Below, piece after piece: positions 1 to 64,000 of a stretch of DNA of 64,000 nucleotides (position 1 is its first letter; each line of letters opens with the position of its first letter). Source of the DNA: Endomicrobiales bacterium (lineage in GTDB: Bacteria > Elusimicrobiota > Endomicrobiia > Endomicrobiales > JAFGGC01); contig JAFGGC010000001.1 of NCBI GenBank assembly GCA_016930715.1, positions 124,001-188,000 on the forward strand, given 5' to 3'. A program made the translations under genes and the position numbers. The notes under the pieces were generated by a model. It was not told the DNA's origin. It ran no database searches and was given only the letters and a program-made list of their open reading frames with translations.

Positions 1-2185
1 CAATCACTCCGGCAAACACCCCACCCACGACGCTGTGAGCAAAGGCTGCGATGAGCAGGGCGGCCAAAAAGGGAAGTATCAGGGCCGCGCCGGCGGTATT
101 AAGAAGTGATTTGTTCCTCCACGCCGGGTTCCCTGTCGTTTTCCCGGGCTTCTCCGGCATTGCTTCTTCCGTTTTTTGACCTGCCGGTTTAAGGCTTCCG
201 GTAGCAATATCGTAAACCAGAGGCGACGAGACGTCTTTAGACCTGACAAGCACGAAATACTTGCCTTTTTCAGGGGCTTTGGTAAGCTTCACTTCCGCTT
301 CGGCCGATCCATCGATGCCAAACTCCTCAAGAAGGCCGGCCTGGGTTTTGGCTTCGAGCATCTGCTTTTTGACAACCTCTTCAATCTGCAGCAGTTGTTC
401 CGCGGAAAGAACCGCCTCCGGGCCGGCGGAAATATCACGCTCTCTCAATATCGCGTTGATGCCTTCCTGAAGCAGTATCCTTCCCCTTTCGCTGTCCGGG
501 TACTGGGACAACAGGAGCGTGCCTAACGATTGCGGATTTCGGATTGCGGATTGCGGATTCAAAACAAATTGGCGGCTGAAACCCGCGAGCAGTTTTGTCT
601 GATACCGGATTATCTCACCATAGATTTTCGAGGCTCTATCGGTGCTTTCGGACACGTTTGGCGTTACTACCATATAGGATACGCCGTTATTTTTCAGTAT
701 TTTTTTGAGGCCTTCGGTGTGGAAACCGCCGGCAACGACGGGTTTCAGGTCTTTGGATGCAAGCAGTTTGAGTACATCTTCCTGCGCGGTCCCGGACGTG
801 CCTGCTGCAGCGCCGCCACGTGGTGCTATACCGAGATTCCCGAAGAAACATTCATTTCTTTCGATATTCGCCCTGTAGTAGTCGTCGAGGGCATCAAGCT
901 GCGGCTTCAAACCTTCGAATGCCAAGTCATACGTGTATTTCTTCCAGAGAGTTTCGAATTTTTCGAGGTTTGAAGCGAAATACGAATGCTCGTCACTTGA
1001 CACTTCCGCCGAAAGATAATCCCTCAGGCGCGGCAGGAAATGCCTCGCGAACGCGACTTCTCTTTCGGTTTCATTTTTGGCGAGGCGCCAGGATATTTCG
1101 TTTATAAGCATCTTTTCTTCGATTACCAGCCCGGCGGCGTTGAGCTTCCTGCCGAGACCGGTATAATCAAGAAACTTCGCGAGGTTCGGATAGCCGGCGA
1201 ACAACTCCCTTCCTGCGCCGTTCTTGAAATCGCACAGCACCGCGTAAAGCTCTTCGGGTTTCGAGAAATTATCGGTCCTGTCCGCTATTTTTTGGAAGGT
1301 TTTGAACGGAAGCCTGCCCTTAAGGAACGTCAGAAACTCCTGGAGCTCGCGGCTCGTCCGCGAGTAGTTTATGCTTTTTCTCTCCCCGGCGAGGCGCTTC
1401 AATATGCCGAGATTTGCGAACTCGGAGGTATCGATGCCGAGCCTGTCCGAGTATTTCCACAGGAATTCGTAAAATTTTTCGCTCGTTATGTCGCCTCTTC
1501 TGTTTTTTTGAACGAATTTATCGAGGCGCTTCTGCCTCGGGTTCAGGAACCTTTCAAGGGAACCGGCGGTCTTTTCCATTCTTGAAAGGAGCCTCTCGGT
1601 CTCGGGCCTTTTTTCGAATATATCCGAAAGCCGGGCCGCGTTCTCGGCGTATATCTTGGCGTCCTCAAGACCGAAAAGCATTCCGCTCCGGCCCGTGATT
1701 ACGGAATAATATTCGGCTCCGGTCAGGCGGCCTTTGCCTACGAGAGCAGAAGCGATGTTCATTCTAAGTTTTTCGTCTTTTATCCCGCCTATCCAGGACG
1801 TGTCCACGGGCCCTGCGGCGGCCTCGACATAGGCGCGTTTGAACCTGCCGTGCTCTTCGAGCTTACGCAGCACCTCCGAGATGTTGTTCTGTACTTCGGG
1901 GTGGCAATGAAGGTCCTGTATCAGCACGACAGCCGGCCCGCTTCCGGCGTTCCAGAGCTCCGTTACCCGCCCGACGCTCTGGGGCAGGAGGAACTTCCCG
2001 AGGGATTCCTCGATTTTCCCGGATTCCCTGAAATTTTCGGCCGCCGCGAGCGCCGGTTGGGCTACGACGGAGGTGAACACGAAGCAGGCCGCCGTGGCAA
2101 CCGCCGCCAGCTTTTTAGTAGGGACAGCGCCTACTTTTTTCATCAATTTAAAACACGCTTGTGATATCCCAATATTGAGTTTCAT
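1..2185 (-). CDS. Large exported hypothetical protein (3' end beyond left edge); N-terminal signal peptide then 'GPAVVLIQDLHCHPEVQNNISEVLRKLEE...' domain
   Basis: Manual reverse-complement translation is open from ATG at 2185 (alternative ATG at 2143: MKKVGAVPTKKLAAVATAACFVFTSVVAQPALAAAE) to the left edge with no stop. The track lists only antisense shadow ORFs here because this frame has no stop in the window. Confidence 0.85.
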   Translation of the reverse strand, partial: MKLNIGISQACFKLMKKVGAVPTKKLAAVATAACFVFTSVVAQPALAAAENFRESGKIEESLGKFLLPQSVGRVTELWNAGSGPAVVLIQDLHCHPEVQNNISEVLRKLEEHGRFKRAYVEAAAGPVDTSWIGGIKDEKLRMNIASALVGKGRLTGAEYYSVITGRSGMLFGLEDAKIYAENAARLSDIFEKRPETERLLSRMEKTAGSLERFLNPRQKRLDKFVQKNRRGDITSEKFYEFLWKYSDRLGIDTSEFANLGILKRLAGERKSINYSRTSRELQEFLTFLKGRLPFKTFQKIADRTDNFSKPEELYAVLCDFKNGAGRELFAGYPNLAKFLDYTGLGRKLNAAGLVIEEKMLINEISWRLAKNETEREVAFARHFLPRLRDYLSAEVSSDEHSYFASNLEKFETLWKKYTYDLAFEGLKPQLDALDDYYRANIERNECFFGNLGIAPRGGAAAGTSGTAQEDVLKLLASKDLKPVVAGGFHTEGLKKILKNNGVSYMVVTPNVSESTDRASKIYGEIIRYQTKLLAGFSRQFVLNPQSAIRNPQSLGTLLLSQYPDSERGRILLQEGINAILRERDISAGPEAVLSAEQLLQIEEVVKKQMLEAKTQAGLLEEFGIDGSAEAEVKLTKAPEKGKYFVLVRSKDVSSPLVYDIATGSLKPAGQKTEEAMPEKPGKTTGNPAWRNKSLLNTAGAALILPFLAALLIAAFAHSVVGGVFAGVI

Positions 2186-2790
2186 AGTTTGCCGCCGCGC
2201 AATGGTTTGATAATCAAATCAAAAAAATAGGCGCTGTCCCCAGACAAATAAAAAACCCGTCCTTCGACTTCTCTCAGGACGGGTAAAGATACACCCAAAA
2301 ACGGCATAACAAGCGCGTCTGCAAGGCCGCTCCGCGGCAAAATTACAAACATCATCATCAAAAGCAGCAGCAGTTCCACCGGCGGCCCCGGCGGATGATG
2401 AACCGATCCCGTTCCGAACACAGCGCCAATTTGCCGGCCCGGCAAATCCGCCGCTGCCGGGGACACGTTCTGTTTAATATCCGAGGTTTTTACCAAAGAG
2501 GAACCCTGGGTAAGTATCGTGAAATCACACGAGGAATTCCTTTTCGGCCCTTCCTTTCCGCTCTTTCCGGTATTTCCTGAAGTCGTTTTCATCATACCGG
2601 CGCCGTCAAAGAAACTATTCAATATCTTAACGGGAAAGTTGCAGAGAGAGGACGCGTACTGGAAGACTTTTACCCCGGCGGGCGCCTCAAAAGACGAAAA
2701 CGAACCGCCAAGGTCAAAGCGCAGAGCTCCCCCCAGGCAGTTCGAAAAAATAAAGACAAACGACAGCGTCAGAAAAAGGAGTTTTTTCAT
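2182..2790 (-). CDS. Small secreted hypothetical protein; C-terminal part of the ORF probably not all genuine
   Basis: Starts MKKLLFLTLSFVFIFSNCLGG (signal peptide). The C-terminal third reads through a hairpin/T-run and a dispersed repeat. Confidence 0.45.
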   Translation of the reverse strand: MKKLLFLTLSFVFIFSNCLGGALRFDLGGSFSSFEAPAGVKVFQYASSLCNFPVKILNSFFDGAGMMKTTSGNTGKSGKEGPKRNSSCDFTILTQGSSLVKTSDIKQNVSPAAADLPGRQIGAVFGTGSVHHPPGPPVELLLLLMMMFVILPRSGLADALVMPFLGVSLPVLREVEGRVFYLSGDSAYFFDLIIKPLRGGKL

Positions 2791-3132
2791 AACTAAAGAA
2801 TTGCACTATAAATATAAGCGCAAACCCGTCAATTGTCAATGCTTTTTTGGCTTTTATTTTTCGTCCTTTTGAATGATACGGCCGGATATCGAATTTTTAT
2901 GAAAATCCTGTGAAAAAATCGAAAAATCCGATTTTTTAAGCCGCGGGCAAAAGGACAGCAATCCCCCGTGAATGCCTTGAAATCGATTTTTGGATTGCTT
3001 TTTTGGATTTATCCCCTAAGGACGTCAATATTTTATGATTTTTCAGCGTTAAAGTCAATAGAGACGCGTGGTTTCGGCCCCTGGCGAACCGCAAAACAAA
3101 AAACATTGAAAAAAAGCCAAAAAAATACTAAA

Positions 3133-4110
3133 ATGACATTGCTGAAAACCCTTTTTCTTCTTCCTATATACGGAGGCATCTTGAAAAGACTCGCTCTTCC
3201 CACGATAGCGCTTCTCGCCTTCTTTTCTGTAAAACTCGCTTTCTGCGCCGGAACGACTTCCGCCAATTTCCTGAAGCTTGGCGTGGGCGCGAGAAACGCC
3301 GCGATGGGCGAGACCGGTGCCACCGAGATAGGCGTCAACGCCGCGTGGTGGAACCCGGCCGGGCTCACCAAGGTCGAGAGCACAGAGCTTTCCTTCATGA
3401 ATTCCTCCTGGTTCGGGGACGTGAAGTTCCAGACCCTGGGGTTTGCCCACAAGATGCGCTCCGGCACCCTCGGCATAACCGCAGGCGTGGTCTCGATGAC
3501 GCCGATAGACAAATACGACAACTCCGGCCTCAAGATGGACGAGACCTTCCAACCGCAGGACTCGCTTCTTGCCGTGTCCTACGCCAAGGAAATCGAGTCA
3601 ATGCCCGAGAACATACCGATGGGCCTTACCTTCAAGTACATCAGCTCAAGAATAGATGACGCGACGGCGGATTCGGTGGCCGTCGACTTCGGTTTTTTCA
3701 TCCACCCGCTTTTTTTCCCGTTCATCGAGGGCCTGAAGGCCGGCGTGGCAGTGCAGAACCTCGGAAAATCGATGAAATTCAACAAGAAGCTCTACCCCCT
3801 GCCGCTCAACATAAAGGTCGGCGCTTCTTTCCCGATACTGGCGAACACGATAATGGCCGCGGACATAAACAAATGCATAGACACGGACCCGGTGGCGAAC
3901 ATCGGTTTTGAACACTATATGCTGATCGGCGAGGAAGCATTGTTCTCGCCGAGGATCGGCTACAGGACAAACGTTAAAGGCATCGAAGACGCTAACGGCA
4001 TCAGCTTCGGCATAGGGCTCTCCTACAGGAGGATAGCCTTCGATTACGCCTTCGTCCCGTACGGAGAGCTTGACAACGTCAACAAGCTGTCGATATTGTT
4101 CTTCTTTTAA
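3133..4110 (+). CDS. PorV/PorQ (UPF0164)-like outer membrane protein, copy 1
   Basis: Signal peptide followed by 'AGTTSANFLKLGVGARNAAMGETGATEIGVNAAWWNPAGL'. ATG at 3133 is more plausible than 2968. Strongly similar to the 6595-7536 product. Confidence 0.85.
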   Translation: MTLLKTLFLLPIYGGILKRLALPTIALLAFFSVKLAFCAGTTSANFLKLGVGARNAAMGETGATEIGVNAAWWNPAGLTKVESTELSFMNSSWFGDVKFQTLGFAHKMRSGTLGITAGVVSMTPIDKYDNSGLKMDETFQPQDSLLAVSYAKEIESMPENIPMGLTFKYISSRIDDATADSVAVDFGFFIHPLFFPFIEGLKAGVAVQNLGKSMKFNKKLYPLPLNIKVGASFPILANTIMAADINKCIDTDPVANIGFEHYMLIGEEALFSPRIGYRTNVKGIEDANGISFGIGLSYRRIAFDYAFVPYGELDNVNKLSILFFF

Positions 4111-4112
4111 AA

Positions 4113-6530
4113 ATGAAAAAAACATTTTTAGGAATCACCGTAGCGCTCTCATCGGCTCTGCTTTTTTCGGCGCCGGCGCTTTATGCCGGAATCATCACCA
4201 AAAAGGCTAACCTGGTTCTCGGCCAGCCCAACTTCACGTCCAACTCCAGCGCCCTTTTGTCCGAGCCTTACGGCATAGCCGTCGACACCACGTCCGACAG
4301 GGTATATGTCTCGGACACTCTGCACGACAAAGTCTTCTGGTGGGATAACATAACACAGCTCACCAACGGCCAGCAGCCGTCGGGCTCCATAGGAAAGACC
4401 GCCCTGCCCCCCGACGAATACTCGCTCAGCGTCCCAAAGCACATACATTGCGACCAGTACCAGATACTGTGGGTCGCCGACTCCGACAACCACAGGGTTA
4501 TAATGTACAAGCCGCCTCTCTTAAACGGCGCGAGCGGTTACTACCTGCTTGGACAAACCCTATGGACCACGAGGGTGCGCGGATGCTCAGGTTTTTACAT
4601 AAACGGGCCTTCCGATTTTGTCGTTGACTACGCGAACTCAATGACATTTATGATGGATACCACCAACAGCAGGGGCATCACGCACAACAGGACCTTAGGG
4701 GCTAAAGATTATCCTCCCAAAAACGCCCGCACTTCGCCCATTTTCGGCCAGCCGGACCTTAACACCAATACACCAAACAACGGCAATACAAAAGGCATCG
4801 GTTATCCCCAGGGAGCCTGCCTTGACGCCTCAGGGAACCTGTTTATCGCCGACACTGGGGGGAACAGAGTGCTTTATTTCACGAGAGCCTCGTTCAGCAT
4901 CTGGGACTATGCCGAAGCATGGATAGGGCAGCCGCTCTCATATGTCAGGTCGCCGGACTGCACGCAAAATAAAATGGACGGCCCGACCAAACCCTTTATC
5001 GACGCGGACGGCGACCTCTGGGTCGCCGATACCGGCAACAACAGGATACTGAAGTTCGTCCCGCCCTTCGCAAGCGGCATGGACGCCTCCGAGGTTTTCG
5101 GCCAGCCGGACTACGACACGCCCAACAGCGGGCTCTCCCAGACCGAATTCAACACCCCCACCGACGTCCTCTTCGACCACCACGGCTACATGTGGGTAGT
5201 CGACAGCCTGAACAACAGGGTCTTGAGGTTCGACCCGCTGGCAATAAACTCGTTCACGCCGGACAGCGTCGAACAGGGCGCGGAAAAGTACCTCGTCGTA
5301 CAGGGGCAGGGCATACCGAGCACCGGAATGACGGTGACCCTTTCAAAAACCGGTGAAACGGACATACAGGGCACCATCACATCCGTTTCCAACGAAAATG
5401 AAATGACGGTGAAATTCGACATAGCGTCCGCCGCGACGGGGACCTGGGACGTGACGGTCCTGGGATACGGCACTACCCAGCAGTTCGCCAACGCGCTTGA
5501 GGTTTACGCCGCCGGCACCGGCCCTTCGTACAAGTTCTCGATATCTTCCGTCACGCCCGACTCCGGCCAGATAGGAAAAACCGTCAACCTCGCCATATCC
5601 GGCTCCGGATTCCTCAACGGAAGCCAGGTGAAGCTAACCAAGACCGGCAAGAGCGACATCCCGAGCTCGAAAAACACGTATTCCGCGGCTCAGATAGTAT
5701 CGACTTTCGACCTTTCGGACGCCTCAAGGGGCTACTGGAACGTATCGGTCAGCTCAAAAGGGTACACCGCCATCCTGTCAAACGGCTTCCTTGTCACCAC
5801 CACGAGCTCGACCGCCAAGGAAGTCAACATATACATGGAAAACACGATATCCTTCGTCACGGACATAATAGACGCCAGGCTCCTTCTTCCGGTAGGCACC
5901 TTCACCGAGAACGTGACATTGACGGTCTCCGAACCGCCGAGCATCCCCGAGATGAACCAGCGGGAGTTCATCCCGACCAATCTCGTGTTGATGATAACAC
6001 CTTCAAAAGACATACAGCCGCGAGCCGCTTTCCGTCTGACGATGATATACAACGACGCGGACGTGCCGGGGCTTGATAAATCCAAGCTCGTCATCTGCTA
6101 TTACGATCCGGCGAAATTGAAATGGCTTCAGGTACCCTCGACCTCGTACCCTTCGGAGAACAAGGTGGTGGGCGAAGTTTCGCACATCAGTATATTCCGG
6201 ATGGCACAGCGCGTGCCGGAAGCAACCTTAGAGAACGCCTACGTCTATCCCAACCCGTACAAGCCGGGCTCCGGGACGCAGTTCGAAAATTCAAGTTTAG
6301 GCGAGGGCGTGGTCTTTGCCGGGCTCTGCTCCGGCGCTAAAATAAGGATATACACCATATCGGGCGACTTCGTTAAGGAACTTGTGGACGAGGACGGCGA
6401 CGGCTTCTGCCTTTGGGACACCAAAAACAAGAACGGGCAGGACGCCGCCTCGGGCGTCTATGTTTACGTCATAACCAACACTGAAAGAACTTCGGACAAG
6501 ACAAAGGGCAGGTTCACGATAATTAAGTGA
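4113..6530 (+). CDS. Secreted NHL-repeat / IPT-like domain protein with FlgD/T9SS-CTD-like C-terminus, copy 1
   Basis: Repeated 'LWVADTGNNRILKF'-type NHL motifs; C-terminus 'YVYPNPYKPGSGT...IRIYTISGDFVKEL...GVYVYVIT...KGRFTIIK'. Confidence 0.85.
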   Translation: MKKTFLGITVALSSALLFSAPALYAGIITKKANLVLGQPNFTSNSSALLSEPYGIAVDTTSDRVYVSDTLHDKVFWWDNITQLTNGQQPSGSIGKTALPPDEYSLSVPKHIHCDQYQILWVADSDNHRVIMYKPPLLNGASGYYLLGQTLWTTRVRGCSGFYINGPSDFVVDYANSMTFMMDTTNSRGITHNRTLGAKDYPPKNARTSPIFGQPDLNTNTPNNGNTKGIGYPQGACLDASGNLFIADTGGNRVLYFTRASFSIWDYAEAWIGQPLSYVRSPDCTQNKMDGPTKPFIDADGDLWVADTGNNRILKFVPPFASGMDASEVFGQPDYDTPNSGLSQTEFNTPTDVLFDHHGYMWVVDSLNNRVLRFDPLAINSFTPDSVEQGAEKYLVVQGQGIPSTGMTVTLSKTGETDIQGTITSVSNENEMTVKFDIASAATGTWDVTVLGYGTTQQFANALEVYAAGTGPSYKFSISSVTPDSGQIGKTVNLAISGSGFLNGSQVKLTKTGKSDIPSSKNTYSAAQIVSTFDLSDASRGYWNVSVSSKGYTAILSNGFLVTTTSSTAKEVNIYMENTISFVTDIIDARLLLPVGTFTENVTLTVSEPPSIPEMNQREFIPTNLVLMITPSKDIQPRAAFRLTMIYNDADVPGLDKSKLVICYYDPAKLKWLQVPSTSYPSENKVVGEVSHISIFRMAQRVPEATLENAYVYPNPYKPGSGTQFENSSLGEGVVFAGLCSGAKIRIYTISGDFVKELVDEDGDGFCLWDTKNKNGQDAASGVYVYVITNTERTSDKTKGRFTIIK

Positions 6531-6594
6531 ACCTGATTACACAGATTAATAAAGAGATTACACAGATAAACCTTAAACCATTCACGGAACAACG

Positions 6595-7536
6595 ATGACC
6601 AGACAGAAGAATGCTTTCATTTTATCGGCCATCATAGCGCTCTGCTGCCATTCGGCGGTTTTTGGAGGCGGCACGACTTCGGCCGATTTCTTGAAACTCG
6701 GCGCCGGCGCAAGAAACGGCGCGATGGGCGACACCGGCGCGGCTGATAATTCCGTCAACGCATCCTGGTGGAACCCGGCGGGCCTGACGCAGATACCCAA
6801 ATTCCAGTGCTCATTCATGTACTCCCCTCTTTTCGGAGGCGAGGCGGCCTTCCAGCACGCGGCGCTCGGCAAAAAATACGCTTTCGGCGCGTTCGCCCTG
6901 TCAGCGGGAATCTTGAGCGTGAAGCCGATAGACAAGTACGATAACACCGGCGCCAGGCTCGGCGAGACCTATGCCCCGCAGGACTCGGTTATAATGTTTT
7001 CCTTCGCCAAGGACGTCATAGACTACCGCGAAAGGATACCGGTCGGCATATCGGTGAAGTACGTTTCTTCCCAGCTTGACGACGTCTCCGCCGACACTTA
7101 CGCATTCGACATAGGGATGTTCGTCCACCCGGTACTCTTCCCGAACGTCCGGAACCTGAAAGTGGGCGTCGCGGTGCAGAACATAGGCAACGCGATGAAA
7201 TTCAAGAACAGGTCGTACCCTCTCTCGCAGATAACAAGGGCCGGAATGACCTACACCATACTCGGCAACTCGCTCATCGCGGCCGACGTTTACCAGTGCA
7301 CCGGCTCGGACGTTTCGTTCGGCTTCGGGTACGAATACTACACCCTCCTCGGCAGCATGATGCTCTTTTCGCCGAGGATCGGCTACAAACAGCAGGTGAC
7401 AGAAGCCGCCGACGCGCTCGGCGTCACACTCGGCTTCGGCTTGACGTACAACAGGTTAGTTTTCGATTACGCTTTCATACCGTACGGCGAACTCGAAACC
7501 GTTCACAAGATATCGGTGAAGTTCAGCATGTTTTAG
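6595..7536 (+). CDS. PorV/PorQ-like outer membrane protein, copy 2
   Basis: 'GGTTSADFLKLGAGARNGAMGDTGAADNSVNASWWNPAGL'; paralogue of 3133-4110. Confidence 0.87.
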   Translation: MTRQKNAFILSAIIALCCHSAVFGGGTTSADFLKLGAGARNGAMGDTGAADNSVNASWWNPAGLTQIPKFQCSFMYSPLFGGEAAFQHAALGKKYAFGAFALSAGILSVKPIDKYDNTGARLGETYAPQDSVIMFSFAKDVIDYRERIPVGISVKYVSSQLDDVSADTYAFDIGMFVHPVLFPNVRNLKVGVAVQNIGNAMKFKNRSYPLSQITRAGMTYTILGNSLIAADVYQCTGSDVSFGFGYEYYTLLGSMMLFSPRIGYKQQVTEAADALGVTLGFGLTYNRLVFDYAFIPYGELETVHKISVKFSMF

Positions 7537-7633
7537 TCCGCCAACGGTTCAGTGGCGGACTAACCCATCAAAGCCTCAGTGGCGGGTAATAAGTGACAGC
7601 AGGTCGACCCGCCGACGGTTCGGTGGCGGGTGA
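7535..7633. repeat. Three tandem REP-like hairpin units (consensus ~CCGCCRACGGTTCRGTGGCGG, middle unit decayed)
   Basis: agtccgccaacggttcagtggcggact; aacccatcaaagcctcagtggcgggta; gacccgccgacggttcggtggcgggtga. Confidence 0.75.
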
Positions 7634-7650
7634 TTAGCAGAATATTGATT

Positions 7651-7689
7651 CCCTCTCCCTAGATGGGAGAGGGCCAGGGTGAGGGTGAT
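7651..7689. repeat. REP-like palindrome upstream of DUF559 ORF
   Basis: ccctctccctagatgggagagggccagggtgagggtg, inverted relative to 8023-8058. Confidence 0.8.
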
Positions 7690-7691
7690 AC

Positions 7692-8102
7692 TTGAAGAGC
7701 AATCTAAGAGGACTTGCCAAAAATTTCAGAAAGAGTTCCACCAAAACAGAAAATTGTCTGTGGTTCTTAATAAAAAACAGACAATTGGAGGGAGTCAAAT
7801 TTCGCAGACAAGAACCGTTAGGCAGATATATAGTTGATTTTGTCAGTTACGATAAAAAGCTGATAATAGAACTGGATGGCGGACAACATACATTTAGCAG
7901 TGAACAAGATAAAAAAAGAGATGTATGGTTCAGAAAAAAAGGTTACGAAGTCCTGAGATTCTGGGACAACGAAGTATTAAAGAATAAAAACGGAGTATTG
8001 GAGATCATTCGCAAAAAGCTTCTAACCCCTCACCTAACCTCTCCCTCAAGGGGAGAGGAACAGATAGCTGGAAATAAGTCATTGATCTCGGAGCGAAAAT
8101 GA
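7692..8102 (+). CDS. DUF559 (Vsr/PD-(D/E)XK-like) endonuclease-domain protein
   Basis: 'STKTENCLWFLIKNRQLEGVKFRRQEPLGRYIVDFVSYDKKLIIELDGGQHTFSSEQDKKRDVWFRKKGYEVLRFWDNEVLKN' is the DUF559 signature. C-terminus reads through a REP-like repeat. Confidence 0.88.
   Translation: MKSNLRGLAKNFRKSSTKTENCLWFLIKNRQLEGVKFRRQEPLGRYIVDFVSYDKKLIIELDGGQHTFSSEQDKKRDVWFRKKGYEVLRFWDNEVLKNKNGVLEIIRKKLLTPHLTSPSRGEEQIAGNKSLISERK
8023..8058. repeat. REP-like palindrome at 3' end of DUF559 ORF, inverted copy of 7651-7689
   Basis: taacccctcacctaacctctccctcaaggggagagga. Confidence 0.8.
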
Positions 8103-10525
8103 AAAAATATTTTTTGACTTTATTCTTAATACTTATGGCGGCGGGCATAGCGAACGCCGGAATACAGACCAACAAGGCCAACAGGGCGCTTGGCCAGACC
8201 AGCCTCACTTCGAAACTGACGGGCTCCGCCATAACCCAGATGAACAAGCCGGAATACCTCCTTGTGGACAACGAGCGGGACAAGGTCTATGTGTCCGACA
8301 CTATGAACAACAGGGTGCTATGGTGGAACACGATTGACTCGTTCAACAACGGCACTTCAGCCGACGGGTACCTCGGCAACGTGAGCACCGGAACAGCAGC
8401 CGCGGCGTACAAGCTTTTTCAGCCAAGGGGCCTTTCGATAGACAAGGACGGCAACCTCTGGGTGGCGGATTCGGGTTACAACCGCGTCGTGCGTTTCAAT
8501 GCCCCACTGACCAACGGTGCGAGCGCTCAAATAGTCTTGGGGCAGGATAATTTTATTCAGGCAAATTATGAAGTAAACCAAAACTCAACACGAAAACCTT
8601 ACGCAGTTGCGGTCGACACCACGACCGAAATCGTCTGGGTGTGCGATACGAACAGTCACAGGATTCTAAAATTCCACGGCACTCTTTCTAACGGAATGAA
8701 CGCCACGCTGTTCATCGGACAGGCGACCCCCAACGCGGGCAACGCTAATGGAAATGCGACGCTGGGCCAAGTCAAGGCCAACTCGCTTAACCTTCCTTCT
8801 GACATAGTCGTTGACGTCAGCTCGAACATATGGGTGGCCGATTCAGGCAACCACCGCATACTGAGATTTGACGCCCCTTCATCGGGCGGCGCGGCGGAAT
8901 TGGCCGACCTCGTAATCGGGGCGACTAACTTCGTTCTGGGAAACCCCAATTTAGGCCAGGGCACCAACGGCTGTACCGCCGACAGCCTCTACACCCCGCT
9001 CGGGCTCTACATAGACACGCAGGAGAATTCTCTCTGGGTGGCCGACAGCATGAACAACAGGGTTCTCGGCTACGACCTGACCAACGCGACAAACTCAATC
9101 AGCGCCGCGGCGGTATTCGGTCAGAAGGACTATACCTCCCGTCTCGGCGGCGTCGGAGCTGAGAAATTCGACTACTGCAGCGACCTGGCCTTCGACAAGT
9201 CCGCCAACCTCTGGGTAGCCGACAAGAACAACAGCAGGGTAGTACGCTATGACTACATGAAAATAAGGTCCGTGACCCCCGACAGGGCAAGGGTCGGCAC
9301 CCAGAAGGACGTCACCATCATTGGCGAAGGGATGCCCGAAGACGCGACGATACTTCTCCTCAAGGAAGGCGAAGAATCCATCATATCAAGCAGCACCACC
9401 ATCACGAATGAAAGCGAGGCCGCATGCACGTTCGATTTCACAAACGCCGCCAAGGGCAAGTGGGATATCGGCATTTCATATAACGATTACGCCGAGGGGC
9501 TCGCCGAAGGGTTCGAGGTTTTCGGCCTCACGGTCTCGCAGGCGACGCCTAACAGCGCCTTCAACGGGCAGGTGAAGTACGTGGAGCTCACGGGTGACGG
9601 CTTCCTTGACGGAACGCTGGTCGCCTTCTCAAAAAGCGGGCAGAACAACCTCGTCGTCTCGACGCCGACGGTCGTCTCCGAAACAAGCCTCACCTGCACT
9701 ATCGACCTCGCGGGCGCCGCCACCGGCTGGTGGAACATAACTGTCACGAGCGGCACTGAAACATCGACCCTCACCGACGGCTTTTTTGTCGGGACGTCGA
9801 CGCACTCGTTCAAGAACATCTCGCTTTTCGGCTACACCGTCCTGAGCATCTTAAACAGCAGCGTTGAAGCCACTATATACATACCCACCGGCACCTTCCG
9901 CTCGCAGGTGGGCCTTGCGATGTACCTGCCGGAAGCCATACCGCCGGTGAGCCAGAGCGAGTTCATCGCCACACCGGCCGCGGTGGAGATACTGGCCGAT
10001 TCCAGCGCGCAGGCGACCGACGAATTCACCCTCACGCTAAAATACGCCGAATCGCTGATAGGATACCTCGACAAGACAAAGCTCGTGATATGCTACTACG
10101 ACGTCAACCGCGCCCGCTGGATACAGATACCGTCCGTTTCCTACCCCGAACTTAACACCGTTGTCGGCAAGATGAAACACCTGAGCATTTTCTGCGTGAT
10201 GCAGAGGTCCCCGGAGCGGAACCTCTCGAATATGATAGTCTTCCCCAACCCCTACAAGCCCGACTCGGGCACGGCCTACGACAACCCCGCGCTCGGCTAC
10301 GGCGTGGTTTTCTCGGGAATGACCTCAAGGGTCCGCATAAAGATATTCACGATTTCGGGAGAACTCGTGAGAGACGTTGAAGACACCGACGGCGACGGGA
10401 TGTATTTCTGGGACACGAAGAACTCGGACAACTACGAGGTCGCCTCCGGCGTCTACATATACATAGTGACCAACCTCGACAACTCCTCCGACAAGGTCAA
10501 GGGTAAGCTCGCGATAGTCAGGTAA
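8099..10525 (+). CDS. Secreted NHL-repeat / IPT-like domain protein with FlgD/T9SS-CTD-like C-terminus, copy 2
   Basis: NHL motifs 'LWVADSGYNRVVRF'; C-terminus 'VFPNPYKPDSGTAYDNPALGYGVVFSGM...KGKLAIVR'. Paralogue of 4113-6530. Confidence 0.85.
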   Translation: MKKYFLTLFLILMAAGIANAGIQTNKANRALGQTSLTSKLTGSAITQMNKPEYLLVDNERDKVYVSDTMNNRVLWWNTIDSFNNGTSADGYLGNVSTGTAAAAYKLFQPRGLSIDKDGNLWVADSGYNRVVRFNAPLTNGASAQIVLGQDNFIQANYEVNQNSTRKPYAVAVDTTTEIVWVCDTNSHRILKFHGTLSNGMNATLFIGQATPNAGNANGNATLGQVKANSLNLPSDIVVDVSSNIWVADSGNHRILRFDAPSSGGAAELADLVIGATNFVLGNPNLGQGTNGCTADSLYTPLGLYIDTQENSLWVADSMNNRVLGYDLTNATNSISAAAVFGQKDYTSRLGGVGAEKFDYCSDLAFDKSANLWVADKNNSRVVRYDYMKIRSVTPDRARVGTQKDVTIIGEGMPEDATILLLKEGEESIISSSTTITNESEAACTFDFTNAAKGKWDIGISYNDYAEGLAEGFEVFGLTVSQATPNSAFNGQVKYVELTGDGFLDGTLVAFSKSGQNNLVVSTPTVVSETSLTCTIDLAGAATGWWNITVTSGTETSTLTDGFFVGTSTHSFKNISLFGYTVLSILNSSVEATIYIPTGTFRSQVGLAMYLPEAIPPVSQSEFIATPAAVEILADSSAQATDEFTLTLKYAESLIGYLDKTKLVICYYDVNRARWIQIPSVSYPELNTVVGKMKHLSIFCVMQRSPERNLSNMIVFPNPYKPDSGTAYDNPALGYGVVFSGMTSRVRIKIFTISGELVRDVEDTDGDGMYFWDTKNSDNYEVASGVYIYIVTNLDNSSDKVKGKLAIVR

Positions 10526-10534
10526 TCGTTTTGA

Positions 10535-10644
10535 CCCCGTTAGAGGCCCGCTTATTTATTCCAAATATCCGACAGAAATGTCAATCGTGTCAAAAAATAG
10601 TTTATACTTGAATTACCGTATATATTTGATGGCCTCTAACGGGG
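10535..10644. repeat. 14-bp perfect inverted repeat with ~82-bp spacer, MITE/TIR-like
   Basis: CCCCGTTAGAGGCC (10535-10548) and GGCCTCTAACGGGG (10631-10644). Confidence 0.75.
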
Positions 10645-10778
10645 CGAGATTTGACTTTCCGCGCCGCAAGAGCTAAAATTTATGTGTAGATAACCTACCG
10701 GGTGGAATTATTTTATAACTTACGCCTGTCCGCCCCAAGGGCGGTAACACATTACTCAAAACTCATTACTGATTTTAT

Positions 10779-13700
10779 ATGACACATTCTGAATTCGTAC
10801 ATCTCCACAACCACACCGAGTATTCCCTCCTTGACGGCGCCTGCCGAATCGTTGACGACCGCGGAAAACCGGCCGAGCTCCTGCACGTGATAGCAAAGGA
10901 GTTCAGGATGCCCGCCCTCGCGATAACCGACCACGGCAACATGTACGGCGCGATGGAATTTTTCTCGGCCTGCAGGGATTCCGGCGTGAAACCCATCATA
11001 GGATGCGAGGTCTACCTCGCGCCGGGCTCGCGTTTCGACAGGAAGGTCGAAAGAAACGGCAACGAGGGCGCGTACTACTACCACCTGACGCTGCTGGCGA
11101 GGGATTTCGAGGGCTACCAGAACCTGATGCAGCTCGTCAGCCTCGGGTTCCTCGAGGGTTTTTACTACAAACCACGCGTTGATAAGGAACTGCTGCGCAA
11201 GTATTCAAAAGGGCTGATAGCTCTTTCGGGATGCCTGAAAGGCGAGATAGCCGGCCTGCTCCTCAAGGAACGTTTCGCCGACGCCGAAAAGGCGGCCGCG
11301 GAATACGCCTCTTTGTTCGACAAGGGCTCGTTCTACCTTGAGATGATGGACAACGGCCTTCAGGAGCAGAAAGCCGTCATACCGCACCTGATGGAGCTCT
11401 CGAAAAAACTCTCGATACCGCTCGTAGCCACTAACGACTGCCACTACCTCAAAAAAGAGGACTCTTACGACCACGACGTCCTGCTCTGCATCGGAACGGC
11501 AAGGACGCTGGACGACCCAGCGCGCCTGAGGTTTTCGTCGGACCAGTTCTACTACAAGTCCCCCGCCGAGATGGCAAAGCTTTTTTCATACGCGCCGGAA
11601 GCCATAAAAAACACGCTGGCCATAGCCGATATGGTCAACCTCGACGTGAATTTCGACCAGCTCCTCCTTCCGCACTACCCCGTGCCTAAAGGCGAGACCG
11701 CCGAAAACTATCTGAGGAAACTCTGCGAAGAAGGAATGAAAAAAAGATACTCTTCCGTGACCGACACCCACACAAGAAGGCTCGAACACGAGCTCGGTAT
11801 AATAAACCGGATGGGTTTCGCGGCGTACTTCCTGATAGTCTGGGACTTCATACATTACGCCAAATCGAACGGCATCCCCGTCGGCCCGGGCAGGGGCTCG
11901 GGCGCCGGCTCTATTGTAGCGTACGCTTTAGGGATAACCGATATCTGCCCGCTCCACTACGGCCTTCTTTTTGAGCGTTTTTTGAACCCCGACAGGCGTT
12001 CGATGCCTGACCTCGACATAGATTTCGCCGACACGGGCCGCGACAGGGTGATCGAGTACGTGCGCAACAAATACGGCGCCAACAACTGCGCCCAAATCAT
12101 TACCTTCGGCTCGATGCAGGCGCGCCTGGTGCTGCGCGACGTGGCAAGGACGATGGGGTTCACGCCTTCGGAATCCGACAGGATAGCCAAGCTCGTCCCT
12201 TTCGGCTCGAACATCTACTCCGCGATGCAGGCGGTACCGGAACTAAAAACCCTCGCCAAGTCCGACGAGAGAATATCAAAGCTCCTTTCGACGTCCCAGA
12301 AGCTCGAAGGCCTAAAAAGACATTCCGGCGTGCACGCCGCGGGGATGGTCATAGCAAAGGAAGAGATTACGAAATACTCGCCCCTTGCCAAGGGTTCAAG
12401 GGACATAGTCACCACGCAGTACGACGGCACAATACTGCCGAAGCTGGGTCTTCTGAAGGTGGATTTCCTGGGCTTGAGGACACTCACCGTCATCGAAGAC
12501 ACGATGAACCTGATAAAAAAGGAACCAAAACCCGATTTCACGCTGGAAAACCTTGACCTGAACGACAAAAACACCTTCAAGCTCTTCCACGACGCGAAAA
12601 CCCTCGGCGTGTTCCAGCTCGAGTCCCGCGGGATGAGGGACCTCCTTCGCAAGCTCAAGCCCACCGACATCGAGGACATAATAGCCCTGATATCCCTTTA
12701 CCGCCCCGGCCCGATGGGCTCGGGCATGATAGACGATTTCGTCGCCAGAAAACACGGCAGGACAAAGATAAAGTACGAGCATCCGCTTCTTGAGCCGGTA
12801 CTCAAGGATACGTACGGCACGATCGTCTATCAGGAACAGGTGATGAGGATAGCTACGGAATTCGCCGGGTTCTCCGCCGGGCAGGCCGACGGCCTCAGGC
12901 GCGCGATGGGCAAAAAGATCCCCGAAGAAATAGAAAAGCAGAGAGAAAATTTCGTGAACGGAGCCAAGTCCAAGAACATAGACAGGAAGCTCGCCGAAAA
13001 GATATTCGACCATATAGTCCATTTTGGCGGCTACGGCTTCAACAAATCCCACGCGGCCGCCTACGGGATGCTCTCCTACCAGACGGCGTACCTCAAGGCG
13101 AACTACCCTCTCGAATACTTCACGGCGCTCCTGAATTCGGAGATAGGCCGCTCGGTCGTGGGCAAGGAGGACGAGGAAAGCAAGCTCGTCACCTACATAC
13201 AGGACGCCGACAAGTTCGGCATCGCGGTGCTCCCGCCCGACATACAGAAATCGGAGACAACATTTAAAATAGAGGACGGGAACATCCGCTTCGGCCTCTT
13301 GGCGATCAAGAACGTCGGCGAGGGAGCGGTCGAATCGATAGTCGCCTCAAGAAAGAAGAAACCCTTCAGGAACTGGGAGGACTTCATCAGCCGCATAGAC
13401 CTGCGCGCGGCAAACAGGAAAGTCCTTGAATCGCTGATAAAAGCCGGCGCGTTCGATTCCTTCGGCTCCAAATACACCCAGCTGCGGGCGGATCTGACGG
13501 CAAAACTCGACAAATCCCTCGATTGGGCGGTAAACCACAAGAAGGACACCTCCATCGGGCAGGGACTGCTGTTTGAAGCCGAAGAAATCGCGCATCCGGA
13601 CATCAATAACGTGAAAACCGAGCCGTGGTCGGAGCACGACGCGCTGTCGCAGGAAAAAGAGGTGCTCGGCTTCTTCCTTTCCGGCCACCCGCTGGCAAAG

Positions 13701-14288
13701 CGCCAGCACGACCTCGTCGCTTACTCCCAGTTCCGGCTCGACAGGCTGCCTAATCCCGCCACGGACCCCAGGGCTTCGGGCCTGATACGGGTATCTGGTA
13801 TGATAATAAGCCTCAAAAAACTCGTAACGCGCGAAAAAAAGGAGCAGTACGCCCGCTTCAAGCTCGAGGACCTGCACGGCGAGATCGAGGTCGTGGTGTT
13901 CCCGAAAGCCTTCAGAAATTTCGCGAACTACCTCGTCCAGAACAACATCGTCGTAGTCAAGGGCAGGCTGTCCAACAGGGATTCCGAAAACGAGCTCCTG
14001 GCCGAAGACATAATGAGCCTTGAAGAGGCGAAAAAGAAGCTGACGCCCTATATCGGCTCAATCCACATAAAGCTCACCACCACCGGGTTAGAGGACGAGT
14101 CGCTCGAGTCCATAAAAAAGATAATCGGCGGCTACCCGGGAAAATCACCCATCATTCTTGATATTTCCGTGCCAGGCCAGGGCGAATATTCCATAGAGAC
14201 CGACCTGAGCGTCAAATTCGGCACGCAGTTCTTCACGGAAGTCGAAAAACTGCTCGGCCCCGAATCCTGGGAAATAAGGTCAATATAG
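10779..14288 (+). CDS. dnaE: DNA polymerase III subunit alpha
   Basis: PHP start 'FVHLHNHTEYSLLDGACRI'; 'GPGRGSGAGSIVAYALGITDICPLHYGLLFERFLNPDRRSMPDLDIDF'; OB-fold C-terminus; 1169 aa. Confidence 0.98.
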   Translation: MTHSEFVHLHNHTEYSLLDGACRIVDDRGKPAELLHVIAKEFRMPALAITDHGNMYGAMEFFSACRDSGVKPIIGCEVYLAPGSRFDRKVERNGNEGAYYYHLTLLARDFEGYQNLMQLVSLGFLEGFYYKPRVDKELLRKYSKGLIALSGCLKGEIAGLLLKERFADAEKAAAEYASLFDKGSFYLEMMDNGLQEQKAVIPHLMELSKKLSIPLVATNDCHYLKKEDSYDHDVLLCIGTARTLDDPARLRFSSDQFYYKSPAEMAKLFSYAPEAIKNTLAIADMVNLDVNFDQLLLPHYPVPKGETAENYLRKLCEEGMKKRYSSVTDTHTRRLEHELGIINRMGFAAYFLIVWDFIHYAKSNGIPVGPGRGSGAGSIVAYALGITDICPLHYGLLFERFLNPDRRSMPDLDIDFADTGRDRVIEYVRNKYGANNCAQIITFGSMQARLVLRDVARTMGFTPSESDRIAKLVPFGSNIYSAMQAVPELKTLAKSDERISKLLSTSQKLEGLKRHSGVHAAGMVIAKEEITKYSPLAKGSRDIVTTQYDGTILPKLGLLKVDFLGLRTLTVIEDTMNLIKKEPKPDFTLENLDLNDKNTFKLFHDAKTLGVFQLESRGMRDLLRKLKPTDIEDIIALISLYRPGPMGSGMIDDFVARKHGRTKIKYEHPLLEPVLKDTYGTIVYQEQVMRIATEFAGFSAGQADGLRRAMGKKIPEEIEKQRENFVNGAKSKNIDRKLAEKIFDHIVHFGGYGFNKSHAAAYGMLSYQTAYLKANYPLEYFTALLNSEIGRSVVGKEDEESKLVTYIQDADKFGIAVLPPDIQKSETTFKIEDGNIRFGLLAIKNVGEGAVESIVASRKKKPFRNWEDFISRIDLRAANRKVLESLIKAGAFDSFGSKYTQLRADLTAKLDKSLDWAVNHKKDTSIGQGLLFEAEEIAHPDINNVKTEPWSEHDALSQEKEVLGFFLSGHPLAKRQHDLVAYSQFRLDRLPNPATDPRASGLIRVSGMIISLKKLVTREKKEQYARFKLEDLHGEIEVVVFPKAFRNFANYLVQNNIVVVKGRLSNRDSENELLAEDIMSLEEAKKKLTPYIGSIHIKLTTTGLEDESLESIKKIIGGYPGKSPIILDISVPGQGEYSIETDLSVKFGTQFFTEVEKLLGPESWEIRSI

Positions 14289-14294
14289 ACTTCA

Positions 14295-14373
14295 GGTAAA
14301 TGGTAAAAGGTAAACGGTGAGAGTTAATGACCTGCCGACCTTAACCTTCAGCATTTACCATTTACCTTTCAAC
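14295..14373. repeat. Degenerate GGTAAAT heptamer repeats in inverted arms
   Basis: aggtaaatggtaaaaggtaaacgg ... gcatttaccatttacctttcaac. Confidence 0.6.
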
Positions 14374-14386
14374 ATTCTTATTTGAA

Positions 14387-15451
14387 ATGCGGGAAATACT
14401 TTTTTCTTTTATTTTATTGGCAAGTATCGCCGCAATTACCGGGTCAGAAGAAGCCCGGTATTACACCACCCTGCCGACCGGCGAAGTGGCCTGCCAGCTC
14501 TGCCCGAGGGCCTGCGTCCTCCGTGAGGGACAGACGGGCAACTGCAGGGTCAGAAAGAACGTCAAAGGCAAGCTCCAGAGCCTCGTCTACGCCCGGCCCT
14601 GCTCGGTCAACATCGACCCCATTGAAAAAAAACCCCTTTTCCACTTCCTGCCGGCATCGGACACCTTTTCCATAGCCACGGTCGGCTGCAACCTGCGCTG
14701 CGTGTTCTGCCAGAACTGGACCATATCGCAGGCCGAGCCGGACAGCGTCGACACCAAGGAACTGCCTCCCGAAGACATCGTGTTCCTGGCACGGCAGAAA
14801 AAGTGCGCCTCGATATCATACACCTACAGCGAACCCACGGTTTTCTACGAATACATGTATGACTGCGCCTTCCTGGCCAGGGAACACGGCATAAAAAACG
14901 TCTGGGTTACCTGCGGGGTCATAAACAAGAAACCGCTGGAGGACCTGTGCGGCGTTCTTGACGCCGCTAACGTCGACCTGAAGGGCTTCACCGACGCGAC
15001 TTACATGAAAATGGCGGCGGCGAAACTTTCGTACGTGCTCGGGACGCTTAAGACACTCAAAGAGCGCGGAGTGTGGCTTGAGATAGGATATCTAGTCATA
15101 CCGGAAGTAAACGACTCGGACAGTGAGATAGGCGAAATGGTAAAATGGGTGCGCGAGAACCTCGGCGACGACGTGCCCGTTCATTTCTTGAGGTTTTTCC
15201 CGATGCACAAGCTCACCAACCTCCCCCCGACGCCGGTCGCGAGCCTCGAGAAGGCCTACAATATAGCCAAAAACGCCGGCATTAATTACGTCTACGTTGG
15301 CAACGTGCCGGGGCACCCGGGCAACAACACCTACTGTCCGAAGTGCAAGAAACTCATCATCGAAAGGAAAGGCTACTTTTTAGCGCAGTTTCACGTAAAA
15401 AACGGCAAATGTGAATTCTGCGGCAAGAAGATCGCGGGAGTGTGGAAATGA
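14387..15451 (+). CDS. amrS: AmmeMemoRadiSam system radical SAM enzyme (AmrS-like) with hydrophobic N-terminal leader
   Basis: 'CQLCPRACVLREGQTGNCRVRKN...TVGCNLRCVFCQNWTISQAEP', CxxxCxxC-type cluster motif; N-terminus MREILFSFILLASIAAITGSEEA. Confidence 0.92.
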   Translation: MREILFSFILLASIAAITGSEEARYYTTLPTGEVACQLCPRACVLREGQTGNCRVRKNVKGKLQSLVYARPCSVNIDPIEKKPLFHFLPASDTFSIATVGCNLRCVFCQNWTISQAEPDSVDTKELPPEDIVFLARQKKCASISYTYSEPTVFYEYMYDCAFLAREHGIKNVWVTCGVINKKPLEDLCGVLDAANVDLKGFTDATYMKMAAAKLSYVLGTLKTLKERGVWLEIGYLVIPEVNDSDSEIGEMVKWVRENLGDDVPVHFLRFFPMHKLTNLPPTPVASLEKAYNIAKNAGINYVYVGNVPGHPGNNTYCPKCKKLIIERKGYFLAQFHVKNGKCEFCGKKIAGVWK

Positions 15452-15484
15452 ATCGGTTCATGGTCCGGAATCGGCGTAGAAGTA

Positions 15485-15552
15485 TTTAAACACTAAACTC
15501 AAAACAAATACAAACAGCCAAATCTAAAAAGTTTAGGGTTTAGGGTTTCAAG
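15485..15552. repeat. Degenerate TTTAGGG heptamer repeats in inverted arms
   Basis: tttaaacactaaactcaaaac ... aagtttagggtttagggtttcaag. Confidence 0.5.
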
Positions 15553-15577
15553 TTGCGATTAAAAATGGGAGCAATTC

Positions 15578-17104
15578 ATGAAAAGGACACTTTTCATTCT
15601 TTTCTTGTTTCTGTACGGATGCGGCAACGCGTCGGACATCAGGAAACCTGCCGTAGCGGGACAGTTCTATCCGTGCGACACCTGCGAGCTGACAGGCGTC
15701 GTCGACGGCTATATGAACGGCTGCGAGCCGGCCGACGTCAAAGGCGCGCCCGTGGCTATCCTCGTGCCGCACGCGGGTTATGTCTATTCGGCACGGACGG
15801 CTGCGCACGCCTTCAAGCTTCTTGAAGGGATGGACATCGAAACCGTCATACTGGTGGGCAACAGCCACAATTTCAGGCTTGACAAGGGCGCGGTCTATGC
15901 TTCGGGAAGCTTCAATACCCCTTTAGGGAACGTGGCGATAAACCAAAAACTCGCCAATAAACTCCTTGAAAACACCGCGCTTTTTGAAGACAACCCGCGC
16001 GCGCACGGGCCGGAGCACTCGCTTGAAGTAGAACTCCCTTTCTTGCAGAGAGCTTTGAAGGATTTCACCATAGTGCCCGTTCTATTCAGCGAAGCCGGCC
16101 TCAAAAGGTGCGAGGAGTACGGCAGGGCCATGGCGCGGGCCGTCAAGGAGCTCGGTATCGCCAGGAAAACCGTGATTGTCATCTCATCCGACATGTCCCA
16201 CTATCCTTCCTGGGCCAACGCCAACATGGTTGACGGCGCGGCTCTTAAAGCGCTTGAATCCTTCGACCCTGAACTACTTAAAAAAACCATCAAGGGATGC
16301 ATGTCGTCCTCAGTTCCGAACCTCGCCTGCGTCTTCTGCGGCGAGGAATCATTATACGCGGCGATGTACGCGTCAAAGGAACTTGGAGCCACCAAAGCAA
16401 AGGTTCTAAAATACACGAACTCGGCCGAGGCGAGCGGCGACAAGTCGCGCGTGGTGGGCTACGGGGCGGCGGTATTCCTTGACGAGACAAGGACCGCTGA
16501 AAGGCCCGCAAGAAAAGGCCCGGGGAAGAGAATACCGGAGGGTGTAAAAATGAGCGATTTCAAGGTCAGTGAAAAAAACCAGAAGGAGCTGTTGAAACTC
16601 GCGCGAGAATCCATAAGCCACTACCTAGACAAAGGCAAATTCTTGGACTACAAGACCAAAGACCCGGAACTCCTCGCGCCGGGGGCGGTCTTCGTGACGC
16701 TCACGCAGAACGGAGCCTTGCGCGGATGCATAGGAACGACCGAGGCGCGCTCCCCCCTTTACAGAGCGGTGCTCGAGCTCGCGGTGGCCGCCGCCGTCGA
16801 CGACTACAGGTTCAACAAGCTTACCCCAAGGGAGCTCGAAAGGACACGCATAGAGATATCGGTGCTCTCGCCGATGTCGCGCACCAGGAGCGCGGACGAT
16901 ATTAAACAGAACGTCCACGGCGTCGTGGTCAGGAAAGGCGGACGGGGCGGGCTCTTCCTTCCGCAGGTCTGGGAGCATTTTTCAAGGAAAGAAGATTTCC
17001 TGGGCGAACTGTGCTCGCAGAAGGCCGGCCTTTCCCGGGACGCCTGGAAAGACCCTTCGGTAGAGCTTTACATATTCACGGTATTCGCGTTCGAAGAAAA
17101 ATAA
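15578..17104 (+). CDS. MEMO1-family + AMMECR1 fusion protein, predicted lipoprotein
   Basis: Lipobox-like 'LFLYGCGN'; MEMO 'RKPAVAGQFYP...PHAGYVYSARTAAHAF...EHSLEVELPFLQ'; AMMECR1 'GAVFVTLTQNGALRGCIGTTEARSPLYRAV'. Confidence 0.92.
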   Translation: MKRTLFILFLFLYGCGNASDIRKPAVAGQFYPCDTCELTGVVDGYMNGCEPADVKGAPVAILVPHAGYVYSARTAAHAFKLLEGMDIETVILVGNSHNFRLDKGAVYASGSFNTPLGNVAINQKLANKLLENTALFEDNPRAHGPEHSLEVELPFLQRALKDFTIVPVLFSEAGLKRCEEYGRAMARAVKELGIARKTVIVISSDMSHYPSWANANMVDGAALKALESFDPELLKKTIKGCMSSSVPNLACVFCGEESLYAAMYASKELGATKAKVLKYTNSAEASGDKSRVVGYGAAVFLDETRTAERPARKGPGKRIPEGVKMSDFKVSEKNQKELLKLARESISHYLDKGKFLDYKTKDPELLAPGAVFVTLTQNGALRGCIGTTEARSPLYRAVLELAVAAAVDDYRFNKLTPRELERTRIEISVLSPMSRTRSADDIKQNVHGVVVRKGGRGGLFLPQVWEHFSRKEDFLGELCSQKAGLSRDAWKDPSVELYIFTVFAFEEK

Positions 17105-17105
17105 C

Positions 17106-17189
17106 AGCGTGCAGCGGATAGCGTTTAGCATATAGAAAACCATAATTTGTCTTTAAGCTGAACCATCCGATATGCGCTATACGCTATGG
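17106..17189. repeat. Degenerate AGCGTAT heptamer repeats in inverted arms, second arm overlapping a start codon
   Basis: agcggatagcgtttagcatatag ... ccgatatgcgctatacgctatgg. Confidence 0.5.
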
Positions 17190-17800
17190 CTTTTATCAGT
17201 GGTATCCTGCTTGGCCTTTCCAATAACCTGACTTGCGCCGGTGTGTGCGCTCCGGTCCTTCTGCCCTACCTCGTATCCGAACAAAAAGGTTCCGCGAAAG
17301 CCACCGGGCTTTTTCTCCTGGGAAGGCTTGCCGCTTACGCTGCCTTCGGGGTCCTGTCAGGAGCGGCGGGAATCTATTTCGAAGCAAGGCTGAACCCCAG
17401 GATATTCGGGGTATTCCTGGCCGTCTTCGCGCTGTGGCTGATGCTCTATTCCACGGGAAAAGCGGGCGTGAACCTTTCGCTCTGCCGGGTCTTCGCGTCA
17501 ACGGCTTCCGCAGGCACGCTGCCTTTCTACGCGGGCTTCATTATGGGGATGAACCTCTGCCCGCCGTTCCTCCTCGCGCTTGCGCTGGCCCTTGACTATG
17601 GGAGCGTAATGGGGGCTCTGGCGCTTTTTATGGGGTTCTACGCCGGCTCAAGCGCCTGGATGATACCCCTTTTCTTCGCGGACAGGGTGAAGATGCATCC
17701 CGTGATAGTGAAGTCTTTAAGGGTTTTTCTTTTCCTGGTTGGCTCGTACTTCCTCTGGCGGGGAATAACGGTGTTTATCAGCCCTTCGTCTCGCCTGTGA
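17186..17800 (+). CDS. Sulfite exporter TauE/SafE or DsbD-like membrane protein
   Basis: Multi-TM; 'GILLGLSNNLTCAGVCAPVLLPYL' and 'GFIMGMNLCPPFLLAL' paired Cys-containing TM motifs. Confidence 0.8.
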   Translation: MAFISGILLGLSNNLTCAGVCAPVLLPYLVSEQKGSAKATGLFLLGRLAAYAAFGVLSGAAGIYFEARLNPRIFGVFLAVFALWLMLYSTGKAGVNLSLCRVFASTASAGTLPFYAGFIMGMNLCPPFLLALALALDYGSVMGALALFMGFYAGSSAWMIPLFFADRVKMHPVIVKSLRVFLFLVGSYFLWRGITVFISPSSRL

Positions 17801-18155
17801 GCCTGGCTACAATCTCCAACATTTTTTCTATCTCGAACGGTTTTGAAAGATAAACCGCGTTTTCCTTCCCCTCGGCGGGGTTCTTGGCAAGGTCGCCGGC
17901 TATCATGCCCGAAATGTAGATTATCGGTATTTTTTTAGCGGTTATCCTTGTCTTCAAGTCATATGAAACCGACGCCCCGTCCATCTCGGGCATCATAAGG
18001 TCCAGTATCAAAAGGTCAAGGTGTTCGTCCTTGAGCTTTTTTATGGTCTCTTCACCCGTCGTGGCGGTCAGGACCTCGTAGCCTTCCAGCTTGAGGATGT
18101 TCTCAAGGGTGTCCTGTATGTTCTTGTCGTCGTCAGCAACGAGTATTCGCTTCAC
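17778..18155 (-). CDS. CheY-like response regulator receiver protein
   Basis: 'MKRILVADDDKNIQDTLENILKLEGYEV...LLILDLMMPEMDG...PIIYISG...LSKPFEIEKML'. Confidence 0.93.
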   Translation of the reverse strand: MKRILVADDDKNIQDTLENILKLEGYEVLTATTGEETIKKLKDEHLDLLILDLMMPEMDGASVSYDLKTRITAKKIPIIYISGMIAGDLAKNPAEGKENAVYLSKPFEIEKMLEIVARLTGETKG

Positions 18156-18251
18156 CTGAAAAAACCCCGCAAATCAACCGTGATTAAATGCAAAATGATA
18201 TGAAGTCATTTATGCGCCGCTAAACCACCAAACCTAAGGTGACCCGCTGAA

Positions 18252-18302
18252 GCAGTGAAATTGACACGCCGAATAGGTGTGGCTATCAATTTCACGTTCT
18301 GC
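18252..18302. repeat. Hairpin / inverted repeat
   Basis: GTGAAATTGA...TCAATTTCAC (18255-18264 / 18286-18295). Confidence 0.6.
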
Positions 18303-18386
18303 GCAGGCGCGGTCGTTTTCATTCTCGAATTTTAAACCTTTCAATGCTTCATATTATAACACTTCAAAACCAAGTAGGCAATGATA

Positions 18387-19322
18387 TCACGGCTCGGAGC
18401 TTTTCGACCATATCCTTGCCAGCACCGACGCCGTCACTATGCACCATACCGCGAAAAGCGCGTTGGGAAGCGCGGTCTGCGAAGAAAAATGCTTGAGCGC
18501 GAGGACTGCCCCGAGCCCGGCGTTCTGCATGCCCACCTCGAAGGAAAGGGTCCTTCTCCTTTTCCTGTCAAACCCGTACATAACGCCTGCCCCGTAGCCG
18601 GACGCCATACCGAACAGGTTGTGCAGGAAGATGGCGATGAATATCAAGAAGGTAACGTTCAGTATGTAATCGCGGTTGAGCGCCACCACGAGCCCGCATA
18701 TGAGCGCTATGAAAAAAGCCGAAAAGGCCGGGAAAAACTCTATGTACTGTTCCACGTATTTCCTGAAATAGTGCTTTATGGCAAAACCCGCGATGAGCGG
18801 CAGTATAACCATCTTGATTATCGAGAAGAACATGGGCCAGAAGGGTATGTCAAGGTAAGTCCTGCCGTAGAGATAGGTCAACAGAGGCGTCAGTACCGGC
18901 GCAAGGAAAGTAGACGTGGAAGTAAGGGCCACCGAATAGGCGACGTCGGCCTTAGCCAGGTACGATATGACGTTGGAAGCCATCGCTCCGGGGGTCGCTC
19001 CGACTATTATGAGGCCGAGGGCAAGCTCTGGAGGCAGGCGCAGCGCTTTGGCGATAGCAAACCCCAGGGCGGGCATTATGGCGAACTGCGCCAGGCTTCC
19101 GAGAAGCACGAGCTGGGGCTTCATTATCACGGGCTTGAAATCCTCGAAATTCAGGACCGCCCCTATCCCCACCATCGTCAGCGCGAAAAGCCACTCGATA
19201 TGCGGCTTGAAAACTATCAGTACCTCGGGTAAAAAATACGCAACGAGGCCCGCTACAAGGACCCAAAGCACCATTAGTTTCGTGAAATACCTGAATACCG
19301 CGTTAAGAGCGTTAAGCATCAT
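18387..19322 (-). CDS. Bile acid:sodium symporter (BASS) family transporter
   Basis: Multi-TM; 'LIIVGATPGAMASNVISYLAKADVAYSVALTSTSTFLAPVLTPLLTYL' and 'RTLSFEVGMQNAGLGAVLALKHF'. Confidence 0.9.
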   Translation of the reverse strand: MMLNALNAVFRYFTKLMVLWVLVAGLVAYFLPEVLIVFKPHIEWLFALTMVGIGAVLNFEDFKPVIMKPQLVLLGSLAQFAIMPALGFAIAKALRLPPELALGLIIVGATPGAMASNVISYLAKADVAYSVALTSTSTFLAPVLTPLLTYLYGRTYLDIPFWPMFFSIIKMVILPLIAGFAIKHYFRKYVEQYIEFFPAFSAFFIALICGLVVALNRDYILNVTFLIFIAIFLHNLFGMASGYGAGVMYGFDRKRRRTLSFEVGMQNAGLGAVLALKHFSSQTALPNALFAVWCIVTASVLARIWSKSSEP

Positions 19323-20839
19323 CAGTTGATAAAGAGGCTTTTCGTCGAAAAATCCGAATCGCACGTGAGGTTGACTCCGAGCTTTCTCAAGCCCGCCTCG
19401 TCTCCCGGGGTCGGGATATGGGTAAGGTGGACCTCGCAGCCTTTTAGCTCCTTTAGTTTTTCGACCGCCAGCTGTGCCGCGGTGTTGGTGGTGGAACTAA
19501 TGCTCAACGCTATGAGCGTTTCCTCAAGGTCGAGGCTTATCATCTTCTTGTTCAAAACCTCTTTTTTAAGATGCGCCAGCGAATCGATGACGTTCTGCGG
19601 CAAAAGGTGTATCTTCTTCGGCAGGTCCGCAAGGCGCTTCACGGCGTTGAGTATCAGGGCCGAAGACGCGTGCATTAGCGGTGAATTTTCCCCGGTCACT
19701 ATCGTCCCGTCTTTCAGTTCTATGGCGGCCCCGCAGAAAACCCCTTCGTTCCCTTTTTCTTTTTCCTGCGCCTTTTTAGACGCCTCCCTCGCCGGCAAAA
19801 CGACGGGGCGGTCCTCGACTTTCGCGCCGACGTTCTTCATCACCAGCTCGGCGAGGTCCAGTGTCTCCTTGTCGGCAAGCCCCATGACGTACTCGCAGGC
19901 GCACCTGAAATACCTGCGCACTATCTCCTGGTGAGCCGCGCGCTGAACCGCATCGTCGTCTATCACGCCGAACCCGGCGCGGTTGACGCCCATATCGGTC
20001 GGGGACTTGTAGAATGATTCCCCTCCCGTTATCTTTTCGATTATTCGCCTGAGAAGCGGAAAGGCCTCCACGTCGCGGTTGTAATTGACGGTTTTCTCGT
20101 TGTAAGCCTCGAGATGGTGATGGTCTATCAGGTTAAAATCCTTGAGGTCGACCGTTGCGGCCTCGTAAGCTACGTTGACCTTGTGCGTGAGGGGCAGGTT
20201 CCATATGGGGAAGGTCTCGAATTTCGCGTACCCCGCCTTGACCCCTCTTTTGTATTCGTGGTAGAGCTGTCCGAGACAGGTCGCAAGCTTTCCGCTCCCC
20301 GGGCCGGGACCGGTCACGACGACGATTGGTTTTGAGGTTTTTATGTATTCGTTGGCCCCGTAGCCTTCATCGCTCACAATCAGGTCGACGTCGGTGGGAT
20401 AGCCCTTGGTCTTGTAATGCGTGTAGACCTTGATGCCCCTTCTCTCGAGCTTGTTCTTGAAGATCTTCGCTGACGGCTGGTTCTCGAACCTGGTGACGAC
20501 CACCGCGGTTATGTCAATCCCCCATTCCTTGAAATCATCGATGGTCTTCAAGGCGTCGGAATCGTACGTTATGCCGAAATCCCCTCTCATTTTTTTTCTT
20601 TCTATGTCGCCGGCGAATATGCACAGGACAACTTCAGCATTGTCTTTAATCCTCTGAAGAAGGCGCATCTTGACGTTCGGGTCGAACCCCGGCAGGACCC
20701 TCGCCGCGTGATAGTCGTAGAGAATCTTTCCCCCGAACTCAAGGTAAAGTTTGTTGTTGAAGCGCGTGACGCGTTCGCTTATTGAAGCTGTCTGTTCGGC
20801 GAGGTATTTCTCGTTGTCAAAACCAATCTTCGCAGGCAT
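19322..20839 (-). CDS. DUF1846 domain-containing protein
   Basis: '[61 protein letters not shown]'; 505 aa. Confidence 0.93.
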
Positions 20840-20889
20840 CTGGACGCCCCTTCTTCTGGAATTTTGACATATTGTATCAAATTATTCGC

Positions 20890-20944
20890 CAATAAAAAAT
20901 ACGAGCCGCAGCCCGCAGCGGGCACAAAGGCACGTATTTTGAGC
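20890..20944. terminator. Hairpin in intergenic region (candidate terminator/REP)
   Basis: AAAATACG ... GCCCGCAGCGGGC ... CGTATTTT nested palindrome. Confidence 0.45.
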
Positions 20945-21009
20945 GTCTGAACGAAAAAGGCACTAATGATTCTTCGAAGGTTACTGAAAGCGCGTTGTCC
21001 CGTCGGTGA

Positions 21010-21534
21010 TCATCCTTTTAGAGTGACGAAACACTGGTGTATGCTTTCGCGTATCGCTTTTTGGTAGAGTTTTTCAAGATACTCATGCGAAACGCTCATT
21101 GATTTTATCTCAAGAAGGGCTTCTCCGGACGCGTATTCCGTCCTGTCTTTGAGCTTGAACTCCATTTTGACGGCGAACTTCACTTCTTCGAACTTGCCCG
21201 TCAGCCTGCTTTTGTACCCTTTTTCCCCTTTTTTAACGAATACAGTCAGGTCCACGGGCGAGCCTTCCGTGCTTAGGTGCCTTTCGGTTTCTCTTTTTAT
21301 CAACTCCCTGTGCTCGGGCGTCAGCGCCGGGAAAAGGCTTGCCTCTTTCTTCTTCAACGGGAACGAAACAATGTCGGATACCCCGACTCTCTCGTCCACG
21401 ATATTGAACGAATTGAGCGCCAGGCCTTCGAAATACGCCTGACTGTAGTCGAATGTGTCTATTAGGTAGTTTTTCTTCGCCGCGCAGCCGAGCAGTAAAA
21501 CCGACAAGAGACCGATATAAACGGTTTTCCTCAT
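21010..21534 (-). CDS. Hypothetical lipoprotein
   Basis: 'MRKTVYIGLLSVLLLGCAAKKN' lipobox. Confidence 0.75.
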   Translation of the reverse strand: MRKTVYIGLLSVLLLGCAAKKNYLIDTFDYSQAYFEGLALNSFNIVDERVGVSDIVSFPLKKKEASLFPALTPEHRELIKRETERHLSTEGSPVDLTVFVKKGEKGYKSRLTGKFEEVKFAVKMEFKLKDRTEYASGEALLEIKSMSVSHEYLEKLYQKAIRESIHQCFVTLKG

Positions 21535-21622
21535 AAGAACCTCTCTGTAGTCACTATTGTTTTATTTTTCCCCAAACCGGCCACGCCTTATGAAATATCA
21601 GGGGAAATGGTTTAAAGACGCG

Positions 21623-22906
21623 TCAGTCGATGAGGTTTCTTACCGACTCCCTGGTAAACTTGCCTTTTTCCTTCAGGTTCTCGAACATGTGGTACTTGAC
21701 CTGTATCTTGCTCTTTTTGCCGCCAGCTCCCAGCAGTTTCGCCCAGGAATCCAGCACGTCGGTGTTGTACCTCTTCTGCGGTACGCAGAACTTGACGCTG
21801 ACTTCTTTCAGGGAGTCGTCCGACACCCCGGAGATGAGCTGCCCGCTTTCAGGCCTGAATACCTTTTCTATACCGGAGAGCAGGTCGCGGTCGTACCCCA
21901 CGCCGTCCTCGTATTTACCCTTCGGGTCATTCTTGCCGTCGCCGACAATGATGAAACTCACCTTCATGCCGATGTCCTGGTCGAAGTCTTCCCAGCTGTT
22001 AACGAGATTGCTTATCTCGCTGAAGCTTCTTTGGATAAATACCTCGTAGTTGGACGAGCCGTTGAACACCTTCACCCCTTTTTCATAACTGGCGTTGATG
22101 AGCTTGTCTATGGCAGAATCGATTTCCTTGCCCCTGGGCTTGCAGACGGTGGACCCGGCATTCCCGATGATGAAATATACTGCCGGGTTCAGTTCTTTCA
22201 ATTTTCCGTAGATACCGCTCTCTACCCATCTTTCATCGATCGGCACGGCGTTTTTCCGGCCCAGCGAATCGTCGATAATATTCAAGAGCGCGTATATATC
22301 GTCTTTGAGCTGACTGAGAAGCGCCGGCTGGTTCGGAACGCTGACCGTGTACGTGAACTTGTCCAGTTCAGCGTTTACCCTGCTTATTTGCTTGTTCACG
22401 CGCACCATCGAAGCGGGATTTATGCCCTCGTTGTATTCCGGGGCGTTCGAACTTTCGGGAATCCTGATGTAATTTCGTTTTTTGAGGGCGAGTTTCAGCT
22501 CGCTCATGCTGTATTTAATCCTGTCGGAAAGGTATCCCTTGTCGTAGGAGCTTCCCGCGCTGTCCGAAAGCATTGTTATCATTTCTATGGAATTCTCTAT
22601 TTGCGTTCGTATGAGCTCTCTGTCCACGGTTTTAACGAACGTGCCGGCCTCAAGGCGCGTTCTCACTATGAAATCCGGGCTCTCCGTTATGACGTTGAGC
22701 TCATTGAGGTATTCCCTTATCCTGTAAGAAATTTCCCGTATTCTTGTCCTCGAAAGATCGGTGAAACGCTTCTCGCTGACCAGGCTCGTGCTCCAGAAAG
22801 AGCGCGAGCAATCCACTCCTATGACGTATATGTGCGGTGCTTCGGGGGCACTTCCGCACCCCAACAACAGAACGACTGCCGCAAGTATAAATATTTTTTT
22901 ACGCAT
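21623..22906 (-). CDS. Lipoprotein with VWA-like (MIDAS-like) region
   Basis: 'MRKKIFILAAVVLLLGCGSAPEAPHIYVIGVDCSRSFWS' has a lipobox and DxSxS-like motif; later 'KVSFIIVGDGKND'. Confidence 0.75.
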   Translation of the reverse strand: MRKKIFILAAVVLLLGCGSAPEAPHIYVIGVDCSRSFWSTSLVSEKRFTDLSRTRIREISYRIREYLNELNVITESPDFIVRTRLEAGTFVKTVDRELIRTQIENSIEMITMLSDSAGSSYDKGYLSDRIKYSMSELKLALKKRNYIRIPESSNAPEYNEGINPASMVRVNKQISRVNAELDKFTYTVSVPNQPALLSQLKDDIYALLNIIDDSLGRKNAVPIDERWVESGIYGKLKELNPAVYFIIGNAGSTVCKPRGKEIDSAIDKLINASYEKGVKVFNGSSNYEVFIQRSFSEISNLVNSWEDFDQDIGMKVSFIIVGDGKNDPKGKYEDGVGYDRDLLSGIEKVFRPESGQLISGVSDDSLKEVSVKFCVPQKRYNTDVLDSWAKLLGAGGKKSKIQVKYHMFENLKEKGKFTRESVRNLID

Positions 22907-24188
22907 TCCTTTTCCTTCCTATCGACAGGATCTCGTCTTGAACCTTTTTCCATGTAAGTACCGTCTTGTCAAGAAAATAAGACTGAAAGCCGTTCGAGCT
23001 GAAAACTATCAGCGGCACGAAGACTATCAGCACTAGTATGCCCATTAGTATGCCGCCTATCGGCACGCCCGAAGCTTTCGACATATTGAGATAGGCGTAG
23101 GCCATACCGCTCACGCAGACTATGCTCTCAAGGTACATCCCGAGCACCAGTATCTCATTTATCCTTCTTTCGTCCCTCACGGCCCGCGCTTCTTCGGCCA
23201 GTTTCGGGAATATCTTGGAAAGAAGCGGCGCGTAGAGATACGATATCCCGGTTCTGTAAAAAAGCACGACGTAGTCAATATTATGGCCCTCTTTCCGGGC
23301 GTCATGCCTTGAAAGTATGTAGCTGCCTATCGTCGTTATGAGCGGAACTACGACGACAATCGGCACGAGGACCAGGTCCAGGAATATCTTGAACTTGATG
23401 GGCATCCAGAAAATGAACTGTCTTAAGCCCTCACCGCCGTCAACGAAAGGTATAAGCCCTTTGTGAAACAGAGGCAGGAAGCCGACGTATATCAGCGTTA
23501 TCTCGGCGGTATACAGCAGGGCGAACAGGCAGAAAAAACCCGCAAGCGGAAGCATTTTTTTCAGGAACCAGGCTGTTCCCCTGTAGGTCATGCCGAGAGG
23601 GTACAAAACGATGGTGTAAACCGAAGCAAGCGTCGAATGAATAGACGCGAAAGGAACGAAGAACAATATTATGAAAACACGGAACAGCACGGACGCTGAA
23701 GGCATCCAGCCGGATACGGCGAGCTCCGGAAACTGGGAAGAAACCACCTCAAGCAGCCTGTTGAAGACAGGGCCGGCAATCTTCGCGCATATCGGAGCAA
23801 AAAGCACGAAAAACGTCAGACTGAAAAACGGGAACCTCAGGAAAAAATCGACGAGCCTTTCGTTGAAGGGACCGTGGCCCGGAAAATGCTCGTCCCTTGA
23901 GGTACTGAAGGCTTTTTTGACCTTTCCCTTGTCGTCTTTGATGAATCCCGGATAGAACCGCCTGTAGTCGTATTTTACCGCGAATTTCGGGAAGAAGAGG
24001 TAAACAATGCTGTCTATGGCGCTGAAGATCGCGTATTTTCCAACACCGACGAAAAGCAGGAATAGATTAATAAGCGCAAAAACCAACAGGATCAGGTCGA
24101 GGTCCGTCACGTAAAGGGTGAAATTCGGTATTTTGAACAAGCTGTCCTCCTTGTTCCGGCAGCAGATTCTTCTGACGTCAAAGGCCAA
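22899..24188 (-). CDS. Multi-pass membrane protein of unknown function
   Basis: ~10 hydrophobic segments; start of next gene overlaps by 8 bp, suggesting translational coupling. Confidence 0.75.
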   Translation of the reverse strand: MAFDVRRICCRNKEDSLFKIPNFTLYVTDLDLILLVFALINLFLLFVGVGKYAIFSAIDSIVYLFFPKFAVKYDYRRFYPGFIKDDKGKVKKAFSTSRDEHFPGHGPFNERLVDFFLRFPFFSLTFFVLFAPICAKIAGPVFNRLLEVVSSQFPELAVSGWMPSASVLFRVFIILFFVPFASIHSTLASVYTIVLYPLGMTYRGTAWFLKKMLPLAGFFCLFALLYTAEITLIYVGFLPLFHKGLIPFVDGGEGLRQFIFWMPIKFKIFLDLVLVPIVVVVPLITTIGSYILSRHDARKEGHNIDYVVLFYRTGISYLYAPLLSKIFPKLAEEARAVRDERRINEILVLGMYLESIVCVSGMAYAYLNMSKASGVPIGGILMGILVLIVFVPLIVFSSNGFQSYFLDKTVLTWKKVQDEILSIGRKRNA

Positions 24189-24272
24189 GCGGCATCACAA
24201 ATAACATACATAATTCCGGCTGATTTTTCAAGTATTACTCCGAAATGGACGCCCGTTTACGGCAAAACCCGC

Positions 24273-25940
24273 TTAACCGGCCGAAGAAACGTCTTTGCGC
24301 GACCTGAGCATATCGGCGAGCGCTTCACCGGTCATGCAGTACGGCACGAGCACCTCATCGGCCCCTTCTTCTTTCATCCTGTCGGCGTGGTCCTGAAAAT
24401 CAGCGGTGGCTATAATGAAAGCGTCTGGGGCAAGCAGCCGGCAGGTCTTGACCAGCTCCGCGTTCGTCGTGCCTTTCAGCAATATGTCGGGTATCGTAGA
24501 CAGGATGACCTCGGCTTCCCTGATGTGGGCGTGTTCGAGCGTGTCCACGCTTGAAATGTCCCCGAACACGCCTTCGATACCGAGTTTTTTTAGCTCCCTC
24601 AGGCTCTCGAGGTTGAAATCTATCACGAGTATCTGGTTCAACAGCCCGGGAAACTTCTCCGCAATAACCTTTATGAGCGACTGCGCTCCCCTGTGGTACC
24701 CGAGAATCATTATCGGGTAAGTCGGCACCACGTCGCAGGTCTCCTTGTCGCCCGTCAGACTGTCGCAGGGCTTGAAGACCGCTATCAGGCGCTCCAGTTG
24801 AAGGTATATCTCATGGTTATACTTGATCAGGTACGATGAAATCACGGAAGTAAACGCCATAGCGTAGGTCAGAAGCGACATCATATCGGCCCGTATGTGC
24901 CCGTAAACCACGCCGAGCGACGCCACGACGAGGGAAAACTCGCTTATCTGCGAAAGGTTGAGGCTCGTGATGAAAGCCGTCCTCCTGCCGGCGCCGGTTA
25001 TCGAAAGGAGCGGATATATGGTCGCGAACCTCGAAAGTATAACGAACACGACTATGACGGACGCCATTAAAAGAACCTCCGGCGTGGGCGCGCTTATCTT
25101 CATTCCGAGCGAAATGAAGAACAGCGTGAGGAAAAAATCCCGCAGCGGCAGGGTTTTCGCCGTTATGTGCACGCTGTACGGGAAAGTGGATATGGAAACG
25201 CCGGCGATCAGCGCGCCCATCTCCTTCGAAAGACCTATCATGTCGGCCGTGCCGGCCACGAGCGCGCACCATCCTATCGAGACCGCCACTATCATCTCGG
25301 GGCTTTTCGAGAGCATCCGGCAGACGTACTGCAGAACGAGCTTGCTTACCAGGAAACCGCCGGCTAAAAGAAACGCGCTTTTGACGAGAGCCATCAGGAA
25401 CAGCGCGACCTTGGGGTTCATGAAGTTCGGCTGAAAGGCAAGTATCGCTATCGCCCAGAGGTCCTGTATGATGAGTATCCCGAGGGTTATCTTCCCGTGC
25501 AGGCAGTCAAGCTCGAGCTTGTCGTAAAGAAGCTTTATCACTATCGCGGTGCTGCTCAACGCGCAGGCGAGCGCGAGGTACAGGGCGCTCAAGTCAGCGG
25601 GATTCAGCTGGTATTTTATCAGCATGAAAAACCCGAGCCCGAGCCCCGAACAGAACAGGAACTGGCCGATACCCGTCACGAGCAGCTGCCTTCCGGACGA
25701 GACTATCGTGTGGATGTCCATTTCAAGGCCGATGATGAAAAGGAGCAGTATCAGGCCGATTTCCGAGATTATCTCTATGCTATAGGGGTCGGTTATCAGT
25801 TTCAAACCGATATTGGGCCCTATGAGAGCTCCGGCAAAAAGGTAGGCAAGTATTATCGGCTGTTTGAGCCGGAAGGCGACTATCCCGAGAACGGTGGCAG
25901 CTACTATCGCTATCCCTATGTCAGTGATGAACCCGTGCAT
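24273..25940 (-). CDS. Kef-type cation:proton antiporter with TrkA-N domain
   Basis: 'VAATVLGIVAFRLKQPIILAYLFAGALIGPNIGL', 'GLSKEMGALIAGVSIST', C-terminal 'PIMILGYHRGAQSLIKVIAEKF...GDISSVDTLEHAHI'. Confidence 0.93.
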   Translation of the reverse strand: MHGFITDIGIAIVAATVLGIVAFRLKQPIILAYLFAGALIGPNIGLKLITDPYSIEIISEIGLILLLFIIGLEMDIHTIVSSGRQLLVTGIGQFLFCSGLGLGFFMLIKYQLNPADLSALYLALACALSSTAIVIKLLYDKLELDCLHGKITLGILIIQDLWAIAILAFQPNFMNPKVALFLMALVKSAFLLAGGFLVSKLVLQYVCRMLSKSPEMIVAVSIGWCALVAGTADMIGLSKEMGALIAGVSISTFPYSVHITAKTLPLRDFFLTLFFISLGMKISAPTPEVLLMASVIVVFVILSRFATIYPLLSITGAGRRTAFITSLNLSQISEFSLVVASLGVVYGHIRADMMSLLTYAMAFTSVISSYLIKYNHEIYLQLERLIAVFKPCDSLTGDKETCDVVPTYPIMILGYHRGAQSLIKVIAEKFPGLLNQILVIDFNLESLRELKKLGIEGVFGDISSVDTLEHAHIREAEVILSTIPDILLKGTTNAELVKTCRLLAPDAFIIATADFQDHADRMKEEGADEVLVPYCMTGEALADMLRSRKDVSSAG

Positions 25941-26044
25941 TTATCGTCCTTAGTCCTTAATGAATGAATTCTGCCGGCATCGCCGTCGCCGCATTGACAA
26001 TTGATTTTACTACTTCCGTCGAATTTTTTCAAGAAAAAAACCCC

Positions 26045-26062
26045 GCACTTTCGTGCAAGGTT
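26045..26062. repeat. Dispersed hairpin repeat GCACTTTCGTGCAAGGTT, copy 1
   Basis: Identical 18-mer at 30216-30233. Confidence 0.6.
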
Positions 26063-26124
26063 GACGGCACTGTCCGTTAAGCGGCTTCATTTCTTGATTA
26101 CGGGATGTCCTGGTATTTAACGCG

Positions 26125-26766
26125 TTACTTTTTAATATCTTCTTCTTTGAGCGAATGATTTATGATCTTGTTAGTGCACAAATCCACGTTGGGAATGATG
26201 ATTACCGCGTTGTCATCGCGCATGAACATTGTCCTGCGTATGCCAATATTGAGCACTCTCGCCTTTTCACCCGAGGGAACGGTAACGATATCGCCCCTGC
26301 GGAACGGAACGTCCAGAAGGATCATAAAACCGGCTATTATATTGGCGATAAAATCCTTTGCCGCAAGCCCGATCGCCAGGGAACTTACCCCTATCGCCGC
26401 CACAAGTGCGCTTATGTTCACCCCGTAAACCGGCAAGATGATCAACAGCACCATTATCCAGATCGTAACGCGCATGACACGCTGAATAAAAGGAAGGAGG
26501 TCGTCATCAAGCGTTGTGGCGGTATTGACCGCAACGTTGTTCTGATACCATATGATGATCCCGTCACCGATGCGTTGAATAATCAATCCCAGCACGATGA
26601 GAAATAACGTGTAAAAGAACTTTTGCACGCTGAACCCCATGACACTAAGAGTGATGTAACCCTGACGATGCAGGCTGTAGATTCCCAGAAGCGCGCAAAA
26701 TACCAGAACTGGAATTAACGACGTTTTTACGGCCTGCCATACCGCGTTACTGTAACGGATTTTCAT
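26125..26766 (-). CDS. Mechanosensitive ion channel family protein (MscS-like)
   Basis: 'LVAAIGVSSLAIGLAAKDFIANIIAGFMILLDVPFRRGDIVTVPSGEKARVLNIGIRRTMF'. Confidence 0.93.
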   Translation of the reverse strand: MKIRYSNAVWQAVKTSLIPVLVFCALLGIYSLHRQGYITLSVMGFSVQKFFYTLFLIVLGLIIQRIGDGIIIWYQNNVAVNTATTLDDDLLPFIQRVMRVTIWIMVLLIILPVYGVNISALVAAIGVSSLAIGLAAKDFIANIIAGFMILLDVPFRRGDIVTVPSGEKARVLNIGIRRTMFMRDDNAVIIIPNVDLCTNKIINHSLKEEDIKK

Positions 26767-27031
26767 GATTCCTTCCTTGCCAGAAGATTAAATACATATG
26801 CCATATTTGTCATACAATAGGGATTGGGCCCCCACTGCGCGCCGTTAGAACCCCTTTGAATAAAGAACGTGCTTAAATTACCGTGTATATAGTATTAAAT
26901 AATCGGCGTTTTTTCAAATTCAGCAGTTCAATACAGCATTCTGCATATTTTTATTCCGGAACAGTTTTTTTCATTCATTTGAACCTTCCTGCAATACGCT
27001 TCCATTCAATTTTCCAAGGCCCGAGGAACGA

Positions 27032-27952
27032 TCATCCCGATTTTATGAACATATCAGGATTAAATGCCGTCTTTCGTTTTACTTTGTTCCGCTGCAGCTT
27101 ATCTTCATACATTTTATCCTCAGCTTCTTTAACGGTAAACTCTATCCTTTTATCTGACCTATTTTTTGTCGCGCTGCCCAATGCTATATTGGGCTGAATG
27201 GCGATCCCCTTTGAATGCGCGCATCTCATCTTAATCTGCTTCATGATCCTTCCCGCGGTGATGTTGTTTGTTCCCGGCAGGATAATGATGAATTCATCGC
27301 CACCCCAGCGCGCGACAACGTCGCTGCTCCTGCAGCAGCTTTGTATTATCTCAGCCATTTTCTTCAACAATTTGTCGCCTTCGGAGTGCCCGTAGGTGTC
27401 GTTTGCATTTTTCAGGTTGTTAATGTCCCCGACTATTATGCTTATAGGCAGTTTCCTGCCGGTATCCGTCCTTCTCAATTCCTCTTCGAAATAGGCCCTG
27501 TTGTACAGGCCCGTCAGGCTGTCATGAAAGCTCATGTAGCGCATATGCTCTTCAGCGCCTTTACGTTCCGTTATATCCTCCATGGCAAGAAGGATCAATT
27601 TCCTCCGGCCGCCCCCCTGGTTGATCCTCCTGCCGCTAAGCAGCATTATTCTTGTTCCGATACGGGGGAATGTATGCTTCACCTCGAAATTATCGAACTT
27701 TCCGTTCCGCGGGATGATCTTTTCAAGCAATCTGCGCAGGGCACCGATATCCCACTGCCCGTCCCCGAGGTCGTAAATCACTTTACCCTTGATTTCCTTG
27801 TGCGTTACGTGAAATGTCCTTAGAAACGCCCTGTTCACGGCTATCACGCACAGTTTCTTATCAAGGATCAGCAGTGATTCGTTTATTGTCTCGATTATGC
27901 TTTCCGCCAAAACGCGGGCATCATTGACCGCTTGACTCATTTTTTTAGCCAC
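27032..27952 (-). CDS. PAS-GGDEF diguanylate cyclase
   Basis: 'ARWGGDEFIIILPGT', 'YMSFHDSLTGLYNRAYFEEELRR', N-terminal PAS. Confidence 0.93.
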   Translation of the reverse strand: MAKKMSQAVNDARVLAESIIETINESLLILDKKLCVIAVNRAFLRTFHVTHKEIKGKVIYDLGDGQWDIGALRRLLEKIIPRNGKFDNFEVKHTFPRIGTRIMLLSGRRINQGGGRRKLILLAMEDITERKGAEEHMRYMSFHDSLTGLYNRAYFEEELRRTDTGRKLPISIIVGDINNLKNANDTYGHSEGDKLLKKMAEIIQSCCRSSDVVARWGGDEFIIILPGTNNITAGRIMKQIKMRCAHSKGIAIQPNIALGSATKNRSDKRIEFTVKEAEDKMYEDKLQRNKVKRKTAFNPDMFIKSG

Positions 27953-27961
27953 AGGCGCTCC

Positions 27962-28444
27962 TCAGGCAACATCGGTTTTGCGCTTCGACGATCTGAAATC
28001 CGGCATTGCGTGGCCCGTTACCGTCCTTGAACGCTCCCTTCTGTCTTTGTCGTGGAAGTACCCCCGGACTTTTGCCGCGATCTGATTATCGGTCATTTTG
28101 CCGGATGTTTGGGTGACGGCTATCCGCCCTGACAGGCCGCTGTTGTTTATCTTTTTCACGAGCCCCCCCTTTGACTCACCAGGGCCGAAAATCAGTATGG
28201 ATTCCGCACCGCGAAGCCGCAAAATTATCTTCTTAAAAAATATTCCGGAATGCTCGGTAAAAACCCTTTCCTGGATATCGTCAGGAGTAACATTTCGCCT
28301 GCCGTTAGGATTTCCGTCTTTTTTACCCGAGGGAGACCGGAAATGCCTGTTCACATTTGATTCCAGGGTCACTATTTGTTCTTTTTTGCCCGTGATGCCT
28401 ACAATTACCGCCTTGGCATGGTCGACCCATAGGCCTACTTTCAT
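27962..28444 (-). CDS. baeRF-like (eRF1-domain-like) protein
   Basis: 'VGLWVDHAKAVIVGITGKKEQIVTLESNVNRHFR...LRGAESILIFGPGESKGGLVKKI...VTQTSGKMTDNQIAAKVRGYF'. Confidence 0.65.
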   Translation of the reverse strand: MKVGLWVDHAKAVIVGITGKKEQIVTLESNVNRHFRSPSGKKDGNPNGRRNVTPDDIQERVFTEHSGIFFKKIILRLRGAESILIFGPGESKGGLVKKINNSGLSGRIAVTQTSGKMTDNQIAAKVRGYFHDKDRRERSRTVTGHAMPDFRSSKRKTDVA

Positions 28445-28500
28445 GTATTTCTCCTGTTTCTATGTATTTTTTTAAATACTCAGCCTTTTACAATCACCGG

Positions 28501-29862
28501 TTAGCCAAGGACCGGCACCTTCCCGGCTCTTTCGATTCTCTCTGGAATTATGCTCGGGCAAGACTCAAATATCTTATCCCGCAGGCCTGGCAAACGGCGC
28601 GTATCAACTTTGACGTTTTCCCTTATGCCGAGGTTCATGGCCAGATATATGAGCGGATGGGACAGGTTGCCTGGAAATCTCCTCAATATCGAAGACAGCC
28701 TGCTGAATTCCTTCTTTACCCATATCTCCCCGGACTGGAGCTCGTACGGCGTCATATTCCTGGGCTTGAAAACAACCGTGGAGTGGTCGTAATATTTCCA
28801 GTTGGCGGTCAGAAGACGGCCTTCCGCGGCAAACTGTTCATAAACCCGCGTGCCGGGGTACGGCGTTAAAATATTCAGCGAAGCCGTGCCGATCTTATTA
28901 CGGTTCAAAAAATCCAGGGTTTCGGGGAATATGGATCTGGTATCCGAGTCAAAACCAAACACCACGGAAGCGTGGAAGTAGATACCCATATCCTTGACCT
29001 TCCGGATCGCTTCTTCCATCTGCCCCACCTGTTTTATGGATTTCTTCATTCTCCTGAGCTGTGTTTCGGATACGCTCTCTATCCCGAAGAAAAGGGCGGC
29101 GCACCCGCTTTCGGCGGCAAGCCTTATTATTTCGGCATCGTGGACAAAAGAAACGGATGACTGCCCCACCCATTTTATCTTGAGAGGTTTAATAGCTTTA
29201 AAAAGCTCTTTTGCGTAGACCGGATCCCCAACTATGTTATCATCAAGAAAAATATAGGTTTTATTATCGGATTCCTCCAGTTCGCGGACAATGTTCCTTA
29301 CAGGCACATGGCGTATCTTTTTTCCGTACATACCTGAAACGCAGCAAAATTCGCAGCTGTAAGGGCAGCCGCGCGTCGTCATTACAGGGATAATGTTAAA
29401 CAGCCTTTTTTTCGTAGACTGTTTAAATTTCATGGAAATGTACCTGTCCAGGGACGGAACCGCTTCGCGGTATATTCTTTGAAGGCCCCCTTTCTGGAAA
29501 TCCTCAAGCACCCGCTCCCATGCGGCTTCCGCCTCTCCCACGACCACCGCGTCGCAGTGTTCCATCGCCTCTTCGCTCAAGATAGTGGGATGAACACCTC
29601 CCAGGACGACTTTTTTCCCCCTTTTCCTGAACTCATCGGAAAGATAATACGCTCTGGGCGCGTTGGAAGTCATACAGCTTATACCCACTAGATCGCATTC
29701 TGTTTCAAGATCGATGCTTTCGATCTCTTCTTCTACGATCCTTACTTCATGCCGCAAAGGGGTCAGTCCCTCCAGGATGTGGAGCGCCAGCTGGGGTATC
29801 ATAAGACCTTTTGGGGTTTTTGTCCCGGGATCAGTGCTGGGCGAGATTAGCAAAATTTTCAT
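28501..29862 (-). CDS. B12-binding-domain radical SAM protein
   Basis: 'MTTRGCPYSCEFCCVSGMYGKKIRHVPVRNIVRELEE' and N-terminal B12-binding-like fold 'DLVGISCMTSNAPRAYYLSDEFRKRGKKVVLGGVHPT'. Confidence 0.93.
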   Translation of the reverse strand: MKILLISPSTDPGTKTPKGLMIPQLALHILEGLTPLRHEVRIVEEEIESIDLETECDLVGISCMTSNAPRAYYLSDEFRKRGKKVVLGGVHPTILSEEAMEHCDAVVVGEAEAAWERVLEDFQKGGLQRIYREAVPSLDRYISMKFKQSTKKRLFNIIPVMTTRGCPYSCEFCCVSGMYGKKIRHVPVRNIVRELEESDNKTYIFLDDNIVGDPVYAKELFKAIKPLKIKWVGQSSVSFVHDAEIIRLAAESGCAALFFGIESVSETQLRRMKKSIKQVGQMEEAIRKVKDMGIYFHASVVFGFDSDTRSIFPETLDFLNRNKIGTASLNILTPYPGTRVYEQFAAEGRLLTANWKYYDHSTVVFKPRNMTPYELQSGEIWVKKEFSRLSSILRRFPGNLSHPLIYLAMNLGIRENVKVDTRRLPGLRDKIFESCPSIIPERIERAGKVPVLG

Positions 29863-30215
29863 ATTCCCTCATCCGATTGCGCGTCCTATATATAAATAAG
29901 CATGCCACTGTCTCGGTGACGTGATGCGTTTCACCTGATCTTGGATATTTCACTTATCGGAATAGTTGCGGATAGCGGTCGACAACGGTCCTAATGTTGT
30001 CCGGAAGCGGGATGATTGGTGACACGGTACGGTGGATTTGCTTCATCGTTCTGTAGTTATGGTACCACTTATTCCTCATTTGCGCAAGCGGCAGGACAAT
30101 CATTGGAATCCGGCTGGTCCGTATACCGTGCGCTGGCATGGAAAAACTGCCCCTTGGCGGAGCGGTCTCTGATTGTCTCGCCATATGAACGATATAATGC
30201 TGATAGTTCCACCTT

Positions 30216-30233
30216 GCACTTTCGTGCAAGGTT
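30216..30233. repeat. Dispersed hairpin repeat GCACTTTCGTGCAAGGTT, copy 2
   Basis: Identical to 26045-26062. Confidence 0.6.
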
Positions 30234-30303
30234 TCAAGGCCGGCTTGACGGCCCACCCTGCATGGCGCTTGTTTCGTCTTAAATACAGTATTTTAAAAAG
30301 AAC

Positions 30304-30324
30304 TTGGGGTGGCTAACGGGATTT
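30304..30324. repeat. Partial duplicate of tRNA-His 3' end (att-like)
   Basis: TTGGGGTGGCTaACGGGATTT versus TTGGGGTGGCTgACGGGATTT at 32065-32085 (20/21). Confidence 0.7.
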
Positions 30325-30377
30325 CCTTCGCCAAGCTCAGGATAAAGTGAATTTACCCTGAAGGGTTTGGCGAAGGG
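30325..30377. repeat. REP-like palindrome at 3' end of GIY-YIG ORF
   Basis: ccttcgccaagctcagg ... ccctgaagggtttggcgaaggg. Confidence 0.7.
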
Positions 30378-30579
30378 CTTTCAAATTTGCCATTGCCAGT
30401 TTCTTATCCCGTTTCCAGCTTTTTATCTGCTTTTCCCGTTTGGCTGCCTGCTTTGCTTCTATGTGTTTTTCCTGATAGATCAGTTCTGAAGTCTTGTGTT
30501 GCCTTAAGCGATTATGAAGATCAGTAGTGATACCCGTGTAAAGCTTGTTCCCCTTTTTGCATATATAAACATACCACAT
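30337..30579 (-). CDS. Orphan GIY-YIG nuclease superfamily protein (start at MWYVYICKKGNKLYTG)
   Basis: 'MWYVYICKKGNKLYTGITTDLHNRLRQHKTSELIYQEKHIEAKQAAKREKQIKSWKRDKKLAM'. The longer track ORF to 30648 includes a hairpin region and is unlikely to be the true start. Confidence 0.88.
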   Translation of the reverse strand: MWYVYICKKGNKLYTGITTDLHNRLRQHKTSELIYQEKHIEAKQAAKREKQIKSWKRDKKLAMANLKALRQTLQGKFTLS

Positions 30580-30612
30580 GGCAAATTTGAAATGTCCAAA
30601 CCTGGAATTACC

Positions 30613-30666
30613 GACCCCAAATTTTCCATCGGTGCCCATGAAGGGCACCTTGAAAAATTTGGGGTC
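30613..30666. repeat. Nested perfect hairpin upstream of GIY-YIG gene
   Basis: GACCCCAAATTTT-ccatc-GGTGCCC-atgaa-GGGCACC-ttga-AAAATTTGGGGTC. Confidence 0.85.
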
Positions 30667-30746
30667 CCCGGCTGAACGCCGCTAGAACCTGTTTGACGTA
30701 GCAATTATAGCACTAATATCCCGGCAATATCAATCATTTCTGAGAG

Positions 30747-31856
30747 TTAGACAAGACCGTTGAGGAAAGCGATTGCCGGGGCTACGCGTATTCCTTCAGG
30801 AGTCTTATAATCCTTGTTGCCTGCAGCGTGTATCTGCCAAGACGCTACTTCCGGATACCTTACTTTCAGATATCTCAATCCTTTGCTTACTTCATCATCC
30901 CCCCACTTCACCTCAATGAAAGTAATGGGCTTTTCGTTTTCTATGACAACAAAGTCGACTTCCCTGCCGTCTATGTCGCGGAAGTACCGCAACTCCAGAT
31001 CCCTGCCTTTTGTATCTTCTTCAAAATGGACCCATTTCAAAAGATGCGAAGCCACCAGGTTTTCAAATCTCTTCGGCATGTCGCTGACAAGAGACCAGTC
31101 AAAATGATAATGTTTCTGCTCCTTTTTTACAGCCCTTATTTTAGGAGCGCCGAAAGGAGATATCCTGAAAATGGAATACATTCTTTCGAGAATATCCACC
31201 CATTTAGAAAGCGTCTTGTGGCTTAACTGCAGGTCTTCCCTTAATGCATTAATCGAAAGAGGGCTTCCAACCAGTTCCGGAAGCCTCAATACAAGTAGTT
31301 CGAGGTTGCCCAGATCTTTGACATGCTCCAATGATACTACATCTTCCCTCAGGAACCTGTTCCTGTATTCCCTTGACCATCTTTTTGCTTCAACTTTTGA
31401 TTCTCCCAGAAATGGTTCGGGAAAACCGCCTAATTCCAGAAGGTCCATCAGCCCCGAGTTGTTATGCGCTCCGATTTCTTTTACCGACAGTGGATGCAGA
31501 CGCAAATAGTGATAACGCCCCTGCAGCGAATCCCCGCCAAACCTGTACAAGTCAAGCCTTGCGCTTCCCGTGACAAGGATATGCGTTTCCTTGCCGGACT
31601 TGTCGAAAAGCCCTTTGAGGAAGTTCCTCCAGGAACGGTATTTGTGTATTTCATCGAAAATCAATGACTTGGATGCCGGCAGCTGGCCCTTCAAAATCCT
31701 TTCCCTGTGTTCCGGTACATCCCAGTTCAGATAACTTTTCCCGTCAGTAATAACCTGCTTCGCAAGCGTAGTTTTACCCACCTGCCTGGGCCCGCCCAGA
31801 AAAACCATTTTTCTAGACAAATCCCTGCCGATCTGTTCCATCAAATATCTTTTCAT
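30747..31856 (-). CDS. AAA_14/DUF4143 ATP-binding protein
   Basis: 'MVFLGGPRQVGKTTLAKQVI', 'SLIFDEIHKYRSWRNFLKGLFD', C-terminal 'GREVDFVVIENEKPITFIEVKWGDDEVSKGLRYLK'. Confidence 0.93.
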   Translation of the reverse strand: MKRYLMEQIGRDLSRKMVFLGGPRQVGKTTLAKQVITDGKSYLNWDVPEHRERILKGQLPASKSLIFDEIHKYRSWRNFLKGLFDKSGKETHILVTGSARLDLYRFGGDSLQGRYHYLRLHPLSVKEIGAHNNSGLMDLLELGGFPEPFLGESKVEAKRWSREYRNRFLREDVVSLEHVKDLGNLELLVLRLPELVGSPLSINALREDLQLSHKTLSKWVDILERMYSIFRISPFGAPKIRAVKKEQKHYHFDWSLVSDMPKRFENLVASHLLKWVHFEEDTKGRDLELRYFRDIDGREVDFVVIENEKPITFIEVKWGDDEVSKGLRYLKVRYPEVASWQIHAAGNKDYKTPEGIRVAPAIAFLNGLV

Positions 31857-31924
31857 GGTTTAAGTATACTACTATTTATACCCTATGTCAAATATACTCG
31901 CGAGTATTTTTGCCTCTCCCGCAA

Positions 31925-31976
31925 ACAAAAAAACAACAGGTTCGTCTGCCCGCTGATGAGGTTCGAACCTGTTGTT
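31925..31976 (-). terminator. Rho-independent terminator, probably for tRNA-His transcript
   Basis: On minus strand: AACAACAGGTTCG ... CGAACCTGTTGTT followed by T-run. Confidence 0.7.
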
Positions 31977-32065
31977 TCCGTCTAAGAACGCCGTTTACGC
32001 CCCCCTAGGGGTGTATTGCTTTTCTGTTCAATATCTTACTGATATTTCAATCTGTTTCTAAAAGT

Positions 32066-32143
32066 TGGGGTGGCTGACGGGATTTGAACCCGCAACCTCC
32101 GGAGCCACAGTCCAGCGCTCTAACCAATTGAGCTACAACCACC
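32066..32143 (-). tRNA. tRNA-His (GTG), CCA encoded
   Basis: ggtggttgtagctcaattggttagagcgctggactGTGgctccggaggttgcgggttcaaatcccgtcagccacccca; 7-bp acceptor plus G-1. Confidence 0.95.
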
Positions 32144-32371
32144 AATTTCGCGCCCTTTCGGGCTTATCCCGCCTGCGGCGGGATTGTTCCGGCTTGTCGG
32201 CGCCGGAACGCTCTACAAGGGGAAACCTAAGGTTTCCCCGTTTCATCGTCGCTCGGCTTCGGTTCTTATGAATCTACCAGTCCTCAGCCTCGCTGAACCC
32301 CTTCCTGAGTTGAAAGAACCTTTAAGTAGTTTGTCAGGCCAACCCGTTCATACCTTTAGCATTCCAAGGTG

Positions 32372-32528
32372 CTTTGTCAGGGGCACTCGGTTTCCAGCGA
32401 AAGAGCGAAATTTGAGGCGAAACGAAGGAATTTTCGACGAAGCTTAGCAACGCTAAGTTAGGAGAAAATTCTTAAGTCGCAGCCCAAATTTCGCTCTTGC
32501 AGCGGAAATAAGGGTGCCCCTGCCAAAG
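32372..32528. repeat. ~157-bp nested imperfect foldback (MITE-like or structured ncRNA)
   Basis: Paired blocks CTTTGtCAGGGGCAC, TTTCC, AAGAGCGAAATTTG, GAATTTTC and CTTAGC each have their reverse complement in mirrored order. Confidence 0.8.
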
Positions 32529-32571
32529 TACACGTCTCCGGCGTGACTCGAACACGCAACCCTCTGCTTAG

Positions 32572-33225
32572 CTTACTACTCTGAATTGCTTCAGCCCCCG
32601 CCGAGGCGGGGTTGTAGTCTGGACTATGTCTTCACCGTTTCAGGTGTGCAGCGTATAGTCTCTGAGGGCTCTCTATTTAAGCAACAAATAGTCTTTTGCC
32701 CATTTAACATGCCTTAACTGGTTATTGCCAGTTTTTTCAAAACGAATTGCTTTTGGACAACCCTTTTTGTTAGGCAAATACACAACAACGTCTTTCTCGG
32801 GACAATAGATCGCATAGCAATCGAAATCACTCGGCTGATATGTTCTGGTATGAACACCCTTGCTGTCGCTCCAGCTTGTTCTGAATTTGACATCAATGGT
32901 GCCGTTACTTCTAAGAGCAGCATACTTTACCTGCAGCTTTATTGCCTTTCCTTTTCTGCTTACGGCAATTAAATCAAAAGGTTGATGTTCCGACAAAGGC
33001 ACACATGGAACAAATCCTTTCAAAGTAAGGTCAGCAATAACGTTTGCCACTCCACTATCAGCCTTGATCTTCGTGTGATGCAATCCTTGCCCTCCCCTTA
33101 AAGACTTGGACAAGACTACCGTTCTCAATAGGTTGCCTGCAAATTGCCCCGATTTGTGAAGGGGTGTTCTTGCAAATAGCTGCATGCATTCCACATATTT
33201 TTTTCTATGTGGAAGCTCCTTAATG
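32572..33225 (-). ncRNA. Group I intron in tRNA-Arg anticodon loop
   Basis: 5' exon ends in U and intron ends in G. Conserved-core-like R (CCTCAGAGACTATACG, 32652-32668) and S (GAAGACATAGTCC, 32621-32633) elements, P8-like CACCtgaaacGGTG, P9-like CCCCGCCtcGGCGGGG. Confidence 0.9.
32673..33194 (-). CDS. Group I intron-encoded PD-(D/E)XK homing-endonuclease-like protein (PDDEXK_5 / I-Ssp6803I-type)
   Basis: 'GVANVIADLTLKGFVPCVPLSEHQPFDLIAVSRKGKAIKLQVKYAALR' with catalytic-type PFD...QxK; wholly inside the intron. True start may be downstream of the first ATG. Confidence 0.8.
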   Translation of the reverse strand: MECMQLFARTPLHKSGQFAGNLLRTVVLSKSLRGGQGLHHTKIKADSGVANVIADLTLKGFVPCVPLSEHQPFDLIAVSRKGKAIKLQVKYAALRSNGTIDVKFRTSWSDSKGVHTRTYQPSDFDCYAIYCPEKDVVVYLPNKKGCPKAIRFEKTGNNQLRHVKWAKDYLLLK

Positions 33226-33377
33226 AAGGCAGATGCTCTATCCAGTTGAGCTACGGAGACACTAATTTACAACATTTAAAAGAGCAACTTTGGGTTCGCT
33301 AAAGCATTATAACAAAGAACCAACATCATAGTCAATTTACCGTCAATGTACAGTTCGAAATATAGCTGTATTTTTAG

Positions 33378-34319
33378 CTATTTTCCGCAGAACCTGGCAG
33401 CGGCAAGCAGGGCTTCGGCCATCGAACCGGGGTCGGCAACGCCTTTTCCCGCTATGTCGAACGCAGTCCCGTGGCCGGGAGAGGTACGCACGTACGGAAG
33501 GCCAACTGTAATGTTCACAACTTTTTCCGGAGCGAAAAATTTTAGAGGTATCATCACCTGTTCGTGGTACATCGCGACGAGAAGGTCGTATTTACCCTGT
33601 TTCATCTTGACCCAGGCCGCGTCGGGCGGCATCGGGCCCGAAACGTCAATACCTTTGCGAGTCAGCACCCTTACGGCAGGGGCGACTATTTTCTCATCTT
33701 CATTCCCTATGAGCCCGCCATCGCCGGCGTGGGGGTTCAAAGAGCACACTACCACTCTTGGCCTGCGTATCCCGGCGTATTTCCTAATAAAACTCTCGGC
33801 CAGGACCGCCGTCTCCGCTATCTTTCCTGGAGTCAGCTTGGCGCTGACCTTCGCTACCGGCACGTGCCTCGTGACCATCACCGTGTTGTACGGCCCGGCC
33901 GACATCATCATTCCGAACTTCCTGACTTTCGCGATACCTGCTATCAGCTCGGTATGGCCGATGAAGTCCAGCCCCGCCGATTTTATGACTTCCTTTGAGA
34001 CGGGGGCCGTCACTATGCCGGGCACTTCCCTTTTCATCGCCATCCCGGCGGCCCTTACCACGCATTCGTAAGCCAGCCGGCCGGTAACCGCCGAGGGCTT
34101 CCCGAACCTTATCTTCCCGCCCCCTGGCACCTTCACGTCGGCAAGTTCGAAGTCAAAACCGGCCCTGAACAGCCCGGCTTTTTTCAATACCTCGGCGTTG
34201 CCCACTATGACGGGCCTGAGCGCCCTTTTCACGGACGGGTACATAAGCGCCCTGACCAGTATCTCAGGGCCTATGCCCGCCGGGTCTCCCATGGTAATGG
34301 CGATTTTCGGAGCAACCAT
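33378..34319 (-). CDS. pdxA: 4-hydroxythreonine-4-phosphate dehydrogenase
   Basis: 'PKIAITMGDPAGIGPEILVRAL', 'GHTELIA', 'SLNPHAGDGGLIGNEDEKIVAPAV', 'AMYHEQVMIPLKFFAPEKVVNITVGLPYVRTSPGHGTAFDIAGKGVADPGSM'. Confidence 0.97.
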   Translation of the reverse strand: MVAPKIAITMGDPAGIGPEILVRALMYPSVKRALRPVIVGNAEVLKKAGLFRAGFDFELADVKVPGGGKIRFGKPSAVTGRLAYECVVRAAGMAMKREVPGIVTAPVSKEVIKSAGLDFIGHTELIAGIAKVRKFGMMMSAGPYNTVMVTRHVPVAKVSAKLTPGKIAETAVLAESFIRKYAGIRRPRVVVCSLNPHAGDGGLIGNEDEKIVAPAVRVLTRKGIDVSGPMPPDAAWVKMKQGKYDLLVAMYHEQVMIPLKFFAPEKVVNITVGLPYVRTSPGHGTAFDIAGKGVADPGSMAEALLAAARFCGK

Positions 34320-34365
34320 CCTGTTTCAGGAAAGAAGTTTACGGTATGGCGTTCTGCCGGAACGC

Positions 34366-35418
34366 TTATTCAATGGAGTTTATCTTGATATTTGATTTCG
34401 CGCGAAGGTCCTTGAGCCACGCCTCGTACTTTTTCGCGATATTTTTCTGGGCGATATAGTTCATCAGGTCGTTCTTGAGGTCCTCGTAGTTTATCTTTTT
34501 GGCCGCGCGTTTTTCCTCAACCTTTATTATATGATAGCCGAAATCGGTCAGAACCGGCTGAGAAACTTCGCCCACGGCAAGCGCAAAAGCCGCCTTCTCG
34601 AATTCCGGCGTCATATCGCCTTTCACGAAATAACCGAGGTCCCCGCCCCTGTCGCGCGAGCCGGGGTCATCAGAATACTTCGCTGCAAGCGCGTCGAAAT
34701 CTCCGGATTTTTTTAGTTCCGCTTGTATCTTTTTTATCTTCTTCAGGGCCTGGGATTTCACGCTCATGCCGGAGTTCGGCGGAACGGCCACAAGTATGTG
34801 CTTTGCCCTGACCTGTTCCGAAGTTATCCTGTTGAGGTACTTGGAAAGCCCCTGAAGCTCCTCTTCTTCCTTCTTGTCGAGCCCGAGGTCCTTGCCGTCC
34901 ATTTTCTTCTGAATCTTGTCGTAGAAAGCCCTGACTTCCTCTTCCGCGGGCTGTTCGGCTTTCCCCTTTATTTCCTGTTCGATGAGCTTCATCACCATCA
35001 GCTGGCCTTCTATTCTTTTCTCGAACTGGGCCATGCTGATGTCTTCTTTCTCTAGTTCGGCCTGAAATTCCGACTCCGTTTCAAAACGCTTCTTGACCTG
35101 GCGGATCCCATCATCAACGTCACGCTTTGAAACCCGCACCTTCTTCTTCTTGGCCTCCTGCTTTAGTATTTTATCGTCTATCATCTGGTCGAGGAGCTTC
35201 TGTTTGAGCTCAAGCTGTTTGTCCTTGGTTTGTTCGGCCATCGGAGTGACCTGGCGGTACTGCTCCACCACGGGCTCTATGGTCCTTTCGAACTCGGAAG
35301 ACATAATGGCCTCGCCGTTTACTATGGCTATGGTCCTGTCCACGACCTTGGCCGCAGAAACCGCCGCAAACACCGCCGCACAGGAAACAACAAAAAACGC
35401 TTTTCTAAAGAACATCAC
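34366..35418 (-). CDS. SurA-like periplasmic peptidylprolyl isomerase
   Basis: Signal peptide; 'VRAKHILVAVP...DFDALAAKYSDDPGSRDRGGDLGYFVKGDMTPEFEKAAFALAVGEVSQPVLTDFGYHIIKVEEKR'. Confidence 0.94.
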   Translation of the reverse strand: MMFFRKAFFVVSCAAVFAAVSAAKVVDRTIAIVNGEAIMSSEFERTIEPVVEQYRQVTPMAEQTKDKQLELKQKLLDQMIDDKILKQEAKKKKVRVSKRDVDDGIRQVKKRFETESEFQAELEKEDISMAQFEKRIEGQLMVMKLIEQEIKGKAEQPAEEEVRAFYDKIQKKMDGKDLGLDKKEEEELQGLSKYLNRITSEQVRAKHILVAVPPNSGMSVKSQALKKIKKIQAELKKSGDFDALAAKYSDDPGSRDRGGDLGYFVKGDMTPEFEKAAFALAVGEVSQPVLTDFGYHIIKVEEKRAAKKINYEDLKNDLMNYIAQKNIAKKYEAWLKDLRAKSNIKINSIE

Positions 35419-35447
35419 AGTTACCCCTTTCGTTAATTATCGGCCTT

Positions 35448-36356
35448 TCATTCAACCGCCGCCGGCTGGCTGCCGGGTTCCGCGCCCTGGGCTCCGGCGG
35501 GCTTTTGCGCCTGAAGAGCGGAAAGCGCGTCATAGTCGACTTTCACGTTCAAATTCTTCCTGGCCCTTTCAAGCCAGGCGTCGAACCTTGATTTCTCAAG
35601 CACCTTTCTTATCTCGAATTTGGCTTCGTCCATTGACATGGCCGGAAGAGTTTTCTCGGAAATTTTCTTTATTATGTGATACCCGAACTGGGTCTTGACT
35701 ATGCCAGAAACCTGGCCTCTATTCAAGGGGAACACGGCTTTTTCGAACTCCGGGACCAGGTCGCCTCTCTTGAAAGGACCAATTTCGCCGCCCCTCATGG
35801 CGGAAATCGGATCGCCCGAAAGCTCCTTGGCGAGCTTCGCGAAATCTTCCCCTTTTTTGACCCGCGCCAGCCCCGCCTTGGCGTCTTGTTCCGACATAAA
35901 CAGTATATGCCTTGCGACTATTTCAACCGGCTTTTGATACTCTTTCTTGTGTTCTTCGTAGTAGGCCATCACGTCTTCGTCTTTCACCGCGAGCTCCTTG
36001 TCGTGGAGCTCTCTCACGTAGAGCTCCATAAGGAGGTTCTCCTGATAATCCTTGAGTTTCCTCTGCTGGTCTTTCTTGAACTCCGAGAGCGCCTGCTTGT
36101 ACTCCTTGGTACTCTTTACGCCGGATTTGACGGCAGATTCTATTACTATGCGCTCCCTGAGCATTATGTCGAAAAACTGCTTGCGCCCGGCCTGAGTGTT
36201 CAAATAGTTCTGGTATATCGGCGGGGCGTCCTGAATGCGTTCCTTGATCATGCCTATGTTAATTTTCTGAGACCCTACATTGGCCACAACGGGCCCTTTT
36301 TTTGAACAACCGGCGGCCAGCAGAACAACGAAAAGGAACGGCAGTATTTTCTTCAT
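35448..36356 (-). CDS. Parvulin-type peptidylprolyl isomerase lipoprotein
   Basis: 'FVVLLAAGCSKKG' lipobox; 'ARHILFMSEQDAKAGLARVKKGEDFAKLAKELSGDPISAMRGGEIGPFKRGDLVPEFEKAVF'. Confidence 0.93.
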   Translation of the reverse strand: MKKILPFLFVVLLAAGCSKKGPVVANVGSQKINIGMIKERIQDAPPIYQNYLNTQAGRKQFFDIMLRERIVIESAVKSGVKSTKEYKQALSEFKKDQQRKLKDYQENLLMELYVRELHDKELAVKDEDVMAYYEEHKKEYQKPVEIVARHILFMSEQDAKAGLARVKKGEDFAKLAKELSGDPISAMRGGEIGPFKRGDLVPEFEKAVFPLNRGQVSGIVKTQFGYHIIKKISEKTLPAMSMDEAKFEIRKVLEKSRFDAWLERARKNLNVKVDYDALSALQAQKPAGAQGAEPGSQPAAVE

Positions 36357-36494
36357 TTTTTCTCCCTTATGCTTTATACGCGCGAATTTTTATCCCCGTT
36401 CTAATATCCTCGTCTGTACGCGGCAAAAACGGATTTTTTAATATTACCAGATTATATCTGCAAAGTCAATCAAATTCTGTTTTTTCGTTCAACT

Positions 36495-38846
36495 TCATTC
36501 CTCAGGGGTTATTGCCCGCAGCAATCCGTGTTTCTTGGCAATATCCAGGAGTTCGCCCCTCTGTTTGATGAGAGTCTTGCTGTACACCGAGCTTATCTCC
36601 ATCCCCTTTTCCAGGTATTCGAAAGCATTTTTGAGGTAAGCGAGGGCGTTCTTCTTGTCCTTCTCGTTGAGGTAATTCTTCGCCTTGAGATAATAGCTTT
36701 TGCTTATCTTGCCGTAAAGCGTGAGAACCGTGTACAAATCGGCCATATTAACGTGCTCGAGGGCCTTGCGGTAGTTCGCGACGGACTTTTCAAGCGTGTC
36801 CGTCTTAGTATCCAGTTTTCCCCGCTTTTCACGTATGACGGCCTCGTTCAGATACGCGTTCCCGAGCCCGAACGAAACGTCGAACATATCCTTGTCCCCG
36901 TAAAGCAGAAGCGCTTCCTCGGCCTTATTCAAGAACTCCGTCGCCTTGCCGAACTCTCCCTTTTCTATGCAGTAATTTACGAATCCGTCCGTGAACAGGT
37001 CTATGTACCTGGAAGAGATCGGGAATGAATCGGCGCCCGCCCGGGCAAACCTTGCGGCAAGTTCCAATCCTTCAAGAGAAACCGCCTCGTATTTTTTAAA
37101 CGACTTCTCGGACCTGTAGAATTCTTTCAGCAGGTTAAGCGCGTTCATCTTGAAAAGCATTTTCAATGGGCCCCATTTTTCCGAAGCTGGACCGTCAAAA
37201 TCAAAAATCTTCTCCGCCCTTTCGGGGTCGGTTCTGTACCCGGACATAAAATCCCTGCTCCTCTTTGCAAGTTCTTCCAAGAATGGTTTATCTTCCTTGT
37301 CGGAGACCACCACGAGGTTGGCTATGATGAGGTCCGGAGTCACGAAATGCGTGGCGAGTTTGAAAACGAGCTCCTGCGTCTTCGGAACATCTTTAAGCTT
37401 ATTGTAGTTGCTTAAAAGCATATTATGAGCGTTAATGGAATATTCGTGTTCCAAGACATAATTCTCGATGGCGCTGGCAGATTCCCTGTTTTTCCCCAGC
37501 GCGTTGTACGCGAAATCAAGTATCACCAAATTCGTTTCACTGGGATCCTTCAGGTAAGCGTTTCGGTAATGCTCGATTTTTTCCTTGGAGTTCATTTTGC
37601 CATCCAGCCTGATGTTTACCCATTCGTTCACTATTAGAAAGTTTTTAAATCCCCATTCCACGCCGAAACGCTTGGCAAGAATCGAGTTTTTGGTGTCGTG
37701 CAATACAAGAATGCCGCCTGGGCGCAGGAGTTTCTTCCAGTAATCCTTTCTTTTCTGTATGGCGCCGTCTTCGAGATAAAAAAGCACGTTCAAGATAGAA
37801 ATAAGGTCATACGGAGGCGCGAACCTCTCCTCGATGTCGCCCGGAAGGGCGTTTAAAAGGTCGTGATTGATGAATTTTATCCTCTTTTTGAAGAACTCCG
37901 GGTCCTTCGGTTCCCAAAGATTCCCTTCTTTTTCATATACGAAGTGTTTTTTCAGCCTGCCCTGTATTTCGAACGGAAGGTTAGAAAAGGAAGCGTTCGG
38001 ATACTTCATTTTAGCCGCGAAGACAAGGCTCGGGTCGTTTATGTCGGAAGCAAGAATGGTAAAATCGTTTATGCCGGACTCCAGCAGTTCGACCGCGTAA
38101 GTGAAAACCTCCTCGCCCGTCGAACAGGCAAAGACCTTGGCCTTGAAAATCCGCTTTTCTTCGGCCATATCCCTCTTTATGGGTTCAAGGTACGGCTTGA
38201 ACTCCTTTATCTTGGCCCATTCCCTGTAGAAGGACGTGGTATTTAGCATGTAGAACTTGTTGACTATCATATCCGCCATTTTGGGGTTGTCGTAGAGCTG
38301 TTCAAGCTTCTCTATGCCGTTCGACTTGAGGTAATTGTAAAGCGCCTCGCTTATTTTTTTGAGCGACTTCTTGCTCATTATCTGCTCTATCGTAACGTTG
38401 GTCATTTTCTCTATTATTCCGGCGGTTCTTGAGTGGAGCCCTTCCGCGGAATACGACGGTTCCGTTTCCCTGAACGCATCAAGGGAAACGAATATCCTTT
38501 TTGACATTTTATCCAGCTCGCCTTTGTGCTTTTGGAAAAAACCGGACACGAATTTCAGGTCGTCTTCGCTTGAAACATAGTAGAAGAAATCCACCGGCTC
38601 GCCGTAGAGCCTGGTAAAATGCAGCACTGGTTTGCCGTCTATGGTAAGCATGTAGTCGTCGTAAAAAGTCGGGTCGTAGAACTCGGCTTCACCGGTCAGC
38701 GTGGCAATGTAGTAGTTTTGCGTGGTCGGCTTTATTTCAAGGGTTTTTTCGGTGCCGGTGAAAATCGGCGCGGCGCCCGAACCGCGGACAACCGCGAAAA
38801 TTAAAAAAAGCGTGAAAATAAGGCGTATTTTAACAACAGTTTTCAT
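36495..38846 (-). CDS. CheR-like methyltransferase with N-terminal signal peptide and C-terminal TPR-like region
   Basis: 'MKTVVKIRLIFTLFLIFAVVRGSGA' leader; 'KAKVFACSTGEEVFTYAVELLES', 'LASDINDPSLVFAAKMKYP', 'DLISILNVLFYLEDGAIQKR'. Confidence 0.8.
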   Translation of the reverse strand: MKTVVKIRLIFTLFLIFAVVRGSGAAPIFTGTEKTLEIKPTTQNYYIATLTGEAEFYDPTFYDDYMLTIDGKPVLHFTRLYGEPVDFFYYVSSEDDLKFVSGFFQKHKGELDKMSKRIFVSLDAFRETEPSYSAEGLHSRTAGIIEKMTNVTIEQIMSKKSLKKISEALYNYLKSNGIEKLEQLYDNPKMADMIVNKFYMLNTTSFYREWAKIKEFKPYLEPIKRDMAEEKRIFKAKVFACSTGEEVFTYAVELLESGINDFTILASDINDPSLVFAAKMKYPNASFSNLPFEIQGRLKKHFVYEKEGNLWEPKDPEFFKKRIKFINHDLLNALPGDIEERFAPPYDLISILNVLFYLEDGAIQKRKDYWKKLLRPGGILVLHDTKNSILAKRFGVEWGFKNFLIVNEWVNIRLDGKMNSKEKIEHYRNAYLKDPSETNLVILDFAYNALGKNRESASAIENYVLEHEYSINAHNMLLSNYNKLKDVPKTQELVFKLATHFVTPDLIIANLVVVSDKEDKPFLEELAKRSRDFMSGYRTDPERAEKIFDFDGPASEKWGPLKMLFKMNALNLLKEFYRSEKSFKKYEAVSLEGLELAARFARAGADSFPISSRYIDLFTDGFVNYCIEKGEFGKATEFLNKAEEALLLYGDKDMFDVSFGLGNAYLNEAVIREKRGKLDTKTDTLEKSVANYRKALEHVNMADLYTVLTLYGKISKSYYLKAKNYLNEKDKKNALAYLKNAFEYLEKGMEISSVYSKTLIKQRGELLDIAKKHGLLRAITPEE

Positions 38847-38933
38847 GATTTTCCTTGAATTGACAAGATGTGCTTCATTTTTGCTATAATATCGCATATT
38901 ATCGCAAAAAAATATTACTTTTTCAATTACAAT

Positions 38934-39743
38934 ATGAAAAAAATCCTGTTTCTGCCTTTCATCATCCTGTTTTCGGCCTGCTCGACCGCACCCGTCAACG
39001 AACCCGAACCCAAACCCGTCCTTGCCGGCGAAGAACTCATATCAACGCAGACAAGCGACAAAGTAACCCTCGAGGGCTCCATTTTTTATCCCAAAGGATT
39101 CATCAAGGAACAATCTGCCGGAAACGGCACGAAGAAGTATCCGGCCGTCGTTCTTTACCATATGTGGAACAGGAACCGGTACGAGTGGCTGCCCCTCATA
39201 CCGCGGCTCCAGGACTCCGGATACGTCGTTATAGCGTTTAATCTCAGGGTAAATTCCAGCAGGAAGCGCAAGGTGTTCGAATACACGAAATACCTCAGGT
39301 TGATGTCAAAGGACGCCCTTGCCTGCTATGACTACCTGAAAGCCAGGGAGTTCGTGGACCTTGATAATATCCATATCGTCGGCGCAAGCATCGGAACCAC
39401 TCTCGGAATAAAGCTCACCGCAAGGCTCATCTCAGACGATGAGGACCCGCAGGGCGTGCGCTCCCTCACGCTCATATCCCCGGCGGTCAACTACTTCGCC
39501 GCTTACGTGGATGAAGACATAGAAATATGCAGGGAAATACCGATGTATTTCGTGCTTGAAAAATTCGACCCCAAAGAAAAGCGGAACTCCAACTACAAAT
39601 CGGGCATGCAGCTATACGAGATGTTCGAAGGCAAGAAGAAACTCACCGTATACGAGGGCGTGGGGCACGGGACCAAGATGCTCGCCAGGGAAGAACTGCT
39701 GGATATGATAACTGCCTGGATAAAAGACCACTCCAAGCCGTGA
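38934..39743 (+). CDS. Alpha/beta hydrolase (dienelactone-hydrolase-like) lipoprotein
   Basis: 'MKKILFLPFIILFSACSTAP' lipobox; 'HIVGASIGTTLGIKL' nucleophile elbow; 'GVGHGTKML'. Confidence 0.85.
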   Translation: MKKILFLPFIILFSACSTAPVNEPEPKPVLAGEELISTQTSDKVTLEGSIFYPKGFIKEQSAGNGTKKYPAVVLYHMWNRNRYEWLPLIPRLQDSGYVVIAFNLRVNSSRKRKVFEYTKYLRLMSKDALACYDYLKAREFVDLDNIHIVGASIGTTLGIKLTARLISDDEDPQGVRSLTLISPAVNYFAAYVDEDIEICREIPMYFVLEKFDPKEKRNSNYKSGMQLYEMFEGKKKLTVYEGVGHGTKMLAREELLDMITAWIKDHSKP

Positions 39744-39750
39744 ATGAAAC

Positions 39751-41151
39751 CTAATGTCTCTTGTCTTTGTCGAAATTCAACACGTAGTATAGCGGTATTC
39801 CGACGGTCAATATGCAGATTCCGGCCAGCGTTTCATAGGGCTTGAACTCTATCGCACCCCAGATAAGCCCGACAATAATCAATAAGAACATTATCGGAAA
39901 GAACGGGAAAAGCGGCACCTTGAAAGGAATCCGTTCCGGCGGAAGCTGCCGCCGTAAAAGGATCAGACTTATTATCACGAGCCCGATGAAATACCAGAAA
40001 ACACCGGAAGTGTAGTAGGTCAGGTTCTCTATGTATTCTATCCTTCCGCGGCTCAACACGAGAAGGACGGCCGTTATAACAAGATTGGCGAAAAGAGCGT
40101 TCCTCGGGGTCCTGTATTCCGAATGAAGGGTCGCTATGTTGCTGAGTCCCGAAAAATCCTTCGATATGGCGTAGCTCATCCTGCCGCCCGTGAATATGAG
40201 GGCGTTTATGGCCCCAATAGCCGATATTGAGATTATCAACGACATTATCAGGCTGCCGTTTATGCCGAACCACTTGAGCATCAGGTCGGACGCGGGGTTC
40301 GATGTTTCGGATAACCCCTGCGGCGTCAGGTGGCCGATGTATACGATGTTTATCATCACGTAGAGTATGGTCACGAGAAAAATCCCGGAGAACAGGGCCT
40401 TGGGTATGTCCTTTGAAGGATTTTTAGTTTCCTCGGCAACATAAGCCGCTTCGTTCCACCCGCCGTAAACCCACATTGTCAGGACAAGGGCGCTCCAGAA
40501 ACCCGCCATCAGCTTGAAAAGATCCTCGCCGTTAGTGCCGAAGAAAGGCGAGAAGTTGGCGAAACACGCGTTCGAGCAGTTCATTAAACCGAAACCGATT
40601 ATGAAGATGATCCCGGCTACCTTGAGGGCCGTGATGAGGTTCTGGAACTTTTTACCTACCTTTATGTCAAGAATGTTCGTGAGCGTGAGGATGGTGACCA
40701 CGAAGACAGCGATAGTGAAATTGCTGCCCAGGGGCGAATGCCGGCAGTATTCAAGGAGCTTGTTGGTTTCATTCCCGACTATTAGGGCAAGAGCGGCTAT
40801 GGAGCTCGGGCGTATGACAAACACCTGGCTCCACGCGAACAAAAACGAGACGAGGCTCTCTCCCCTGAAAGAATAGACCTTCCTCAGGTATGTGTAATCC
40901 CCGCCCGCGGTCGGAAATATCGAGGCAAGCTCTGCGTAGCACATCGAGCCGAACCACGCGAACACCCCTCCGAAGACCCAGACTAGTATTATCATGCCGA
41001 CCGATAGATGGTGGCCGGCTATGAGCATCGGAAAAACGCTGAAGATACCGCTTCCGATTATTATAGAAAGTATGATGCTCGAGCAGTCAAAAAGCCCGAG
41101 CTCTTTTTTGAGGCATAGTTCCTGGTTCTCAAGCTGTTTTTCCGGACACAT
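39751..41151 (-). CDS. APC-family amino acid permease
   Basis: 12-TM pattern; 'SIILSIIIGSGIFSVFPMLI', 'WVYGGWNEAAYVAEETKNPSKDIPKALFSGI'. Confidence 0.93.
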   Translation of the reverse strand: MCPEKQLENQELCLKKELGLFDCSSIILSIIIGSGIFSVFPMLIAGHHLSVGMIILVWVFGGVFAWFGSMCYAELASIFPTAGGDYTYLRKVYSFRGESLVSFLFAWSQVFVIRPSSIAALALIVGNETNKLLEYCRHSPLGSNFTIAVFVVTILTLTNILDIKVGKKFQNLITALKVAGIIFIIGFGLMNCSNACFANFSPFFGTNGEDLFKLMAGFWSALVLTMWVYGGWNEAAYVAEETKNPSKDIPKALFSGIFLVTILYVMINIVYIGHLTPQGLSETSNPASDLMLKWFGINGSLIMSLIISISAIGAINALIFTGGRMSYAISKDFSGLSNIATLHSEYRTPRNALFANLVITAVLLVLSRGRIEYIENLTYYTSGVFWYFIGLVIISLILLRRQLPPERIPFKVPLFPFFPIMFLLIIVGLIWGAIEFKPYETLAGICILTVGIPLYYVLNFDKDKRH

Positions 41152-41205
41152 ACAATATTTAGTATATAGTCAATATTGATTGATTTGTCAACAGGAATTT
41201 ATGTT

Positions 41206-44200
41206 TCACGTTTGTTTTCCCGGCACGTACTCGGCCAGCTTTTTTATGAACTCCCCGACAAAAAGCGGCGGAGAACAGTCCATACCGCTTTTTTTTAGCT
41301 TGATGCCGTAAGCTTCGCCTCTTATGAACTCTATCAGCCCCGAAAAATCCCGCGCCAGCGCCAGTATGCTGTCTTGAGTGAAACAAATATCCTTCGGGAA
41401 AAAAAGCGTTACGAACGATCCCTCCTCTATTATGCTTTTTATCCCCAGTTTTTCGGCCAGAAGGCGAAGTTCCGTGAGCTTGAAGAGGTTCCCGGCGGGC
41501 TCCGGCAGAGAGCCGAACCTGTCGGCAAGTTCGCTCTTCACGCTCTCTATATTTTCAGCGGTCTCCGCCGAGGCGATCCTGCGGTAGAACATTATCCTCA
41601 GGTCCTCCTGCTCAACATAATCCGGCGGGAGGTGCGCGGCAAGTTTGAAGTCGATGACGGTCTTCGCCTTCTTCTCCTCCTGCTTGCCGGGCCTTGCGCC
41701 TTTGAGGTTCTTTGAAACCTCGTCTATCAGCCGAGAATAAAGCTCAAAACCTATGTCCCTGACAAAACCGTGCTGGCGCCCGGAAAGTATGTTGCCCGCT
41801 CCCCTTATTTCCAGATCCCTCAAGGCCAGCCTGAACCCCGACCCAAGTTCCGAAAACTCCTGAAGGGCCTTGAGGCGCTTTGTTGACTCGTCGTTCAGGA
41901 ATTCCGGAGTGTAAAAAAGGTAACAGTACGCCTTCTGTTTCTCCCTGCCTATCCTGCCTCTCAGCTGATAGAGCTGGGCAAGGCCGAAATTCTCGGCTTC
42001 TTCGACGACCATGGTGTTGGCGCTCGGTATGTCAAGGCCGGATTCGATTATGGTCGTCGCGACCAGGACATCCGTCTTACCGTGCATGAAGTCCCACATG
42101 TTCTTTTCTATTTCGCCGGCCGGCATCTGACCGTGGACCACGGCGACTTTCGCGTCGGGCACGAGTTTCGAAATGTAGGCCGCGCGCGAAAAAATGGTTT
42201 CGACCCTGTTGTGCACGTAAAATACCTGACCGCCCCGGGCAAGCTCCGCCTCCAATATCCGTTTCACAGTTTTTTCGTCGTAAGGCCCGAGGTGCGTTTC
42301 GATGGGCAGGCGGCCGTACGGCGGGGTCTCTATCACGGAGAGGTCCCTTAAATTCGAAAGAGCCATTGAGAGCGTCCGCGGTATCGGGGTGGCGGATAAA
42401 AGAAGCACGTCAACGTTCTTTTTAAGCTGCTTGATTTTTTCTTTCTGTTTGACACCGAACCGGTGTTCCTCGTCTATTATCAAAAGCCCGAGGTCCTTGA
42501 AGGCAACGTCCTTCTGCAGAAGCCTGTGCGTGCCTATTACCACGTCAACGGTGCCGGCGGAAAGCCCCTCGATAACCTGCTTCTGTTCCTTTTTCGACTG
42601 GAACCTCGACAGCATCGCGACCCTGACGGGAAAAGGCGACAGGCGGTTCGAAAAAGTGTTCCAGTGCTGCTCCGCAAGGACCGTCGTGGGCACGAGAACC
42701 GCCGCTTGTTTCGAGTCCTGCACGGCCTTGAAAGCCGCCCGGACTGCCACCTCGGTTTTCCCGAAACCCACGTCGCCGCAGACAAGCCGCTCCATGGGGC
42801 TGGAAGACATCAGCCCTTCCTTGACCTCGGCTATGGCGCGTGACTGGTCATCCGTTTCCTCGTAGGGGAAGGAATCTGAAAGTTCTTTCTCCCAGTTGTT
42901 ATCCTGGCCGAACGCGTGCCCTTGAGCGCTATTTCTCGCGGCGTATAGCCTGAGGAGCTCTGCGGCCATGTCCTGGGCGCCCTTTTTAGCACGCTGTTTG
43001 GCCCTTTCCCACGCGGCGGTGTCGAGGGAATAGAGTTTCGGCTTGTGGCCTTCTATTCCCACGTATTTCTGGACTATCCTGAAATCGTCCACGGGAACGT
43101 AGAGCTTGTCGCCGCCCTTGTACATTAGATGCAGGTACTCGTTTTCCTGTTCCCCTCTGGCTATCTTTTTAAGGCCGAGATATTTGCCTATCCCGTACTT
43201 TTCGTGAACGACGTAGTCGCCGGAGTTTATCTCCCACAACCCTTCAAGCCGCCTCCCGGCCTTGAACTTCGGGAAACTAACCGGCCTCTTTTTATAAAGC
43301 ACCTGCGCCGAAGAGAATACGGCAAGCTTCCTCTTTGAAGACGCGAAACCTTCAGATAACGGGCCTATCATTATCTCGGGCGCTTGCCCCTTGAAAGAGT
43401 TCTCCTCGAGTATTTCCTCGATGCGCTCTTTTTCCCCGTTGTTCTGGGCGAAAACAACAGTCTTATAGCCGTCCTTGCCGTACTTTTCAAGCTCGGAAGC
43501 AAAAAGCCTGAAATTGCCCCCGATCAAGCCGAATGACACGAAATTTCCGTCTTCCGACGCCGAGGGCCCACGGAACTTTTCGAAATCCGGCTCCAAGCCC
43601 CGGGAGGAAAAATTCAGGACCACGGTCTCTTTGCCGAGAAAGTCAAGAAGCGCGCCTTCTTCGCCTTCCTTCGCGGGTATGAGAACGAAAGAACTCACAA
43701 GCTCCCCGGAACGCTGCGTGCCTATTTCAAAATTCTTTATGGATTCGACGTTGTTGAGAGCGAAAACCAGGCGCAGAGGCCCGACCCTGTCCGGCGGCCA
43801 GATATCTATTACTTCGCCCCTCCTTGAAAACTGCCCCCTGTCCTCCACGAAATCGACCCTCGTATATCCGAACTCCGCGAGCTTGCCTATCAGCTCCTCA
43901 AACCTGAGCTCGCTTCCTAGCGATATCGCGACCCTTTTTGACGCGAATGTCCCCCGCAGGTACGTCCTTTTTAAAACCGCTTCATTGGAGGCGGCAACCA
44001 CGCCGGCTGTATTTCCTAGGAGCGAATTAATGCTTGAGATTCTCGCGAACTGGTCCGATAACGGGTATTCATAGACCGGAGGAGAACCGAAAAACACGCC
44101 CAGCGCGGCCAGGTTGTCGCGCCAGAGCCGGATGTCGTCATCTTCAACGACGCAGAGAACTAACCCGTTTTCCGGTCTTGCCTCAAGCGCGAAGAAAGCA

Positions 44201-44244
44201 CCCGCCCCGCAAGAAAGAGACTGATAGCCGCTTTTTGTCGTCAT
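41206..44244 (-). CDS. mfd: Transcription-repair coupling factor
   Basis: 'GDYVVHEKYGIGKYLGL', 'VCGDVGFGKTEVAVRAAFKAV', 'DEEHRFGVKQKEKIKQLKKNVDVLLLSATPIPRTLSMAL', 'QLYQLRGRIGREKQKAYCYLFY'. Confidence 0.98.
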   Translation of the reverse strand: MTTKSGYQSLSCGAGAFFALEARPENGLVLCVVEDDDIRLWRDNLAALGVFFGSPPVYEYPLSDQFARISSINSLLGNTAGVVAASNEAVLKRTYLRGTFASKRVAISLGSELRFEELIGKLAEFGYTRVDFVEDRGQFSRRGEVIDIWPPDRVGPLRLVFALNNVESIKNFEIGTQRSGELVSSFVLIPAKEGEEGALLDFLGKETVVLNFSSRGLEPDFEKFRGPSASEDGNFVSFGLIGGNFRLFASELEKYGKDGYKTVVFAQNNGEKERIEEILEENSFKGQAPEIMIGPLSEGFASSKRKLAVFSSAQVLYKKRPVSFPKFKAGRRLEGLWEINSGDYVVHEKYGIGKYLGLKKIARGEQENEYLHLMYKGGDKLYVPVDDFRIVQKYVGIEGHKPKLYSLDTAAWERAKQRAKKGAQDMAAELLRLYAARNSAQGHAFGQDNNWEKELSDSFPYEETDDQSRAIAEVKEGLMSSSPMERLVCGDVGFGKTEVAVRAAFKAVQDSKQAAVLVPTTVLAEQHWNTFSNRLSPFPVRVAMLSRFQSKKEQKQVIEGLSAGTVDVVIGTHRLLQKDVAFKDLGLLIIDEEHRFGVKQKEKIKQLKKNVDVLLLSATPIPRTLSMALSNLRDLSVIETPPYGRLPIETHLGPYDEKTVKRILEAELARGGQVFYVHNRVETIFSRAAYISKLVPDAKVAVVHGQMPAGEIEKNMWDFMHGKTDVLVATTIIESGLDIPSANTMVVEEAENFGLAQLYQLRGRIGREKQKAYCYLFYTPEFLNDESTKRLKALQEFSELGSGFRLALRDLEIRGAGNILSGRQHGFVRDIGFELYSRLIDEVSKNLKGARPGKQEEKKAKTVIDFKLAAHLPPDYVEQEDLRIMFYRRIASAETAENIESVKSELADRFGSLPEPAGNLFKLTELRLLAEKLGIKSIIEEGSFVTLFFPKDICFTQDSILALARDFSGLIEFIRGEAYGIKLKKSGMDCSPPLFVGEFIKKLAEYVPGKQT

Positions 44245-44565
44245 TTATTTTTTCGCTGTTTTTTTGGATACGAAACGCGCCATTCCCTCGGCGCGAATGC
44301 GTTCTAGGTTGCCTATGCGGTTTGATTTGGTGAAAAATCCGATTATTTTGCTGATGATGTTGTTAAGATTCCCGCAGTCATTCAGGTCTTTAAAATCACC
44401 GCAGTCGGCGCAGGTGGCAAGTTTCTTCTTTTCTGAACAGCGTTTTATCGGGCAGTTCCTGAACATCTGCGTTCCGCTCAGGCACCCCCCGCATTTTCCC
44501 CCGGTGAACGCGCCGCAGGACGTGCACACGAGCCCGCATCTTGCCACAATGACGCCGTCCGACAT
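44245..44565 (-). CDS. DUF3795 Cys-rich protein
   Basis: 'MSDGVIVARCGLVCTSCGAFTGGKCGGCLSG...CPIKRCSEKKKLATCADCGDF'. Confidence 0.8.
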   Translation of the reverse strand: MSDGVIVARCGLVCTSCGAFTGGKCGGCLSGTQMFRNCPIKRCSEKKKLATCADCGDFKDLNDCGNLNNIISKIIGFFTKSNRIGNLERIRAEGMARFVSKKTAKK

Positions 44566-44605
44566 ATATCCCTCCTGTAACTGAATGCTGGGGAACCGGT
44601 TCCCG

Positions 44606-45508
44606 CTACTTTTTATGCGCTTGAGAGTGGCCGTTGAGTTCGCGCCACAATTCCAGCGCCCCGATCGTCCGGGAATCGGCGTGCCTTCTGAGGGCTTTTT
44701 CCAGCGCGTGCTTGTACGGAGACGGAAGATACATTGCAAGCTCCCTGGGCCTGCCTTCAATAATCTCTTCCCTGGAAAAATGCAGTTCCTTGGACAACCC
44801 GACCTGAAGTAACAGAAGCGCCGACTGGTAAATGTCCATCCTGTGGTCGATCGGCCCGAACTCCGAAGGCATCAGTACCTCGGGCGGGACCATCCACTGG
44901 TTCAGGGTGTTCTTGGCGTCAACCTGAGAAAAAACCTTAGCCACGCCGAAATCACCGAGCTTGCATTGAACGGCTTTCTTCTCGGCGAGATTTATCTCGT
45001 TGTTCGGGAACATAACGAACACGTTGCCGGGGTGTATGTCCTGGTGGACGTAGCGGTGAAGGTGCATGAAATACACCGCCTGCAGAAGGCACCTTGCGAT
45101 GGGCATTATCCACATCGGGCCTTCAAAATCGCGTTCCGAGAACAGGTTCCTCACCGGGCAGTAACAGCGTTCGGTGATTATGTAGAACGTATCCCTGTAC
45201 TCGAAAGCGTCGTATATATGCGTGATGTACGGGTTGCGCAACTGCAATAATTTCGCGAATTCATAGTCGGCGGCCTCTTTGACGTTCTCGTAGGTATCTA
45301 TGGGCTTGAGCACCTTCACGGCAAGGTCGTTGTCCCAGGTGTCCTTGCAGGCGTAAACGATGCCGAAGCTTCCTTCGCCTATGAAATCGCCCATCACGTA
45401 GCTGTTGCCCGTTGCCTTGCTGGTTATCGTTTCCCCGGGCTGGGGCGTGACGAATTTCCGGTGCAGTTCTGTTTCGGAGGGTTTTTTCCCGCCTGGAGTT
45501 TTCGGCAT
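44606..45508 (-). CDS. Serine/threonine protein kinase
   Basis: 'GEGSFGIVYACKDTWDNDLAVKVLKP', 'YVHQDIHPGNVFV', 'KLGDFGVAKVF'. Confidence 0.9.
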   Translation of the reverse strand: MPKTPGGKKPSETELHRKFVTPQPGETITSKATGNSYVMGDFIGEGSFGIVYACKDTWDNDLAVKVLKPIDTYENVKEAADYEFAKLLQLRNPYITHIYDAFEYRDTFYIITERCYCPVRNLFSERDFEGPMWIMPIARCLLQAVYFMHLHRYVHQDIHPGNVFVMFPNNEINLAEKKAVQCKLGDFGVAKVFSQVDAKNTLNQWMVPPEVLMPSEFGPIDHRMDIYQSALLLLQVGLSKELHFSREEIIEGRPRELAMYLPSPYKHALEKALRRHADSRTIGALELWRELNGHSQAHKK

Positions 45509-45675
45509 ATGTCACTCGTTTTTTATGCGCTCTGCCCGTGCGTGCGCGCAGGCAATACCTCTTCAATAATCAACAATATTTTACTTCTTTTTTTGACACC
45601 GGTCAAGGAAAACGGTCCCAAATGAGGCCCGTGCCGTGACTAATACAGCGCGTGGACGCAGGGGATCCGGATTTA

Positions 45676-46083
45676 TCAATAGTGGGAAAGCTGCTGGGCG
45701 AGTTTAAACAGAAAAGGCGCCTGGCCGGGCATGAATTTCACGCCGTAGGACGTGGCGTCCGCATTTTTACGGGAGTATACTACTCTAGTCATAAGGTCAA
45801 ATTCCCAGCCGTTGGGAGTGTTGAAATTCAAGAGAATCCTTTTTCCTATCTCGATGTCGTGAGACGCGATGACGCACAGCCCGCCTTCGCTCCAGTTGGC
45901 GATATAACCCTTGCCGACCATCGTCCTTTCCTCGCCGGAAAAGATCCTGACCGTGCTTACGAACGGTTTCCTCTGAAGCCTGCGTTTTTCCTGATAAATC
46001 AGCATTTGAGTTTTTAGAATCCCCTGGTGGACCAGGAGTTTCGCCTCTGAAAAAATGCTACCTCTTTGACACCCGAATGTCAA
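45676..46083 (-). CDS. PilZ-domain protein
   Basis: 'QRKPFVSTVRIFSGEERTMVGKGYIANWSEGGLCVIASHDIEIGKRILLNF'. Confidence 0.75.
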   Translation of the reverse strand: MTFGCQRGSIFSEAKLLVHQGILKTQMLIYQEKRRLQRKPFVSTVRIFSGEERTMVGKGYIANWSEGGLCVIASHDIEIGKRILLNFNTPNGWEFDLMTRVVYSRKNADATSYGVKFMPGQAPFLFKLAQQLSHY

Positions 46084-46094
46084 GCGCCGCCGCA

Positions 46095-46137
46095 GGCAAA
46101 AAAAGAGCTCCCGGAACGCCTGTCCCGGGAGCTCCTT
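46095..46137 (-). terminator. Rho-independent terminator downstream of ppdK
   Basis: Minus strand: GAGCTCCCGGgacaggcgttCCGGGAGCTCTTTTTTT. Confidence 0.9.
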
Positions 46138-46163
46138 CGGTCTTATATCAGGCGCTTTTTCGC

Positions 46164-48905
46164 CTATTTTTTCTTCGATTTACCTTTTAGCGCCGCCTGC
46201 GCCGCGGCAAGGCGCGCGATGGGCACCCTGAAAGGCGAACAGGAAACGTAGTTCATCCCTATGTTGTGGCAGAACTCGACAGAATCCGGGTCGCCGCCGT
46301 GCTCTCCGCATATGCCCACTTTGAGGTCTTTTCTCGTCTTTCTGCCGCGCTCTATGCCTACCTTCATCAGCTGACCCAAGCCTTCCTGGTCTATCGTCTG
46401 GAAGGGGTCTGCGGGCAGTATTTTCTTGCCGATGTAGTCCGGCAGGAAACCGCCTATGTCGTCGCGCGAGAACCCGAAGCTCATCTGCGTAAGGTCGTTG
46501 GTGCCAAAGCTGAAGAACTCTGCGGTCTCGGCCATTTTGTGGGCCATGAGCGCCGCTCTCGGTATCTCTATCATGGTGCCGTATGAGAAGGGTATCTTGA
46601 CCCCCAGCGCCTTCTGGACCTCAGCGTGGACCTTGTCCACTATCGCCTTCTGGTGGTTGAGTTCGTTGACCGCGCAGGTGACAGGTATCATTATCTCAGG
46701 CACGGCTTTCTTTCCGGCCTTTATCAGCTCGCCGGCGGCTTCAAGGATAGCGCGGACCTGCATTTCTGTGACCTCGGGGTAAGTTATGCCAAGGCGCACG
46801 CCGCGGTGTCCGAGCATCGGGTTGCTTTCTTTCAGGCCGTCGCCGCGCCTTTTCGCCTCTTCGACGCTTATGCCGAGCTCGCGCGCCATGTCGGCTATCT
46901 TGTCGTCTGAATGCGGGACGAACTCGTGGAGCGGCGGGTCAAGCAGCCTTATCGTGAGAGGATAACCTTTCAGAACTTCCATCGTGGACTTTATGTCGCT
47001 TTTTACGAAAACCGCGAGCTCTTTGAGCGCGGCCTTGCGTTCCTCAAGCGTCTTTGACATTATCATCTTCCTTAAAAGGAAGAGGGGCTTATCGGAATTC
47101 TCGCCGTAGAACATATGCTCGGTGCGGAAAAGGCCTATGCCCTCGGCCCCGAAATCTATGGCCTTCTGGGTGTCCTTCGGCGTGTCGGCGTTGGTGCGGA
47201 CCTTCATGGTGCGCGCCTTATCAACAAGCTTCATGAGCTCACCGTACGACTGATTTGATCCCATGACAGGGTCTATCAGCTGGAGTTTTCCGGTATACAC
47301 CAGGCCTTTGGTGCCGTTCAGGGTTATCCAGTCGCCTTCCTTTACAGTGACCCCGCTCTTGGTGGTAAAGCTTTTCTCGTCGTCGGCTATCTCGAGGCCC
47401 TCGCAACCTACTATGCAGCATTTGCCCCAGCCGCGCGCGACAAGCGCCGCGTGAGAGGTCATGCCGCCTTTTGAGGTCAGGATTGCCTGCGACTTGTGCA
47501 TGCCGTCGACGTCCTCGGGCGAGGTCTCCTCGCGGACAAGTATGACTTTCTCGCCTCTTTCGGCCCATTTCACGGCTTCTTGCGAGGTAAATACAACCCG
47601 GCCCAGCGCTCCGCCGGGGCCCGCCGGCAGACCCTTCGCTATCGGCTTGTTCCCGCCTTCAAGCTTTGGGTCTATCATAGGGAGCAGAAGCTCCACGAGC
47701 TGATGGGGCGGAACTCGAAGGACGGCGGTCCTGGCGTCGATGAGCTTTTCCTTGTACATGTCAACAGCCATCTTCACCGCGGCCGTGCCGTTGCGTTTGC
47801 CCACGCGGCACTGGAGCATGAAAAGCTTGCCTTTTTCTATGGTGAACTCTATGTCCTGCATATCCTTGTAGTGCTTCTCGAGGCGGCCCTGTATGCTGAA
47901 AAGCTGCTTATATATCTCGGGCATAGTCTTTTCAAGCGTCGGGAGGTTTCTTGACTGGTCGTTTGCCGAGTTGTCATTAATGGGGGCGGGTGTCCTGATG
48001 CCGGCGACCACGTCTTCGCCCTGGGCGTTGACGAGGTACTCGCCGTAGAAATGCGCGTCCCCGTTGCCGGGATTTCGGGTGAATGCCACGCCGGTGGCGC
48101 AGTCGTCGCCCATGTTGCCGAAAACCATCGTCTGGACGTTAACGGCGGTTCCCCATTCGTCCGGTATGCGCTCTATGCGGCGATACTCAATGGCGCGCTT
48201 GCCGTTCCAGGACATGAAAACCGCGCCTATGCCTCCCCAAAGCTGTTCCTGAGGGGTCTCCGGAAAGGGCTTGCCGAGCTCGGATTGGACCATGTCCTTG
48301 AAAACTTTAACAAGGCCCTTAAGGTCGTCGGCTGTGAGCTCGGTGTCGTTCTTGACGCCCTTCCCGTGCTTGAGCTCCTCCATCTTTTCATCCATCAGCT
48401 TTCTGATACCCTTGCCTCTGGCAGGTTCCCTGCCTTCGGCCTTTTCCATCACGACGTCGGCGTACATCATTACAAGCCTGCGGTACGCGTCGTAGGCAAA
48501 ACGCGGATTGTTGGTCTTTTCAATGAGCCCGTGAACCGTCTGTTCCGTGAGGCCGACGTTGAGCACGGTGTCCATCATCCCCGGCATCGACCTGCGGGCG
48601 CCGGAGCGGACCGACACTAGAAGCGGGTCCTTCGGGTCGCCGAACTTCTTGCCCATTATGGCCTCTATCTTTTTCATGGCCGCCGCAACCTCGGCTTTGA
48701 GTGTCGTGGGGTATTTCTTTTTGTTGGCGTAGTAGTGGGTACAAACCTCCGTGGTTATCGTGAAACCGGGCGGCACCGGAAGCCTCAGGTTCTTGTGTCC
48801 GGCCATCTCGGCGAGATTGGCGCCTTTTCCGCCCAGCAGGTTCTTCATGCTTTCGTTTCCGTCGGCTTTTCCGCCGCCGAAAAAGTAAACGTTCTTTTTT
48901 GGCAT
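46164..48905 (-). CDS. ppdK: Pyruvate, phosphate dikinase
   Basis: 'MPKKNVYFFGGGKADGNESMKNLLGGKGANLAEM', 'ILTSKGGMTSHAALVARGWGKCCIVGCEG', 'FSFGTNDLTQMSFGFSRDD'. Confidence 0.98.
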   Translation of the reverse strand: MPKKNVYFFGGGKADGNESMKNLLGGKGANLAEMAGHKNLRLPVPPGFTITTEVCTHYYANKKKYPTTLKAEVAAAMKKIEAIMGKKFGDPKDPLLVSVRSGARRSMPGMMDTVLNVGLTEQTVHGLIEKTNNPRFAYDAYRRLVMMYADVVMEKAEGREPARGKGIRKLMDEKMEELKHGKGVKNDTELTADDLKGLVKVFKDMVQSELGKPFPETPQEQLWGGIGAVFMSWNGKRAIEYRRIERIPDEWGTAVNVQTMVFGNMGDDCATGVAFTRNPGNGDAHFYGEYLVNAQGEDVVAGIRTPAPINDNSANDQSRNLPTLEKTMPEIYKQLFSIQGRLEKHYKDMQDIEFTIEKGKLFMLQCRVGKRNGTAAVKMAVDMYKEKLIDARTAVLRVPPHQLVELLLPMIDPKLEGGNKPIAKGLPAGPGGALGRVVFTSQEAVKWAERGEKVILVREETSPEDVDGMHKSQAILTSKGGMTSHAALVARGWGKCCIVGCEGLEIADDEKSFTTKSGVTVKEGDWITLNGTKGLVYTGKLQLIDPVMGSNQSYGELMKLVDKARTMKVRTNADTPKDTQKAIDFGAEGIGLFRTEHMFYGENSDKPLFLLRKMIMSKTLEERKAALKELAVFVKSDIKSTMEVLKGYPLTIRLLDPPLHEFVPHSDDKIADMARELGISVEEAKRRGDGLKESNPMLGHRGVRLGITYPEVTEMQVRAILEAAGELIKAGKKAVPEIMIPVTCAVNELNHQKAIVDKVHAEVQKALGVKIPFSYGTMIEIPRAALMAHKMAETAEFFSFGTNDLTQMSFGFSRDDIGGFLPDYIGKKILPADPFQTIDQEGLGQLMKVGIERGRKTRKDLKVGICGEHGGDPDSVEFCHNIGMNYVSCSPFRVPIARLAAAQAALKGKSKKK

Positions 48906-49039
48906 TTTACTGCTCCTTTCGATATTTACTTCGATTACACCGATTATAACTCGGATTGCACAGATACACCAACGTCTTTAATCAGTGTAATCTCTTTTTT
49001 TTATCTGTGTAATCAAAGGGTTTTTGTCTTCCAAAACCC

Positions 49040-49273
49040 TTATTTCTTGCAGTTGTTGTAGATTTCAGATTTTGCGAGGTTATCTATGGAAGGTTTGTAG
49101 ACCTTTTCCTTGTATTCCATCAGAATCCTGTATACCTCGTCCAGGGATTCCTTGACCACCATCCTGTTGTTTGTGTAAAGGTTTATAACCGTATCAGGCA
49201 CGGACTCTATGCTTTCAATGAGCTCTGCATTGACTATTATTTCCTGACCGTTGAGACGGTGAAGCCTTATCAT
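49040..49273 (-). CDS. flbD: FlbD-family flagellar protein
   Basis: 'MIRLHRLNGQEIIVNAELIESIESVPDTVINLYTNNRMVVKESLDEVYRIL'. Confidence 0.85.
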   Translation of the reverse strand: MIRLHRLNGQEIIVNAELIESIESVPDTVINLYTNNRMVVKESLDEVYRILMEYKEKVYKPSIDNLAKSEIYNNCKK

Positions 49274-49308
49274 ACAAGATTTGATTTTACTATTTCGCCT
49301 GCTAAAAG

Positions 49309-51168
49309 TCAAGGGCGCGGGTCGCCATCGCCGTCTTTTCCAGGCATGCCGCCGCCGGGGAACATGGCAGATATTCGCTCTATCTGCTCCTGCAGCAGCT
49401 TTTTATCGCCAGTAGTCCTCGCGAGGTTTATGAGATTTATCAGAGCGCCGACGTACTGCGGCTCAAATTCAAGCGACTTGTTAAAATATTCGCGGGCTTT
49501 TCCGTACTTTCTTTTCCTCGCGTAATACACGCCGAGGTCATTATAGGCGTATCTATCCGGCAGGATTTCAATGCTGGTTTTAAGAAGGTTGTAGGCCGTT
49601 TCGTCGTTGCCTTCGTCAAGAAGCAGTCCGGCGAGGTTGTTGAGCGTTTTTTTTCGAGGGAAAGCGAAAAGCTGCCTCACGTAATATCTCCTCGCGTTTT
49701 CGTGTTCTCCCAGGCGTTCATAACAGATGCCCATCAGATGCCACATGTCGTCCTTTTTATAAAGGGGGCATTTTTTGTCGACGAAAGAAAAATTATCTAT
49801 GGCCTCCTTGAAATCTCCCCTGACCATATTTGCGATGGCATAATTATAGCGCACCCTGATATTGTCAGGCACGCGCTTCATGGCATCGGAATAAAGCGAA
49901 TAACCGTTGTAAAATAAAGGGTTTCTTTGAACGGTAATCCAGCCGTAAACAAGTATGATCAGAACGCTCAATGATATTTTGACGAGTTTTTCACGTGTTT
50001 TGTCCATTAGACTGATGTCCGATATCAGCGCCGGCACAAGCACCGAAAAACCTGCCATGGGCAGATACATGTAGCGGTCGTTTATCGTATTAATGAGCGG
50101 GATTATATTGCTGACGGGTATGTAGCTGATAAAGGCAAAACCGAGACCGAATTTCACGAGCTGGTTCTTTGTTTTTACGAACAACAGGGCCAGAAGCGCT
50201 AATACAGCTACGGCCAGCACGTTCCCGAACCCGAAAACAGGGCCTGAAACGTTTAGCTCGTAATCAATCGCAAGCCAGAAAGGGAAAAGCAGTGTTTTTA
50301 CGTAGTGAAGGAACGACAAGAGCAGCGTATTCACGTATTTGTCCAGACCGCTCAATGGCGACATATTGCCGGCTATATTCGGGTATATCGTGGAATAGAG
50401 CTGGTAACTGATCCGCCCGCTCCAGAAAAACACGAGAAACCCGATCGAAAGAACGGCAAGACCCGAAATTGTCAGCAAGTGGGTGAGGGTGAGCTTTTTC
50501 CTGCGGAAAAGGAACACATACATGAACAGGACAACCGGCAGAGTAACCGCGATCTCCTTCGAAAAAAGCCCGAGTATAAAGGCCAGCAGCGCCAGGGCGT
50601 AAAAAACAAGGGAACCGGTAGTTTTACCCGCGATGGCCGTTACGAAAAAAACCAGCGAAAACAGATAGAGGAAGGTCGTGAGAAGGTCAGCCCTGAAAGA
50701 CGCGATGTTGATCACCTCGGCCTGGACCGGGTGCACTGCAAAAACGCACGCGGCCATGAACGATATGGCAAGCGCGTTCGATTTTTGCCTGTCCTGCGGG
50801 AAGTATTCCCCGTTCTTTTTGAAAAGGAACAGCGCCAGCATGAATATCAAAACGGAATTAAAGGAATGAAGGAGCAGGTTCGTCAGATGGTAACCGAAAG
50901 GGTTTTTTCCCCATATTTTGTGGTCAATCATCAACGAAAGCACCGTGAGGGGCCTTGCGCCGCACTTGAAGGGGTAAGGCACGAGGAAATGCCGCGGACT
51001 GAGTATTATTCGGGCGTTGTTGATGTCGGAAATGAAATCATTGGTGAGTATAAGCCTGAAATCGTCAAGAACATAGTAGTTCCTCAACACTCTTAGATGA
51101 CTGACACCTGACAGCAGGAACACGACAACGGCGGCTATCAGGTATTTCCTTGTTTTTTTATTTGTCAT
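49309..51168 (-). CDS. TMTC-like membrane protein with C-terminal TPRs
   Basis: 'NYYVLDDFRLILTNDFI', 'RPLTVLSLMIDHKIWGKNPFGYHLTNLLLHSFNSVL', 'FAVHPVQAEVINIASFRADLL', TPR C-terminus. Confidence 0.82.
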   Translation of the reverse strand: MTNKKTRKYLIAAVVVFLLSGVSHLRVLRNYYVLDDFRLILTNDFISDINNARIILSPRHFLVPYPFKCGARPLTVLSLMIDHKIWGKNPFGYHLTNLLLHSFNSVLIFMLALFLFKKNGEYFPQDRQKSNALAISFMAACVFAVHPVQAEVINIASFRADLLTTFLYLFSLVFFVTAIAGKTTGSLVFYALALLAFILGLFSKEIAVTLPVVLFMYVFLFRRKKLTLTHLLTISGLAVLSIGFLVFFWSGRISYQLYSTIYPNIAGNMSPLSGLDKYVNTLLLSFLHYVKTLLFPFWLAIDYELNVSGPVFGFGNVLAVAVLALLALLFVKTKNQLVKFGLGFAFISYIPVSNIIPLINTINDRYMYLPMAGFSVLVPALISDISLMDKTREKLVKISLSVLIILVYGWITVQRNPLFYNGYSLYSDAMKRVPDNIRVRYNYAIANMVRGDFKEAIDNFSFVDKKCPLYKKDDMWHLMGICYERLGEHENARRYYVRQLFAFPRKKTLNNLAGLLLDEGNDETAYNLLKTSIEILPDRYAYNDLGVYYARKRKYGKAREYFNKSLEFEPQYVGALINLINLARTTGDKKLLQEQIERISAMFPGGGMPGKDGDGDPRP

Positions 51169-51255
51169 GGCAAATGCCGCTCGATACGGGTTCCCGTCAA
51201 AAGCAGAACCAGGAAAGAAAAACTGCAGAATACGATTTGAAGTGAAAAGGCACCG

Positions 51256-52344
51256 TCAAGGAATGACAGGCATGCTCATTTCGTAATTTACGAGTTCCAT
51301 CAGAGCCGAAGCCTCGGCGTTGGTCCTGTCGGCTTCCAGCGCGAGCATTAGCTGTTCCTGAGCTTTTCTGTATCTTTCCATTTTTATATTGCCTACCGCG
51401 ACGTTCAAGAGCTTCATGGACCTCTTCCGGTCGGACTTATCGACTTCATGGTAAGTAGCTATCGCAAGAAAATTGTCCAGCCAGGCGTAGTACGGCTGAA
51501 GTTCTCTGAACGTCTTTGCGGCGGCGCTGAAGTTCTCGTTTGAAAAGTCCTCAATCGCGGCGTTAACCCTGTTCCTGTCGGCGCCTTTCAGGGAGTTAAG
51601 CAGAGTGCTTCTTTCCACCATGACTGAATTCAGCAGCGTTTTCGCCTTCTCGGACTGAGGATCGAGCTTGAGTGATCTTTTCACGTACAAAAGCGCGTCG
51701 AGCATGTTGTCCTGACGGTAGAAGGATTCTGCCCTGTAGTACAGACGTTCCGCCACGTCACGCCTGGCGACACCCATACGTGAATCGACGTAGGTTATCT
51801 TATTTTTCAGACTCATCGCCTTCGCGTTCTGAGGGTCCGCTTTCAACAGCTCATCGACCGCCGCCGCGGCCTCCTGCATCCTGCCACGGACATAAGCTTC
51901 GTTGGCTTCTATGTAAAGCTTATCGGGCTTCGTACCACCGCCCATAACTCTCGAGAAAAGCCCGCTTCTGCCCCTTTTTACTTTTGCGGGGGCTTCCGTT
52001 TTCATGGGTTTTACTCTTCTCCTGCGGGTGGTCTTTGAACTTCCCGTGCTCTCTATTTTTGTTTTTTTCTTGGAATCAACAGTTGACCTGGTCCTGCCTC
52101 TTGAATATGGGTAAGACGGGGTTAATTTCCTTTGAGATACAGCCGGCGAGGCATTGGACTTTGGGTTAATTTTCGGCTCGTTTTCGGATTTTTCGAACGG
52201 AGATTTATACGTGGTATCCGATTTCTCCGCGTCTTGAGGCTTCAGCGCGTCGGGTATATTCTCGTCCTCGGCGAACGAGAGCCCTACGCCGGAGATGACC
52301 ACCGCCGCAATAACGAACATCATTGTCAGAATTTTCTTGCTCAT
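51256..52344 (-). CDS. Exported TPR-like protein at start of pilus locus
   Basis: Signal peptide 'MSKKILTMMFVIAAVVISGVGLSFA'; 'YRAESFYRQDNMLDALLYVKRSLKLDPQSEKAK'. Confidence 0.7.
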   Translation of the reverse strand: MSKKILTMMFVIAAVVISGVGLSFAEDENIPDALKPQDAEKSDTTYKSPFEKSENEPKINPKSNASPAVSQRKLTPSYPYSRGRTRSTVDSKKKTKIESTGSSKTTRRRRVKPMKTEAPAKVKRGRSGLFSRVMGGGTKPDKLYIEANEAYVRGRMQEAAAAVDELLKADPQNAKAMSLKNKITYVDSRMGVARRDVAERLYYRAESFYRQDNMLDALLYVKRSLKLDPQSEKAKTLLNSVMVERSTLLNSLKGADRNRVNAAIEDFSNENFSAAAKTFRELQPYYAWLDNFLAIATYHEVDKSDRKRSMKLLNVAVGNIKMERYRKAQEQLMLALEADRTNAEASALMELVNYEMSMPVIP

Positions 52345-52363
52345 CTTTTCACCTCTTGAGTTT

Positions 52364-52936
52364 TTATTTGACGTCCCATAAAAACCGCTTCAGCGACTTG
52401 ACTATCGTCAACGGCAATAGAAGTATCGAAGTAAAAATATTGCCTTTCGCCGAAGGCCCGCCTTCGCTGTTTTCAACTATAACGTCGATGGCGTTTTCGT
52501 CGGAATACTCCAGGCCGCTTATCGCTTTTTGGAAAACTTCCTTGCCGCGCCTTGCCTCCTCTTTTTCAAACAAGATATTTTCTATGGTCCTCTTGAACTC
52601 GCTGATGTCCACGGGCTTGACGAGATAATCGTGCGCTCCCATTCGCATGGCCTCCACGGCTATTTCAAGCGAACTCAGCGCCGTAACCACCACGGGAACG
52701 GCGTCTTTGGATACTTCGAGCGCCTGCCGGATGAATTCCGTCCCCGTCATGTCCGGAAGCTTGTAATCCACGAGAAAAATGTCGAAATGCTGCTTTTTTA
52801 CAAGCTCCAGGGCTTTCGCGCCCGTGTCGGTTTCAAGGATTTCGTAGCCTTCCGCCGACAGCAGTTCCTTGTAGCTCACTCTCGTGGGCTCTTCGTCTTC
52901 CAGCAGGAGTATCAATATGTTAGCTTTTCGTTCCAT
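52364..52936 (-). CDS. Response regulator receiver protein
   Basis: 'ILILLLEDEEPTRVSYKELLSAEGYEI...DIFLVDYKLPDMTGTEFI...DYLVKPVDISEFK'. Confidence 0.9.
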   Translation of the reverse strand: MERKANILILLLEDEEPTRVSYKELLSAEGYEILETDTGAKALELVKKQHFDIFLVDYKLPDMTGTEFIRQALEVSKDAVPVVVTALSSLEIAVEAMRMGAHDYLVKPVDISEFKRTIENILFEKEEARRGKEVFQKAISGLEYSDENAIDVIVENSEGGPSAKGNIFTSILLLPLTIVKSLKRFLWDVK

Positions 52937-52944
52937 GTGTTCGT

Positions 52945-54240
52945 TTACTTAATTATTTTTGCCGTTATGAAAATCGTGAGTTCCGTCCTGATCTTTTCCT
53001 TGGCGTACTTCTTGAACAGGAACCCCACGACAGGTATGTCGCCGAGAAGCGGCACTTTATACTCGCTCTTCGATTCCGTTTCCTTGATAAGCCCGCCTAT
53101 GATTACCGTTTCTCCGTTCTGAAGCATGAAAGTCGTGTTGGTCATGCTTTTCGATATGACCGGAGTATTGGCCTGCGTTTCGCCGGTCCTGAAACTCTGT
53201 TCCGGGTTCACGTTGAGTATTATCGAACCGTCCCGATTGATGTGCGGCTTGACCTTTAGCTTGATTCCGACCTCCTTGAAAGCCACGGTCGTCTTCGAGG
53301 TTCCGGCGCTTATTGAAGTTTCATCAGTCTCTATATACGGTATCTCTTCGACGATATCAATCACCGCTTCGTTATTATTGAGAACTACTATCCGAGGGCT
53401 CGTTATGAGCTTGGCATTGTTGTCTATTTTAACGGCTTCAAGTATCGCGTTGAGCCTGTAATCGTCCTGGACAACGGCCATGCTCAGCCAGGAACTTGCC
53501 GCTTCCCCCGGAGCGTAGTTCTGCTGGTAATTGGCTTCTTTGTCTCCCGAGGAGCTCACACGCGAATCCCTGTATAGCTCGTTGACCTGAAGCCCGAATT
53601 TCGACTGCGTGCCGAGCCTAACGTCGACCACTTTTGCCTCAAGAAGTATCTGAAGCGGCGGGATGTCGAGAGCCCTCAGAAGCTCTTCCATTTTGTCAAC
53701 GTTGTCGGCAACGTCGGTCACTATCAGGCTGTTGTTTTTTTCGTCGGCCGTCACGTTGCCGTGCTGGGAAACCTTTGTCTGTATCGCCGCAAGAAGGTCC
53801 TTTGCCGAATGATAATTAATGAAAAATACCTTGGACACCGTCGTGACAATGGCGTCCTTCTTGCTTTTGATAACATAGATATCCGTTTCGCCCTGCTTGA
53901 CGTAATAGAGGTCATAGGTGTCAAGCAGCGCGTTAAGGGCCTCGTCGGCAGTGACATTCTTGAGACTCAGGACTATCCGCTTCTGGGAAAGATTAGCGTC
54001 GGCAATGAATTTTTTCCCGGTTTTCAGGCTCAACACGCCCATTACGGTGCTCAAGGGAGTGTTTGGAAAATCCAAGGAAATCTTTTTTACCGGTTCCTGC
54101 TCCTGGGCGGCATCAACATCCTCGTACTCCAAGGATTGCGGAGCGATAGTCTCTAGACCATAAACACCTACAGCAAAAAACATCAAAAACACCGAGAAAA
54201 GCAGCTTTTTCACCTTGTACCTCCTTTTGGTCGCCGCCAC
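52945..54240 (-). CDS. pilQ: Type IV pilus secretin (PilQ/GspD family)
   Basis: 'KKISLDFPNTPLSTVMGVLSLKTGKKFIADANL', 'PPLQILLEAKVVDV', 'TTFMLQNGETVIIGGLIKETESKSEYKVPLLGDIPVVGFLFK'. Confidence 0.94.
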   Translation of the reverse strand: MAATKRRYKVKKLLFSVFLMFFAVGVYGLETIAPQSLEYEDVDAAQEQEPVKKISLDFPNTPLSTVMGVLSLKTGKKFIADANLSQKRIVLSLKNVTADEALNALLDTYDLYYVKQGETDIYVIKSKKDAIVTTVSKVFFINYHSAKDLLAAIQTKVSQHGNVTADEKNNSLIVTDVADNVDKMEELLRALDIPPLQILLEAKVVDVRLGTQSKFGLQVNELYRDSRVSSSGDKEANYQQNYAPGEAASSWLSMAVVQDDYRLNAILEAVKIDNNAKLITSPRIVVLNNNEAVIDIVEEIPYIETDETSISAGTSKTTVAFKEVGIKLKVKPHINRDGSIILNVNPEQSFRTGETQANTPVISKSMTNTTFMLQNGETVIIGGLIKETESKSEYKVPLLGDIPVVGFLFKKYAKEKIRTELTIFITAKIIK

Positions 54241-54283
54241 GGTAAAGCTTGGGGCGGGCAGTTGCCCGGCAGGCCGGGAGACT

Positions 54284-55180
54284 TTACTTCTTTAGAGTAT
54301 ACGTCTTTGAGCGCCATTTGACTTTTATGTCATCTTCGTTTATCTTTATGATTTCCACCCCGTTTATTTCCTCCCCTTCCTTCCAAGCCCTCCCGTCGAT
54401 AACGACAACCGGAGTCGAAGGGTCCCAGAAAATGCTGTCTACTTTCACCGGCGGGCGCGGCGCCTGTTTCTGAACGCGGATTTTAGGTTTCTTTTCCTGT
54501 GGAAAAATAGTCTCGGCAAAACTCATCGGGTCCCTTGGCGGAACATCCGAAACGTCAAGGTCCACGTCTTTCTCTTCTATGGCGGACACATCCGACGCCA
54601 CGTCGTTCAGAGTAACGAAAAAATCCACGCCCTCCGGCTTGGGGAAACCGAAATTCGGGGCTATTGCCTCAATAGTCATTTCAACGGCATTCACCGGTTC
54701 GTTTTCGCCGCTTTTAACAGTAAGGTTCTGCAGTTTAAAATTTTTCTCTATCCTGGCTATGAACCGGACTAAATTCGTGTATTTGGCGGTAAATGCCACA
54801 CCCCAGGTCTTTTCTGACGGGGATATCTTGTCTATTTTCACGCCGGTTTCCGACGCTATGGCCGATATCTCATCAAGGTAGTTCCTGTTCTGGGCTTCGG
54901 ACGATGCAAGGTTTACCCTGAACTTTTCCATCATCTCGGATATTTTCAGGCGCAATTCCCCTATTACCGGTTTTTTCTCTTCGAAACTCCGGTAATTCTG
55001 GAACCTTGCTTCTACCGAAGCCATTTCTTCCTTCAGCTCCGCCAGATTCTTCTCGTACGGTTTTATGAAAAACAGAAAAAGCGAGGCCGTCGAAACCACG
55101 AGGGCAGCCAGCACGATGCCCTGCCTGATGTATTCCGCTCCCGAAAACCAACCGATGATTTCCTTTATGCTGTGTTTCAT
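54284..55180 (-). CDS. pilO: Type IV pilus inner-membrane platform protein PilO-like
   Basis: Single TM, coiled-coil, position between pilQ and pilN. Confidence 0.75.
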   Translation of the reverse strand: MKHSIKEIIGWFSGAEYIRQGIVLAALVVSTASLFLFFIKPYEKNLAELKEEMASVEARFQNYRSFEEKKPVIGELRLKISEMMEKFRVNLASSEAQNRNYLDEISAIASETGVKIDKISPSEKTWGVAFTAKYTNLVRFIARIEKNFKLQNLTVKSGENEPVNAVEMTIEAIAPNFGFPKPEGVDFFVTLNDVASDVSAIEEKDVDLDVSDVPPRDPMSFAETIFPQEKKPKIRVQKQAPRPPVKVDSIFWDPSTPVVVIDGRAWKEGEEINGVEIIKINEDDIKVKWRSKTYTLKK

Positions 55181-55746
55181 GAAATCGGCACCAGCAACCT
55201 ATAAAGTTCGAGTTCCCTGCCGTTCATCTCACGCCGTTCCTGTGATTCGATTTTAATTTCCTGTGAAATGGAACCCGCCGACTGGACGGCCCTTATCAGC
55301 CCGTCTAAAAGGTCGAAACCCTTCTTTTCCTGCGCCAGGGCCAGGACCTGCAGCCTGACCACGTTCTTGTTGTTCTGGACCTGCAGGGTTATGTCGGTAA
55401 GGCACGCCCCCTGCGGGAGACCGAGCGAAAGACTTTTTAGAAGAGGGCTGATATTCGTCCTCCTGCTGACTATGTCGCGAATGGTCTTCATATTGGGATA
55501 ATACGCGTCCCATTCCACCTCGAGTTCGGCGATGCCGTGACCTTCCTTTATCTCGTTTATCTGCTGCCTGAAGTATTGTATCTTGTTCGTGTACTGCGCT
55601 ATTTCGCCGGTCAGCATAAAAAGTTTCACGATCAGGAACACCGCGAAGCCGCCTACGGCCAGATAAAGCAGCCTTATTGCTGCGGTAAGCTTCTTCTGCG
55701 TCCGTATGACGCTCACCCTGCTGCGTATAAGATTCAGCTCATACAT
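55177..55746 (-). CDS. pilN: PilN-like protein
   Basis: 'MYELNLIRSRVSVIRTQKKLTAAIRLLYLAVGGFAVFLIVKLF'; between pilO and pilM. Confidence 0.8.
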   Translation of the reverse strand: MYELNLIRSRVSVIRTQKKLTAAIRLLYLAVGGFAVFLIVKLFMLTGEIAQYTNKIQYFRQQINEIKEGHGIAELEVEWDAYYPNMKTIRDIVSRRTNISPLLKSLSLGLPQGACLTDITLQVQNNKNVVRLQVLALAQEKKGFDLLDGLIRAVQSAGSISQEIKIESQERREMNGRELELYRLLVPIS

Positions 55747-56746
55747 TTTTAATATCCCTCATCGCCAAGCCCAGTGCCACAGCCAGAAAAGGACCGTACT
55801 TTTTTCTGGCATTCCCCTTTATTTCAACATGGTTCAGTGGATTCCAGCACTCCGTCTGTATCCCAAGGGTTTCGAATATGAACGAATCCAATCCGAAAAG
55901 ACAGGACGTGCCGCCGGTAACAAGGATTTTGTCTATGTTCACTATTTTTTTTCTGGACATGCAGTATTCGACCGAACGGTAAATGGCTTCAAGGACTTCC
56001 GGCGAGGTCTTTCGCAGAATGTTCTTGATGTTGAGCCCGATATCTTTCCAAACGCGCGGCTGTTTCTTTATTTCTTCGGCCATTTCAGGCTTGATGTTGA
56101 AGTGCGCGGCTATCTCGGCGGTTACGCTCTTGCCGCCGAAAGCGACGTTCCTCGCGAAACGAAGCGCTCCGCTGTCAACCACGGATATCGTCGAAACACT
56201 GTGGCCGATATCCACCAGCACAACGGATTGCTTTTCGGCGCCTTCATAAAACGCGAGAAAAGAATTCGCCAGCGCAAGGTTATTGATATCCACGCACAGC
56301 GGCTCAAGACCCGCGTTTCTCAGCGGCTGAAGCTGGTTGTCCACGTTAGCCTGGGGCACGGCCACAAAAAGGACGTCAAGCTTGCCGCTTTCGTTCCTTG
56401 AAAGAACCTGGTAATCGGAATACATCTGGCCGAGGTCAAGCGACACGTTTTGCTGCGCTTCGATACTGACCGCGCCGTCGAGTTCTTCGCCGGAAAGATC
56501 GGGAAGCGTGAAATTGCGCGTCACCACCTGCCCGCCGCCCACGGACACCCCCACGGAGGAGTCAAACACCTCTCCGACTTTTGCGATGTTTTTGATTTTT
56601 TCGGCCAAAAGCGCGTGATTTTTCGGGTTGTTCTCCACCACAGCGGGGTTCCTGCCCATCACCGCGGAAACGACGTGGAACTTGGCGTCCTTCTTGTGCA
56701 CTTTGCAGATCTTGATGTTCTTTGAGCCGATATCGACAGCAATCAA
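55739..56746 (-). CDS. pilM: PilM-like actin-fold pilus assembly ATPase (TTG start proposed, overlapping upstream stop as TTGA)
   Basis: 'LIAVDIGSKNIKICKVHK', 'SVVLVDIGHSVSTISVVDSGALRFARNVAFGGKSVTAEIA', 'ILVTGGTSCLFGLDSFI'. Confidence 0.9.
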   Translation of the reverse strand: MIAVDIGSKNIKICKVHKKDAKFHVVSAVMGRNPAVVENNPKNHALLAEKIKNIAKVGEVFDSSVGVSVGGGQVVTRNFTLPDLSGEELDGAVSIEAQQNVSLDLGQMYSDYQVLSRNESGKLDVLFVAVPQANVDNQLQPLRNAGLEPLCVDINNLALANSFLAFYEGAEKQSVVLVDIGHSVSTISVVDSGALRFARNVAFGGKSVTAEIAAHFNIKPEMAEEIKKQPRVWKDIGLNIKNILRKTSPEVLEAIYRSVEYCMSRKKIVNIDKILVTGGTSCLFGLDSFIFETLGIQTECWNPLNHVEIKGNARKKYGPFLAVALGLAMRDIKNV

Positions 56747-57255
56747 TGAATTACCCTCTCGATCGGAAATTCCTTCCACGAACCGATGACCTGCCTGACC
56801 CTCCACGGGCCCGTGGTTATCTCAATAACGTTCTCCGTCCTCTGGCGAAAATCTTCGGAACCGGTAACGTTTGTAGTGTACAAGCCCTGAGTTTCCACCA
56901 GATAGTACCCGGCCGTCTGCGCGCTTGTCGAAACGTTCGCGTCAAACGGATCGATGCTTACGGTCATCTGTACCTGGTAATTGGCGCCGCTTTCTATTAT
57001 CCTCGCGTTATGAACATAGAAGGGATTCGTGTCGTCGCTGTGGCCCGGCCTGTTTTCCGGGAATACCTGAAGGTAATACAGCCACGATCTGGCCAGTTCC
57101 GCCCCGCTTTCAGCGGCGTACAGCGCCTTGGTTGTTGTACTTGCCTGTATCGCCTGCATCCTCTGTTCGCCGTATATATATATCAAGGCCATGCCAATTA
57201 TGCTCAGGACAAAACTGAATATAAGCACCGTGAATAATATCGCACCCTTTTTCAT
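56743..57255 (-). CDS. PilX-like pilus assembly protein
   Basis: 'MKKGAILFTVLIFSFVLSIIGMALIYIYGEQRMQAIQASTTTKALYAAESGAELARSWLYYL'. Confidence 0.8.
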   Translation of the reverse strand: MKKGAILFTVLIFSFVLSIIGMALIYIYGEQRMQAIQASTTTKALYAAESGAELARSWLYYLQVFPENRPGHSDDTNPFYVHNARIIESGANYQVQMTVSIDPFDANVSTSAQTAGYYLVETQGLYTTNVTGSEDFRQRTENVIEITTGPWRVRQVIGSWKEFPIERVIH

Positions 57256-57258
57256 TTT

Positions 57259-57834
57259 CTATCTGAGATTCCTGGTCTTTATTTTGAACTTGGTCTTGAC
57301 GTTTATCTGTTTGCCGCTCGGAAGGTTGCGTGTCTGTTCAAGATCAACCGATACATCCGTAGAATCCACGGTATAGTTCAGGTTGCTGATATCCCCTAAA
57401 AGCATCATCACCCCGTCGGTCGTCGCAGGATACGATATTAATCCGCCTCCGCCGGTCTCCGCGTAAGTGTAATTGTACTCGAGGAACTCGCCGCTTCTTA
57501 TGAACCTGTCACGCTTATACCTCGCAGATCCCGTTGTCCGGTCGACAACGTCGAATATGAGCGTGTTTCCGCTCTGCCTGAAGTTGTAGGACGAGCCGCC
57601 AGTGGGGTCAGTCACGGCGCTTCTTACCTGGAACTCGAATATGCTTCTGAAACCCCTGCTCTCGTTTATCATACGGGTCATCTCTTCCGCTTTTTTCCAG
57701 GACTCGATAGTATATATGATTATCAAGCCGGCAAATATGAAAATCACCGCGCTGATGACCATCGAAACCAACATCTCGATTAGCGTCATTCCCGTTTCAT
57801 ACCTGTCCATCAAGCTCACCGCAGCCGCGCTCAT
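57259..57834 (-). CDS. Prepilin-type minor pilin (PilW/PulJ-like)
   Basis: 'ETGMTLIEMLVSMVISAVIFIFAGLIIIYTIE'. Confidence 0.82.
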   Translation of the reverse strand: MSAAAVSLMDRYETGMTLIEMLVSMVISAVIFIFAGLIIIYTIESWKKAEEMTRMINESRGFRSIFEFQVRSAVTDPTGGSSYNFRQSGNTLIFDVVDRTTGSARYKRDRFIRSGEFLEYNYTYAETGGGGLISYPATTDGVMMLLGDISNLNYTVDSTDVSVDLEQTRNLPSGKQINVKTKFKIKTRNLR

Positions 57835-57840
57835 AAAACC

Positions 57841-58248
57841 TCACTGAAAACTGTTCGAATCAACCAGATACCTTGTAAACACCATATTACTAGTTTCCCC
57901 CCCGGACTGCCAGTCCACCGCCGCCTGCAGGCGTTTGTAGGGGTAAGGCTGTCCCGCCTCGACTGCCGGGAACCATCCGGACGATACGTCGAAATTAAGG
58001 TTAAAAACAGTGCCGATATCCGCAAGGCGGTCGATGGCGCTCGTATAGGTTACCACAAGGCTGAAATCTTCGGCGCAAGCCGTTTCTATCGCGGCCCTCG
58101 ATACCTCCTGTGCCACGTTCTCCGCTCTCGCCACGACAACGTGTTTTTCTCCCAGCGTGAAAAAAGCTACCCCGGCGAGCATCACGATGGAAAACACCGC
58201 GATGCCGACAAGAACTTCAATCAGCGTAAAACCGTTTTTTATCGTCAT
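57841..58248 (-). CDS. Prepilin-type minor pilin (PilV/PulI-like)
   Basis: 'MTIKNGFTLIEVLVGIAVFSIVMLAGVAFF'. Confidence 0.85.
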   Translation of the reverse strand: MTIKNGFTLIEVLVGIAVFSIVMLAGVAFFTLGEKHVVVARAENVAQEVSRAAIETACAEDFSLVVTYTSAIDRLADIGTVFNLNFDVSSGWFPAVEAGQPYPYKRLQAAVDWQSGGETSNMVFTRYLVDSNSFQ

Positions 58249-58269
58249 TTTATCGGCTAAATGCAGATA

Positions 58270-58680
58270 CTACAGGTTGTCCGCTATCGTCGGTCCGGCA
58301 GCGGTCGGCTGGCTGTACGTTACCATCATCCACGACGCTTCGCCCGAGCCGGTGGTATAGACATCGAACGCCGACCCGGTGACAGTGACCCTGTAGCTCG
58401 TGAAGTATTTATTCTGTGTCGCATCCACCTTCAGTTGAGCATCCATCTCTGTCGCGACGGCAACCGCACGAAATGAGCTGTTCTGCGCCATAAAGGCCTT
58501 CTCGGCATTCGCGACGGAAGACACGAGAGCCCTTCCTTCTGCGGCTATGGCACCGCGTGTGTAGCCCCTGTAGATAGGCACGGAAACCGCAGCGAGTATG
58601 CCTATAATCACAAGAACCACCATCAGATCAATAAGCGCGAAGCCAGCGCAGTTCTTTTTGACGCAACTACTTATAGCAAA
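58270..58680 (-). pseudogene. Second pilin copy (paralogue of 58745-59143) lacking a conventional start codon before the prepilin motif
   Basis: Frame reads ...[41 protein letters not shown]. No in-frame ATG/GTG/TTG between an upstream TAG and the internal ATG at 58623. Confidence 0.7.
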
Positions 58681-58744
58681 AGAACTCTCGTCCCTTTTAT
58701 GAGAACCTGTTATACGAAACTTCTATCAGCGGATAATCGCGAGA

Positions 58745-59143
58745 TTACAGATTGTCCGTGATCGTGGGACCCGCAGTAGCAGGCTGAATGTACGTAACGT
58801 TAATGCCTGACGCTTCGCTGGCACCGGCACCAGTCGTTATAACTGTGAAAGCCGCTCCCGCGACGGTAACCGTGTAGTCCCTGAAGTATCTGTTCTGGGT
58901 GGCATCCACCTTAAGCTGAGCGTCCATCGCCGTTACAGTGCCGACAGGGCGGTAGGATGAGTTCTGCGCCATGAATATCTTCTCGGCATTCGCGACCGCG
59001 GAAGCCAGAGCCCTCCCTTCTGCAGCCATGGCGCCCTGCGTGTAATTCCTGTAGATGGGCACTGAAACTGCCGCAAGGATGCCTACGATAACGATAACCA
59101 CCATCAACTCGACAAGCGTGAAACCTTTTGCCTTCTTGGACAT
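58745..59143 (-). CDS. pilA: Major type IV pilin-like protein
   Basis: '[46 protein letters not shown]'. Confidence 0.93.
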
Positions 59144-59209
59144 TTTGTCCTCCCTTTATTTAATTTCCTTCTCTCTTGCTGCTCGAAACTGGCGTCATCA
59201 CCTCCGGTT

Positions 59210-60457
59210 CTATTGTTTCATCATGGCCGAACCAAGCTTGAATATCGGAAGATACATGACAATGACCACAACCCCTATCAGCCCCCCCAGCGAAACTATC
59301 AGTATAGGCTCTATTATAGAGCTCATCGCCACGACGGCCGCGTCGACCTCATCCGTGTAATAATCCGATATCTTCTCGAACATCTCGTCGAGCTTGCCCG
59401 ATTTTTCCCCTACCGAGGTCATCCTTGCGACCATTTTGGGAAATACCGCCATTTTCATCATTTCATCCGATACGGTCGAACCCTCTATGACCTTCGTCCT
59501 TATCTCAAGAATTTTTGATTCCACGTAGGCGTTGTCGGCGACGCGGGCCGCCACTTCGAGCGAAACGACTATATCGTTGCCGCTTTTTAGAAGCGTCGCG
59601 AAAGTCTGAAAAAATCTGGCAAATACGATCTTCCTGTTTATCTCGCCGAATATGGGCAAGTTCAAAAGGGCCGTGTCCATTATCATCCTGCCTGATGAGG
59701 TTTTATACCAGAAGGCGAACGTCAGCACTACTCCCGCAAAAACTATCATCAAATAGGGTATGTTCTGGATCATAAACTCCGAAATGGCTATTGTAATGAG
59801 TGTCGGCGTCGGAAGCTGCGCCCCGAAAGAGGCGAACATAGCCTTGAATTTCGGTATCAGGAAAAACACCAGCCCGCCGAGCGCCAGGAGGAAGAAACCA
59901 GCCACGAACGCCGGATACATACTCGCCGCCTGGACCTTTCTTTTGAGTTTCACCGTATTCTCCAGGTACAGGGCGAGGTCCAGAAGGATTTTCGCGAGCT
60001 TCCCGCTCCTCTCGCCCGCGGCTACAAGGGAAACGAAAACCCTGCCGAAGACCGACTGGTATTTCTTCATCGAATCGGACATCGTGCTTCCGCCCCTGAT
60101 GTCGTTAGCTATCTCTTTGAGCATCTTCTTGAACGAAAGCCTGACGGACATTTCGGAAACATCGTCTATGGATTCCAGTATCGGCACGCCCGCGTTTATC
60201 AGCGTCGCCAGCTGGCGGCAGAATACCGCTATCTCCTGAAGGGTGACGCTCACGCGCACGGAACCCTTCGCTGTTTTTTCCGCGGCGGGCGCGGCGCCGC
60301 CTTTCGAGGTTTTCGAGCCCTTGGCGCCGGTCACCGAGAACACTACAAGCCCCTCGGCGTTCAACATCGCCACGAGCTCTCTTTCGGACGCGGCCATCCT
60401 TGAGCCCTCAACGAGCTCGTTGTTCGCGTTCCTTGCCCTGAATAAAAATTTAGGCAT
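59210..60457 (-). CDS. pilC: Type IV pilus inner-membrane protein PilC (GspF family)
   Basis: 'EIAVFCRQLATLINAGVPILESIDDVSEM', 'VARMTSVGEKSGKLDEMFEKISDYYTDEVDAAVVAMSSIIEPILIVSLGGLIG'. Confidence 0.96.
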   Translation of the reverse strand: MPKFLFRARNANNELVEGSRMAASERELVAMLNAEGLVVFSVTGAKGSKTSKGGAAPAAEKTAKGSVRVSVTLQEIAVFCRQLATLINAGVPILESIDDVSEMSVRLSFKKMLKEIANDIRGGSTMSDSMKKYQSVFGRVFVSLVAAGERSGKLAKILLDLALYLENTVKLKRKVQAASMYPAFVAGFFLLALGGLVFFLIPKFKAMFASFGAQLPTPTLITIAISEFMIQNIPYLMIVFAGVVLTFAFWYKTSSGRMIMDTALLNLPIFGEINRKIVFARFFQTFATLLKSGNDIVVSLEVAARVADNAYVESKILEIRTKVIEGSTVSDEMMKMAVFPKMVARMTSVGEKSGKLDEMFEKISDYYTDEVDAAVVAMSSIIEPILIVSLGGLIGVVVIVMYLPIFKLGSAMMKQ

Positions 60458-61535
60458 AATTCTCCTGCCCGAGAAGCCTGCCCAGTTCCTTGTCCCTCTT
60501 TGTTTTCGTCATTGCGAATTCCGGGCTTATCTTTCCGCCCTTGACCAGATCAGAAAGCGACTGGCTCATAGTCTGCATTCCTAGACCAGTCCCCATCTGA
60601 ATGTGGGAATGTATCTGTTCTACCTTATTTTCTCTTATGATGTTCTGTATGGCGGGCGTGACGATCATTATCTCGCTGGCCATGACGCGCCCCTGTCCGT
60701 CCTTCTTCGGCAGAAGCATCTGGTTTATGACGCCGCGCAGGACGTAGGATATCTGCGTCGAGATCTGCGTCTGGTGAGTTGCCGGGAACGAATCGACCAT
60801 CCTTCTTATAGACTCGCTGGCATCGCCGGTATGGAGCGTGGCGAACACCAGATGCCCCGTCTCCGCGATGGTGAGAGCCGATGTCATCGTCTCGGTATCC
60901 CTCATCTCGCCTATCACTACTATGTCCGGGTCCTCCCTCAGTATGAACTTCAACGCGTCTATGAAATTCGGCGTGTCCTGTTTCACTTCCCTCTGATGTA
61001 TCAGCGCCTTGTTGTTCTTGTGTATGTATTCTATCGGATCCTCGATGGATATCACGTGGCAGTTCCTTGTCTTGTTTATGTAATCTATCATTGAAGCCAG
61101 CGTCGTCGTTTTTCCGCTGCCCACCGGCCCGCAAACGAGCACAAGGCCGTGCGGAAGCGAACAGAACTTCTTCAGCGGTTCGGCGGGTATCCCGAGGTAG
61201 TCTATCCCGATTATTTCTAGAGGGAGAAGCCGTATCGCGGCCGAGATCGTGCCCCTTTGCTGGTATATGTTGACCCTGAACCTCCCGAGTTCGTGCTCTC
61301 CGAAAGAAAAATCGAGCGTTTTGGTTTCCAGATACGCCTTTTTTTCGTCTTCGTTCAAAAGGCTGTAGAGAAGGTTCTCGAGCTCTTCCTTCGACACGGG
61401 AGGGAGTTCGGACTGGACGATCTTGCCGTTGACCCTAATGTGAGGAACGCTGCCGACCGTCAGATGAAGGTCGGACGCCCCCTTGCCGCTCATATATTGC
61501 AGCATGGATATCATTTTTTCGTGCCAGTTGACCAT
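60450..61535 (-). CDS. pilT: Pilus retraction ATPase PilT
   Basis: 'GKGASDLHLTVGSVPHIRVNGKI', 'LVCGPVGSGKTTTLASMIDYINKTRNCHVISIEDPIEYIH', 'AETGHLVFATLHTGDASESIRRMVDSFP'. Confidence 0.97.
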   Translation of the reverse strand: MVNWHEKMISMLQYMSGKGASDLHLTVGSVPHIRVNGKIVQSELPPVSKEELENLLYSLLNEDEKKAYLETKTLDFSFGEHELGRFRVNIYQQRGTISAAIRLLPLEIIGIDYLGIPAEPLKKFCSLPHGLVLVCGPVGSGKTTTLASMIDYINKTRNCHVISIEDPIEYIHKNNKALIHQREVKQDTPNFIDALKFILREDPDIVVIGEMRDTETMTSALTIAETGHLVFATLHTGDASESIRRMVDSFPATHQTQISTQISYVLRGVINQMLLPKKDGQGRVMASEIMIVTPAIQNIIRENKVEQIHSHIQMGTGLGMQTMSQSLSDLVKGGKISPEFAMTKTKRDKELGRLLGQENYA

Positions 61536-61585
61536 ATAGATCCTTGATTACACAGATTTCAACAATATTCCACAGATTAAAGACG

Positions 61586-63280
61586 TTATCCCGCCGCCGT
61601 GACCGACAATACCTCATCGACCGTGGTTTTCCCGGCTAAAAGATTCTCTATCGCGCTGTCCCTCAAGGTTTTCATGCCTTCCTTGATCGCCTGTTCCTTG
61701 ATGACAACATCCCCTTCGCCCGCAAGTATCATTTTCTTAATAGGAGTAGAAAGCTTGAGCACCTCGCTTATGACGCTGCGGCCCTTGTAACCAGTCCCGA
61801 AGCATTTCTCGCATCCCACTCCGTGGTATACTTTCGCGTGCTTGTCCTTAAGGTCTAGCTTTTCAAGCATCTTGGCGGGCAGTTCGTGCAATTCCTTGCA
61901 ATTCGGGCATATCTTTCGTATCAGCCTCTGGGCTATGACAAGGTCCACCGCATCGGCTATGAGTATCGGCTCTATCCCCATGTAGCCAAGCCGCGAAAGT
62001 GAGCTCACGGCGTCGTTCGTGTGAAGTGTCGAAAGGACCAGGTGCCCCGTGAGCGCGGCCTGCACGGCTATCTCGGCGGTCTCCTTGTCCCTGATTTCTC
62101 CGACCATTATGACGTCCGGGTCCTGCCTCAGGACAGAACGAAGCACGTGCGCGAAACTCAGCCCTATCTGCGGCTTCACCTGCACCTGGTTGATTTTTTT
62201 CAGCTCGTATTCCACCGGGTCCTCAACGGTCACTATGTTCTTTTCAGGCGTGTTGATGAAGCTAAGCCCCGTGTAAAGCGTCGTCGTCTTTCCGCTGCCC
62301 GTGGGTCCGGTCACGAGTATCATACCGTGGGGCCTCTGCAGGGCCTCGCGGAATTTCTCGGCGTCTTCCTTAGAAAAACCGAGATCATCAAGCTGGAGGC
62401 TGACCGTTGTGCGGTCAAGGACTCTCAACACGACCTTCTCCCCGTATATGGTTGGCAGGGTCGAGACACGGACGTCCACCTTCTTGTCGCCGATCTTCAT
62501 CTTGCACTTGCCGTCCTGCGGCAGGCGGCGCTCTGCGATATCGAGGTTCGCGATTATTTTTATCCTCGAAACGATAGCGTTGAAGAACTTTTTCGGCGGA
62601 GGCGGGGACTCCCTGAGCTCCCCGTCAAGCCTCATTCTTAAAGCAACCCCGTTTTCCTCCGGTTCAAGGTGAATGTCGCTGGCCGATTTTGTCACCGCCT
62701 CGTAGAGAAGGGCATTGACGTACTTTATTATGGGCGCCGCGTCAGCCGCCTCGTAATCGTCCTTCGAAAGTTCCTCAAGCTCGTCTGTTTTTATCTCGCC
62801 GACGGCCTGGTCGGGAAGGTCCTTGACGTCCATAAGCCCGCCCGCGTAGTGCCTTTCGATCGCCTCTTTCAGTTCTTTTTCGCTCGAGAGAGAAACGGAA
62901 ACTTTCAGTTTCGTTTCGGCCTCTATCTCGTCTATCGCGTTGACGTTTGACGGGTCCGCCATCGCTATCTGCACGGCCCCTTCCCTCTTCGCTACCGGGA
63001 GCGCCATAAAACGCCGCGCCATTTTTTCCGGTACGAGCTTTAGCACCGCATCGTCGACCTTCAAATCAACAAGCCTGACGTAAGGAATGCGGAAAGATAT
63101 TGCCAGGCACTTCATCAGGTCTTCTTCCTTGATGTAGCCGCGTTTTATGAGTATGGTCCCGATTTTTTCCTTGGTTTTCTGCTGTTCGGAGAGGGCTTCC
63201 TTTAGCTGTTCTTTGGTTATGAAGTTATTTTCCAGAAGGATTTCGCCTATGTATTTCTTTCTCAGGGGCGCAATTGCCAT
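61586..63280 (-). CDS. pilB: Pilus extension ATPase PilB (GspE family)
   Basis: 'MILVTGPTGSGKTTTLYTGLSFINTPEKNIVTVEDPVEYELKKINQVQVKPQIGLSFAHVLRSVLRQDPDVIMVGEIRDKETAEIAVQAALTGHLVLSTLHTNDA'. Confidence 0.97.
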   Translation of the reverse strand: MAIAPLRKKYIGEILLENNFITKEQLKEALSEQQKTKEKIGTILIKRGYIKEEDLMKCLAISFRIPYVRLVDLKVDDAVLKLVPEKMARRFMALPVAKREGAVQIAMADPSNVNAIDEIEAETKLKVSVSLSSEKELKEAIERHYAGGLMDVKDLPDQAVGEIKTDELEELSKDDYEAADAAPIIKYVNALLYEAVTKSASDIHLEPEENGVALRMRLDGELRESPPPPKKFFNAIVSRIKIIANLDIAERRLPQDGKCKMKIGDKKVDVRVSTLPTIYGEKVVLRVLDRTTVSLQLDDLGFSKEDAEKFREALQRPHGMILVTGPTGSGKTTTLYTGLSFINTPEKNIVTVEDPVEYELKKINQVQVKPQIGLSFAHVLRSVLRQDPDVIMVGEIRDKETAEIAVQAALTGHLVLSTLHTNDAVSSLSRLGYMGIEPILIADAVDLVIAQRLIRKICPNCKELHELPAKMLEKLDLKDKHAKVYHGVGCEKCFGTGYKGRSVISEVLKLSTPIKKMILAGEGDVVIKEQAIKEGMKTLRDSAIENLLAGKTTVDEVLSVTAAG

Positions 63281-63591
63281 AGGAGTGCTCCTTAAAACTT
63301 ATGCTTTCAGAATAACGGATTGCGCTGCGAATGTCTTTAATTTAAGACGGTTTTTCGATATAAACCCTTTAAAGACGCAAACATATTGATTTAGCAAATA
63401 CTTTTGTCATTTAATTATATATAACACATTCTAAAAAGTCAACGGTTTTTTAGAGCTTTTTTTTACTTGCGCTGTCTCCGGCTTTTAAAAACTCTTGACA
63501 ATCGGGGATTAATTTTAGATAATTCAATAAAAATCAGCGAAAACCTAATCAAGGGTTGTAAGCCAAAACCCTTAAAAACGCGGAGATAAAA

Positions 63592-64000
63592 ATGGATATT
63601 GCAACGATTATCGGTATTCTGATAGGGTTGGGGCTGGTTATAATATCGGTCCTTATCGCCGAAGGGGCAAAGGGCTTCATCCCTTTCCTGAATTACGAGG
63701 CGTTCCTGGTGGTAATGGGAGGCACTTTCTGCGCTCTCCTCGTGAACTATCCTTTAAGCGAAGTCGTCAAGCTCACCAAAGTGACCAAGAAAGTCCTTAC
63801 TTCCACGGAAGAGGAAGACACCGCCGCGATAATCACGACTTTCGTGGATCTTGCCAAAAAAGCGCGTTCCGACGGTTTCCTGGCCCTTGAAAACGACGTC
63901 AAGAACATGCGCAACGACTTCCTGAAGCGCGGCGTCCAGATGGTGATAGACGGGCTCGACAAGGAATTCATAGCGAACATGATGGAAACGGAACTGGGGC
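63592..64000 (+). CDS. motA: Flagellar motor stator protein MotA-like (continues past right edge)
   Basis: Open frame to the edge, absent from the track: MDIATIIGILIGLGLVIISVLIAEGAKGFIPFLNYEAFLVVMGGTFCALLVNYPLSEVVKLTKVTKKVL. Confidence 0.9.
   Translation, partial: MDIATIIGILIGLGLVIISVLIAEGAKGFIPFLNYEAFLVVMGGTFCALLVNYPLSEVVKLTKVTKKVLTSTEEEDTAAIITTFVDLAKKARSDGFLALENDVKNMRNDFLKRGVQMVIDGLDKEFIANMMETELG

Follow-up and report, generated by a model that had tools for sequence, protein, structure and literature searches.

How a bacterium could read AGA codons when its gene for tRNA-Arg(UCU) is interrupted inside the anticodon is the question raised by a locus in the window (the whole stretch of 64,000 nucleotides analysed here). 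We consider it about 93% probable that this is the sole tRNA-Arg(UCU) gene of the genome, that an IC3-like group I intron, which would splice itself out, interrupts it behind U34, and that this intron encodes a nuclease which would cut intron-free sites and bring about homing.

The sequence-only reading had claimed a tRNA-Arg(UCU) gene split in its anticodon, and both the sequence and the coordinates hold: joining minus-strand positions 33260-33226 to 32571-32533 gives a 74-nt tRNA, and the joined exons were called tRNA-Arg(tct) by ARAGORN in the window and in all 22 relatives (23/23 introns). A 654-nt intron separates U34 from C35, i.e. the cut lies within the anticodon, at the loop position also occupied by the cyanobacterial tRNA-Leu(UAA) intron, and the junction reads exon ...GCCUU / C...AAG / CUAAGC. 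The parts of the gene are as follows:

33226..33260, minus strand: 5' exon of tRNA-Arg(UCU), 35 nt, last base U34
32572..33225, minus strand: group I intron, 654 nt, first base C, last base omega-G
32533..32571, minus strand: 3' exon of tRNA-Arg(UCU), 39 nt, first base C35

The terminal U of the 5' exon pairs with a G of the guide, and an omega-G ends the intron in all members. The group I junction rule (U before the cut, G at the intron end), also claimed earlier, was confirmed, and the only alternative cut yielding the same tRNA, shifted one base later, breaks it. The unspliced gene was missed by both ARAGORN and the Rfam tRNA model, and the neighbouring tRNA-His alone was detected. Between the tRNA-Arg 3' exon and tRNA-His lies a 45-nt imperfect inverted repeat (73%; window 32391-32508), whose perfect 14-nt arms AAGAGCGAAATTTG are absent elsewhere in the window. 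In the 3' exons of some Omnitrophota copies (L094-L097), CTAAGCCGG faces CCTGC and leaves the anticodon stem mismatched, which may record co-conversion of the exon flanks.

Five homologous introns were aligned with the ORF cut out: the window intron, two from Omnitrophota (L001 and L002) and two from the window's own phylum (G339/L046 and G276/L047). In a structure of 75 pairs, comprising the tRNA stems and P1-P9, 96% of the cells in this alignment were paired, and two-sided changes occurred at 26 pairs, a number reached by 0/500 shuffles; when the partner columns were slid by 1-3 as a control, pairing fell to 31-43%. The elements of the fold, from the 5' end of the intron, are:

33216..33218, minus strand: internal guide sequence GAG, forming a 3-bp P1 with C32-U33-U34 (33228-33226), U34-G wobble at the splice site
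33206..33214, minus strand: P2 5' strand, UUCCACAUA, with the 3' strand at 33189-33197; two-sided changes in 7/9 pairs
33179..33184, minus strand: P3 5' strand, UGCAGC; compensatory with 32647-32652 in 23 introns
33169..33174, minus strand: P4 5' strand, UGCAAG, with the 3' strand at 33138-33143; from the five-intron alignment
33147..33164, minus strand: P5 hairpin, CCCC/GGGG; covaries
33135..33137, minus strand: P6 5' strand, GGC, with the 3' strand GCC at 32667-32669; ORF in L6 between them
32656..32660, minus strand: P7 5' strand, GACUA (R element), with the 3' strand UAGUC (S element) at 32622-32626; invariant
32647..32652, minus strand: P3 3' strand, GCUGCA; compensatory with 33179..33184
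32633..32646, minus strand: P8 hairpin, CACC/GGUG; CACC/GGTG, CGTC/GACG and CATC/GATG in relatives
32575..32618, minus strand: P9, ACUAC/GUAGU, with internal hairpins CCCCGCC/GGCGGGG and CUGA/UCAG; covaries

The two strands of P3, with the ORF and about 500 nt between them, showed compensatory changes at three pairs among 23 introns; covariation of P8 and P9 was seen among the same 23, and P2 and P5 also covary across relatives. P7 and its flanks are invariant in the family, so that its support is one of identity only. The R, S, P2, P8 and P9 elements recognized earlier are all present, and P3, P4, P5, P6 and the 3-bp P1 can be added to them. Searched with RF00028, the window scored 21.1 bits (E 0.021; cut-off 50), probably because the ORF interrupts the core, and the ORF-free sister intron L061 scored 59.5 bits, over the same cut-off; together with the compensatory helices, this score of the sister intron supports the original assignment to group I.

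A U-G P1 pair had been reported as unassignable by eye, but it exists, formed by the guide GAG at 33218-33216 within a conserved GAGC. This GAGC is present in every intron compared, mostly about 6-9 nt into the intron and farther inside in L091 and L093, whose P1 loops are long. A P1 of only 3 bp is explained if the anticodon stem remains paired, since just three bases of the loop are then available. A Watson-Crick P1 of CCUU/AAGG in the window was rejected, since its A-A is lost in relatives and GAGC is kept, and the register GCCUU/GGAGC with a C-A mismatch was less consistent. In the tRNA-Arg(UCU) of G339 (L046 1331-2070), A replaces the near-universal U33, resulting in a mismatch at the centre of P1. 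The tRNA host, the short P5 without P5abcd and the 3-nt guide are IC3-type features, and the window intron appears IC3-like by these features.

In the mechanism that we propose, the precursor would keep the anticodon stem paired, and P1 would form between the guide GAG and the free C32-U33-U34. A guanosine held at P7 would attack after U34, and the freed 5' exon would in turn attack behind the last G of the intron, so that the two exons are ligated and the intron is set free. In intron-free cells, the PD-(D/E)XK nuclease encoded in L6 would cleave the tRNA-Arg(UCU) gene in its anticodon region, and repair of the cut gene would copy the intron in. Like the sequence-only reading, we infer that the intron is active and autocatalytic.

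The nuclease ORF occupies L6, flanked by GGC and GYC, the two strands of P6:

32673..33083, minus strand: putative homing-endonuclease ORF, 136 aa, TTG start, TAG stop; frame open upstream to 33194 and beyond

It had been drawn at 32673-33194, inside the intron; the frame is indeed open throughout, but the GTG start at 33194 was rejected and replaced by TTG 33083, since a product from the GTG would cross P2-P6, while the TTG start is common to the family. In the window, L001, L002 and L046, the ORF opens with an HHTK-type start preceded by a purine-rich ribosome-binding site, the window start being TTG 33083 with AAGGGGAGG as the putative ribosome-binding site upstream, and a 136-aa product from this codon is more likely. 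The ORF matched PF11645 (PDDEXK_5) with E 1.1e-25 (90.7 bits, cut-off 26.1), its structure model reached pLDDT 90.6, and in a fold search of 350,542 PDB chains the top four matches were chains of I-Ssp6803I (2OST; best E 6.5e-9), in agreement with the earlier claim of a PD-(D/E)XK ORF of I-Ssp6803I type. Among 26 aligned family members, P35 of the PD-(D/E)XK residues (PFD...QVK) was nearly invariant, and D37 and K53 were invariant. Among 11 members pN was far under pS (median pN/pS 0.27, dS mostly saturated); judged from these alignments, the nuclease family is under purifying selection.

At one shared site the ORF was found in full, internally deleted (L089), reduced to a C-terminal remnant NQNVKWFRDYL (L060) or absent (L061, L086-L088, L096 and others), a range of states that would be expected from a homing cycle. 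In the ORF-free intron of G104 (L062), L6 holds a short palindromic insert GATTCCCGC...GCGGGAATGAC, like a small dispersed repeat. Homing enzymes often decay once fixed, and the remnants and empty loops in some relatives would also suit a live ribozyme whose ORF is no longer a homing nuclease and acts as a splicing helper or is a dead passenger; ORF-free copies persist, so the enzyme is dispensable for persistence of the intron. However, the window ORF is full length, its active-site P, D and K are conserved in the 26 aligned members and the family is under the selection described above, and we regard loss of the homing function as unlikely.

Using the 3' half of the intron as a search model, strong copies were detected in 7/342 genomes of the window's phylum and in 16/286 sampled genomes of Omnitrophota, the phylum of L002, so that two phyla carry this intron at an identical site. 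The 16S identity between the window genome and the genome of the Omnitrophota carrier L002 is 73%, and none of the 7 intron-bearing genomes of the window's phylum recurs in the Omnitrophota sample. The two phyla were intermixed in the intron tree with weak support, and the window member formed one of the longer branches. The intact anticodon-arm pattern, allowing up to one mismatch and including some matches to other Arg isoacceptors, was present in 250/342 genomes of the window's phylum and in 0/7 of those with a strong intron match. A search for PF11645 in 100 nearer relatives of the genome gave a single match, weak and under the cut-off. The traits of a mobile intron are therefore present, namely patchy spread, empty sites and sharing across lineages. 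Sequence comparison showed how the intron folds and the precise geometry of its splicing, that the ORF is conserved, that many genomes share the site, and that the ORF has gain and loss states. The window's phylum also holds other tRNA group I introns (L063, L064, L065, L043-L045, L066 and L071): introns of Azoarcus type occur in genes resembling tRNA-Ile(CAU), and tRNA-fMet genes carry introns of which some have a nuclease ORF and some lack one.

A second intact tRNA-Arg(UCU), named by the sequence-only reading as a sign of a decayed locus, was looked for genome-wide, and none was found in the 2.3-Mb, 92.5%-complete draft, whose tRNA-Arg genes are ACG, CCG and CCU only. Splicing is therefore required to read AGA unless the portion absent from the assembly holds a second gene. 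Among 763 Arg codons in the window's 32 longest ORFs that do not overlap, 106 are AGA and 343 AGG. That the tRNA gene has decayed, with splicing lost and the arginine tRNA supplied elsewhere, might be read from the longer branch of the window member and its low RF00028 score, but the helices and guide are all intact, the exons join into a perfect tRNA, AGA codons are in use and the draft yielded no further tRNA-Arg(UCU); we therefore judge decay very improbable. Protein-spliced introns of the archaeal bulge-helix-bulge type also use the anticodon-loop position of tRNAs, yet the P3-P9 group I core with its compensatory changes, the U/G ends and the above-cut-off Rfam match of the sister intron make this or another non-group-I insertion scarcely credible. 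An assembly chimera of unrelated sequences, for which the fragmented draft might speak, is already refuted, as the arrangement recurs in numerous independent genomes from the two phyla.

Outside introns, the nuclease has its nearest relatives (identity up to 50%) on viral contigs and in two named phages, and none was found among plasmids. One phage relative, for example, is the gene at 28192-28632 of Acinetobacter phage Herod. A tRNA-Arg(UCU) lay within 80 bp at 14/24 phage loci (10 of about 20 without identical proteins), and at nine phage loci the nuclease gene overlaps it by a few bases. In the IMG/VR contigs L103-L105, L107, L110 and L111, the sequence upstream of the gene holds a tRNA 5' half that breaks off near the anticodon stem; among 43 isoacceptors the best match of these halves was tRNA-Arg(UCU) in every case, a class favoured by its many entries and leading by little for L104, L105 and L111. 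The phage arrangement looks like a cassette that would break the tRNA and supply a replacement. At L103 (~1412-1971), a freestanding nuclease gene follows a broken 5' half and overlaps an intact tRNA-Arg(UCU) at the latter's 5' end.

In the nuclease tree, the root of which rests on long branches, the 11 intron nucleases tested formed one group beside the phage ones and far from the fMet type. The phage neighbourhood and this relatedness would be predicted by collaborative homing. We tentatively propose, at slightly less than even odds, that a single nuclease family with tRNA-Arg(UCU) as its special target persists within that target in two forms: in bacteria in a self-splicing intron, and in phage contigs as a cassette which breaks the tRNA close to the same anticodon position and brings a full substitute tRNA-Arg(UCU). 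An ORF-free tRNA-Arg intron would then have become mobile by capturing the freestanding phage gene, already aimed at its insertion site. The exact intron core pattern had no match in viral contigs, so an intron of the window type is unseen in phages by such a pattern. On L119 (IMG/VR 3300027806_000037, an 84 kb viral contig), a tRNA-Leu(UAA) at 1019-1336 is interrupted by a group I intron that has no ORF (RF00028 42 bits, under the cut-off of 50) and adjoins an intact tRNA-Arg(UCU) and a nuclease relative. The phage introns known by 2014 were all in protein genes (review PMC3984707).

Among known systems, the Synechocystis tRNA-fMet intron with I-Ssp6803I (2OST) is likewise an anticodon-loop group I intron in a tRNA, and PF11645 and the PD-(D/E)XK fold are common to both nucleases, whereas the tRNA and the site differ. 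The fMet-type nucleases found here (L043-L045) are only ~20% identical to that of the window, and their ORFs lie near the 5' splice site instead of in L6. The cyanobacterial tRNA-Leu(UAA) intron is in another tRNA and usually has no ORF. A group I intron in tRNA-Arg(CCU) of Agrobacterium was reportedly described by Reinhold-Hurek and Shub in 1992; likened here by its description, it shares a tRNA-Arg host with the window intron but in another isoacceptor. tRNA-Arg(CCU) is also named as an intron host in PMC5733544, which reports 'group I introns' of 22-49 nt in further cyanobacterial tRNAs; in our judgement such lengths do not accommodate a group I core, and we set these introns aside. The Azoarcus tRNA-Ile(CAU) intron (IC3) has the same core class, and its guide is likewise 3 nt long and forms a G-U wobble where splicing occurs (PMC6274277), but it lies in another tRNA and lacks an ORF.

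The tRNA intron hosts named in the papers searched are Leu(UAA), fMet, Ile(CAU) and Arg(CCU), in cyanobacteria and proteobacteria, and the phyla listed for bacterial tRNA introns are cyanobacteria and alpha/beta-proteobacteria (PMC4033280). A tRNA-Arg(UCU) host, Omnitrophota and L6-borne PD-(D/E)XK genes were unnamed in the open-licence literature searched, which is weak evidence of absence; within that literature, a new host tRNA and further phyla are added to the bacterial tRNA group I introns. The locus is also a case of tRNA finders (ARAGORN and the Rfam tRNA search) overlooking an apparently essential tRNA, and its family holds full, decaying and lost nuclease genes at one site. In collaborative homing, a freestanding nuclease targets the insertion site of an intron (PMC3984707), and here too freestanding phage relatives adjoin a tRNA gene occupied elsewhere by an intron; the examples described so far concern phage protein genes (PMC3984707), whereas the present parallel concerns a tRNA gene and is drawn from neighbourhood and relatedness. 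The proposed route by which a freestanding nuclease gene becomes part of a mobile intron can now be tested directly with small DNA targets.
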